A stretch of 64,000 nucleotides of DNA from Tetrahymena thermophila SB210 (taxonomy: Eukaryota > Ciliophora > Oligohymenophorea > Hymenostomatida > Tetrahymenidae): positions 1 through 64,000 of the forward strand of contig NW_002476536.1 of the NCBI RefSeq assembly GCF_000189635.1, given 5' to 3'. Made by a program: the position numbers and the translations under genes. Positions 1 through 64,000 of this stretch are shown here, piece by piece; position 1 is the first letter of the stretch; each line of letters starts with the position of its first letter. The notes below the pieces were generated by a model. The model ran no database searches and was not told the DNA's origin. It saw only the letters and a program-made list of their open reading frames with translations.

Positions 1-62
1 TATTTATTTTATCTAATATTTTAAATTAATTTATTTTTACTGTATATATTTATTTATGTATT

Positions 63-1712
63 TCAATCATATAAATCATACAATGCTTAGACATAATATA
101 TTTATTAAGAGGAAGATAGATAATTTTTGGCAGCAATAATCTAAAAAATATTTCTTATTATATATGATTTCTATTCATTTGCAATCTTCATTATAGTCTC
201 AAAACCTTTAGATTGATTATTAAAATGTATGTTCATGTGGAATAGCTAGGCTACCAGTCCTTTGATTACACTTTTTTCATTTTCATTCTTTAGCTTAGCT
301 TCAAATGATAGAGAAAGATCATATTTGCATGGAGGCTTAAATTTCATCAAAAAATCTGAAAATTGTTCAGCGTTCGAATCATTTAAAACGATTGATAATT
401 GATTAAAATCTTTAGCAAACCAATATTTGTCGTCATTACAAATCAAAAACTTTTCACTACTGATATTCTTCTCTAGTAAAAATTCTAAAATTTTTATATT
501 TAGATTGCAATCACTTTCAAAAATCTTTTAGTTTATATTAATAATCGTCAATTCATTTAATAAGCTTTTTTATTCAATTTTAGAAGTAATTTATTATAAA
601 TAATTAAATTATCCTTCTTATATTAAAGCTTAATAAGAATTATTGTTATTTTCTTTAATCAATTCTTTAAGCGAAATGGTTCTTTCAAATAAATTAAAGG
701 CTTTAGCTATAACAAAGATAAAAGAGACAATCGAAAATACTAAGTAAATGGTTATTATAATTTGAGAAAAATAAAGCATCTTTTGTTGCTAAAATTCTTC
801 GGTGCTCAAAATATATTTAATTGCACAAAAGAATAAAACCCTTTATAACAATAGGATATAGTATCTTTTTCCTTTGCAGTAGTTCTAGTAATATGCACTG
901 ATAGGTTCTTTGTAAATAGGGTAAACAAGGAGTTCTAAATTAAATGAGCAGTACAATAAAAAACCAAAAATTTTTATAATGTTTCTGAATAAGTCGTTCC
1001 CATTAATAGTGAGAAACTGACTCTATGTTTCCTGTAAAGCTAATCCTATAACAATTACTGATTAGATAAAGAGATATGGGTAGTAGAAGTAGCTATTTTC
1101 AAGACAATAATATATTAGATATTATGTAAAGATAGAACTAAAAATAAAAATGTATTTTAGAATATTTCTAAATTTGTATGCTAAGTATCTTGTATTCAAA
1201 GATTAAACATTTATTACTTAACAATTTATAAAAGTCAAAATCGCAACTGAAAAAATTATGAAAAAGTAAAGCCTACTCTAGTTGCTGCTATCTTCAGAGT
1301 TCTATTTGCTATTAAGAATTCTGTAGGTCTGGTTTATCGAAAGATGTATAGCGATATAGTTAAATGTATCTTAAATTGTTAAGAAATACTACAATTATCT
1401 AATTTAATCAAATGCTCTAGCCTTCTAGTATTATTTTTGAATAAATCTCAATATTCTGTTGTTTGTTAATAGGTTATATTATAGATTCTACTCAAAGAAA
1501 TCAAAAGTACCTTCGAACATCTACATTGACCTTATTTAAGCCAAAAATAGACATGCATAGATAACCCACTCGTATATCCCAAAATACTAAACACCAAATA
1601 ATAAGTGCTATCCACTGAACAAGGCTAAAAAAATACCCATTACTTGGCTGAAATAGTTTTTATTGCTTCTCTACATGCAAACTAATTCTATACCAGATAT
1701 TAATTCTTTCAT
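63..1712 (-). CDS. Multi-pass membrane protein, ciliate code, function unknown
   Basis: A single open frame of 549 codons runs from the ATG at 1712-1710 to the TGA at 65-63, with many in-frame TAA/TAG codons read as Gln. No intron is needed. I see about seven to eight hydrophobic segments, at residues ~24-43, 45-60, 149-165, 185-205, 212-228, 250-270, 291-309 and 318-345. They are followed by a ~200-residue helical, soluble C-terminal region rich in Lys, Glu and Asn. The N-terminus has no cleavable signal peptide; the first membrane segment probably anchors it. A (CAAA)n tract on the coding strand lies 30-50 b upstream of the start, as also seen at the 18.3 kb gene. I do not recognise the family; a ciliate-specific transporter or receptor-like protein would fit. 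The reading frame is secure, the function is not. Confidence 0.8.
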
Positions 1713-1742
1713 CTTTTTTATCTAAATATCTATTTATTCGTA

Positions 1743-1764
1743 TTTGTTTGTTTGTTTGTTTGTT
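1743..1764. repeat. (TTTG)n microsatellite in the 5' leader of the 63-1712 gene
   Basis: Five TTTG units, reading CAAA on the coding strand, lie 30-50 b upstream of the minus-strand ATG at 1712. This is probably 5' UTR or promoter-proximal sequence. A longer CAAA tract occupies the same position relative to the gene at 16485-18269. Confidence 0.8.
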
Positions 1765-1904
1765 AGTTAGTTTTGCTTTTTTATTAACTATATCCTTATT
1801 TAATTATTTTAATTAGCTTTTCAAACAAATATTTAGAGGTTAAGTTTAGGTTTTCTTTCATATCTTTTTTATTAGCTAAAATAAATATATTTAATTCGGG
1901 TTTT

Positions 1905-2445
1905 TTTTTCTGATCAATATTTTTATCAAAAAAAGTAGCACTCATTTCATCACTCAGTCAGTCCCTGACCATAAAAATCAAAATAGCCGATTAAATAGAC
2001 TAAAACTAAAAATAAGGCTTATAATCAAAAAAGATATACAATTTTATTTCAATTTAGTAATTATGTTTATTAAGCTTTATCAAATGGCTTCTTCATATAG
2101 ATATAAAATATCAAAAAAAATAGCATTAACTATTATTTAGAGGTTTAGATAGAATCAGAATTTCTATTTTGAGTGATCTCTTATAGTCAGACGTTCTACT
2201 AATATGAATTTTGATATTAAAAGCTTTATTTTCCTGTTAATTAAAACTAATTTCTAAAAAAAACCTCAAATTAAATATTAAATTTGTTAGTAAGTTAAAA
2301 TATTGATTAGGGATTTTTACTTTCCAATCAATATAATTATCAAAAAAAAGTAGCAGTCATTCTGTTTTAGATTTAGTCACTGACCAGAAAATATAATAGC
2401 TGATCAAAAAGACTAAAATTAAAAATAAGACTCTAATCAACTAAT
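1905..2445 (+). repeat. Two-copy direct repeat (~120 b core, ~415 b period)
   Basis: The segment at ~1905-2030 is repeated at ~2325-2445. Both hold a run ATCAAAAAAAGTAGCA, a Gln/Tyr-free AT stretch around CTGACCA, then GACTAAAA and AAAAATAAG. The sequence between and after the cores is only weakly similar. This may be what remains of a tandem duplication or of a mobile-element end next to the transposase fossil at 2740. Confidence 0.6.
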
Positions 2446-2739
2446 AAAATAAGTATTAAAGCTTTATATTAAATTAGTAATAAAATTTAGTAGATAGAAA
2501 CCTTTGAGAAATTATTCTACGCAAGCATATATTTCATTTTATAAAGATAAAATATTAATTTAAAAAAGATCTAAAAATTTGAATAAGATATATAAAAATA
2601 TATATTGAAATATAGATACTTAGTTGATTGATTATTTTGAAATTTAATTTTTATCAGAAAAAAATGAAACTAATTTGATGTTTTTATTCTATAAGAAAGA
2701 TAGATTATTTTTTATGATGTTTAATATTTAGGTTGATGT

Positions 2740-3297
2740 TAAAAACTGTCTCCTAAATAATGAAATATGGTCTTTATCCTAATAAAGTCTCTCATAATAT
2801 GATTAATTAACGATACTTTTTCAAGACTAAATTTAGTAGCCAAAATAGCTCCAAAGAAACCATTTGTATCTCCAAAAAACATTGATCACAGATTAGATTG
2901 GGCTTTAGGAGTGTCTGTCTACTTAGAAGGAGGATGAAATTTAACAAATAATATTTACTGATAAAATAATAGAATCCTCTAGCAAAACAATTCTGATTGC
3001 TGCTGCCAATAGTTCCATAGTTGTAAAATAATATCTAAAATTTGAAGGTATTGAATTATTTAAATGGCCCTCTCAATCACCAGATATGAATCCGATTGAG
3101 AATGTTTGGGTATGGGTTAAAAATTAGCTAGAGATTTATTCATAAGAATAAATTTTAAGATTAAAATTAGCTATGAAAACAAGCTTAAATTGCTTTTTTC
3201 TGAGAGTGTGTACTAATTTAATAAGACACATGTATTTAAATTACTAAAATAGAATAAATGAATTAATCAAAAATGCAAGGAATTCTACAAAATATTG
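2740..3297 (+). pseudogene. Decayed Tc1/mariner (IS630 superfamily) transposase
   Basis: Three blocks in different frames match a Tc1/mariner transposase in the right order. First comes KTVSQIMKYGLYP, the end of a helix-turn-helix region, at ~2740. Next is KPFVSPKN..HRLDWAL at ~2850-2905. Last is a long block opening at IFTD (first catalytic Asp) and continuing through LFKWPSQSPDMNPIENVW at ~3065-3110 to a TGA at ~3295. The WPSQSPDMNPIENVW motif is diagnostic. There are at least two frameshifts, and the region between IFTD and the second catalytic Asp is shortened and altered: the usual DNAP.H segment is not recognisable. I found no convincing terminal inverted repeats. The copy must be inactive. 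Confidence 0.85.
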
Positions 3298-4007
3298 ATT
3301 TTTTTTTTTTCATTAATAATATTCAACATAATGCATAATAAATATTTATTTTTTTATATTTTACTTGTATTGATATCATGAAGAAGGAAGGTTAAGTGAA
3401 ATCTTCTTATATATAATATATTATTTCACCATATACTATAATAATGTATCTATCCTCTTTACAAATCGACTTTACTTTTAGACTGATAGAGTATTTATTA
3501 TCACTAAACCTGGAACTTTTTTTCAGTGTACCCTTTAGATATTAAATTCAGTTTGTGAATTTCGTTGGTTTGTGTTTTTATTTATTTTTCATTATATTTT
3601 TTTTATTTTTTTATTTTAAATTAAACCTAATCCGGGTATTAAAATACAATGCTATCTTATTCATAATATTTTAATAACTGGATGAGTAATATTTATTATA
3701 AAACTAAAGTAATTGCTAAAAAAACAAAATTTTTTAAACATCTTTTAAAAATTTATTCAAATAACATAAATCATTAATGAATATTTCATTATTTAAGCTT
3801 AAAAAATATTAAATAAATATAAATTTAACCATAATTAATTAATAATATTGATTGTATGTTTATATATTTTTAACAAATAAATATATTGTAAATCTTAAAT
3901 ATACTTTTGGTAAAGGACATTAAATTTTAAATTATCATCATTATTAATTAATTAATTAAATTACTTTAATATTTAATTTTAGTTACTCACTCAATAATAT
4001 ATATATT
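3298..4007. other. AT-rich intergenic stretch, no gene seen
   Basis: The stretch carries long A and T runs, a short TAAT repeat near 3940-3955 and no frame that looks coding. The somewhat less AT-rich segment 3380-3560 could be a remnant flanking the mariner fossil, but I cannot assign it. Confidence 0.5.
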
Positions 4008-5269
4008 TCAGTCGTAGAATAAATCTACCATTAAGTTTTTTAAACTTAGATTTAGTAGTTTTTAAATTTTCAAATTTTTGAAAATCAATACTCTTAGAAA
4101 GCATTAGTCTTTTTATTCTGCTAAAACTTCATAATATCTATGGACAAACAAGTATTTATCATTTAATACATTAGGTATATATTTTAATCTATTTTTTTCT
4201 TCTGAGTAATCCTCTGAACAATTATTTTCTTCTTCTGAGTATTCGTCCTAAGAATCACTTTCTTCTTATGATTATTCGTCAGAAAAATCACTTTTTTCTT
4301 CTTGGATTTCTAAACAAGATTTTTTAAACTTTAAAATTCTAGATAAATTTTATTCAGAATAAACTCTAAAATCTGATTTTTCATAATCTATTAGAAGTTT
4401 GTAAATATATCTATTTTAGGAATATGAATATATTTCTAAATTTTTTACTTTAGAAATATAAGATAAATCTATATCTACCAAATTCCAATTTTTATTATAT
4501 TATGAATCTCGCTCAATGCACAAACAACAGCGTCCATTAGATGGGCAATCATGTCCAGTATCTTCAAAAATGTAAACAATTAGATAAAATACTTAAATAA
4601 TTGTTTTAGGATATTGCTAAATGAAATTCTCAAGTTCTTCTATAAATGAAGAGAGTTTATAATCTTCACTGTTAAAACAATCCGTTCTTACTTGATATTT
4701 GGCTAATAGAGTATCTAAGTAGATATTATTAAGTTAACTATTTTTAATTTTAAAAGGGTTCATAATCAGAACTTAGTATTCTTTCTCTTAAAATCTATTT
4801 AGAATCAAATCTTCAAAGTATTCTTTAAGTAGAAATACAAATTCTAAATTCATTTAAAGTTATTTATTCATTTTTCTATACTGAATATCCTCAAGCATGT
4901 CTTCTTTAGCAATATTATCTTAAAAAATAATATTTTTAGGTGAAGATTCTCTTTTCTTGATAAAGCTGCTCTCACCTAAATTTAAATTCTAAAGTATTTT
5001 TGCTTTTTAGGTTATTTTTTGTTTAAGGTTTGTAAAATTTGATTTATTAGTTTAAAGAAACTTTAAATATCTTCCATTTAGTCCAATTAAATGATATTTT
5101 TTAATTTATAATCATATTTATTTTCATTTAAGTCTTATAAAAAATAAGCATTCAAAGGGGAATAAAAGTCAACATCTTAAGCTAGGCTAACCTCATGCAA
5201 AGTATATTTACCTTACGTGAAATTGAATTACAAAAACTCACTTGACTCTACTTTTTATATCTACTTCAT
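4008..5269 (-). CDS. Hypothetical protein with Cys cluster and acidic Ser/Glu repeat tail
   Basis: Coding runs from the ATG at 5269-5267 to the TGA at 4010-4008. The two halves lie in different frames. They join cleanly if complement(4976..5061), 86 b ending in TTTAG, is an intron, giving 391 residues. The donor GTTTCT is atypical, so a missing base in the A-run at 5015-5020 is the alternative. The protein is soluble-looking. A Cys-rich element GHDCPSNGRCCLC lies near residue 220, a possible metal-binding or disulfide cluster. The region around residues 300-335 repeats (S/D)(D/E)EYSEEE-like acidic units. A loosely similar H-x-C...C-x-C pattern occurs in the TmcB/C-like proteins at 34.9-64 kb, but I see no other similarity. 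The frame is fairly secure; the function is unknown. Confidence 0.65.
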
Positions 5270-6403
5270 TATGGATATGTTTTTTTTATTTTTTAATTAA
5301 TTTGATTGCTTAATCTTTTATTAGTTTATTTTTTGAAATAATTTTTAAAAATCTGATAAATTTTAATTAAGTATATGATAAATTTTGAAAAAAAATTATT
5401 TGGCTCATTAAAAAATATTTTTTATTGTATAAAGTTATATATTTATTTTATGGAATAGATAGAATAAAACAATTTTTTAAAAAGGTGTAATAATAAAAAT
5501 GCAAAATAAAATATTTCATTGATTTTTAATAAAATAAAATTTCATTTTTTAATCCATTTTTTATGCCTTTGTTTATTCAATATGGAAAATTATCTATTTA
5601 ATTCCATAAAATTAGCAAAATTAAGCAATAAATGAATATCTATTAAAATAATATAAATTAAATTGTCATATCTCAAGATAATATCCTGGGCTTTTTTATT
5701 TAAATTTAATTAAAATAAAGGCTAACTCATTCCATTTTAAATATAAAAATATGAATTTTAGTGTAAGGGTTAAGTATTTACTTATTTTTATTCAACAAAT
5801 TTAAGCTATTTTATTATTAAATGAAAAAAAAGGTACAATACATAATATAAATCTTTAAAATAAAAATGAGAAAAAAAAGAACTCTATTTAAAATCTTGAA
5901 TTAATCTAAAATATTAGTTTGCTAAAAATAAATTAATTTTGCAACAATATTAATTTCTATCTAAATAACAGATCTTTATCAAATCTTTTAATAATATATT
6001 TTTTGCTATTATATTAAATTCATTAAAAAAAATTAATTTTAGATATTGATTGATGGCTTTTAAGAATTAAAATTAATTAACAACAATTTGCAAACTGTAT
6101 TTATAAACTGTAATTTTAATATAATTTGAGAACGTGTTAATTAAAAAAAATGTTTTATATATTTTACAAAACCACAAAAATTAAAATAAAAATTAAAATT
6201 TGATTTCTCCCTGAGGTTTTATTTAAATCATGGTATCTATTTAATCATGAAAATAAAAAAAAGATAGAAATATGATTGGTGGATAATATTTCAGACACAA
6301 ATATAACTGGAATATAAAAGCTTGGCATTTATATTATTTATTATGAAATAATATAACACTAAAAGTTTCAAATTATTTGATTGTTTTTGGAGATACCATA
6401 GGG
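5270..6403. other. Gene-free AT-rich intergenic region
   Basis: This stretch separates the minus-strand gene ending at 5269 from the first composite repeat element. It is made of A/T homopolymers and ATTAAT-type words. I see no gene, RNA or repeat that I can support. Confidence 0.5.
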
Positions 6404-9400
6404 TTGCTTAAGAGGAATTAATTTATTTAAATAAATTTTATTTTTTTATAAATTATAAATAATTTATTTACTTACAAAAATAAATAAATATGAATGATAT
6501 TTATAAATATAAAAGCAATAATAAAATCTATCTATATGTTTATATTTTAGTTTAAAAAAAACTTTTTCAAAATATTATATAATATTATTCAAACATTTAA
6601 TATTTATTCATCCTTTTTTCGTCACTTCTTTATCATCAGAATACTTTTTAAAAGACAACTAATCTTTTAGATTTAAGACACTTGCTTATTACTTTGAATT
6701 TTTATGATTCGTTCATTGAGCTAAAAATTTTATAATAAATTTGTGTAAATTTTAAATAAATATCAAAATAGAATAAACTTTTAAAGTAAAATTATTTCTT
6801 AAATTAATAAATAAAATAGCATTAGTGGAAGAAAATATATAAAAAAATAAATCAAATAAAATCTATGAAATAAATTCAAAGAATTTTATTGTTTTTAATT
6901 AGTTTTTATAATTAAAAATATCACAATCCAAAACAAAAAAACTGTTTTTACTCAAGCAAAAGTGTCAAATTTGTGAGATTAATGCATTTTGCTATAGCAG
7001 AACCTAAGCCTGATGTACCTTCGTCACCAATTTAATTTAAACTTTTTAAATATTGAAGAAAAGATATCATTAAATAGTTAATTAGAAGGAAAAAATGAAC
7101 AAAAAATATGAAATCATAAGATTAATTAATAAATAAAAAAGCAAAAGTTGAAAAAAAATGATGAGCCAAATTAACGAAGAAAGAAAGAACAAAAAAAAGT
7201 AAGCACAATAAAAAGAAAAGGAAAAAAGAGCTTTATTGTTTTTAATTAGTTTTTATAATTAAAAATATCACAATCCAAAACAAAAAAACTGTTTTTACTA
7301 AAGCGAAAGTGTCAAATTTAAGAGATTAATGCAATTTGCTAAAGCAGAACCTAAGCCTGATGCACCCATTGCACCAATTTTATTCTGACTTTTTAAATAT
7401 TCAAGAAAAATTATATCCTTAAATAGTTAATTAGAAGGAAAAAATGAAGAAAAAACATGAAATAATAAGAAATTAATTAATAATAAAAGCAAAAGTTAAA
7501 AATAAAATGATGAGCTAAATTCACAATGAAAAGAAAAAGAAAATAGAGCTTTATTGTTTTTAAATTAGTTTTTATAATTAAAAATATCATAATCCAAAAC
7601 AAAAAAACTGTTTTTACTAAAGCCTAAGTGTCAAATTTGAGAGATTAATGCATTTTGCTAAAGCAGAACCTAAGTCTGATGCACCTTCATCACCAATTTA
7701 ATTCCAACTTTTTAAATATTGAAGAAAAAATAAATCATTAAATAGTTAATTAGAAGGAAAAAATGAAGAAAAAATATGAAATAATAAGATTAATTAATAA
7801 ATATAAAAGCAAAAGTTGAAAAAAAATGATGAGCCAAATTAACGAAGAAAGAAAGAACAAAAAAAGTAAGCACAATAAAAAGAAAAAGAAAAAAGAGCTT
7901 TATTGTTTTTAATTAGTTTTTATAATTAAAAATATCACAATCCAAAACAAAAAAACTATTTTTACATAAGCGAAAGTGTCAAATTTGAGAGATTAATGCA
8001 TTTTGCTAAAGCAGAACCTAAGCCTGATGTACCTTCGTCACCAATTTAATTTTAACTTTTTAAATATTGAAGAAAAAATAAATCATTAAATAGTTAATTA
8101 GAAGGAAAAAATGAAGAAAAAATATGAAATAATAAGATTAATTAATAAATAAAAAAGCAAAAGTTGAAAAAAAATGATGAGCCAAATTAACGAAGAAAGA
8201 AAGAACAAAAAAAAGTAAGCACAATAAAAAGAAAAAGAAAAAAGAGCTTTATTGTCTTTAATTAGTTTTTATAATTAAAAGTATCACAATCCAAAACAAA
8301 AAAACTGTTTTTACTAAAGCGAAAGTGTCAAATTTGAGAGATTAATGCAATTTGCTAAAGCAGAACCTAAGCCTGATGCACCCATTGCACCAATTTTATT
8401 CTGACTTTTTAAATATTCAAGAAAAATTATATCCTTAAATAGTTAATTAGAAGGAAAAAATGAAGAAAAAACATGAAATAATAAGAAATTAATTAATAAT
8501 AAAAGCAAAAGTTAAAAATAAAATGATGAGCTAAATTAACAAAGAAAGAAAGAACAAAAAAAAGCAAGCACAATAAAAAGAAAAAGAAAATAGAGCTTTA
8601 TTGTTTTTAAATTAGTTTTTATAATTAAAAATATCACAATCCAAAACAAAAAAACTGTTTTTACTCAAGCCTAAGTGTCAAATTTGAGAGATTAATGCAA
8701 TTTGTTAAAGCAGAACCTAAGCTTGATGCACCTTCGTCACCAATTTAATTGCCACTTTTTAAATATTACCATTAAATAGTTACTTAGAAGGAAAAAATCT
8801 AGAAAAAATATGAAATAATAAGAAATTAATTAATAATAAAAGCAAAAGTTGAAAATAAAATGATGAGCTAAATTAGCAAAGAAAGAAAGAATAAAAAAAA
8901 GCAAGCATAATAAAAAGAAAAAGAAAAAAGAGCTTTATTCTTTTAAATTAGTTTTTATAATTAAAAATATCACAATCCAAAACAAATAAACTGTTTTTAC
9001 ATAAGCGAAAGTGTCAAATTTGAGAGATTAATGCAATTTGTTAAAGCAGAACCTAAGCTTGATGCACCTTCGTCACCAATTTAATTGCCACTTTTTAAAT
9101 ATTGAAGAAAAAATATATCATTAAATAGAGTAAGTTGTCATACAAATTTCCAAAAAGCGAGTTTTATATACTAGTTTTTACATTTTATAAAATTAAAATT
9201 CTAAATATTTTTTCCGAATTTTTTTTCATCCCAAAGCTTTCTAAAAACTCAAAAATAAAGCTGTTTTAAGCTTATTTAGCTTTATTTATTATATATTTTG
9301 CTATTTATAAATTAAATAGGCATTTCACTCTTGTTAATTAGAAGGAAAAAATGAAGAAAAACTTTTATTAAGTATAAGTTTTAATAGCAAAAAATAAAGA

Positions 9401-10036
9401 AAAAATATCAAATTATAAAAAATGAATAATAAATAATTAATTAAAAATTGAAATGAAAATTAAGTTAAAATAACTAAAAAATTTTTGTTTTAATAAAAAT
9501 CAATAAATAATGATGATAATTTCTATAATAAAAATTATTTATTTAAATAAATTGAAATTAAAATATATAAAAAATATAAAAAATTATTAAAATAATATTT
9601 ATAAATAAAATATACCTCAGATTAATATGGAGAGCCTAATGAGATAAAAGTGAAGAGCTTAAAAACTTTTTTTATTAATTTATATTAATTTAAAGGATAT
9701 TAATAAAAAAATTAATAATTACTTCTTCTAAATTATTATAATTTTTAATCTATTATATCATTTATTATTTTTTTCAAAAATATTGAATAGCAAGCAATTT
9801 ATGAAATTTAATTAACTAATTAATTATAAATGGATAAAAAGAACAAATAAATATATTAATTAATTAATTAATTATCAAATATTAATTTATATATTTGGTT
9901 TTATGAAGGAAAAATTAATTTAACATTCATATTTTAAACTTAATATTTGTATTTAAAATATATACTTAAAAATATATATAGTAGGAATTAGAGATGGCCA
10001 GTTATTTATTTAGTCATTATTTGAAAAAATTCTAGT
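6404..10036 (+). repeat. Composite repeat element, copy 1 (left end + 7-unit array + right end)
   Basis: The element has three parts. The left end (6404 to ~6885) shares AAGAGGAATTAATTTATTTA, ATTTATTTACTTACAAAAAT and GACACTTGCTTATTACTTTG with the copies at 41249 and, inverted, at 32.6 kb. Then come about seven tandem ~320-350 b units, with CACAATCC-type anchors at 6922, 7269, 7589, 7936, 8285, 8635 and 8971. The right end (~9125-10036) carries AGCTTTATTTATTAT, CCTAATGAGATAAAA, CAAAAATATTGAATAGCAAG and GAAAAAATTCTAGTA. The right end is shared nearly base for base with copy 3 and, inverted, with copy 2. I see no terminal inverted repeats, no transposase and no obvious target-site duplication. 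It does not resemble the ciliate element families I know by structure. Confidence 0.8.
6888..9125 (+). repeat. Tandem array, ~345-b units, 7 copies
   Basis: Each unit holds, in order, a fixed 50-70 b core (TTTGAGAGATTAATGCA...CCTAAGCCTGATGCACC), a TTTTTAAATAT...ATCATTAAATAGTTA stretch, AGAAGGAAAAAATGAAGAAA, a purine-rich AAAGAAAAAGAAAA tract, GAGCTTTATTG and ATCACAATCCAAAACAAA. Two unit subtypes occur, with GCACCCATTGCACCAATTT or GCACCTTCGTCACCAATTT after the core, which suggests unequal exchange or conversion. In the ciliate code the core reads as a conserved peptide (see findings). Confidence 0.9.
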
Positions 10037-10139
10037 AGTTAAAGAATAAAATTTTCAAATATAATAAATAATATTTAATATTAATAAACAAAAAAATAGG
10101 TTAAATAAAAAGTTTTAAATAACAGTTAAATTATTTTAA

Positions 10140-11320
10140 ACTCATTTTTATAATTAAAAATATTTCAATTCAAAACAAATAAACTGTTTTTACAAAAGAT
10201 TAAGTATTAAATTTGAGAGATTAGTGCACTTTCCTAAATCAATACCTAAATTTGATGCCCCAATTGCACAAATTTAATTTCCTCTTTTTAAATATTGAAA
10301 ATATTGAAGAAAAAATATTTAATTAATTAGTTACTTAGAAGGAAAAATTGTAGAAAAAATTTGAAATTAAGAGTTATTTTTTATCAATAATAAAAGCAAA
10401 AGTTGAGAATAAAAAAATGAGTTAAATTAAGAAATATAGAAGAAGAAAAAATATAAGTACAATAAAAAAGAAAAAGAAAAATAAATCAATAAAAACTAAT
10501 AAGCAAGTTAAAAGAATTATTTATATTTTTTAAATTTGATTTTATAGATAAAAATATCAAAATCCAAAACAAATAAACTGTTTTTTACTCAAGATTAAGT
10601 GTCAAATTTGAGAATTAAGCGCAATTGGCTAAAGCAGAACCTAAGTCTGATACTCCAATTGCACCAATTTAATTGCACCTTTTTATATATTGAAGAAAAA
10701 ATATATAATTAATTAGTTACTTAAAAGGAAAAAATGAAGAAAAAATATAAAGTAATAAGAAATAAATTAATTAATAATAAAAGCAAAAGTTGAAATTAAA
10801 AAACAAGTTAAATTATGGAAGATAGAAGAAAAAAAAAACACAAGTACAAAAAAATTGAAAAACAAAAATAAATCAAATAAAAAGCTAATAAATAAATTAA
10901 AATTTATTTTTATAACTAAAAATATCACATTCAAAAACAAATAAATTGTTTTTACTCAAGATCAAGTGTCAAATATGAGATTTAAGCGCAATTTGCTATA
11001 TAGTAGAACTTAAGTATGATACCCCAATTGCACCAATTTTATAGTAACTTTTTAAATATTAAAGAAAAAATATATAATTTATTAGTTTTTTAAAAGGAAA
11101 AAATGAAGAACAAATATAAAATAATAAGAAAAATGAATTAATAATAAAAGTAAAAATTGAAAATAAAATAAATTATGGAAGATAGAAGAAAAAAAACAAG
11201 TACAAAAAAATTGAAAAAGAAAATCACAATTCAAAAAAAATAAACTATTTTTACTCAAGACTAAGTGTCAAATTTTAGATATTAGCACAATTTGCTATTC
11301 TAGGATAATTATTTCTTGAG
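10140..11320 (+). repeat. Diverged tandem array beyond element copy 1 (about 4 units)
   Basis: Four degenerate versions of the ~345-b unit have anchors near 10157, 10548, 10926 and 11224. They lie after the conserved right end of element copy 1. They retain TTTGAGA...TTA, GAAGGAAAAA and AACAAATAAACT motifs but differ far more from the units at 6.9-9.1 kb than those do from each other. The last unit is truncated around 11310. This is probably an older array that the element inserted beside or arose from. Confidence 0.75.
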
Positions 11321-12374
11321 TAAGAAATATACATTTAATTAATAGAATAATAAATATTATTTAATAAAAAATTAAAAAATTAAAAGAAATAAAAAAAAGG
11401 TTTTCTTCTAGATTCACTTCATTTCTATCCACAATACTTTCCTCCATACTATTTTATTAGTTTAAATTTCTTCCTTAATTTAATTATAATTACTAGAGGA
11501 AAAACAAAGTTAAATGTTAGATTATATATTTCCTTCTTTTTATTTTATCATCAGTTTTAATTCAAGCCATGATAAAAAAAGTAAAGAAATATAAAGTGTA
11601 TTGTTATATATTGTAGAGAGAGCTATTTAAGAATCTTTTATATCTAGATGGCTTCTTATTAATATCTTAGTAGAGCACGGTAAATATAATTTTATAATAT
11701 AATTCCTTATAAAAGTATTATCTATCTATTTATGCCTTTTATAACTACTTTTTGATAAAATTAAAATGCAAATTTTACTCTTTTTAAATTTTTCAAATAA
11801 AAATAATGAGAAATCAGTCATCTTTATCATCATATTTGTAGATGTCTTATTATTAAAAAATCAATAAATATTCATATCAAAATGTTAAAAAGAGATAAAA
11901 TAAGATTCAATTAGGATATCATTGATGATTATTTTAATTATTAAATAATATTATTTTATTCACAGCTTCGCAAGGTTTGTACATGATTTTTTTCAATTTA
12001 AACTTTTATTTGATTAGAATATTTAACTATTTAAAACATATTTGAAGTAAGTAGAAATGATTTCTGGTATATCAATTTTTAAAATTCTTGAATTCTTTTA
12101 AAAATGAATATCTTTTTTATTTTATAAAATATGGCTTAATTTCTCTCAAAATTTTGTTTAATAATTAGCAAAAAATTTAGTTATTTTATCAGGAAAGTAA
12201 TAGGGAAAATAGTAATAAAATAGATAAAGAAATTGATTGATATACATACATCATACATACATACTATCAAAAATTATATTTATAATTTATTAACTAGCAA
12301 GCAAGCAATTACATTGTGAAAAAATATAGTTTTCATTAGGATAAATATTTCAATACAAATAAGATTGATTACAA
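11321..12374. other. Intergenic/5' flank of the CC2D1-like gene
   Basis: No gene is visible here. A TACATACATCATACATACAT microsatellite at 12241-12266 and AGCAAGCAAGCAA at 12297-12307 lie just upstream of the ATG at 12375 and may belong to its 5' leader. The 11400-11560 segment is slightly richer in C but is not coding by eye. Confidence 0.5.
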
Positions 12375-15300
12375 ATGGCTGCTAATAGAAAAAATGAATT
12401 AGAAGATCTTATGAAACAGATCTAAAATATGCCAGATAGTAAGTACATTTTATCAAGAGACATGCTTTAAAATAAATAAAAATTATTATTTAGATGACGA
12501 AGAAGATTTTGATGAAGAGGCAGAGAAAAAAAACATCAAAATGAGATTAGCTTAAGAGGAAAAAGAATTAGGTTAAATGGAAAAGCAAGTTAAGAGTCTA
12601 GCTGGTTAAGTTGGAGTTTAATTCGAGGATATGGACGAAGGAGACATAGTTGGGTAGGGAATCGGCTAAAGGAGTGTTGTAGGGAATAAATAATAATTAC
12701 CCTAAAAATAGGCGCAGCAATAAAATAAAAAAAACCACAGTGAAGATTTAATGAATATGATCTAAAATATGAAAGATGTGGATAATAATGAAGACTTTGA
12801 TGAAGCTTAGCATAGAAAGAATATGGCTATGTACAAGGAGGATGAAAAAGACTTTGAAAACGTCAATAAAATGATGAAAGGTCTTTAAGGATAGTTAGGA
12901 ATAAAATTAGTAGATGATGATGGTGAAGGTCAAGTAAATAAGGGAAACTAACAGGTTTCATAAAAACAGGCTGCTTCTAGCAGCTAAGAGGAATCTATTA
13001 TAAAGACGGATGAATAGTTTTCTAGCTTGAAGGACATGGTTTGCATTACTACATTTGCATATGAATATAAAAATACTGAAAAATATGTCTCAACCAAAAA
13101 ATATCCTAAACTTTTTGAGCATTTTACTACAAAAAGACAAAAGATTGTTGATAACATTAACAAATTCAAGACTTGGATAAGCACTGGTTAGCTAAAGTCT
13201 GATGATTATATAACCAAGAACCTCGAAGGTGCTTTAGCTAATCAAGAAAGGCTGAAAAAGTCTGCAACTGGAAATATTGCTGCAACTATAGAATAGAGAA
13301 TCAAATATATTAAATTAGAAATAGGAAAGTTAAGGTTAGACCCAAATTATATTTAAACTATATTAAAGAATGCATTTAATATCATCGGAGTAGCTGCATA
13401 ACAGAAAGCTCCTCAAGCACCATCTATGACAGCAACTCAGATTTTGGCTGCATCTTAAGACCAGCTTTCCATTCCTGAAAAGATAAAACTGATATCAAAA
13501 TACCATAAGCAAAATCACAACCTTGCTCTTTTCTACAGAGCAAATGTAAAAAATGAGTTTTTTTTTTGTATTTAATGGAATAATATTAATTTAGGTTCCT
13601 GAAATGGCTTAAGCTTTGCAAACATTCTACATTCCTACTCTTTAAGAATCAAACGAACTGATCAAGCAGTTATAGAATGGTTAAAATGTTTCTATTTCAA
13701 GCTTTATTGAGACAAAATTACTCGAAATAACTCCTGAAGTGTTTTAGAAATGTGATGTACAAAAATTCGAAGCAAGTAAATACATACAATTCATCAAAAT
13801 TATGCTTTAATTTATTTTGATTGATTACTTTAATAATAAAAATAGATAGAAGTTTTTACATCGACAAGCTTGACTTAGCAATAAAGTCTGAGTTTGATCT
13901 TTAAAAGATGATTGCTAACTAAAAGAAAGTTGCAAAAGTGAATTAAATAAATGATCAGAGCAACTTAAGAATAAAATAATACGAAATAGCTAAATCAGCC
14001 CTCTAAAAGCTAAGTTTTAACTAATATCTTCTTTTCCCTTAAATAACTACTAAGGAAATAAAACTTGACTTCTCTCTAGATAATAAAGAGATCGACAAGA
14101 ATGTTATTGTTATTATGCTGAAAAGGCTCGTTGACTGCAAAGCAGATAAATATAAAATAAGCTACTCCTTCACTCCTGAGCAGTAATGTCTTTCTCATTA
14201 AACAGACTGGTGTAATTAGTCCTTAGTCTTTAACAGCACTTAAAAGTTTACCTTATAGCAGGGAAAATACCCTCAGGATCTCCACAAAAAGAAAATAGAT
14301 ATTATTCTCTTCCAGAAAGGATTCTTTTCTGACAGTGAATATGCAAGGGGCAGCATTTCTTTAGCTGACTTGGAAACAAACAATACTATTGATTCTGCTC
14401 TTATCTTAGACCACAAAGGAAAGCATTTCTAATTGGAGGTACATTTAATTGTTAAAAATACATTTTGAAATCATTTATTAATATAAAATAGTATGGTGTT
14501 TATATCAGAGCACCTATTTCTAGTGTTGGTAGCAAATCAATAGTTGTTTATGAGTTTAAATAGTATCCTGCATTTAATGTAAACGAAGGAGTTGATGATT
14601 TTATCAAAAAAAACCTTGCAAATATTTAGCAAAAAGAGGAAGTAAATTAAAAGCCAGCTGTCGAGTAAGTTCAAAAGCAATAACCAAAAGAAGAAATTTA
14701 GCACTAGAAAACTCAATAGCAAGCATAATAATAATAATAAGCTCCTCAAAATATTGTTCAGCCATAAGAGTAATAGTAGTAGCCAGCATAATAGCAACCA
14801 CAATAAGAGGAAGAAGAAGAATTTAAAGGAGAGAATCTAATTTCTGTAATTACAAATTGGTTATTAATTAATAATAAATTTAATATAAAAATAATAATTA
14901 GGACAAATTTGTTTATAGAGATGCTAATAGCGATGATTTGAAAAAGATTCAAGCATTTGATAAAATACCAGCAGGATTAACTGTAAATGATTTGTTGGAT
15001 TTAGAGAATCCTTCTAAATATAGATGTATTTCTTACTTAGCCTGTGGTGAAGATATGATAAATAATGGTATAAAGGCAGGAGAATACACTGCTGTACAAA
15101 GGAGAAACATTAATAAAATAAAAACGAAATTCTAAGAAGAAAAAGAGGTAAATTTTATTTAAAATTACAAAATATTCAAATTTATTATAAAATAAGATAT
15201 TAAAAATTCATTGTGAGTCTGGCAAAATCAGTGGTGAAGATTACGTTGATATTTAATAGAAATTAATTGACAATGATAATAAATTAATTTGGGCCTACAC

Positions 15301-15412
15301 ATAAATTGGGTTGCCAGATTGGGTTGAATTTGTTAAAGCTAGAAAGCAAATGATTGTCAATGATTTAAGGGATAACTGTGAAATTTAATATGAAGGAAAG
15401 CCATTCCCATGA
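12375..15412 (+). CDS. Coiled-coil and C2-domain protein, CC2D1-like, seven exons
   Basis: Exons are 12375-12438, 12494-13545, 13595-13775, 13846-14438, 14492-14845, 14902-15147 and 15197-15412; the six introns are 49-70 b with GTA...TAG/AAG ends. They sum to 2706 nt, 901 residues, ending in TGA. Two N-terminal repeats (residues ~8-60 and ~104-165) share EDLM..IQNM, D.EDFDEA and a GQ(V/L)G motif. A helical region with DM14-like character follows (~190-480), then a C2-like beta domain (~495-650, with KKIDIILFQK and ARGSISLADLE). A Gln-rich linker (~665-735) leads to a conserved-looking C-terminal helical domain (~750-901). In other eukaryotes the CC2D1/Lgd family binds ESCRT-III and acts in endosomal sorting, so such a role is an inference. 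The C2 region lacks a clear set of Ca-binding Asp residues. Convergent with the gene ending at 16485. Exon structure is near certain, family moderate. Confidence 0.8.
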
Positions 15413-16484
15413 TTTAAAAATATTTATCTTTTTTATTCATTTAAATCTTATAAAATTTGTATTTTACTTAATCAATTTTGTCAAGTTAAGTCAACTTATT
15501 AAATATAAATGCATAAATAAATTGAATTTATTTCTCTTTTATTTAGTTTTTTAAACTTTTTATCTGATATTTTAATAAATTGTTTTTGATATTTTGGTTA
15601 GTTAAAAAAGTTAGTTTTTTTTCATTTAATTTAAGAATATTTGACAATTTAATTAATATTCTTATTTAATATCAAGATTTTGTTAGTATTTCCAAAGAAA
15701 TAAAATAAAAATAAAGCAATCTCTTTTCTTTTATTAAAAGAAAAATTTTTGGCAAATAAATTCATTTATTCCAAATATTATTTGATTGAAGTAAATTAAT
15801 TTGATATAATTCTTTTACAGAAATAAATAAATTGTATCTGAAACAAAATAAATAAAAATATACTTATTAATTTTGTTTGAGATGTTTTTAATTCCTTAAT
15901 TGGCTCTAATTAATTCATCAGAACTAAAGTAATTAAATTAGTGAATAAATAGATGGATTAATATGAATAGAAATAATTTATATGAAAAGAATTTATGTAA
16001 TTGTTGATTTTAAGTTAATTTATTTGTTAATATGTTAGTAGCAAAATATAAATATAAATTATTTATTTATTTAAATACAAAAATTCATATAATAGACTTA
16101 TTTAATTATTAGTTTTGTTATAAATAAGTAGTTAGTTGTTATAGGTAAGATAAATTTAGAAGGTAGAGTAAAGATAATTATAAGATGAAGCTAAAAGATA
16201 GATCAGAGGGGTATAAGTTATTAGATTTAGTTTAAGTAAGAAAGATGGAGAATAAGTTTCACTTGAGGAGTGAGAAACTGCGATTAAGAAAGTTCAGATA
16301 GAGTTTGAAGTTGTTAGCTGTACCAATTTTTTTGTTTTCATCTTATCATCAGAGTGAGTAATTCATTTTGATTGAATTCTCAAAAAGCTTTAAGTTATTG
16401 CAACAAAAAATTGGTAGTTTCCAGCTTTTTTACCTAACGAGAGCTGCTATTTTTACCTTACGAGGAGAGGAAAAACAAAGATAG
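15413..16484. other. Convergent intergenic region
   Basis: This is the 3' flank shared by the CC2D1-like gene and the Q/N-rich gene. The part 15413-16100 is plain AT-rich sequence. The part 16130-16480 is richer in purines on the + strand, with AGAAGG, AGAGTAAAG and GAGGAGTGAG words. It starts an open frame discussed in the findings, but I do not call a gene. Confidence 0.5.
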
Positions 16485-18269
16485 TCATAATATTTGACGA
16501 TTAAAGAAGGAATCAACTAATTCTTCTTTGTCTTCAGCGTAGTTAATTATTTGATTGTGTTCGTTGAAAAGATTATAGCTATCTATCTATTCGGAGGGAT
16601 AGTATTAGTATTGATAATTCATATATTAGGGGTATTCTTAGTATTATTGTACTTCTGCAACTGGAGCTGGTACAGGAATTATGTAAGCTTCTTCTTTTTT
16701 GTTGAAGTTGATTTGGTATTTTTGATGCTCTAAAGAATCAAAGCCTTGCTATTGATAGTTTTAGTATTGTTCTTGTGCGTGATTGACGATGTACTCATTC
16801 TATTCAAAGTCTTCTTCTAGTCTACTTGAAGAAGTAAAGAATTCAGGTTCAGAATTCAAATTTACGCTCACGCTGCTGTGATTGTCATTGACATAAATAT
16901 TTTGATTTGATTCTTTGGGATATTGCTCATTTTGCTATATTGAATAGAGATATTCAAGTGATTTTAAGTTTTGAGCTGTAACTTGAGATTAGCTTTCTTG
17001 GTAACTAGTCGATTATTGCTATTAATTTGATAAAAGATTTGAATTTGAAATACTTTGTTACTAAGCATTATAAGAAGGCCCAAGTTGCTGTAATTACTAG
17101 CTAGAATTACAATTTTAAGAGTTTATTTATTAATAGTTAATTTACTTAATTTAATGTTTGTTTAAGATGATTTATTATTATTGTTATTATTATCCCAGAT
17201 GATTTTAGTTATTAAAGTTATTAAGCTAGAAGGCTGATTATTAATTACCAATCGAAGATTAAGGAAAGGATAAAACACTGGCTGTATTCTAAGATTAGAA
17301 GTTGCTGCTTATTAAAGAAATATTATTTTAGGGAATCTAAATTAAATTAGTATTTAAATGAGCACTTTCATAATTTTTTTCAAAAATTTCTTCAGAGTAA
17401 GAATTCAAACTATGTTATTCTTCTTCTTCTTCATCGGCTACAGCAACTGAGTATCCCAAACCATTGACGCTGTTATTGTTGTTATTGCTGCTATTGTTAT
17501 TAGTTGGGTAAAGGTTAGTAGTAGAAGTAAAAGTAGATACAGGTGAAGTGTAGATATTGCTATTTAAAGTAAATAGTTATTGCTATTGAAAAGGGAAGTT
17601 ATCCTAATCCAATTATTGAGCTTCGCACCTCTTTTGCTTTGACATTTTTTTGGAGCTGCTATTTTTATTCTTTGCGCCCTTTTCATTTTCCTTAAGCATG
17701 TCATATTTAGAGAGTCTCATTTTGGTTTATTTGTCGTTAGGGAAAATAATGTTCCACAAGTCATAAAAAGAGTTTATTTCAAATTTGTTTGGAATATCAC
17801 AATAAGTTAAAACCAAAAGACCAACGAACTGTTTTCTAATGGTCTTTTAGACAATATAATTTGTTTAGTCGGTTGTGCATGAAAAGTCTTCTAAATTGAT
17901 AGAAAGCATATCTATGAGATTTTGCTTGAATTAGTTTACTTTTCCATAAGAAAGAAGAAGATCAAAGTAGTTTTTGAGGATGCTCATGTATTTAGGAATA
18001 CTTTCATCGATATTAGAATGTATTTATTCTTTAACTTATTAAGTAGTGTTAAATTTTAAGACAGGAATCAATAAAGGAGCTGCGTGTTACTCCATAAAGT
18101 AGTTTTTAATTGAATCAAGAAACCATTTATTAAGGAGATTCCTCCTACTCTTAGTTTAATTGCTATTATATTCTTTAAGCCATTAGATATTATTTCTAAT
18201 AATTTCAATAACTTCTTAGTAGCTTAATGAAGGTCTAGCTACTGGAGATGATTTCAAAATACTTGACAT
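16485..18269 (-). CDS. Q/N-rich protein with N-terminal helical domain, unknown function
   Basis: An uninterrupted ciliate-code frame of 594 residues runs from the ATG at 18269-18267 to the TGA at 16487-16485. Residues ~1-200 look folded and helical, opening MSSILKSSPVARPSLSYQEV with YDLWNIIFPND near 180. A Lys-rich patch (~205-230) follows. The rest is low complexity: QQQQ, a poly-Asn/Ser tract near 260, EEEEEE near 281, then Gln/Asn/Ser-rich sequence to the end. Such tails are common in Tetrahymena regulatory proteins and may promote self-association, but that is inference. The antisense of the Gln-rich part creates an artefactual hydrophobic frame. A (CAAA)n tract lies 35-70 b upstream of the start. 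I recognise no family. Confidence 0.85.
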
Positions 18270-18302
18270 TTCGGGTATTAAATATGATGCTTTAGTTAAT
18301 TC

Positions 18303-18338
18303 TTTGTTTGTTTGTTTGTTTGTTTGTTTGTTTATTTG
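18303..18338. repeat. (TTTG)n microsatellite in the 5' leader of the Q/N-rich gene
   Basis: Eight to nine TTTG units read CAAA on the coding strand and lie 34-69 b upstream of the minus-strand ATG at 18269. The position matches the shorter tract upstream of the gene at 63-1712, which suggests a leader element rather than chance. Confidence 0.8.
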
Positions 18339-21104
18339 TATGATATAAATCTTAACTATTTTGATTGTTGCTTTTAAGCAAATCTTTTTTTTTTTTAGAG
18401 ATAGTAAAATTAATTGAATCTTATGAATTACAAATATATTGAATGTATATTTCTTCTTTTTATAATTTTTTGTAATAATTTTAAGAAAATAAAATAGATG
18501 ATATTCAATAAGTAACCAGCCTATCTATGATTCCTACCCCCATTTAATAAAAAATGATCGTAACAAATTTATTTATTATATTTGCAGCACGCAAAACTAA
18601 AATATTATTGAAGTATTTGCTAATTGCAATATAAAATTTTAAAAATATTTTAAAATAATTGTCATTCAAATAAAAAAAGGCTGTGCGGACACCATACATT
18701 TTTATTAAATATAGAAAAAGACTTATGAAAATTCATTGCTTTACTATTTTGAATGCTTGAAATCTGATTAATTTGTATTTTTTATGTACATTTAAATTTC
18801 ATAAAGCTTACTCATTCCTTTTCAATTTATTTGTTGCAAAAACACACTAAATTATATTCAAAAGAGATGATAGCACTGCTAAATGTCTAAAAAAAATTAC
18901 TTTTTAAAAATGCGATATAATTTTTTGATAGATTATTGCCTGTCAAAAGCCCAAAAGACATTTTTCCATTTTATGAATGAATCTCTTTTCAAATTATTAA
19001 TTAATTGAAGCCAGAATACCTGCATCATTTTATATCCAAAATTACATTATAAAAATTTTTTTGTTACGTATTATTAATATTTTTTTTTAATTCTGAAAAA
19101 ATCTTAGTTATTAACTACAACGTATAAGGGGGAAAAGTAAATTTAGTCATTTTAAAAATTGCTTGTTTGAAAGAACGCACTGCTCAATTAATAACATACT
19201 AGGTCGCTCATGAGTATTTATGTAAATGTAACAAAAAATTAAATTCGTTTATTTAACATTTAAATTCATAATCCAAACAAAATCTTTCTTGTTAGTTGAA
19301 GCTAATTTTATAGTTTTTAGGAATGCTATATCTCATTTATCTACGCCATTTAAGCTATTTAATTTTTACATCATCTATTTTGCAGCAATACTTTTTTCTT
19401 TGCATGTAATTAGAAACAAGTATAAAATAGAAAACTAACATCGATCCGAATTAGAAGTTTTTCCAAATAAAAAATAACCAATTTTTAATTCTACTTCTAT
19501 CTATATATTAAGTAGAATTTTATGAATTGAGGATATGTTGATGTTTATAACAGAAATTTATAATAAGTAAAGAGGAATAGATAATAATTAATTAGATTTG
19601 AAGGATATAATTAATCTCTTTTATATACCGATTAATCCAATTCAATAATATAGATTTTTCAGATATTTTGAATAAATTAATTACACTTAAGATATCTATA
19701 ATAGCTACCATTTTTTAAATTAATTACTTAAGTAAGTTTCATTTTTCTTTTTGCTAAATTAATAAAAAATGGAATAAGCTAATACTCTATAGCAAACAAC
19801 TTGAGAATTTATTTTTAAAAATTCAAATGAATGAATGACCTATTAACTAACCAACAAATAAAATTTAATAAAAAACACAAACAAATTAAAAAGCTTTCAT
19901 TCAAAAAAGTTAATAAGTTTATTAAATTTTCCTAATTAATCAATGGGTTTGTTCGTATATTTGTTTCATATGTTTCCTTTGCGCGGATATTTTATTTAAA
20001 TATATTAATATTTTGTTTGTTTGCTTGCTTGCTTGGTCGTTTGATCCTTTCATGCATTTTTTTCTGTTTTTCTTTCATATGAATTCAAAAGTAAAGAGAA
20101 TGTTAATTAGAAGAACGACTTCCCATTTTAATATTGGCTCTGTATATAAAAATTAATACAAAATAGCTGTAATTTAAAATATTTTAATTTGACTGTTTAA
20201 AAATCGTTTTTTACAATTTAGTAACTATTTTAAGTAAAAATGGGTTTGAAATGCTTACCATGATGATTTACTTTGGCGTAATGTAAGGAGGATGGTTTCA
20301 TTTGATTAATAGAACTTTATTTAGTAAGCTATTACAAAAATTAATTTAAATGCATTCACAATTAAAGGCTATTTTTTTGAGTTTTTTATTTGCTTTTGAA
20401 AAAGCGGCTAGTAGTGCTCAATGTAAATTATTTATTTCTAAGAATTAAATTAACTAACTAACTAATTAATTTTTATCTGCATTTTACCCACCCGTAACAA
20501 AGGTGCATAATTAATATATTTAAAGATTTCTATTTGATGCATTATGTGGCTATTGCAAATGAATGTAAATCCCTCTATTTCTATAGAGAATATAATAGCT
20601 TTAAAACTATAACTGTAAATTTATTTTATAATATTGGAAACTATTTCTCTGATTTCAATTTTCTAAAAGTTTTATGTTTATAATTTAATATTACACAAGT
20701 ATCAAATAATTAAGACGGCTTCCTGTCTAGCGCAATCAAGAAATCAATGAATTTAATTAAATATATTTTTAAATAAAATCATAGCTAGGCATTTTAAAAT
20801 TTAAGTAGAAAATTGACGACTTTGATTAGAATCTAAATACAGATTCACTTAAGATATTCAAAATAAATTTAGTGAATTAAAATCTTGCGTAGATGCTTTA
20901 TTGAAGAATAAATCAAATATTTGAAATCCAAATTTATTTAGAAAATTTGCACTAAAAATTTTAAAATTTATCTATATAGATAACTATCTTTCGATCTATC
21001 TATTTTAGTTAATTAGCTATATAAATTGTATTAAATATTTAATTTATTTTCTAACATTCTTTTTGGTTATTCAAAAATGAATTTTATTAGTAATATAAAT
21101 AAAT
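18339..21104. other. Gene desert with weak open frames only
   Basis: The sequence is AT-rich throughout. A TTTG/CTTG microsatellite lies at 20011-20036. Open frames of 90-150 codons exist on both strands (for example 19535-19804 +), but with TGA as the only stop such lengths are expected by chance at this base composition. The 18660-18700 segment is slightly GC-richer without a recognisable RNA fold. I see nothing I can support as a gene. Confidence 0.45.
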
Positions 21105-22500
21105 AGACTTCATATTCTATCTTTCCTTTTATAAAAACTAAAAATAGAGTCTATCTATTAATAATCTATCTTTCTGCATATCTGTCTATCAATCTAGTAA
21201 TTTATTTATTATATATATTAATTAATTCACTATGTTACTCTATATTTAACATAAAACTTCATTCTACTAAATCTATATTACACTATAGTCTGGGTCGCTA
21301 CGAAAAATTTTCAATTTATTGATCATTCTTATTAAATTTTAATTAACTTACTTTAACATAGAGATTTTCTATAACTTTTTATCTAGTTTTAAAATTTAAC
21401 CATTTGATTTCAGCTAGAATAGGATTGGAGTTTAAAACCATATTTGATCAATCTTGATATGATTTGATTTAAAATCAAATTCATGTATGTTATTACTAAT
21501 CATTATTTATTAAAAAGTCTAAATCACAATTTGATGAACAAAGCAGATCCTTTTCTGATTTTTTATTTATGTTTTATTTTTTTATATTACCATCTAAAAT
21601 GGTTCTAGTCTAAATATTTGATAGAATAATAGCTAATTACATATCTTCATTTTATGGTTTTTATAAGCAATAAAAACATATTTATTTTACTTCCAAATAA
21701 AACAAGTTCAGTTTTTTATTATTTCAGTAATTTAATTTTTGTTAAAAGCTTAAAAATAGAATCTAATTTTAGTATCATAAATTATGTACCATTATAACTG
21801 AATAAATTTATTTAAGATTTACACTTTATATTTTAAAAAATTTAAAATCTATTTTATTAAAAAAGTTTTTATTTCTCTGAAAAAAAAATATTCAATGACA
21901 TACATACATTTTAGAGTTGTTTTTGCACTAAAAGTAAACTCCATAAAATACCACAAAGTATAAATATTAATTCAGTAATTAAAATTTAGAACAACTTATT
22001 GTACTAATAAATAAAAATTTCTTTTTGTAAACCCCCCAAAATTTTAAATTAACTAGTTCAAAATTTATCTCTACTTAATGTAAGTAATTGATATTTAAAA
22101 ATATTTTCAAAGAAATTTATTAATATTAATTTTTAAAAAAAACATTATGAATGATTTAAAGATTAGCTTTGACATTTTTATTAATCAATATATGGAAGGA
22201 TCAAATGATATATAGATAGATCTAATTATTTATTGAATTATATATTAAAATAAAACTAGTTTGTTATGTAGCACTTAACGGATTAATAATTGAATGATAT
22301 TAATTTTTTCTTAATTTATTCTAAATTCTTCTTTTAATATGAAACTTTAAACACAATTATCTTTTATCTATCGATATTTGGTACTATCTAATAAAAGTTA
22401 TACACTTACTTACTCTTCAAGAAAATTTTAATATATTATGCTCTTTGAAAAATATTTAATTAAATAATTTTATACAAAATGTAAAACATCAAATATGTGG
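21105..22500 (+). repeat. Dispersed repeat R, copy R1
   Basis: R1 shares with R2 (23020-24405) a TCCTTTTATAAAAACTAAAA start, an ATTTAACCATTT.GATTTCAGCTAGAATAGGA-type block, TATGTTATTA, a TTTCTGA.TTT.TATTTATGTT block, GGTTCTA...AATATTTGAT, TTAATTACATA and an AAATATGTGGTT end. It is clearly the most diverged of the three copies. I identified no coding sequence in it. Confidence 0.7.
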
Positions 22501-23019
22501 TTATATTTTTCTATTTAATTTATCTCATTTTTTATTTAAGTTAAGAATATGAAAGAAAATATATAAAAATTTAATTCTTTTGATTCATTAGATAAGTATT
22601 AGTTTTCATATTATTTTATTATTGAAACTATAGTTTTTTGTATATTCTAATTTATTTTAACTTGATTATTATCAAAATTTGTATGAACTCTATTAAAAAA
22701 AAACAAATGCTGAAATAATTTTTAAAAAGTATTGGTAAATATTTTGGTTTTTTAAAAGAGTCAGTATGTACAAAAGATTAAACAAATAATTATATATTTT
22801 TTCTTAAAATTGAATTATATTGAAGAAAGAAACAATTTATAATCACAATTACGATGATGATTATTACTATTATTATTAAAATGATTATGCACTAAAGTTT
22901 ATGAATTTATGATTAAAAACTTCAAATCGATTTAATAGATACCTATTTTTTTAAATAAAGCATAATAAATATTCATTTTTACCATTTATTTTTTAAAATT
23001 TTTATAATCTGATAAGGAA

Positions 23020-24405
23020 TAAAATATTCATTTTCTATCCTTTTATAAAAACTAAAAATAGGGTATATCTATCCATCAATCAATCTATTAATTAATATTG
23101 TTTTTTATCTAAATAAAATAATAATTATTAATTACATTTTTATTGAATAAAATTTTATTCTACAAAATCGAAAATACACTTTCTTGCACCAACCACCTTA
23201 AATTATTCAATTTATTTTTCATTCTTCTTCAATTTTAATAAACTTCAGTACAAAGATTTTTTTAACTTTATACCTGTTTTAGAATGAAGTTAAAATTTAA
23301 CATTTAGATATCAACTAGTATAGGAACAATTTAAAACCAGATTTGATTAATTTTTATTAGACTTAATTTATAATCAAGTTCAAGTATGTTATTATTAACA
23401 ATCTGATCAGCCAAACAGATCATTTTCTGACTTTATATTTATGTTCTATTCTAGTTATATTACCAACTGAGAAGGTTCTATTCATTCCGAATATTTGATT
23501 GAATAATAATTTCAAAATTAATTACATAATTTAATTTTATAGATTTTATAATCAATATGAAGCATATTCTTTTTATCTATGCACAAAATATGTTCAATTA
23601 TATATTATTTCAGTTAATTGATTTTTGATTTAAAAGCTTAAAATAGTACCTAATTTTAGTATTTGATTTATTTATCGTTTTAACTGAATAAATTAGTTAA
23701 AATTTACATCTGTTTTTTTAAAAAATTTTAAATTGAATTTATTATAAAAGTTTTGTTTTGTTCAAAAGAAAATAAATAAATGGCTAATTTGTGAAGTTTT
23801 TGTAGTTCTAAAACTAAGCTTTTTAATATACCAGAAAAATAAATATTATTTCCGTAATTTAAATTTAACACAATTTGTAATAATACTAATATAATAAATA
23901 AATAGGATATATATTTTGTTACAAAACTCTAATATTTTAAATTAATTAGCTGGTTCAATTTTATCTTTATTTAGTCTAAATTGATTTTTTAAAATACTTA
24001 AATTAAAATATAATAATTTATATTTTTATAATTAATTTTTTAAATATTACTAATTATTAAAGATTACATATTTTTAAAGTAACTTTTATATATTCATATA
24101 TTAATAGATGAATTTATAGATAGGTATATATATTTTTTGTAATAGCTTGTTTGGTAAATTAAACAAAAAACTAGTTTTTTATATTACACTATTTAAATCA
24201 ATCACAGAAAAACTATAACACTTTGATTATATATTCTCAATTATTTATTTTTTTATGAAGTATTTATTACACTTAATTTTCTATTTATGTAACTTATTCA
24301 TTAAATCGAGTTTTACATTGAATCCTCAAGTTACATAGAATATTTTATTTTATTTTTTTAAATTAAATCAAATAATGTAACATATCAAATATGTGGTCAA
24401 ACACT
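23020..24405 (+). repeat. Dispersed repeat R, copy R2
   Basis: R2 is closely related to R3 at 32735-33890. Both have TTCTTCAATTTTAAT.AACTTCA, TTTTAGAATGA.GTTAAA, GATATCA.CTAGTATAGG, TCTGATCA.CCAAA.AGATCA, CAACTGA.AAGGTTCTATTCAT and an AATATGTGG end. R2 and R3 lie in the same orientation on either side of the inverted composite element copy 2. Confidence 0.75.
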
Positions 24406-25004
24406 TTATTGGTATTAATTTATTTAAATTACTTTTTAAGTAACCAAAATAATTACAAAAAATAAATTTAATTTTTTTAGAATTTAATAATAATAATTTT
24501 TAAATTTGAAGAAATGCTAATTAAGTAAGTTTACTAACTGACTAGTTTTTTTAGAATTTAATTTACTTTTCATTAATATAAAAAAACTATTTTTAAATTA
24601 AACATTTTTATATTAATTTTTAACAAAAGTTCAAAGTTTTTTTATTTAATCAGCTTGAGTAGATTAATTCATTTTAATAAAAGATATTAGACTAAAAAAT
24701 TTAATTTTACAATCATTTATTGATAATTTATCAAATATAAATAATCAGTATATGTGTTAATTAATTTGAAAATTTTGGCAATGGTAATAGATACAAATTG
24801 TTTATAAATTACCTAGATTAATTTTGTTAATTCTATAGATAAGTATCAATTTTAATATTATTATATAACTGAAACACTAATTACTTGTATATTAGTATTA
24901 ATTTTAAGCAGATTCTTTTCAAAATTCATAGTTTTATATCTAAGAATTTTAATACTATTGCATTCTTTATTGAAATCATTCATCTTCTTATTTCATATAT
25001 ATTT
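24406..25004. other. AT-rich spacer between R2 and element copy 2
   Basis: No gene or RNA is seen. The spacer is A/T runs with a few ACTAATTACTTG-type words. Confidence 0.45.
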
Positions 25005-28000
25005 TTAATTATATGTTTTAAATATAAATATTTAGATTAAATAATGAATTTTAAATTAATTTTTCTGTGATATCTCTTCATAAAACCAGATTAATAATTA
25101 TTATATTTTGTTTGTTCTTTTTATCCATTTATAATTAATTAATTAAATTTCATAAATTGCTATTCAATATTTTTGAAAATATAAATAAATGATATAATAG
25201 ATTAAATATTATAAAAAATTAGAAGAAGTAATTATTAATTTTTTAATTAATATCCTTTAAATTTATATAAATTAATAAAAAAAGTTTATAGGCTCTTCAT
25301 TTTTATCTCATTAGGATCTCAATATTGATCTCTAGTATATTTTATTTATTAATAAATATTATTTATATTATTATTAAAATTTTTTATAAATTTAACTTTC
25401 AATTTATTTAAATAAATAATTTTTGTTTTTGATATTATCATAATTATTCATTGATTTTTATTAAAACTAAAATTTTTTAGCATTTTAACTTAATTTTTAT
25501 TTGAATTTTTAATTATTTATTATTCATTTTTTATTATTTGATATATTTTCTTCATTTTTTGCTATTAAAACTTACACTTAACAAAAGCAGTTTACTAGTT
25601 TTGGATTGTAATATTTTTAATTATAAAAGTTAATTTAAAGCATTAAAGCTTTTTTAATTTATTTTATTTATTTTCCTTTTTCTTTTTATTATGATTTCTT
25701 TTTTTTTCATAATCTTATCATTTCATATTTTTTCTTCATTTTTTCCTTCTAATTAACTAGAGTGAAATGCCTATTTAATTTATAAAAGGCTAAAATTTAA
25801 TATTTATTAATAACATAAAAAATAAAGCTAAATTAGCTTAAAACAGCTTTATTTTTGAGTTTTTAGAAAGCTTTAAATTGACAAAATGTAAAATTTCAAA
25901 TATTATATATAAACTGTATATTCTTATAACATATCATTTTTTTGAAAAATTTAACGAACTCAAAAATCAATAGTTTTAAATAAAAACACAGTAATAAAAC
26001 TCGCTTTTTTTTAATTTGTATGGGAACTTACTCTATTTAATGATATTTTTTTATTTAATATTTAAAAAGTTACAATTCAATTGGTGATAAAGGTTCTTCA
26101 GGCTTAGGTTCTGGTTTAGCAAATTGCATTAATCTCTCAAATTTGAAACTTAATCTTCGGTAAAAACAGTTTATTTATTTTGGATTGTGATATTTTTAAT
26201 AAAAAAACTCATTAAACACAATAAAGCTCTTTTTTCTTTTTCTTTTTATTGTGCTTGCTTTTTTTTGTTCTTTCTTTCTTCGTTAATTTAACTCATCATT
26301 TTATTTTCAAGTTTTGGTTTTATTATTAATTAATCTTATTATTTCATATTTTTCTTCATTTTTTCCCTATTTAATGATATATTTTTTCTTCAATATTTAA
26401 AAAGTTCGAATATAATTGGTGCAATGGGTGCATCAAACTTAGGTTCTGGTTTAGCAAATTGCATTAATCTCTCAAATTTGACACTTAATCTTAGGTAAAA
26501 ACAGTTTATTTATTTTGGATTGTGATATTTTTAATTATAAAAACTAATTAAAAATAATAAAGCTCTTTTTTCTTTTTCTTTTTATTTTACTTGCTTGCTT
26601 TTTTTTGTTCTTTCTTTATTTGTTAATTTAGCTCATCATTTTATTTTAAACTTTTGCTTTTATTATTAATTAATCTTATTATTTCATATTTTTTCTTCAA
26701 TAATAAAAAAAAGTTATAATTTAATTGGTGATAAAGGTGCATCAGGCTTATGTTCTGCTTTAGCAAATTGCATTAATCTCTCAAATTTGACAGTTGATCT
26801 TTGGTAAAAACAGTTTATTTGTTTTGGATTGTGATATTTTTTCTTCATTTTCTCCTTTTAATTAACTATTTAATGATATATTTTTTCTTCAATATTTAAA
26901 AAGTTAAAATTATATCGGTGATGAAGGTGTATCAGGCTTAGGTTCTGCTATAGCAAGTTGCATTAATCTCTCAAATTTGACACTTGATCTTGTGTAAAAA
27001 CAGTTTATTTACTTTGGATTGTGATATTTTGAATTATAAAAACTAATTAAAAACAATAAAGCTCTTTTTTCTTTTTCTTTTTATTGTTTTTGCTTTTTTT
27101 TGTTCTTTCTTTGTTAATTTAGCTCATCATTTTATTTTCAAATTTTGCTTTTATTATTAATTAACCTTATAATTTCATATTTTTCTTCATTTTTTCCCTA
27201 TTTAATGATATATTTTTTCTTCAATATTTAAAAAGTTCGAATATTATTGGTGCAATAGGTTCATCAAACTTAGGTTCTGCTTTAGCAAATTGCATTAATC
27301 TCTCAAATTTGACACTTAATCTTAGGTAAAAACAGTTTATTTGTTTTGGATTGTGATATTTTTAATTATAAAAACTAATTAAAAACAATAAAGCTCTTTT
27401 TTTCTTTTTCTTTTTATTGTCCTTGCTTGCTTTTTTTTGTTCTTTCTTTATTAATTTAAGTCATCATTTTATTTTCAACTTTTGCTTTTATTATTAATTA
27501 ATCTATCTTATTATTTCATATTATTTCTTCATTTTTTCCTTCTAATTTACTATTTAATGATATAATTTTTCTTCAATATTTAAAAAGTTTGAATAAAATT
27601 GGTTCAAATGGTGCATCAGGTTTAGGTTCTGCTTTAGCAAAGTGCATTAATCTCTCAAATTTGACACTTAATCTTAGGTAAAAACAGTTTATTTGTTATG
27701 GATTGTGATATTTTTAATTATAAAAACTAATTAAAAACAATAAAACTCTTTTTTCTTTTTCTTTTTGTTGTGCTTGCTAGCTTTTTTTGTTGTTTCTTTT
27801 TTAATATAAATCATTATTTTATTTTCAAATTTTGTTTTTATTATTAATTAATCTTATTATTTCATATTTTTTCATCATTTTTTCCTTCTAATTAACTATT
27901 TAATGATATATTTTTTCTTCAATATTTAAAAAGTTAAAATGAAATTGGTGATAAAGGTGCATCAGGCTTAGGTTCTGCTTTAGCAAATTGTATTAAACTC

Positions 28001-30994
28001 TCAAATTTAACACTTGATCTTGGGTAAAAACAGTTTATTTAGGATTGGGATATTTTTAAATATAAAAGCTAATTAAAAACAATAAAGCTCTTTTTTCTTT
28101 TTATTTTTATTTTGATTGCTTTTTTGTTCTTTCTTTGTTAATATAGCTCATCATTTTATTTTAAACTTTTGCTTTTATTATTAATTAATCTTATTATTTC
28201 ATATTTTTTCTTCATTTTTTCCTTCTAATTAACTATTTAATGATATATTTTTTCTTCAATTTTTAAAAAGTTCGAATAAAATTGGTGATTAAGGTGTAAC
28301 AGGCTTAGGTTCTGCTCTAGCAAATTGCATTAATCTCTCAAATTTGACACTTAATCTTCGGTAAAAATAGTTTATTTATTTTCGATTGTGATATTTTTAA
28401 TAAAAAAATTTAATAAAAACAATAAATCTCTTATTTCTTTTTCTTTTTTATTTTGATTGCTTTTTTTGTTCTTTCTTTGTTAATTTAGCTCATCATATTA
28501 TTTTCAACTTTTGCTTTTATTATTTATTTCTTATTATTTCATATTTTTTCTTCATTTTTTCCTTCTAATTTACTATTTAATGATATATTTTTTCTTCAAT
28601 ATTTAAAAAGTTCGAATAAAATTGGTGCAATAGGTGCATTAAACTTAGGTTCTTCTTTAGCAAATTGCATTAATCTCTCAAATTTGACACTTGATCTTCG
28701 GTAAAAATAGTTTATTTGTTTTTGATTGTGATATTTTTAATTATAAAAGCTAATTAAAAATAATAAAGCTCTTTTTTCTTTTTCTTTTTCTTTTGATTAC
28801 TTTTTTTGTTCTTTTTTTGTTAATATAGCTCATCATTTTATTTTCAATTTTTGCTTTTATTATTAATTAATCTTTCTTATTATTTCATATTTTTCTTCAC
28901 TTTTTCCTTCTAATTAACTATTTAATGATATATTTTTTCTTCAATAAAAAGTTCGAATAAAATTGGTGCAACGGGTGCATCAAACTTAGGTACAGCTTTA
29001 GCAAATTGTATTAATCTCTCAAATTTGACACTATGGCTTTAGTAAAAACTGTTTATTTATTTTGGATTGTGATATTTTTAATTATAAAAACTAATTAAAA
29101 ACAATAAAACTCTTTTTTTTATTTTTCTTTTTATTGTGCTTGCTTTTTTGTTCTTTCTTTGTTAACCTATTAGCTCATCATTTTATTTTTAACTTTTGTT
29201 TTAATTATTAATTATTAATTAATCTTATTATTTCATATTTTTTCTTCATTTTTTCCTTTTAATTAACTATTTAATGATATATTTTTTCATCAATATTTAA
29301 ACAGTGAAAATTAAATTGGTGCAATGGGTGCATCAGACTTAGGTTCTGCTTTAGCAAATTGCATTAATCTCTCAAATTTGACACTTGATCTTCGGTAAAA
29401 ACAGTTAATTTGTTTTTGATTGTGATATTTTGAATTATAAAAACTAATTAAAAACAATAAAGCTCTTTTTTCTTTTTCTATTTATTGTTCTTGCTTTTTT
29501 TTTGCTCTTCTTTTGTTAATTTAGCTCATCATTTTATTTTCAACTTTTGCTTTTATTATTAATTAATTTTATTATTTCATATTTTTTCTTCATTTTTTCC
29601 TTCTAATTTAATACTATTTAATGATATATTTTTTCTTCAATATATCAAAAGTTCGAATAAAATTGGTGCAATGGGTGTCTCAAACTTAGGTTCTGCTTTA
29701 GCAAATTGCATTAATCTCTCAAATTTGACGTTTGATCTTCGGTAAAAACAGTTTATTTGTTTTTGATTGCGATATTTTTAATTATAAAAACAAATTAAAA
29801 AGAATAAAGCTCTTTTTTCTTTTTCTTTTTATTGTGCTTGCTTGCTTTTTTTGTTATTTCTTTGTTAATTTAGCTCATTATTTTATTTTAAACTTTTGCT
29901 TTTATTATTAATTAATCTTATTATTTCATATTTTTTCTCCATTTTTTTCTTCTAATTTACTATTTAATGAGATATTTTTTCTTCAATATTTAAAAAGTTC
30001 AAATAAAATTGGTACAATGGGTGCATCAGGCTTAGGTTCTGCTTTAGCAAATTGCATTAATCTCTCAAATTTGACACTTAATCTTAGGTAAAAACAGTTT
30101 ATTTGTTTTGGATTGTGATATTTTTAATTATAAAAACTAATTAAAAACAATAAAGCTCTTTTTTTCTTTTTCTTTTTATTGTCCTTGCTTGCTTTTTTTT
30201 GTTCTTTCTTTATTAATTTAAGTCATCATTTTATTTTAAAATTTTGCTTTTAACATTAATTTATCTTATTATTTCATATTTTTTCTTCATTTTTTCCTTC
30301 TAATTAACTATTTAATGATATATTTTTTCTTCAATATTTAAAAAGTTCTAATAAAATTGGTTCAATGGGTGCATCAGGCTTAGGTTCTGGTTTAGCAAAT
30401 TGCACTAATCTCTCAAATTTGACACTTGATCTTAGGTAAAAATAGTTTATTTGTTTTGGATTGTGATATTTTCAATTATAAAAACTAATTAAAAATAATA
30501 AAGCTCTTTTTTCTTTTTCTTTTTATTGCGCTTGCTTTTTTTTGTTCTTTCTTTGTTAATTTAGCTCAACATTTTATTTTTTCTTAATTTTTTCCTTCTA
30601 ATTAACTATTTAATGATATATTTTTCTTCAATATTTAAAAAGTGAAAATTAAATTGGTGCAATTGGTGCATCAGGCTTAGTTTCTGCTTTAACAAATTGC
30701 ATTAATCTCTCAAATTTGACACTTGATAATCGGTAAAAACAGTTTATTTGTTTTGGATTGTGATATTTTTAATTATAAAAACTAATTAAAAACAATAAAA
30801 TTCTTATTTCTTTTTCTTTTTGTTGTGCTTGCTTGCTTTTTTTTGTTTTTTCTTTGTTAATTTAGCTTATCGTTTTATTTTCAAATTTTGCTTTTATTAT
30901 TAATTAATCTTTTATTTCATATTATTTCTTCATTTTTTCCTTCTAATTAACTATTTAATGATATATTTTTTCTTCAATATTTAAAAAGTAAAAA

Positions 30995-31430
30995 TTTAAT
31001 TGGTGATACATACATACATACATACTCGCACATGGTTACATGCACTCGGGATAGGGGCCCTATATATAATTACTTATACATTATTATTATACGTATACCA
31101 ATTTATTTATATATAATTGTGGGTAATATACTAGAAGGGAAGGGTCACCTACACCCTAATGGCATTTCTACTAATCTTCCATGATTTGACTACGCATTAT
31201 GCTCGCTTCCCATTTGTATTCCAGATCTTCTGTTCAGAATGGGGCCTCCTCTTTACCTCCTATCAGATTTGGCCCTTCCCTCCTACCAAGGAGACCGCTG
31301 GTAACATTCACATTTTTACATTGAATTTTTCGAAATAAAGGGGGCGGTATAGGATTCGAACCCCCGATATCACTGCTAAGACCCTCCGACTCGCCCACTC
31401 GAGTCGCTTAGCCCTTCTTTAATTGGTGAT
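30995..31430 (-). mobile_element. tRNA-derived SINE with 13-b target-site duplication
   Basis: A 410-b segment (31008-31417) interrupts a unit of the array and is flanked by identical copies of TTTAATTGGTGAT (30995-31007 and 31418-31430), the unit sequence itself. Read on the minus strand, the element opens with a tRNA-like head: an A-box-like GACTCGAGTGGG and, ~32 b on, a perfect B box GGTTCGAATCC (RNA polymerase III promoter elements). A ~300-b unrelated body follows. It ends in a (GTAT)n tail next to the duplication. The body is strikingly GC-richer than everything around it. This is the structure of a tRNA-derived SINE mobilised by a LINE-type machinery. No intact cloverleaf can be drawn, so it is not a working tRNA gene. 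Confidence 0.88.
31334..31417 (-). promoter_or_regulatory. Internal Pol III-type promoter (A and B boxes) in the SINE head
   Basis: On the minus strand the head holds GACTCGAGTGGG (A-box-like, one or two mismatches to the tRNA consensus) at ~31390-31405 and GGTTCGAATCC (exact B box) at ~31351-31361. The spacing is in the usual tRNA range. No T-run terminator follows within the element body that would obviously cut transcription short. Confidence 0.7.
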
Positions 31431-32734
31431 GAAGGTGCATCAGGCTTAGGTTCTGCTTTAGCAAATTGTATTAATCTTTCAAATTTGACACTTAATCTTC
31501 GGTAAAAACAGTTTATTTGTTTTGGATTGTGATATTTTTAATTATAAAAACTAATTGAAATTATAAAACTCTTTTTTCTTTTTCTTCCTGCTTTTTTTTG
31601 TTCTTTATTTCTTTCTTTGTTAATTTAGCTCATCATTTTATTTTAAACTTTTGCTTTTATTATTAATTAATCTTATTATTTCATATTTTTTCTTTATTTT
31701 TTCATTTTAATTAACTATTTAATGATATATTTTTTCTTCAATATTAAAAAGTGAAAATTAAATTGGTGCAATGGGTGCATCAGTCTTAGGTTCAGGTTTA
31801 GCAAATTGCATTAATCTCTCAAATTTGACACTTGATCTTCGGTAAAAACAGTTAATTTGTTTTGGATTGTGATATTTTTAATTATAAAAACTTATTAAAA
31901 ACAATAAAGCTCTATTTTCTTTTTCTTTTTATTGTGCTTGCTTTTTTTTGATCTTTCTTTTTTAATATAAATCATTATTTTATTTTCAACTTTTGCTTTT
32001 ATGATTAATTAATTAATCTTATATTTTCATATTTTTTCTTCATTTTTTCCTTCTAATTTACTATTTAATGATATATTATTTCTTCAATATTTAAAAAGTA
32101 TAAATTAAATTGGTGCAATGGGTGCATCAGTTTATAAATTTTGGATTTAAATATTTTAAACTATAAAAATGAATATAAAACAAAAAAGCTCTTTGAATTT
32201 ATTTGATAGCTTTTATTTGATTTATTTTTTTATCTTTTTTATTCCACTAATGTTATTATATTTATTAATTGAAGAAATAATTTTTAATTAAAAATTTTAT
32301 TCTATTTTGATATTTATTTAAAATTTATACAAATTTATTTTAATATTATTAGCCCAATGAATGCATCATAAAGATTCTAAGTAATAAGTAGGTGTCTTAA
32401 ATCAAAAAGATTAGTTGTCTTTAAAAAAGTATTCTGGTGATAAACAAGTGGTGAAAATAGGATGAATAAATATTAAATGTTTGAATAATAAAATAAATTT
32501 TATTATTTAATATTTTCAAAAAGTTTTTTCATCTAAAAGATAAATAGATAAATAGATTTTATTATTGATTTTATATTTATAAATATTATTCATATTTATT
32601 TTTGTAAGTAAATAAATTATTAAAAAAAATAAAAAAATTTAAAAATTGAAAGAGGGGATTGAATTAAAGAAACTTACTATATTCTTCTAATTTCGCATTC
32701 TTATTATCCTTTATATAAAGTTTTCAACTTCTTT

Positions 32735-33890
32735 TTTATTCTTCTTCAATTTTAATTAACTTCAATACAAAATTTTTTTAAATTTTATACATGTTTTAGA
32801 ATGATGTTAAATTTAACTTTTAGATATCAGCTAGTATAGGTAGAATTTAAAATCGGATTTAATTAATTTTTAAAAGATTTAATTATAATCTAGTTCGAGT
32901 ATGTATGTTATTATTAATAATCTGATCAACCAAATAGATCATTTTATGACTTTATATTATATTCTTTTTATACTACCAACTGAAAAGGTTCTATTCATTC
33001 TGAAAATTTGATTGAACAATAGCTTCAAAATTAATTACATAATTTCATTTTATAGCTTTTATAAATATTATGAGTATACTCTTTTTATTCTGCAAAAAAC
33101 AAATTCAATTATATATTATTTCAGTAATTTGATTATTGGCTTAAAAGCTTAAAATAGAACCTAATTTTAGTAACTTGGTTTATGTATTGTTTAAAGTGAA
33201 TAAATTAGTTAAAATTTACATTAGCCTTTTTAAAATTTTTAAATAGAATTTATAATAAAAGTTTTATTTTGTTCAAAAGATAATGAATAAATAGTTAATT
33301 TGTGAAGTTGTTTTAGTTCTAAAAATAAACTTTTTATAATACCAGAAAAAAAATAAATATTATTTCAGTAATTTAAATTTAGCGCCAACTATAGTACTAA
33401 CACAATAAATAGGATATATATTTTGTTATGAAACTCTGATATTTTAAATTAGCTGCACAAATTTATCTTTATTTAGTTTAAATTGGTATTTAATAATATT
33501 TTATAATAAAATTATTTACATTTATATAATTACTTTTTAAAAAATACTAATTACTAAAGATTACATATTTTTGAAGTGACTTTCATATACTTATAGATTG
33601 ATAGATTAATTGATGGATATATATAAATATAGATATATTTTGTAATACCTTGCTTGGTAAATTAAACAAAAAACTAGTTTTTTATATTACACTATTCAAT
33701 TTAATCACTGAAGCACTTTAAAACTTTAATTATCTATCCTAACTTATTTAATTTTTATGAAGTTTTACACTTACTTTTCTATTTATGGAACTCATCAAAT
33801 AGAGTTTTACATTAAATCCTAAGTTACATGAATATTTTATGTTTTGTAATAAAATTAAATCAAAAACTGTAATATATAAAATATGTGGTT
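32735..33890 (+). repeat. Dispersed repeat R, copy R3 (5' shortened)
   Basis: R3 is the closest relative of R2 and ends at the same AAATATGTGGTT motif. Compared with R1 and R2 it lacks the first ~150-200 b. It starts ~110 b beyond the left end of element copy 2. No coding frame is recognised. Confidence 0.75.
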
Positions 33891-34882
33891 TTAATTATAT
33901 ATATATATATATCTGTTCCTGCATTTGAAATAAAACGAACCATGATATCATATATGATTTGTGTTAATAATAGCATTCTCATATGAATCAAGTCTGTTTG
34001 GATGTTTATTGAGGTTTTATAGTAAATGAATAAAATTTCTTATAATATTATTTGTATATATTACTTTCAAATTTTTGCTTTTATTCCTATGAAATGATTG
34101 GATAATTTTTAATTTTGTGTTAAAAAATAATCCATTAACTATTTTTTAATTAATTATTGTATTATTTCATAAGATTAACTATTAGAAATCAATTCATTAA
34201 TTTTATTTTGATTAATTTTACTGCCAATCTTTTTTTTAACTTACAACTACAATCATTTTATTTATATTTAAGTTAAATATTTTACCTAAAATCAATCAGC
34301 CATCTTGAAAAAAATATTGTTTGAATTTTTTTTTCTTACCAAATTTTTATTTCAATATCTTTAAAGTGATATCTTTGTAATGAATTAAATAAATTCCTTT
34401 TAATTTTCTGGTAAATATATTGATAGAACCACTTTGATAAAAATTAGTTTACATAATTACAATATTTTTTATATTTAAATTCATTAAAAATTTTTGATAA
34501 ATTAAGTTTTTATATTTATCTATAGTAATTAATTAATCATTTTGACAATAATATTATCATTTAAGGCAAAGAGGATATTAAGTTTGGCTAAATTAAAACT
34601 AGTTTTGTTAAAATCATTAGAAATTATAATTAATTAAAATATTCATTAAATAATAATCTTTCAAGCATAGTAAAAATAATACATATAATTATTAATTTGC
34701 AATTATACAATTTCAGTGCTTAATTAGGTAATATAAATTAAAAAATTATCTAGTTGATTAATATATATTTTCTAACAGATTAAACACATCTTTTAATATA
34801 TAAATAATAAAAGCAATAATAAATGATAAATAAAAATAGAACAAAATATAAACAATAGATTAGTTAGCCTTTCAACATTTAG
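33891..34882. other. 5' flank of TmcB/C-like paralog 1
   Basis: A (TA)n tract at ~33896-33912 opens the region. From ~34040 to the start codon the sequence is recognisably related to the flank upstream of paralog 2 (~50590-51834), for example CAATCAT.TTAT, CATCTTGAAAAAAATATTG and AACACAT.TTTTA..ATAA. The duplicated unit therefore included ~800 b of upstream sequence. I see no gene in it. Confidence 0.6.
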
Positions 34883-37800
34883 ATGAAAGAAAAAAAGCAT
34901 GATTAGAAATAAAGTACTTAGCAATCATAAACTAAGATTTCAAAAGTATCTCACAAGTTTAATAACTTGCGGCTGAGAAAGTTTTATACTGAAGAGATGA
35001 TTCATTTAATTCGCCCTTTGAGACTTAACAAACTATTATCAATTATAATTATTATAATTAGTAGGATAACAATACTGTCCTTCATTTACAAGGACAAGAG
35101 TTAATACTCTAACAATTCTCATGTATCTCAAAAATAAAATTAAAAGCGACTTTAAAGTTTAGCAAGTTATCCATAGTATTTATAAATATTTCCTTTATTT
35201 GACCACTACTTAAAAGCTATAGCCCCTTATTATTCTACTATATTTATAGCTTTTGCTTTAAATATTTTTTTTATTAGTTCTTTGGTGCTATCCTTTTCAC
35301 TAAAAAATTTAGAAATCAATAACATTAAATTTAAATTGTAAAAATTTTGCTAATTCTACACAACAATTTACAACCAATGGCTATTTTACGTTTCTTTAAA
35401 TTCTGCATTTAAACTAATAACACTGCAAGATTTAGAATAACCAATAGATCTTATTGCTATTTCTTACATAAATATTTTCTTGACTATTGGAATAGGTATC
35501 GTTGTTATATAAATTTTAAATTTCTAAGTCAAATCAATTAAGTATTAATCAATCATAATTTTTAATACAGTCTTTTCAAAACTAGTAACTCGTGGTTTAT
35601 CATAAATATTTAATTTATTTTAGAAGTATCATTTTCAAATATATTTTTATTTATACACATGAGTTATTCCATTTGAAAAAACTGTATTACAAAAAATTTA
35701 CTTGAAAAATCACTCATTTTAATATTAGTTTCTACATTTACAATAAAAATTTTATTATATTATTAAACAGACAGATATACTTTTTTATAATAAAAAATTC
35801 AATACAAAATTTTATTTAAAAAAAATATTTTCTATTCAAAAGGATTCTTGATCGAAGCACATGACTTTAGTTGTTCATTTAGTGAAGAAAGTAACTACTT
35901 GGCAAAGTAGCCAGATAACACATATTTAATTTTATTTTCCTTGAGAGCTATTTTAGTTATTTTAAATTCGTTTTCAAGCCATATAGCTATTGTGTTGTAC
36001 TCGACACTCTATTTTTTCTTTGAAATTATTTTTATTTTAGTGAAAGACTATTATTTATCAGAATATATAGATCGCATCTATTTATGTCTTTCAGCTGCGT
36101 CACTTTAAATTAGCCTTTGTTTTGTAGTCGAGAATTTTATATTTGAAGGATCTGATACTATTCTAATTATTATAGTTACAGTACCTATTTCTACTATTTT
36201 TGTTTTGCAGTACAAAAAAAACAAAAATGAGCAATTATTTCATATATTTTTAAATATTGAGTCTCTTTATGAGTGCAACACCTATAAATTTTTATAGATA
36301 GTAAGGATGATTATCCAATAGTCTAAGCTATGCTAAAATCATTACTTGTATAAAGGATAAGGAATTAATTACTAAGCAATTATTTAAGTTCATGAGCTTT
36401 AATGTACTTCAAACGATAAATCTTGCTTTTGCTATTTGTACAGAGCTCCTGTAAACAAATTAATATTTTCATTGAATAAATTATTAATAAACAACAATAT
36501 TATTAACTCCTTCCTAATGTTAATTATTTTTATAGTTACTTTTATTTTGTTGTTTTTAACATAAAATTGTAAATTACTAATAGCATTTTTAATTATAAAA
36601 TTAAATTAGAATACAAAAGAAGAACTTTTGTAGCAAGTACTCTCTGAAAAACATTTTAGAAAAGAATATATTGAACATCTATTATTTGATATTATGGAAA
36701 AATATATTGAAAATAATAAAGGTAAGAAAGAAAAAAATATGAATATCTTGAGACTGTCTCTTTTGAACTATCTTTTTGAGATAATTAATGACCCAACGAG
36801 AGCTCTTATCTTTTTGTATCGCACTTAATTCTAATTTGTTTTGAGTAATAAAATAAGGGGAGCATATAAATTTTACTTTTACTAGCTAAAAGAATTTGTG
36901 ATGAAATCTTATTCTGAAATATTTTTTAATTCTAACATTCAAAATTAAAAAATAAACATGATTGGAGCCATTCTATTTGACGAGAAAATTAACATTTGTA
37001 AAAAAAAGCTCAGAGATACTTTGATTCAAACTGGAGATTTCTATGATTTTTTATGCGGGGATTATATCCCTTTGAAACAATTGGAAATTATGTCTGTGCC
37101 TTTGATAAATCTTAATTAAGAGCTGTAAAATAGCTTTTTAGAACTTTTTCAAATTAATGCGTTTGATTTGGATCTTCAATATTTGGCTAGTGTATATATC
37201 TAAGTTCTAGATTTTTAGAGTAGAAAAATCTCAGATTTTCAAAAGTAGGCTTTAAATATTTTTAATAAATCCTAAAAGATTAAAAATATCAAATAATTAC
37301 AAAAATTGAAGTAAAACAATTACTTTACTGAAAATGTTTGTGTAGTTTTTTCATCGTTTTTGGAAAATGATTATATTATTAACAAAGTTTCGAATCCCTT
37401 TTTCTAGATTTTTGGGATTAAAATAAATGAAATTCTTGGTAAATAGTTGAATTTATTAGTACCAAATATAGTAAAAAGGCATCACAATAAAATGATCAAA
37501 TAATTTATTGATCAAGAATCTCTAAATATAGTTTAAAAAGGTATTTATTATTTTGTAATATTCTCTTCCCTATCCAAAAATTTTTCTGTAATGTAAATAA
37601 AAAAGGAGAAAGACATGCTTTTGCTCTTGATAAAAAGGGATTTGTTTTCCCTATCACTTTGAGAATAAAAATTGAAATTTTTGAAAATGATATTGGTGTC
37701 TGCGCTTTAATTTAACGAGTAAATAAATAAAAATAATACATTTTATTTGATGATGATGGTATAATCACAGATTTTTCCAAAAAAATATTTATTGATATTT

Positions 37801-40800
37801 TTTAATCTATGGACTCTAAAATATGTAAAATAAATTTAATCATTTTAAATTTCTCAAAGCAATAAAAAAAGAAATATTTAGCAAAAATTTTTTTTAAAAG
37901 AAAGAAAGAATTAAATAATGAGAAAAAATAATAATTTTATTTATTTATTTTTTTATAGAAATCTAATAAAATGCATTTAGCCTGATACCTATGCTAGAGG
38001 CAGTAATGGAGAATAAGCAGTTTTATGCCTAATTTTGCAGCATTTTAGTTATTAAGAGAGAATTAATAGATTTATAAAATTCACAGAAGGAATAGCAAAT
38101 ACAGAATAAAACTCATAATAAAAAAGCTTATTCTCAAAACGATGATGTATTTTTAATTTAATTTAAGGTTGGAGTGTACACCACAAAATTAAATTTAAAT
38201 GTAAATTATGTTGAAATTGACTTTTACGAAAGAGAAATAAATGAAATGAAAAAAAGAAGAATAATTTAAGACATAAACTATCAATAGATACTTAAAGAAA
38301 AGCAGTAAAGTTTAGGTAACAATATTTATTAGATACCTAATTTGATTAATAACAACTCTGATAGATAAACTACTTAAATATCCTTCAACTAAGATTAAAG
38401 TATGACTAAGAAGGTGATTTCCAAAACTTTTTTTTAAGAAAACGAGAGTATTAAATCGCCAACTTTGTTAAGTCCTCTAAAAAGTTAAAGAAAAATAAAT
38501 AACATCTAAACAGCTTAGGATGCTAACAATAATAACTATTAGCAAGAAAATACTACAAATATTTTATAGGAAAAAATTCTTTAGGATGATCAAATGCCTT
38601 CCTCTTTTTGTGAAATATAATTAGTATCTTTGTAATTAAATAAATAAACAGGAGATTAACAAGAAACAAAAGTAAATTTATTCTCAACGATAGATGAATA
38701 AAAATCTGATGCGCCTTTTTAATCTCTTAGGACCACTCATTAACTTTAAATCAATACAAAAATAGAAGGTGAAAGAATTACATCACCTTTTTACTAAGAT
38801 GATAAATATTTGTAATCTTTTAAGAATATTGAAATCAATTAAGTGGATAGTTTACAATAATTATAAAAATTAAATTATGGCTTTTAACAAAACAAAGAAG
38901 CATCTTTAAATAATTTAAATTAGTTTCAAAACAATGATTTTATGTTCTCAGAAATAAGTAATTGCTTAGTTCAGCCATAAAAAGCTATATTCTATAATAA
39001 TCTTAATTAAATTTATGATGAAGAGCCAGAATCTTATAAGTCAAGTCTAAATGATAACAAAATAAATAGAATATATTCTAGAAGCACTGATTCTCATGAA
39101 GAAGAGAATGAAAAGAAAGAGTAAAGGAATGAAATTGCTAGTGTAAATTCAAGTAAATTCAGTTCAGTCGAGCTCATGAAAAGGTCTATGATTAAGAGAA
39201 TACTATCAAAAGTATATACGAGAGGCTAAAAGCTTATGATTATTACAGGTATTCTAGCATTTTTGATTTTAGCTATAGTGACTATAAAAATATATTATGA
39301 TAATATTAATAGCTTAGATTAATTTGTTTCTTCTTTTTTGAAAATAGATGATGCAATTTACTGTTTTGTAGATGTTATGAATATATTAGCTTTTAATAAT
39401 TATGCTGAAATACTAGGTATTAAGGATAATCCATATATTATTGATACATTAAAAGATTAATAAGTTGAAAAGATAAATGTTAACACAATTTATTATCCTT
39501 TAGTCCTTAATGATTATAAACGTAATTTAGAATAACTTGTTTTACACAATGAAAGTGAAGAATCAATTAATGTACTACAGAATAACCTATTTTTAGTTTA
39601 GAAATTCACTATTGGCTTTTACGACAACTATGGAAGCTAATTGTATGTAGGAAATACAAATTTTACTCAAAATTTGCAATATACTTTAATGGAATACTAC
39701 TATTCTATTTATATGTATACAGTAATGTTTGAAGATGCTTAAGAAATGTTTATATGGAATAACCTCATGGAATTAAAAGAAAGGACAAGAAACTTGCAAT
39801 CAATTGTTAATCAATATGTCAACAAACAATTTAATAACATGTACAATGAATAGATAACTATTATCATATTAGTAGCCATAATTAGTGTTTCTATGGTATT
39901 GACTATAATCCCTTTAAATTTCATGATATAAATGCAGAAAGAAAAAATTATGAAACTCTTAGGTTCATTTTAACCTTAGATACTTGAATCTCAAATAAAA
40001 CTTATTGAATTGGCCATTTTTAAAATAGATAATATCCATACTGTCAATGAAATGAACAAAGGTGTGTAAGATAATAATAAATCTTCGAATTAAAACAGGA
40101 AATAGATAAAACTCTTGATGGAATTGGCTCTTGATGGGAGAGAAGACAATTAGATTAACTAAAAAGGCAAGTTTAATTAAGAAATAAATGATTTCATTCC
40201 AAAATACATTAAAAGAAAGCAAAATAAAAGAAACAGATCTATCGCATCTTTTAATAGTTTACCAAAACTTAGCTTTAAAATTATTTTTATGAGCGTTGTT
40301 ACTATAATACTTTTATTGATTTAGCCGTTTTTAAACATAATTTAAAATAATCCATTTCAAAGAGAGTCTAATGCTACTTTAGACGATAGAATAGCTTTAA
40401 CCAGTATCTATTCTTGTTTAATTGAGAATTAAACTCCACATTATTTGAGCTAATACATGATGATTATTGAGTAATACCTTCCATCTGAAACATTTTATTA
40501 CTATTATATTCAGAATATAACAGATTAGAACTAGTAATCTATTTTAGCAATATAGAACTTGACTTAAAGCCAACATATTCCAAGAAATAATGAGCAGATA
40601 TTTGAAGGATTTTATAAAACCATTCTTAATGGAGACATATGCTCTGTAAAGGAATCATATCCACAATATTTTAACTCAAATATAACTCATGCTGATTGTA
40701 ACAGATTATTTGGTGGAATATTGAACAGAGGATTGCTTCTTTCAATTAAAAAGGCTTTTGATACATTTTAAGAACTGTACGAAATGTATTCAATAACAGA

Positions 40801-41155
40801 TTATTATACATTATATGATCAATGGATTTTATTCCAGTACTAGTACTCATATATAGATTTTTTTAAATTTGTATAAGTGATCACAGAGGCTGTTAATGGT
40901 ATCAGGCAATACTAAAATGAGTCACTGTTACAATATAAAGACTATTTATAATCTAATTTATTCTTACTATTTATTGTATAACTCAAAATTATAACTCTCA
41001 TATTCTTGATAGGATGGACTTACCTATTCTTTAAATTTGATACCCAGCTGACTCTAACAAATAAAATGTTTACATTATTCCATATTAGCTTGCTTTACGA
41101 AAACAGCTTTATCTAGTCTTATTTTAAATAAATCAAAATTCTAAATAAAAATTGA
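34883..41155 (+). CDS. TmcB/TmcC-like TPR-PAS membrane protein, paralog 1
   Basis: Exons are 34883-35495, 35843-36450, 36610-37540, 37606-37824 and 37959-41155; introns are 347, 159, 65 and 134 b. The product is 1855 residues, stop TGA. The N-terminal ~400 residues carry about eight membrane segments. An H-x-C...C-x-C cluster (HELQCTSNDKSCFC) lies at ~390-403. Residues ~410-650 hold a TPR-like region (YLFEIINDPTRALIFLYRTQ) typical of TmcB/TmcC-like proteins. A PAS domain (~655-720, with IFGIKINEILGKQLNLLVP then HHNKM) continues into exon 4. A Gln/Asn/Ser-rich stretch (~800-1190) precedes four more membrane segments at ~1213-1235, 1423-1445, 1563-1585 and 1791-1815, with two large loops between them. 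The family is greatly expanded in ciliates, and a sensory or signalling role is inferred. The start is supported by alignment with the paralogs. Confidence 0.88.
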
Positions 41156-41248
41156 CCTGTTTTTATTATGCATACAAAATTTACTGTATTTTCTCATCCT
41201 TCTTAGTGATATATTTTCAATATTGAGAAGTTTTGGAGAAAAAAATAG

Positions 41249-44200
41249 TTTGTTTAAGAGGAATTAATTTATTTAAGTAAATTTAATTTTTTAATTTTTT
41301 TATTTTTACAAATAATTTATTTACTTACAAAAATATAAATGATATTTATAATAAAAAAACAATAATAAAATCTAATATATTTTAGGTTAAAAAAAACTTT
41401 TTTAAAATATTAAAAAATAAAAAAAACCTTTAATATTCTATTATTAAAACATTTAATATTTATTCGTCCTTTTTTCGTTATTTGCTTATCAACTGAAATA
41501 TTTTTCAAAGACAACTAATCTTTTTGATTTAAGACACTTGCTTATTACTTTGAATTTGTATGATTAATTCATTTAGCTAAAATTTTATAATAAATTAGTG
41601 TAAATTATAAATAAATATCAAATATAATAAATTTTAAATTAAAAATTTTTCTTAAATTAATAAATAAATAAAATAAAATTAGAGGAATAAAAAAGATAAA
41701 AAATTAATCAAATAAAAGCTATCAAATAAATTCAAAGAGCTTTTTTGTTTTAAATTAGTTTTAATAATTAAAAATATCACAATCCAAAACAAATAAACTC
41801 TTTTTACTCAAGTATAAGTGTCAAATTTGAGAGATTAATGCAATTTGCTAAACCAGAACCTAAGCCTGATGCACCATTTGCACCAATTTAATTATACCTT
41901 TTTAAATATTGAAGATAAAATATATCATTAAATAGTTAATTAGAAGGAAAAAATGAAGAAAAAATATGAAATAATAAGATAGATTTATTAATAATAAAAG
42001 CAAAAGTTGAAAATAAAATGATGAGTTAAATAAACAAAGAAAGAACAAAAAAAAAGCAAGCACAATAAAAAGAAAAAGAAAAAAAAGCTTTATTGTTTTT
42101 AATTAGTTTTTATAATTTAAAATATCACAATCCAAAACAAATAAACTATTTTTACATAAGGTTAAGTGTCAAATTTGAGAGATTAATGCACTTTGCTAAA
42201 CCAGAACCTAAGCCTGATGCACCCTTTGCACCAATTGAATTGTAACTTTTTAAATATTGAAGAAAAAATATATCATTAAATAGTTAATTAGAAGGAAAAA
42301 ATGAAGAAAGAATATGAAATAATAAGATAGATAAATTAATAATAAATGCAAAAGTTGAAAATAAAATGATGAGTTAAATAAACAAAGAAAGAACAAATAA
42401 AAGCAAGCACAATAAAAAGAAAAAGAAAAAAGAGCTTTATTGTTTTAAATTAGTTTTATAATTTAAAATATCACAATCTAAAACAAATAAATTGTTTTTA
42501 CCGAAGATCAAGTTTCAAATTTGAGAGATTAATGCAATTTGCTAAACCAGAACCTAAGCCTGATGCACTTTAATCACCAATTTAATTTTTACTTTTTAAA
42601 TATTGAAGAAAAAATATATCATTAAATAGTTAATTAGAAGGAAAAAATGAAGAAAGAATATGAAATAATAAGATAGATTAATTAATAATAAAAGCAAAAG
42701 TTGAAAATAAAATGATGAGTTAAATAAACTAAGAAAGAACAAAAAAAAAAAGCAAGCACACTAAAAAGAAAAAAGAAAAAAGAGCTTTATTGTTTTAAAT
42801 TAGTTTTTTTATTAAAAATATCACAATCCAAAACAAATAAACTGTTTTTACTAAAGGTTAAGTGTCAAATTTGAGAGATTAATGCAATTTGCTAAACCTG
42901 AACCTAAAACTGATGCACCTTTGTCACCAATTTCATTGTAACTTTTTAAATATTGATGGCAAAATATATCATTAAGTAGTTAATTAGAAGGAAAAAATGA
43001 AGAAAAAATATGAAATATAAGATTAATTAATAATTAAAGCAAAAGTTGAAAATAAAATGATTAGTTAAATAAACAAAGAAAGAACAAAAAAAAAACAAGA
43101 AAAATAAAAAGAAAAAGAAAAAAGAGCTTTATTGTTTTAAATTAGTTTTATTAATTTAAAATATCACAATCCAAAACAAATAAACTGTTTTTACCGAAGA
43201 TCAATTGTTAAATTTGAGAGATTAATGCAATTTGCGAAACCAGAACCTAAGCCTGATGCACCTTCATCACCAATTTAAACAGAACTTTTTAAATATTGGA
43301 GAAAAAATATATCATTAAATAGTTAATTAGAAGGAAAAAATGAAGAAAGAATATGAAATAATAAGATAGATTTATTAATAATAAGTGCAAAAGCTGAAAA
43401 TAAAATGATGAGTTAAATAAACAAAGAAAAAACAAAAAAAAGCAAGCACAATAAAAAGAAAAAGAAAAAAGAGCTTTATTGTTTTTAATTAGTTTTATAA
43501 TTTAAAATATCACAATCCAAAACAAATAAACTGTTTTTACCCAAGATCAAGTGTCAAATTTGAGAGATTAATGCAATTTGCTAAACCAGAACCTAAGCCT
43601 GATGCACCTTTATCACCAATTTAATTTTTACTTTTTAAATATTGAAGAAAAAATATATCATTAAATAGTAAATTAGAAGGAAAAAATGAAGAAAGAATAT
43701 GAAATAATAAGATTGATTAATTAATAATAAAAGGAAAAGTTGAAAATAAAATGATGAGTTAAATAAACAAAGAAATAACAAAAAAAAAAGGAAGCACAAT
43801 AAAAAGAAAAAGAAAAAGAAAAAAGAGCTTTATTGTTTTAAATTAGTTTTTATAATTTAAAATATCACAATCCAAAACAAATAAACTGTTTTTACCGAAG
43901 ATCAAGTGTCAAATTTGAGAGATTTATGCAATTTGCTAAACTAGAACCTAAGCCTGATGCACCTTAATCACCAATTTAATTTGTACTATTTAAATATTGA
44001 AGAAAAAATATATCATTAAATAGTTAATTAGAAGGAAAAAATGAAGAAAGAATATGAAATAATAAGATTGATTAATTAATAATAAAAGCAAAAGTTGAAA
44101 ATAAAATGATGAGTTAAATAAACAAAGAAATAACAAAAAAAAAAGGAAGCACAATAAAAAGAAAAAGAAAAAAGAGATTTATTGTTTTAAATTAGTTTTT

Positions 44201-47200
44201 ATAATTTAAAATATCACAATCCAAAACAAATAAACTGTTTTTACCCAAGATCAAGTGTCAAATTTGAGAGATTAATGCAATTTGCTAAACCAGAACCTAA
44301 TCCTGATGCACTCTTTGCACCAATTTAATTGTAACTTTTTAAATATTGAAGAATAAATAAATCATTAAATAGTTAATTAGAAACAAAAAATGAAGAAAGA
44401 ATATGAAATAATAAGATAGATAAATTAATAATAAGTGCAAAAGTTGAAAATTAAATGATGAGTTAAATAAACAAAGAAAGAACAAAAAAAAAGCAAGCAC
44501 AATAAAAAGAAAAAGAAAAAAGAGCTTTATTGTTTTAAATTAGATTTTATAATTTAATATATCACAATCCAAAACAAATAAACTATTTTTACAAAAGTTT
44601 AAGTGTCAAATTTGAGAGATTAATGGAATTTGCTATACCAGAACATAAGCCTAATACACCTTCATCACTAATTTAATTTAAACTTTTTAAATATTGAAGA
44701 AAAAATATATCATTAAATAGTTAATTAGAAGGAAAAAATGAAGAAAGAATATGAAATAATAAGATAGATTAATTAATAATAAAAGCAAAAGTTGAAAATA
44801 AAATGATGAGTTAAATAAACAAAGAAAGAACAAATAAAAGCAAGCACAATAAAAAGAAAAAGAAAAATGAGCTTTATGGTTTTTAATTAATTTTTTTTAT
44901 TTAAAATATCACAATCCAAAACAAATAAACTATTTTTACCCAAGATCAAGTGTCAAAATTGATAGATTAATGGAATTTGCTAAACCAGAACCTAAGCCTG
45001 ATGCACCCATAGCACCAATTTAATTGTAACTTTTTAAATATTGAAGAAAAAATACATCATTAAATAGTTAATTAGAAGGAAAAAATGAAGAAAGAATATG
45101 AAATAATAAGATAGATTAATTAATAATAAATGCAAAAGTTGAAAATAAAATGATGAGTTAAATAAACAAAGAAAGAACAAAAAAAAAGCAAGCACTATAA
45201 AAACAAAAAGAAAAAAGAGCTTTATTGTTTTAAATTAGTTTTTATAATTTAAAATATCACAATCTAAAACAAATAAACTGTTTTTACCCAAGATCAAGTG
45301 TTAAATTTGAGAGATTAATGCAATTTGCTAAACCAGAACCTAAGCCTGATGCACCCTTTGCACCAATTTAATTAATCCTTTTTAAATATTAAAGAAAAAA
45401 TATATTATTAAATAGTTAATTAGAAGGAAAAAATGAAGAATATGAACTAATAAGATAGATTAATTAATAATAAAAGCAAAAGTTGAGAATAAAATGATGA
45501 GTTCAATAAACAAAAAAGAACAAAAAAAAAAGCAAGCACAATAAAAAGAAAAAGAAAAAAAAAAAGAGCTTTATTGTTTTAAATTAGTTTTTATAATTCA
45601 AAATATCACAATCCAAAACAAATAAACTGTTTTTACCCAAGATTAAGTGTCAAATTTGAGAGATTAATGCAATTTGCTAAACCTGAACCTAAGCCTGATG
45701 CAGCCATTGCACCAATTTTATTTTCACTTTTTAAATATTGAAGAAAAAATATATCATTAAATAGTTAATTAGAAGGAAAAAAAAGTTGAAGAAAGAATAT
45801 GAAATAATAAGATGGATTAATTAATAATAAAAGCAAAAGTTGAAAATAAAATTATGAGTTAAATAAACTAAGAAAGAACAAAAAAAAAAGCAAGCACACT
45901 AAAAAGAAAAAAGAAAAAAGAGCTTTATTGTTTTAAATTAGTTTTTATAATTCAAAATTTCACAATTCAAAACAAATAAACTGTTTTTACCGAAGATCAA
46001 GTTTCAAATTTGAGAGATTAATGCAATTTGCTAAACCAGAACCTAAGCCTGATGCACCTTTATCACCAATTTAATTTTTACTTTTTAAATATTGAAGAAA
46101 AAATATATCATTAAATAGTTAATTAGAAGGAAAAAATGAAGAAAGAATATGAAATAATAAGATAGATTTATTAATAATAAAAGCAAAAGTTAAAAATAAA
46201 ATGATGAGTTCAATAAACAAAAAAGAACAAAAAAAAAAGCAAGCACAATAAAAAAAAAAGAAAAAGAAAAAAGAGCTTTATTGTTTTTAATTAGTTTTAT
46301 AATTTAAAATATCACAATCCAAAACAAATAAACTGTTTTTACCGAAGATCAAGTGTCAAATTTGAGAGATTAATGCAATTTGCTAAACCAGAACCTAAGC
46401 CTGATGCACCCTTTGCACCAATTTTATTTTCACTTTTTAAATATTGAAGAAAAAATATATCATTAAATAGTTAATTAGAAGGAAAAAATGAAGAAAGAAT
46501 ATAAAATAATAACATAGATTTATTAATAATAAAAGCAAAAGTTGAAAATAAAATGACGAGTTAAATAAACAAAGAAAGAACAAAAAAAAAAAGCAAGCAC
46601 AATAAAAAAAAAAGAAAAAGAAAAAAGAGCTTTATTGTTTTAAATTAGTTTTTATAATTTAAAATATCACAATCCAAAACAAATAAACTATTTTTACTCA
46701 AGTATAAGTGTCAAATTTGAGAGATTAATGCAATTTGCTAAACCAGAACCTAAGCCTGATGCACCATTTGCACCAATTTAATTATGACTTTTTAAATATT
46801 GAAGAAAAAATTTATCATTAAATAGTTAATTAGAAGGAAAAAATGAAGAAAGAATATGAACTAATAATATAGATTAATTAATAATAAAAGCAAAAGTTGA
46901 AAATAAAATGATGAGTTCAATAAACAAAAAAGAACAAAAAAAAAGCAAGCACAATAAAAAGAAAAAGAAAAAAAAAAGAGCTTTATTGTTTTAAATTAGT
47001 TTTTATAATTTAAAATATCACAATCCAAAACAAATAAACTGTTTTTACTAAAGGTTAAGTGTCAAATTTGAGAGATTAATGCAATTTGCTAAACCAGAAC
47101 CTAAGCCTGATGCACCTTCATCACCAATTGAATTGTAACTTTTTAAATATTGAAGAAAAAATATATCATTAAATAGTTAATTAGAAGGAAATAATAAAGA

Positions 47201-48445
47201 AAGAATATGAAATAATAAGATGGATTAATTAATAATAAAAGGAAAAGTTGAAAATAAAATGATGAGTTAAATAAACAAAGAACGAACAAAAAAAAGCAAG
47301 CACAACAAAAAGAAAGAGAAAAATCGAGTTTTTTTACAGGTTTTTACATTTTTTTAAACTAAAATTTTAAATATTTTTTCCGAATTTTTTTTCATTAAAA
47401 TTTTTCAAAATTTATTTTTTTCAAAAAAAATGATATGTTATTAGAATATACTGTGTATATTATTTCAAATTTAGCATTTTGTGAATTAAAGCTTTCTAAA
47501 AACTCAAAAATAAAGCTTTTTTAAGCTAATTTAGCTTTATTTATTATGTTATTAAGATATATTATATTTCGCCTTTTATAAATTAAAAAGCAAGAAGGAA
47601 AAAATAAAGAAAAAATATGAAATAATAAGATGAATTAATTAATAATTAATAAAATAAACAAAGAACGAAAAAAAAAGAAATCATAAAATAAAAAGGAAAA
47701 TACATCAAATAAATTAAAAGAGCTTTAATATTTTAAATTAATTTTTATAATTAAAAATATTACAATCCAAAAAAAATAAACTGCTTTTATTAAGTGTAAG
47801 TTTTAATAGCAAAAATTGAAGAAAAAATATCAAATAATAAAAAATGAATAATAAATAATTAAAAATTGAAATGAAAATTAAGTTAAAAAACTAAAAAATT
47901 TTTGTTTTAATAAAAATCAATGAATAATGATGATAATTTCAATGAAAAAAATTATTTATTCAAATAAATTGAAAGTTAATTATATAAAAATATTAATAAT
48001 AATATAAATAATAATTATTAATAAAATATACTCCAGATGAATAAGGAGCTCCTAATGAGATAAAAAAGAAGAGCTTAAAAACTTTTTTTATTAATTAATA
48101 TAAATTTAAATGATATTAATAAAAAAATTAATAATTACTTCTTCTAATCTATTATATTTTTTAATCTATTATATCATTTATTTTTTTTTCAAAAATATTG
48201 AATAGCAAGCAATTTATGAAATTTAATTAATTAATTATAGATGGATAAAAAGAACAAATAAATATAATAATTAATTAATTATCTAATATTAATTTATATA
48301 TTTGATTTTATAAAGAGATATCACAAAAAAATTAATTTAACATTCATTATTTTAACTTAATATTTGTATTTAAAACATAAACTTTAAAATATATATTGTA
48401 GAGATGGTCAGTTATTTAATTAGTCTTATTTGAAAAAATTCTAGT
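41249..48445 (+). repeat. Composite repeat element, copy 3 (16-unit array)
   Basis: Same design and orientation as copy 1. The left end (41249 to ~41740) begins TTGTTTAAGAGGAATTAATT. The array is at ~41745-47320. The right end (~47320-48445) finishes GAAAAAATTCTAGTA. It sits 94 b after the stop codon of paralog 1 and ends ~100 b before a truncated copy of that gene. The left boundary falls exactly where homology between the 3' flanks of paralog 1 and its copy ends. No open frame for a mobility protein is visible inside. Confidence 0.82.
41745..47320 (+). repeat. Tandem array of ~345-b units, about 16 copies, highly homogeneous
   Basis: The core word GAGATTAATG recurs with a steady 345-350 b period, for example at 41831, 42179 and 42525. 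Units differ from each other by few substitutions, fewer than in copy 2, which points to recent amplification or conversion. The final unit breaks off near 47330, where the right-end sequence starts. Confidence 0.92.
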
Positions 48446-48544
48446 ATTTAATGTTCTTGAACCAAGTGTTTGAATTTTATTCTTGGTGGATGGTGTATGT
48501 TTTTTTAAATATGACTTATGGTGTCTATTTATTAATACCTAGCC
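48446..48544. other. Unique junction sequence between element copy 3 and the truncated gene copy
   Basis: About 100 b (AATGTTCTTGAACCAAGTG onward) belong neither to the element nor to paralog 1. They are a useful breakpoint tag. Confidence 0.6.
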
Positions 48545-50304
48545 AGAAATTCACTATTGGCTTTTACGACAACTATGGAAGCTAATTGTATGTAGGAAAT
48601 ACAAATTTTACTCAAAATTTTCAATATACTTTAATGGAATACTACTATTCTATTTATATGTATACAGTAATGTTTGAAGATGCTTAAGAAATGTTTAAAT
48701 GGAATAACCTCATGGAATTAAAAGAAAGGTCAAGAAACTTGCAATCAATTGTTAATCAATATGTCAACAAACAATTTAATAACATGTACAATGAATAGAT
48801 AACTATTATCATATTAGTAGCCATAATTAGTGTTTTTATGGTATTGACTATAATCCCTTTAAATTTCATGATATAAATGCAGAAAGAAAAAATTATGAAA
48901 CTCTTAGGTTCATTTTAACCTTAGATACTTGAATCTCAAATAAAACTTATTGAATTGGCCATTTTTAAAATAGATAATATCCATACTGTCAATGAAATGA
49001 ACAAAAGTGTGTAAGATAATAATAAATCTTAGAAATAAAACAGGAAATAGATAAAACTCTTGATGGAATTGGCTCTTGATGGGAGAGAAGACACTTAGAT
49101 TAACTAAAAAGGCAAGTTTAAATAAGAAATAAATGATTTCATTCCAAAATACATTAAAAGAAAGCAAAATAAAAGAAACAGATCTATCGCATCTTTTAAT
49201 AGTTTACCAAAACTTAGCTTTAAAATTATTTTTATGAGCGTTGTTACTATAATACTTTTATTGATTTAGCCGTTTTTAAACATAATTTAAAATAATCCAT
49301 TTCAAAGAGAGTCTAATGCTACTTTAGAGGATAGAATAGCTTTAACCAGTATCTATTCTTTTTTATTGAGAATTAAACTCCACATTANNNNNNNNNNNNN
49401 NNNNNNNNNNNNNNNNNNNNNNNNNNNNNNNNNNNNNNNNNNNNNNNNNNNNNNNNNNNNNNNNNNNNNNNNNNNNNNNNNNNNNNNCTCCACATTATTT
49501 GAGCTAATACATGATGATTATTGAGTAATACCTTCCATCTGAAACATTTTATTACTATTATATTCAGAATATAACAGATTAGAACTAGTAATCTATTTTA
49601 GCAATATCGAACTTGACTTAAAGCCTACATATTCCAAGAAATAATGAGCAGATATTTGAAGGATTTTATAAAACCATTCTTAATGGAGATATATGCTCTG
49701 TAAAGGAATTATATCCACAATATTTTAACTCAAATATAACTCATGCTGATTGTAACAGATTATTTGGTGGAATATTGAACAGAGGATTGCTTCTTTCAAT
49801 TAAAAAGGCTTTTGATACATTTTAAGAACTGTACGAAATGTATTCAATAACAGAATAATTATACATTATATGATGAATGGATTTTATTCCAGTACTAGTA
49901 CTCATATATAGATTTTTTTAAATTTGTATAAGTGATCACAGAGGCTGTTAATGGTATCAGGCAATACTAAAATGAGTCACTGTTACAATATAAAGACTAT
50001 TTATAATCTAATTTATTCTTACTATTTATTGTATAACTCAAAATTATAACTCTCATATTCTTGATAGGATGGACTTACCTATTCTTTAAATTTGATACCC
50101 AGCTGACTCTAACAAATAAAATGTTTATATTATTCCATATTAGCTTACTTTACGAAAACAGCTTTATCTAGTCTTATTTTAAATAAATCAAAATTCTAAA
50201 TAAAAATTGACCTGTTTTTATTATGCATGCAAAATTTACTGTATTTTCTCATCCTTTTGAGTGATATATTTTCAGTATTGAGAAGTTTTGGAGAAAAAAA
50301 TAGG
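48545..50304 (+). pseudogene. Recent truncated copy of the 3' end of TmcB/C-like paralog 1
   Basis: This matches 39600-41248 at roughly 98-99% identity by eye, starting mid-codon inside the large exon 5 and running through the stop codon into the 3' flank. It has no start, promoter or membrane-anchor region of its own. A one-base insertion (ACAGAATAATTATAC for ACAGATTATTATAC) near 49850 and a one-base deletion near 49360 disrupt the frame. The copy is much closer to paralog 1 than to paralogs 2 or 3, so it was copied after the gene family formed. It contains an assembly gap. Confidence 0.9.
49388..49487. other. Assembly gap (100 N) with overlapping flanks
   Basis: Exactly 100 N. The 10 bases before the gap (CTCCACATTA) are repeated immediately after it. 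Paralog 1 has this word once at the matching place, so the real gap is probably zero and the two contig ends simply overlap. Confidence 0.95.
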
Positions 50305-51834
50305 GAAATTTAAATGATAATTAAATAAAATTTGTAACTAATCAATAAATCCACCTTCCACCATTTATAATATATAAATACACAATTTTTCATGATAATT
50401 AAAATATCTTATAAATGAAGAAAATATGTAAAATTATATGAAGTTTACTAATTAATCAATATTGAGTCAATAAATAAATACAAATTTTTAATAATTTTAA
50501 ATATCAATTTTTTATATCTTATTGATGGATATTATTTTGTAACCAATAGAAATTTCACGCATTTTCTCATTCAATTACATATAAATTTATATTGAATTGT
50601 TTGCATAGATTTCATTCAAATGTTTGCTTTTGAATTTATTATTAAGTTTTTATCCATTATTTTTTCTTAATTACTTTATGTATATTTTTTTACTAGATTA
50701 TATATTAACACGCTTACAACTGCAATCATATTTTATTAAAATTATATATTTCTCCAAAAATCGTCTTGAAAAAATATTGTTGAATTATTATTCATGGCAT
50801 ATTTTTATTTCAAAATTAAAAAATATATTAAGTAAATTTAGGAATAAATTTCATAATAATATTCCTAATTTAATTATATGGTTAGCCCTACAGTCCTACA
50901 AAAAAATAATTAAACATTATAATCTTTTAAAAAATAATATTCCATCATAGAATAGCTTTTAAAAAAGTTATTTTTGATTCAAATATTGTATTGTTTATAT
51001 AATATGACAAATATTAACACATAAATTGGTTTATAAATTATTTTTATTTTCTTTTTTATAATTTTTGAAAATCAAATATTTATGATATGAAAAATCATTA
51101 AAAATATTTAATAGATTAGCTATTTGTTTTTATTTTTAATAATTATTTTAGAAATTATTTTTATTATTAAGAATAAATAAAAATATTTTCGATGCTTAAA
51201 TTTATATTAGATTTTTGTAAATATAATAATAATAAATTACTAAGATGAAATTTAATTTTTATATGATACATTAGTTCTTACTATTTATAAATGTAAGAGT
51301 TACTTTGATTTGTAAGTAAGTAATTATGAGTAAAAAATTACTTGAATTATATATTACACTCTCGCTTGATTCAGATTAATTATTAAGAGCTTTCTTTAAA
51401 GAAAATATATAATTTACATAGTTAATATTTATCTATTTAAACAAAAGTCATTATCTTTTTATTATAAATTGTATGAATTTAAGATATGTCTATACCTAAA
51501 TAAGAAGGTCTAGATACTTTTTTTTTTGAATCGTTTAAATAATAAATATGCTAAAACTATTAAAAATCATTAGAAAGTATAATTAATTTATTATTTAAGT
51601 AATCAGCTGAAAAAATAGTAAAAATTTTACATCAAATTACTAAATAGAATTAAATACCAATTATACAATTTTAATGCGTAATAGAGCTATAACAAATAAT
51701 AATTGTTTCTAATTACTTAATATTTTCTTACAAATCAAACACATATTTTTATATATAAACAATAAAAGTAATAATAAATACTTAAAGAAAAATAGATCAA
51801 ATAATAAACAATAGGTTTGTCCTTCGTTTTTCAT
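50305..51834. other. Spacer and 5' flank of paralog 2
   Basis: The part 50305-50580 is probably the ancestral 3' flank of the paralog-1-type gene. From ~50590 the sequence is related to the flank upstream of paralog 1. A 108-codon standard-code frame at 50624-50950 is hydrophobic low-complexity sequence without support. I see no real gene. Confidence 0.5.
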
Positions 51835-54800
51835 ATGAAAGGCAAGAAAAATGGCTAAAAATAAAGAACCTAGCAACCATAAGCTAAGGGTTCAAAAGTA
51901 TCTCTCTGCTTTGATAATTTTCAACTGAAAAAGTTTTATATTGAAGATCTGATTCATTTGATTCGTCCTTTAATACTTAGCAAAGTAGCATCAATCATAA
52001 TGATTATAATTAGTAGATTAACCATATTATCCTTTATTTATAAAGATGAAAGTTACTACTCTAATGGTCCTTATTTATGGCAAAAATAAAACGAGCAGCG
52101 ACTTTAAAGTATAGCTAATTATACATAGTATTTATAAGTATTTCCATTAATTGATTAATACTTCTAAAATATGAATCCTTATTATTCTACTATCTTTGTA
52201 TCTTTTACTTTGAATATTTTGTTTATAAGCGCTTTGGTACTTTCATTCTTTATAAGAAATTTAGAAATCAGACATATTAAATTATAATTGTAAATTTTCT
52301 GCTAGTTCTACACAACAATTTACAATCAATGGCTATTTTACGTGTCTTTAAACTCTGTATTTAAACTAATATCACTGAAAAATTCAGAATATCCTGCCTA
52401 TTTTATTGCTATTTCTTACTTAAATATCTTATTGACTATTGGAATCGGTATTGTTTTTTATATTAATAACTTTATTAATCAAATTAATTAATTTTTAACC
52501 ACAATCACAACTTTTAATTATACAAAAAAGTTATTAGGAGAACCATTTAGTTTAATATCAGTTGTTACCCTTACATTACAATTATTATTAATGATAAATA
52601 ATAAAGATATATTTTTTCAATTTATAAATAATAAAATTCTATGTAAATTTATATTTATAAACTATGTTTTCTATTAATTAGGATTCTTAATTGAAACACA
52701 TGACTTTAGTTGTTCTTTTAAGGAAGAAAGTAACTACTTGGCAAAGTAGTCTGACAATACCTTTTTACTGCTACTAGCCTTGAGGGCTATTTTAGTTATT
52801 TTAAACTCTTTTACAAGCCATAAAATTATTGTATTATACTCTACGCTATATTTTATCATTGAAACTCTTTTCATTTTGATGAAAGACTATTATTTATCAG
52901 ATCATATAAATCAAATTTATTCTTGTCTCTCAGCTGCGTCACTTTAAATTTGCATTTGCTTTTTAGTGGAAAATTTTATTTTTTAATAATCAGATATTAT
53001 CTTGATTAGTATAGTTACAGTACCTATTTCTACTATTTTTGTTTTAGAGTACAATAAAAACAAAAATGAGCAATTATTTCAAATATTTTTAAATATTGAG
53101 TCTCTATATGAGTGTAAAACTTACTAATTTTTAAAAATAATAAGGCTGATTATCCATTAGTCTAAGCTATGCTAAAATCATTATTTGTATAAAGGATAAG
53201 GAATTAACTACTAAGCAATTATTTAGGTCCATGAACTTTAATGCGTTTCAAATGATAAATCATGCTTTTGTTATTTGTATAGAGCTCCTGTAAATTAATT
53301 AATACTTACTTACTTTCATTTTATAAATTTTTAATAAATTAAATTATAAAAAATTCCTCCCTAATGTTATATAATTTTATTATTACTTTTAGATTTTTAT
53401 TTTTAACTTACATTTATTTATTAGTTATTAATAACATTTTTAATTATAAAATTAAATTAGGATACGTAAGATGGACTTTTACTTCAAGAACTCTCTGAAA
53501 GACATTTTAGAAAAGAATATATTGAACATATATTATTGGATATTATGGAAAAATATATTTAAAATACTAAAGGCAAGCAAGAAAAAAAAATGAATATCTT
53601 GAGGTTGTCACTTTTGAATTATCTTTTTGAGATAATTAACGACCCAACGAGAGCGCTTATCAATCTTTATCGCACTTAATTCTAATTTATTTTGAGTAAT
53701 AAAATAAAGGGAGCATATATGTATTACTTTTACTAGCTTAAAGAGCTTGTGATGAAATCTTATTAGGAAATACTTTTTGAGTCTAATATTGAAAATCAAA
53801 AAATAAACATGATTGGAGCTATTCTCTTTGATGAGAAAATTAATATTTGTAAAAAATAGCTAAGAGCTACTTTGATTCAAACTGGAGATTTCTATGATTT
53901 GTTATGTGGGGATTATATTCCTTTGAAACAATTAGAAATTATGTCTGTGCCTTTGATAACTCTTAATTAAGAGCTGTAAAATAGCTTTTTAGAACTTTTT
54001 CAAATTAATGCATTTGATTTAGATCTTCAATATTTGGCTAGTGTATTTATCTAAGTTCTAGATTTTTAGAGTAGAAAAATCTCAGATTTTCAAAAGTAGG
54101 CTCTAAATATTTTTAACAAATCTTAAAAGCTTAAAAAGCTCAAAGAACAGCAAAAAATTAAGCAAAACAATTACTTAACTGAAAATGTTTGTGTAGTTTT
54201 TTCATCGTTTTTGGAAAATGATTATATAGTTAACAAAGTTTCAAACTCCTTTTTCTAGATTTTTGGGATTAAAGTAGATGCTATTCTTGGTAAATAGTTG
54301 AACCTACTAGTACCAAATATCGTAAAAAGACATCACAATAAAATGATCTATAAATTTATTGATTAAGAATCGTTAAATATAGTTTAAAAAGGTATGAAAT
54401 TTTTATAATATTCTCTTTCCTTTCCATTCATTGAAATTATTCTATAATATAAAAAAGGAGAAAGACATGCTTTTGCTCTTGACAAAAAGGGATTTGTTTT
54501 CCCTATTACTTTAAGAATGAAAATTGAAATATTTGAAAATGATATTGGTGTCTGCGCTTTACTTTAACGAGTAAATAAATAAAAATCATATATTTTATTT
54601 GAAGAGGATGGTAAAATCACAGATTTTTCTAAAAAAATATTTATTGATATTTTTCAATCTTTGGATCCTAAAATAGGTAAATTGTTTAATATTTATTTTA
54701 GATTACTTTTTATGGCTAAATTTCAAACAAAGCAATAAAAGCAATATATTGGGAAAATATTTCAAAATTACAAAACAAAGAATTAATAATTATTAATTTA

Positions 54801-57800
54801 TTTTTTATTTGATAGAAATCTTATAAAATGCATTTAGCATGATACCTTCGCTTGAGGCAGTGATGGAGAGTAAGTAGTTTTATACCTAATTTTGCAGTAT
54901 TTTAGTGATTAAGAGAGAATTAATAAAAAAATAAAAGCAGCAGAAAGAATAATCATCTCCCACAAAGTCGATTAATAAAAGTGGTAAAAAAGCTTACTCT
55001 CAAAACGACGATGTTTTTTTGATTTAATTTAAGGTTGGAGTGAACACCACCAAAATAAATGTAAATATAAATTATGTTGAAATTGACTTTTACGAAAGAG
55101 AAGTAAATGAAATGAAAAAAAGAAGAATAATTTAAGACTTAAACTATCAATAAATACTTAAAGAAAAGCAGTAAAGCTTAAGTAACAATGTCTACTAGAT
55201 TCCTGATATGATTAATAACAATTCTGATAGACAAGCTACTTAAATATCTTACAACTAAGATTAAAGCCCAACTAAGGCTATGTAGAAAGCTTATTTTTAA
55301 GAAGAAGAGAGCATGAAATCAGCTGCTTTGTTTAGTCCTCTTAGAATTTAAAGAAGAACAAATAAACATAAAACAGATTAGAACACTAGTCATAATTATT
55401 ATTTGCAAGAAAATATTTCAAATCTTTTGTAGCAAAAATCTCTTTAAGAGGATCAAAGGCCTTCTTCTTTAGTTGAAATATAGCTAGTTTCTTTGTAATA
55501 AAATAAGCAATCAGAAGATAAATAAGAAATAAAAATGAATATGATCTCAAAGCTAGATGAATAAAAAACTGATGTACCTTTCTAAACTTTTAGGACCACT
55601 CATTAACTTTAAATCAATACAACATAAGAAGGTGAGAGCTTTAAATCACCCTGCTACTAAGATGGTAATGAAGGTATGCAATCCTTTAAGAATATTTAAA
55701 TAGATTAAATGGAGAGTTTGCAAAATTTTTCAAAATACAATCAGGACTTTTACTAAAACTAAGAAGCATCATTAAATAATTTAAACTCATTTCAAAATAA
55801 TAATATTATGTTCTAAGAAATCAGTAATTACTTAGTTCAACCTTAAAAGGCTATTTTCTATAATAACCTTAATTAAATTTATGATGAAGAGTCAGAGTCT
55901 TATGAGTCAAGTCTAAATGATAACAGAATAAATAGAATCAATTCGAGAAGCACTGATTCTCATGATGAAGAGAACTAAAAGAAAGAGTAAATGAATGAAA
56001 TTGCTAGTGTAAATTCAAGTAAATTCAGTTCAGTTGAGCTCATGAAAAGGTCTATGATTAAAAGAATACAATCAAAAGTATACACGAGAGGCTAAAAGCT
56101 TATGATTATTACAGGAATTCTAGCCTTTTTAACTTTAACTATTGTGACTATAATAATGTATTAAGAGAATATTAATAGCTTAGACTAATTTGTTTCATCT
56201 TTTTTGAAAATAGATGATGCAATTTACTGTTTTGTAGATGTTATGAATATATTAGCTTTGAATAATTACTCATATATGCTAGGGATTAAGAAAAATCCTT
56301 ATATTATTGATAACTTAGCAATATAAAAAATTGAAAAGAAAAATGTGAAAACAATATCTTATCCTATGGTCCTTAATGATTATAAACATAATTTAGAATA
56401 ACTTGTTTTACACAATGACAGCGAAGAATCTATTAATGAACTACAGAATAATCTTTTTTTAGTTTAAAAATTCACTATTGGCTTTTACGACGATTAGGGA
56501 AATTAATTGTATGTAGCAAACACAAATTTTACTCAAAGTTTGCAATACACTTTAATGGAATACTACTATTCTATTTATATGTATACAGTAATGTTTGAAG
56601 ATGCTTAAGAAAACTTTATATGGAATAACCTCATGGAATTAAAAGAAAGGACAAGGAACTTGCAATCAATTGTTAACCAATATGTCAACACACAATTTAA
56701 TAACATGTACAATGAATAGATAACTATTATCATATTGGTAGTTATAATTAGTGTTTTTATGGTTTTGACTATAATTCCTTTAAGCTTCATGATATAAATG
56801 CAGAAAGAAAAAATTATGAAACTCTTAGGTTCATTCCAGCCCTAGATACTTGAATTTCAAATAAAACTAATTGAATTGGCTATTTTTAAAATAGATAATA
56901 TCCATTTAGTTAATGAAATGAACAAAAGTGTTTCAGTTAGTAACAAATCTTCCAAAAAAAACAGCAAATAAATAAAACTCTTGATGGAATTGGCTCTTGA
57001 AGGGAGAGAAGACACTTAGACTAATTAAAGTGGCAAGTTCAATTAAGAAGTAAATGATTATATTCCAAAATACATTAATAGACAGTAAAACAAGAGAAAC
57101 AGATCTATCGCATCTTTTAGTAGTCTACCTAAACTTAGCTTCAAAATCCTTTTAATGAGTGTTGTTGCAATAATACTTTTATTGATTTAGCCATTTCTAA
57201 ACATTATTTAATTTAGCCCATTTTAAAGCGAATCAAAGGCTACTTTAGAAGATAGAATTACTTTAATCAGTATCTATTCTTGTTTAATTGAAAATTAAAC
57301 TCCTCATTATGAAACTTTACTCATGACAATATTTCAGTAATATCTTCCAACAGAAACTTATTATTACTTTTATATTTAGAACATAACTGATTAGAATTAT
57401 TAATCTATTTAATCAATATCCAACTTGACTTAAAGTCTGCATATTCCTAGATATAATGAGCAGAGATTTGAAGAATTTTACAAAACAATTCTTAATGGAG
57501 ACATATGCTCTGTAAAAGAATCATATCCACAATATTTTAACTCAAATGTAACTCATGCTGATTGTAACAGATTATTTGGTGGAATGCTGAACAGAGGATT
57601 ACTTCTTTCAATTAAAAAGGCTTTTGATACATTTTAAGAACTCTATGAAATGTATTCAATAACAGATTTAGATACGCTACTAAACGAATGGATTTTATTT
57701 CAGCACTAATACTCTTATATAGATTTTTTTTAATTTGTAAAAGTAATAACAGAGACTGTAAATGGAATTAGATAATACTAAAATCAGTAACTAGTTCAAT

Positions 57801-58021
57801 ATAAAGACTATTTAGAATCCAATTTATTCTTACTATTTATCATATAACTCATAATTATAACTCTCATATTCTTGATAGGATGGACTTACCTATTCTTTAA
57901 GTTTGATACCCAGCTTGAACTAACAAATAAAATGTTTACCTTATTCCATATTAGCTTACTTTATGAAAACAACTTTATCTAGTCTTATTTTAAATAAATC
58001 AAAATTCGTAGTAAAAATTGA
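51835..58021 (+). CDS. TmcB/TmcC-like TPR-PAS membrane protein, paralog 2
   Basis: Exons are 51835-52447, 52682-53289, 53461-54391, 54458-54676 and 54816-58021; introns are 234, 171, 66 and 139 b. The product is 1858 residues with no in-frame TGA before the stop. Exons 1-4 have exactly the same lengths as in paralogs 1 and 3 although introns differ, strong evidence for the model and for selection. The domain order is as in paralog 1: about eight membrane segments, an HELQCVSNDKSCFC cluster, a TPR-like NDPTRALINLYRTQ, PAS with FGIKVDAILGKQLNLLVP, a Gln/Asn-rich linker and four C-terminal membrane segments. Intron 1 is 78 codons long without TGA and in frame, so its retention would extend the protein. 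It lies between the truncated copy of paralog 1 and paralog 3, all on one strand, each with its own flank rather than an operon. Confidence 0.9.
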
Positions 58022-58620
58022 ATTGTTTGTTTGTTTATATTATTTCTACCAAAATGTATTTTCGAGTAAATTTAAAAAAGTTTTGTAAATATCATACTTA
58101 TAAGATTAGTTTTTAATCTAAATTTATTTTTGATAAGGATATAGATATTAGTAATTAAATTTGTGCAATTATAACTTTTATCATAAATAATATATAAGCT
58201 TTTTTGATAAAGAGGACAAATAAATGCCAAAATTTCAATTTCAATTTTAAAAATAATATTTTTTATTTAAAAATCTAACCTAATTAATATCTAGCTAGCT
58301 AGAGGTTGCCATACCATTAGATATTAATTAGGTGTTTAGCTATATTAATAATTCTAGAAAGTTGAATTAATATATTTATTAAGTAAACTTCTGAAGCAGG
58401 GTAAATAAATATATTGAATTAAATTATTAATTGGAATAAAATACAAATTATACAATTTAAATAAGTAATTAAGTAATAACAGATAGTAATTATTTAATAT
58501 TTATTTAGTATTTTTTAACAATTTAACACATATTTAATATTAAAAATAATAATAAAAGTAAAATTATTTATAGAAAAATAAATCAAATAATAAACAATAA
58601 GTTGGTCGTTAGCTATTGAT
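58022..58620. other. Intergenic spacer between paralogs 2 and 3
   Basis: The spacer is AT-rich. A short palindromic pair, ACCTAATTAATATCTA near 58276 and TAGATATTAATTAGGT near 58318, could form a stem with a ~25-b loop holding CTAGCTAGCTAGAGG. The rest resembles the 5' flanks of the other paralogs (AACACATATTTAATATTAAA, AATAATAAAAGTAAAA). No gene is seen. Confidence 0.5.
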
Positions 58621-61600
58621 ATGAAAGGTAATTTAAATGATTAAAAATTAAGAAATATTTAATCATAAACTAAGTGTTCAAAAATATCTAAGTGCTTTAA
58701 TAGCTTGCAACTGAAAAAGTTTTATGTAAAAGAGATGATTCATTTAATTCGTCCGTTTATACTTAACAAAAAAGTATCAATCATAATGGTAATAATTAGT
58801 AGATTAACCATACTTTCATTCATTTACAAAGATGATAATTATTACTCTAATGGTCCTCATTTATGGCAGTAGTATAATGAATAGCGACTTAAAAGTATAG
58901 CTAATTATACATAGTATTTATAAGTATTTCCTTTAATTGATTAATACTTCTAAACTATGAATCCTTATTATTTTACTATTTTTGTATCTTTTGCTTTCAA
59001 TATGTTATTTGTAGGAGCTTTGTTACTTTCGTTTTAATTAAGAAATACAGAAATCAAAAATATTAAATTATAGCTGCGAAAATTCTGTTAACTCTATTCA
59101 ACAGTTTACAATCATTGGTTATTTTACATCTCCTTACGCTCTGTATTTAAACTAAAATTGTTGCAAGATTTGGAATACCCTACTTACTTTATTACTATTT
59201 CTTACCTGAATATCTTCTTGACGATTGGGATCGGTATAGCTATTTTTATTAATAACTTAAAACTTTAAAAACCAAATTAATAAATTTTTAACCATATTGT
59301 AGACTATCCTTAAACTAAAAATATTTATTAAGAAAGCTATTTAGTTTTATATTAGCTTTTATTCTTACATTACATTTATTATGAATGATCTTTTATAATG
59401 GCATCTTTTTTTTTAATTAATAAAAAATCTTCATTTCCCAACAATAATTTCTTTTAATTAGGATTCTTAATCGAAACGCATGACTTTAGTTGTTCTTTTA
59501 AGGAAGAAAGTAACTACTTGGCAAAGCATTCAGATAATACTTTTTTACTTCTACTCGCTTTGAGAGCCATTTTAGTATTTTTAAATTCGTATACAAGCCA
59601 TAAATTTATTATCTTGTATTCGACACTCTATTTTTTCATTGAAATTCTTTTCATTTTGGTGAGAGGTTATTATTTATCAGACCATTTAAACCAGATCTAT
59701 TCATATCTTTCAGTTGCCTCATTATAAGTTTGCCTTTGCTTTTTAATCGAGAATTTTATTTTTTTAAAATCAGATATTATTCTAATTAGTATTGTTACAA
59801 TACCTATTTCTATTATTCTTGTTATAAAGTACAACAAAAATAAAAATGAGCAATTATTTCATACATTTTTAAACCTTGAGTCTCTTTATGAGTGCAATAC
59901 TCACAAATTTTTAAAAATAATAAGGCTGATTATCCATTAGTCTAAGCTATGCTAAAATCATTATTTGTATCAAGGATAAGGAATTAACTACTAAGCAATT
60001 GTTTAAGTTCATGAAGGTCAATGCACTTTAAATGATAAATCTTGCTTTTGTTATTTGTACAGAGCTCCTGTAAATAAATTAATACCCCTTTTATTTCATA
60101 CATTAAAAAATATAATATCAAAAATTCCTTCTGAGTGTTATTTATTTTTATGGCTATTTTATTATTAATTTTATCCAATTTGAAGTAACGTTTTTAATTT
60201 TTAAATTTAAATAAGGATATATAAGATAGACTTTTGCTGCAAGAACTCTCTGAGAGACATTTGAGAAAAGAATATATTGAACATATTTTACTTGACATTA
60301 TGGAAAAATATATTTAAAATTCTAAAGGCAAGCAAGAAAAAAGTATGAATATTTTGAGTTTGTCTCATCTGAATTATCTTTTTGAGATAATTAACGACCC
60401 AACGAGAGCGCTTATCAATTTGTATCGCACTTAATTCTAATTTGTTTTGAGTAAAAGAATAAGAGGAGCATATATGTTTAACTTTTACTAGCTTAAAGAA
60501 CTTGTAATGAATTCTTACTAGGATATAATTTTTGAGTCTAACATTGAAAATTAAAAAATAAACATGATTGGAGCTATTCTCTTTGACGAGAAAATTAATC
60601 TTTGTAAAAAATAGCTTAGAAATACTTTAATTCAAACTGGAGATTTCTATGATTTGTTATGTGGGGATTATATTCCATTGAAAAAACTAGAAATTATGTC
60701 TATACCTCTGATAAGTCTTAATTAAGAGTTATAAAATAGCTTTATAGAGCTTTTTTAAATAAATGCGTTTGGTTTAGATCTTCAATATCTGGCTAGTGTA
60801 TTTATCTAAGTTCTAGATTTTTAGAATAGAAAAATCTCAGATTTTCAAAAGTAGGCTCTAAATATCCTCAGCAATTCTTAAAGGCTTAAATAGATTAAAG
60901 AGCAACAAAAAATCAAGCAAACTAATTACTTATCTGAAGATGTTTGTGTAATTTTTTCTTCGCTTTTGGATAATAATTATATCGTTAACAAGGTTTCAAA
61001 CACCTTTTTCTAGATATTTGGGATAAAAGTAGATGCAATTCTTGGCAAATAGTTGAATTTATTAGTACCAAATATAGTAAAAAAGCATCATAATAAAATG
61101 ATCTAGAAATTTATTGATCAAGAATCTCTTAATATAGTTTAAAAAGGTATGATTTTTTTAAAATATTCTCTTTCCCTTAGATTCAATAATATTCATTGAA
61201 ATTATTCTATAATATAAATAAAAAAGGAGAAAGACATACTTTTGCTCTTGATAAAAAGGGATTTGTTTTCCCTATCACTTTAAGATTGAAAATTGAAATC
61301 TTTGAAAATGATATTGGCGTTTGTACTTTGCTTTAACGATTTGGCAAATAAAAATCATATATTTTATTTGAAGAGGATGGCAAAATCACAGACTTTTCAA
61401 AAAAAATATTTACTGATATTTTTTAATCCTCGGATCCTAAAATTGGTAAATTTTTATTGTTTTTAAGACAGATTACCTTTTTTACTATTTAATTTGATAA
61501 ATAAGCATTTAAAAATCTTTATTTTAACAAAAACTTTCAAAAATTTGTAAAACAAAGAATTAGACAATTTATCAAACAAATTAATTTAATTTATTTTTTA

Positions 61601-64000
61601 TTAAATAGAAATTTTGTAAAATGCCTTCAGTTTGATACCTTCACTTGAAACTGTGATGGAGAGCAAGTAGTTTTATATATAATTTTGCAGTAATTTAGTG
61701 GTTAATAGAGAATTAATAAAAAAATAAAAGCAACAGAAGGAATAGCCTTCTCCTACTAAATCTGATAATAAAAATAGTAAAAGAGCCTATTCAATAAACG
61801 ATGATGTATTTTTGATTTAATTTAAGGTAGGAGTGAACACCACCAATATAAATGTAAACATAAATTATGTTGAAATTGACTTTTACGAAAGAGAAGTAAA
61901 TGAAATGAAAAAAAGAAGAATAATTTAATAATTAAACTAGCTATATAATCTTAAAGAGAACCAGTAAAGTTAAAGTAATTATAACTTCCAGATTCCTGAT
62001 TTGATTAACAGCTACTCAAATAGGCAAGCTACTTAAATATCTTTCAACTATGATTTAAGCCCTACTAAAACTATGTTAAAAACTTTTTTTTAAGATGAAG
62101 AGAGCATTAAATCACCCACTTAGTTTAGTCCTTTAAGAATTCAAAGAAGAAGAAGTAACAAACATAAAAGAGCTTAGAGTGTTAATAATAATCATTAATC
62201 ACAATAAAATATTTCATATCTTTTACAGTAAAAATCACTTTAAGAAGATTTAGGGCTCTCTTCTTAAGGAGAAATATAGCTTGTTTCTTTGTAATAAAAT
62301 AAATAAGCAGAAGATAAACAAGAAATAAATATGAATTTATTCTCAAAGATAGATGAATAAAAAACTGATATACCTTTCTAAACTTTTAGGACCACTCATT
62401 AACTTTAAATCAATACAACATAGGAAGGTGAGAGCATTAAATCACCTTGCTACTAAGATGGCAATGAAGGTATAGAATCTTTTAAGAATATTTAAATTGG
62501 TTAAAGGGAGAAGATGCAAAATTTTTAAAAATACTATCATGAATTTTACTAAAATTAAGAAAGTTCATTAAATAATCTAAACTTATTTCAAAACAACAAT
62601 ATTATGCTCTAAGAATACAATAATTATTCAGTTTAAAAGTAAAAAACTTTATTCTATAATAACCTTAATTAAATTTATGATGAAGAGTCAGAATCTTAAG
62701 AATCAAGTCTAAAGGATATTAGAATAAATAGAATCAATTTGAGCAGTACTGATTCTCGTAGCTAAGAGAATTAAAAGAAAGAGTAAATGAATGAAATTGC
62801 AAGTGTAAACTCAAGTAAATTCAGTTTATTTGAGCTCATGAAAAGGTCTATGGTTAAAAGAATATAATCGAAAGTATATACGAGAGGCTAAAAGCTTATG
62901 ATTATTACAGGGATTCTTGCCTTTGTGACTTTAACTATAGCTACAATTTTAATGTACTAAGAGAACATTAATAGCTTAGACTAATATGTTTCATCTTTTT
63001 TGAATATAGATAATGCAATCTACTGTTTTGTTGATGTTATGAATATTTTAGCTTTAAAGAATTATTCAAAATTACTTTCTTCTAAAAAAAATCCTTACAT
63101 TATTGATAACTTAACAATATAAAAACTTGAAAAGAAAAATGTAAAAACAATAGAGTTTCCTTTGGTTCTTAATAATTATAAACAAAATTTATAATAACTT
63201 GTTTTACATAATGACAATGAAGAATCAATTAATGAACTATAGAATAACCTTTTTTTAGTTTAAAAATTCACTGTTGGCTTTTCTGACTAGGATGACTAAT
63301 TGAATTAAATAAGCACAAATGTTACTCAGAGTTTGTAATATACTTTGATGGAATACTACTATTCTATTTATAGGTATACAATAAAACTTGAAGAAGCTTA
63401 AGAAAACTTTATCTGGACTAACCTTATTGAATTAAAAAAAAGAACAAGGAACTTGCAGTCAATTTTTTACCAATAAGTCAACAAACAATTTAATAAAATG
63501 AATAATGAATAAACAATGATTATTATATTAATCGTCATAATTAGCATTTTTATGGTAATGGCAATAATTCCTTTAAGCATTATAATATAAATGCAAAAAG
63601 AAAAAATTATGAAACTCTTAGGTTCATTCCAACCTTAGATACTTGAATTTCAAATAAAACTTATTGAATTGGCTATTTTTAAAATAGATAATATCCATTT
63701 AGTCAATAAAGTTAATAAGAGTTTCTCAATGAGCAACAAATCTTCTAAAAAAAACAGTAAACAAATAAAACTCTTAATGGAAATGGCTCTAGAAGGGAGA
63801 GTAGACACTTAGACTAATCAAACTAGTAAGTTCAATTAAGAAGTCAATGAATAAATACCAAAATACATTAAAAGACAGTAAAACAAAAGAAAAAGATCTA
63901 TCGCATCTTTTAGTAGTTTACCAAAACTTAGCTTCAAAATCCTTTTAATGAGTGTTGTTGCAATAATACTTTTATTGGCTTAGCCATTTTTAAACATAAT
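58621..64000 (+). CDS. TmcB/TmcC-like TPR-PAS membrane protein, paralog 3 (3' end outside window)
   Basis: Exons are 58621-59233, 59462-60069, 60216-61146, 61227-61445 and 61609 to beyond 64000; introns are 228, 146, 80 and 163 b. The frame is open to the window edge, ~1586 residues, with no TGA. Exon lengths 1-4 equal those of the other paralogs. Domain order is conserved: N-terminal membrane segments, a His/Cys cluster (ending SCFCYLYRAP), TPR-like NDPTRALINLYRTQ, PAS ending VPNIVKKHHNKM, a Gln-rich linker and at least three of the four C-terminal membrane segments. The N-terminal half is closest to paralog 2. The large loop after residue ~1220 has changed most (GFSDQDDQL for GFYDNYGSQL). 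The last ~270 codons lie past the window. Confidence 0.88.

Follow-up and report, generated by a model that had tools for sequence, protein, structure and literature searches.

The 410-bp insert in the window, a stretch of 64,000 nucleotides of Tetrahymena thermophila SB210 (contig NW_002476536.1), was found to belong to a young family of SINEs, and it is highly probable that this family is mobilised by the enzyme of the LINE Tt.REP through target-primed reverse transcription (TPRT) at one site within LRR exons. Tt.REP is a non-LTR retrotransposon, reportedly first presented by Fillingham in 2004. The evidence comprises the anatomy of the interrupted exon, the position and flanks of the copies in the genome, and a second element that occupies the same site in the same orientation.

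The SINE and the Interrupted LRR Exon

The window carries tandem units of ~350 bp, each made up of a 90-bp exon (coding ...IGDEGASGLGSALANCINLSNLTL...) and an intron of ~260 bp. The array had initially been regarded as satellite-like, a description that has to be replaced, as its units are LRR exons and introns. The two parts of the interrupted exon add up to exactly 90 nt and translate as NLIGD...LIGDEGASGLGSALANC (code 6). The original prediction of a SINE inserted with a 13-bp duplication of its target was confirmed, as were its B box, its (GTAT)n tail and its GC-rich body (Table 1). In element sense, which is the minus strand, GAAGGGCTAAGC stands at the start of the insert, the B box lies within it and (GTAT)n forms its end; its G+C content is 42%, compared to 22% for the window, and no runs of four or more T were present within the insert in element sense. 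Since the insertion adds 423 bp (410 + 13), it leaves the LRR reading frame intact; read in this frame, the element contains one TGA. The tail lengths vary among the copies, and frame-keeping is therefore not general.

Table 1. Features of the SINE insertion and of the interrupted exon (window coordinates; strand "-" corresponds to the element sense, antisense to the LRR gene).
Feature	Position	Length	Strand	Remark
LRR exon, 5' part, to insertion point	30989..31007	19 nt	+	AG at 30987-30988 precedes
Target site duplication, tail side, TTTAATTGGTGAT	30995..31007	13 bp	.	
SINE	31008..31417	410 bp	-	antisense to LRR gene
(GTAT)n tail	31008..31025		-	(ACATAC)n run on plus strand; length differs among copies
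3' core GAGTGCATGTAACCATGTGCGAGTAT	31022..31047	~26 nt	-	resembles REP-type tail; 22/26 nt vs. L043 variant
Head module	31312..31417	~106 nt	-	at 5 read loci joined to other sequence (84 to ~109 nt)
B box GGTTCGAATCC	31352..31362		-	
Target site duplication, head side, TTTAATTGGTGAT	31418..31430	13 bp	.	
LRR exon, 3' part	31431..31501	71 nt	+	next intron's GT at 31502

Copy Number and Insertion Site

The assembly searched (101 Mb, 445 contigs) is very probably the macronuclear assembly of T. thermophila, and telomere-type repeats (CCCCAA/GGGGTT) were present at two of the five contig ends read (L051, L054). A telomerase reverse transcriptase locus matched the chain of PDB 6d6v, the telomerase of T. 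thermophila, the identity being unbroken along the inner exon blocks and interrupted at introns that had been read through. An initial genome search, in which 40 of the 53 candidates were scored, returned at least 42 SINE matches. Pattern counts across the genome, allowing up to three mismatches, then stood at 44 matches for the head motif and 44 for the tail motif; because the reversed control patterns of both motifs gave 0 matches genome-wide, this signal is far above chance. In total, 51 SINE loci were distinguished, 37 of them containing both motifs, seven only the head and seven only the tail. The recent multi-copy family that had been anticipated thus exists, with 51 loci, 36 full-length copies, a median identity of 99.0% and target duplications of 12-14 bp.

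Forty-seven of the 51 loci were read (C41, C110, C37 and C403 being left out), and in 45 of these the readable junctions were located at one position of the LRR exon, with the element lying antisense to the gene. Besides full-length copies, of which 36 were read, the 45 same-site loci include two 5'-truncated copies (L043 and L045), one copy with an internal assembly gap (L044), one at a contig end (L046), and five in which the head is followed by other sequence (L055, L056, L057, L060, and L061). For four of the latter (L055, L057, L060, and L061), the assignment is based on the head-side junction only, with just 11-15 nt of flank in L060 and L061. The two off-site loci are an old 3' piece of the SINE that lies outside LRR DNA and has 88% identity over 135 bp (L058), and a diverged head fragment (L059). 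One further junction match with two mismatches (C240) was found in AT-rich DNA, where no LRR exon was recognised by eye, and was treated as a chance match.

Uninterrupted LRR exon sites were frequent: ~389 were counted in the fetched loci and the window (a few of them twice, where loci overlap), and the 31-nt consensus of the site had 2,075 matches in the genome with up to three mismatches, some of these being the head-side halves of occupied sites. Most target sites in LRR exons are therefore unoccupied.

A Second Element with a REP-Type Tail at the Same Site

In six of the fetched loci (L016, L018, L022, L033, L043, and L056), a tail of 53 nt was found directly after AATTGGTGAT, that is, at the site and in the orientation used by the SINE. 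These tails are 96-100% alike, and the commoner form ends with GAGTGCATTTATATGTGCGAGTATTTCTATTCTATTCT in element sense. The 34-nt core of the tail had 114 matches in the genome (up to three mismatches), and the 32-nt junction between exon and tail, counted separately, had 63; among 65 exact tail cores, 44 were associated with the exon junction, and 21 were found where no exon junction was recognisable.

The 53-nt piece very probably represents the conserved 3' tail of Tt.REP, an assignment that we infer because of its length, its association with LRR units, its copy number and its retention in the macronucleus. For REP, a conserved 3' tail of 54 bp has been reported to occur 169 times in the macronucleus, in association with LRR genes, while the REP body, which carries two ORFs, is described as being mostly excised from the macronucleus as an IES (PMC6564038). 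The SINE shares the LRR units with REP; unlike REP, it is non-coding, and 36 of its copies read in the macronuclear assembly are full-length. Furthermore, LRR introns are given as the favoured targets of REP (PMC6564038), whereas the junctions read in this study fall inside the LRR exon, 19 nt from the exon start in the window copy.

The 3' ends of the SINE and of the REP-type tail have GAGTGCATGT....ATGTGCGAGTAT in common, corresponding to 22 of 26 nt without gaps when the L043 variant of the tail is considered, but their terminal repeats differ, being (GTAT)n in the SINE and (TATTC)n in the tail. Hence, the LINE-type partner implied by the original prediction was retained and its expected GTAT-type tail was not: the likely partner ends with (TATTC)n and shares the ~26-nt core that precedes the repeats. 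Folding suggested a small core hairpin for the SINE and for the commoner tail, and for the L043 variant a hairpin only in a longer piece; folding of the core fragments was not better than that of shuffled sequences (z = -1.27, -0.43, and -0.65), and the third sequence was without a hairpin of the same kind.

In L043, the left half of a single exon bears the REP-type tail, followed by AT-rich DNA and then by a 5'-truncated SINE beside another copy of the target sequence; the SINE may have used a site that an earlier duplication had regenerated. In L056, the SINE head is followed by a body and a REP-type tail, and the whole is enclosed by near-identical duplications (one mismatch, by eye). The body of L056 (AAACGAGATAAACGC...) was found in three other copies with 98-100% identity (L063, L064, and L065), each within ~65 bp of a REP-type tail; L064 and L065 begin with AAAAAACTTTCC right at the LRR site, and L063 joins LRR intron sequence. 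This body is either a second short element or a remnant of REP. L056 would best fit a chimera created by a template jump from RNA to RNA during one insertion, and such jumps, including jumps to tRNA, are documented for R2 (PMC3414825). The idea suggested by L056 that REP itself starts with the SINE head was weakened, since the 5' end found at the site in two of the three other body loci is not that of the SINE. The AAAAAACTTTCC start of the REP-tailed short elements L064 and L065, unlike the SINE head, also speaks against the SINE being an internally deleted LINE.

A genome search for the reverse transcriptase of REP resulted in a single RVT_1 hit, namely L049, where a frame for a LINE-type reverse transcriptase covers 844 aa when counted from the ATG (6106-9475, G000:C134, minus strand; RVT_1, 1.3e-29). 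A frame of 190 aa lies upstream of it, and the PDB matches include R2 and LINE-1. The L049 locus was without a match to the REP-type tail, the SINE or the LRR unit, and is possibly a domesticated or surviving element.

Several observations count against mobilisation of the SINE by REP: the 21 exact tail cores with no recognisable exon junction, the off-site position of L058 and L059, the shortness of the shared core and its folding no better than that of shuffled sequences, the differing terminal repeats and the lack of a tRNA match in the head. If the partner were some other LINE acting at the LRR site, the difference between (GTAT)n and (TATTC)n would be explained, and a LINE-type reverse transcriptase gene is indeed retained in the genome (L049). 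However, we regard such a partner as rather unlikely, since the SINE and the 53-nt tail occupy the same site in the same orientation and have 3' cores that resemble each other, since the L056 chimera points to joint copying of the two RNAs in a single event, and since L049 carries none of the three sequences searched for at its locus.

It is even less probable that the site specificity is only apparent, i.e., that the SINE inserted widely in the germline and that copies outside LRR DNA were removed during macronuclear development. The macronuclear nature of the assembly, the reported removal of REP bodies as IESs (PMC6564038) and the presence of the old fragment L058 outside LRR DNA would be compatible with this scenario, but a filter for LRR DNA alone would not account for a single position, a single orientation and the same stagger of ~13 bp in a unit of ~350 bp, and the REP-type tail uses the same site.

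Independence of the Insertions

Both junctions were available for 38 copies; of these, 30 have a target duplication of 13 bp, six have one of 12 bp and two have one of 14 bp. When the two copies of L016 were counted once, 24 of the 37 duplications differed from the canonical ATCACCAATTTAA, and 22 variant forms were present. Identical 11-mers were found by a script on both sides of 37 of the 38 copies, compared to a mean of 9.3 and a maximum of 17 in 10,000 shuffles; considering only the variant 11-mers, 19 of 20 matched their own other side (shuffled mean 1.5, maximum 10). The single miss, L039, was due to a register error of the script, TGCATCAATTTAA being present on both sides. Median identities of the 300-bp flanks amounted to 77.7% on the head side and 74.7% on the tail side (38 copies), in contrast to the median of 99.0% for the elements themselves (36 full-length SINEs).

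Because the elements are 99% identical, the flanks only 75-78%, and the same exon variant occurs on both sides of a copy, the SINE copies are, judged from these comparisons, separate insertions at a homologous site, each with its own duplication. This pattern matches neither the differing target sites nor the shared flanking DNA that the original prediction had envisaged as outcomes. Tail lengths and the extra A's at the 5' junction also differ among copies, and the 5'-truncated L043 and L045 have kept their target duplications. A short multi-copy element with own duplications, a variable 3' tail and 5' truncation is a SINE bearing the marks of TPRT. At four positions of the element, variants were seen in four or more copies; they form nine combinations, which are the result of either several active source copies or recombination.

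A few of the copies may not all be independent. L016 contains two SINE copies 1.45 kb apart with identical duplications and 5' offsets, which looks like a local duplication, and two pairs of copies, the only ones with flanks >93% identical on both sides (one L016 copy being unscored on the tail side, where too little flank was available), reached 96.7% and 96.3% (L009/L022) and 93.3% and 94.3% (L036/L015). Recombination between LRR units, as unequal crossing-over or gene conversion, could have spread a single ancestral LRR-exon insertion, and these copies and the reported ectopic recombination of LRR genes (PMC6564038) would be in line with this. The reading is nevertheless mostly refuted and very improbable, as the flanks of the other copies have diverged far more than the elements, duplications bear variants specific to their locus on both sides, and tail lengths, 5'-junction A's and 5' truncations vary from copy to copy.

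The Head of the SINE

The B box is exact in the SINE of the window, and a 23-nt pattern containing it was exact in 42 of the 44 head-motif matches in the genome. The head may act as a promoter for RNA polymerase III. The A-box match was weak by eye, and no tRNA was detected in the SINE head by ARAGORN, with default and relaxed thresholds, or by Rfam, with E values up to 10. The A-box-like motif proposed earlier was thus not confirmed, and of the tRNA-headed character ascribed to the element only the B box is present; neither a tRNA origin nor a place among the tRNA-derived SINEs is established. For the diverged head fragment L059, ARAGORN with relaxed thresholds called a tRNA-Leu on the opposite strand, but with mispaired stems, and Rfam returned nothing; this candidate was rejected.

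In L055, L057, L060, and L061, the SINE head is followed by other sequence, the break being located at ~101-109 nt in three of these loci and at ~84 nt in one. These breaks possibly represent template jumps or boundaries of developmental excision.

Proposed Mechanism and Comparison with Known Systems

Mobilisation of the SINE by the REP enzyme can be pictured on the basis of the site, the orientation, the duplications, the independence of the copies and the occurrence at this site of a second element whose 3' core is similar, all of which were read from the sequences. The RNA of the SINE would be transcribed from the B-box head, probably by RNA polymerase III, and would end with the ~26-nt core and GTAT repeats. 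The Tt.REP enzyme would recognise this core, nick the LRR-sense strand after ...AATTGGTGAT and prime cDNA synthesis from that end, and the junctions suggest that the other strand would be cut ~13 bp away. Staggered cuts of this kind would duplicate 12-14 bp and leave the element in antisense orientation relative to the gene. TPRT with the first nick on the LRR-sense strand is proposed because of the constant 3' junction ...AATTGGTGAT and the stagger of ~13 bp. Behaviour like that of a stringent-type SINE at a fixed target is well supported, the sharing of a 3' end with REP is likely, and dependence on the shared tail is putative.

To our knowledge, the known site-specific LINEs use RNA genes, telomeres or satellites. 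Ribosomal RNA genes and microsatellites are named as targets of site-specific LINEs (PMC4640811). The R2 SIDEs and R2/R1 hybrid SIDEs of Drosophila resemble the SINE in being short, non-autonomous elements that use the machinery and the target of a site-specific LINE, and probably also in template jumps that join small RNAs to LINE ends; however, their target is the 28S rDNA and they are internal deletions of R1/R2 (PMC3414825), whereas the target in Tetrahymena is a protein-coding exon. The head of the Tetrahymena SINE is, moreover, unlike the 5' end of the two REP-tailed short elements, a further difference from the SIDEs. In stringent LINE/SINE pairs, such as eel UnaL2 and the pairs from plants, the 3' end of the SINE likewise resembles that of the partner LINE, but the portion of the source considered describes no fixed shared target site for them (PMC3747384). 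In Tetrahymena, the similarity covers a shorter 3' stretch, with terminal repeats that are not alike. CRE/SLACS of trypanosomatids are also LINEs with a single insertion point in a repeated gene; their target, in contrast, is the spliced-leader RNA gene rather than a coding exon, and no SINE partner of CRE is described in the respective part of the source (PMC12278014).

Reports of a SINE in Tetrahymena were not found among the literature titles surveyed, which is weak evidence that the family is new, as most subscription papers lie outside the survey; neither PMC5182062 nor PMC6564038 has a word starting with 'sine' in its main text. We consider it moderately probable that Tetrahymena possesses a LINE/SINE pair dedicated to one coding-exon position, for which the greatly expanded family of LRR exons would serve as a replenishable landing pad, as the rDNA does for R2, and that insertions, chimeras and developmental excision help to shuffle the fastest-evolving gene family of the host. 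If a SINE/LINE pair is indeed tied to a coding exon, its niche would be of a different kind. Such a pair would give a concrete mechanism for the reported association of REP with LRR genes (PMC6564038) and would move the target of REP from the intron to the exon. Furthermore, marked and countable insertions could be used for dating the expansion of the LRR genes and for testing the tolerance of the germline to hits in genes.

Further Observations at LRR Target Sites

In L014 (~813-890; G000:C181:13112), bare ATAC repeats were found at the LRR target site, the element body and ~14 nt of the exon being missing, which we read as a deletion or developmental excision that left just the tail. In L031 (~3780-3830) and L037 (~2290-2330), the 5' part of an LRR exon is replaced near the target site by AT-rich non-LRR sequence, possibly representing other insertions or their remnants.
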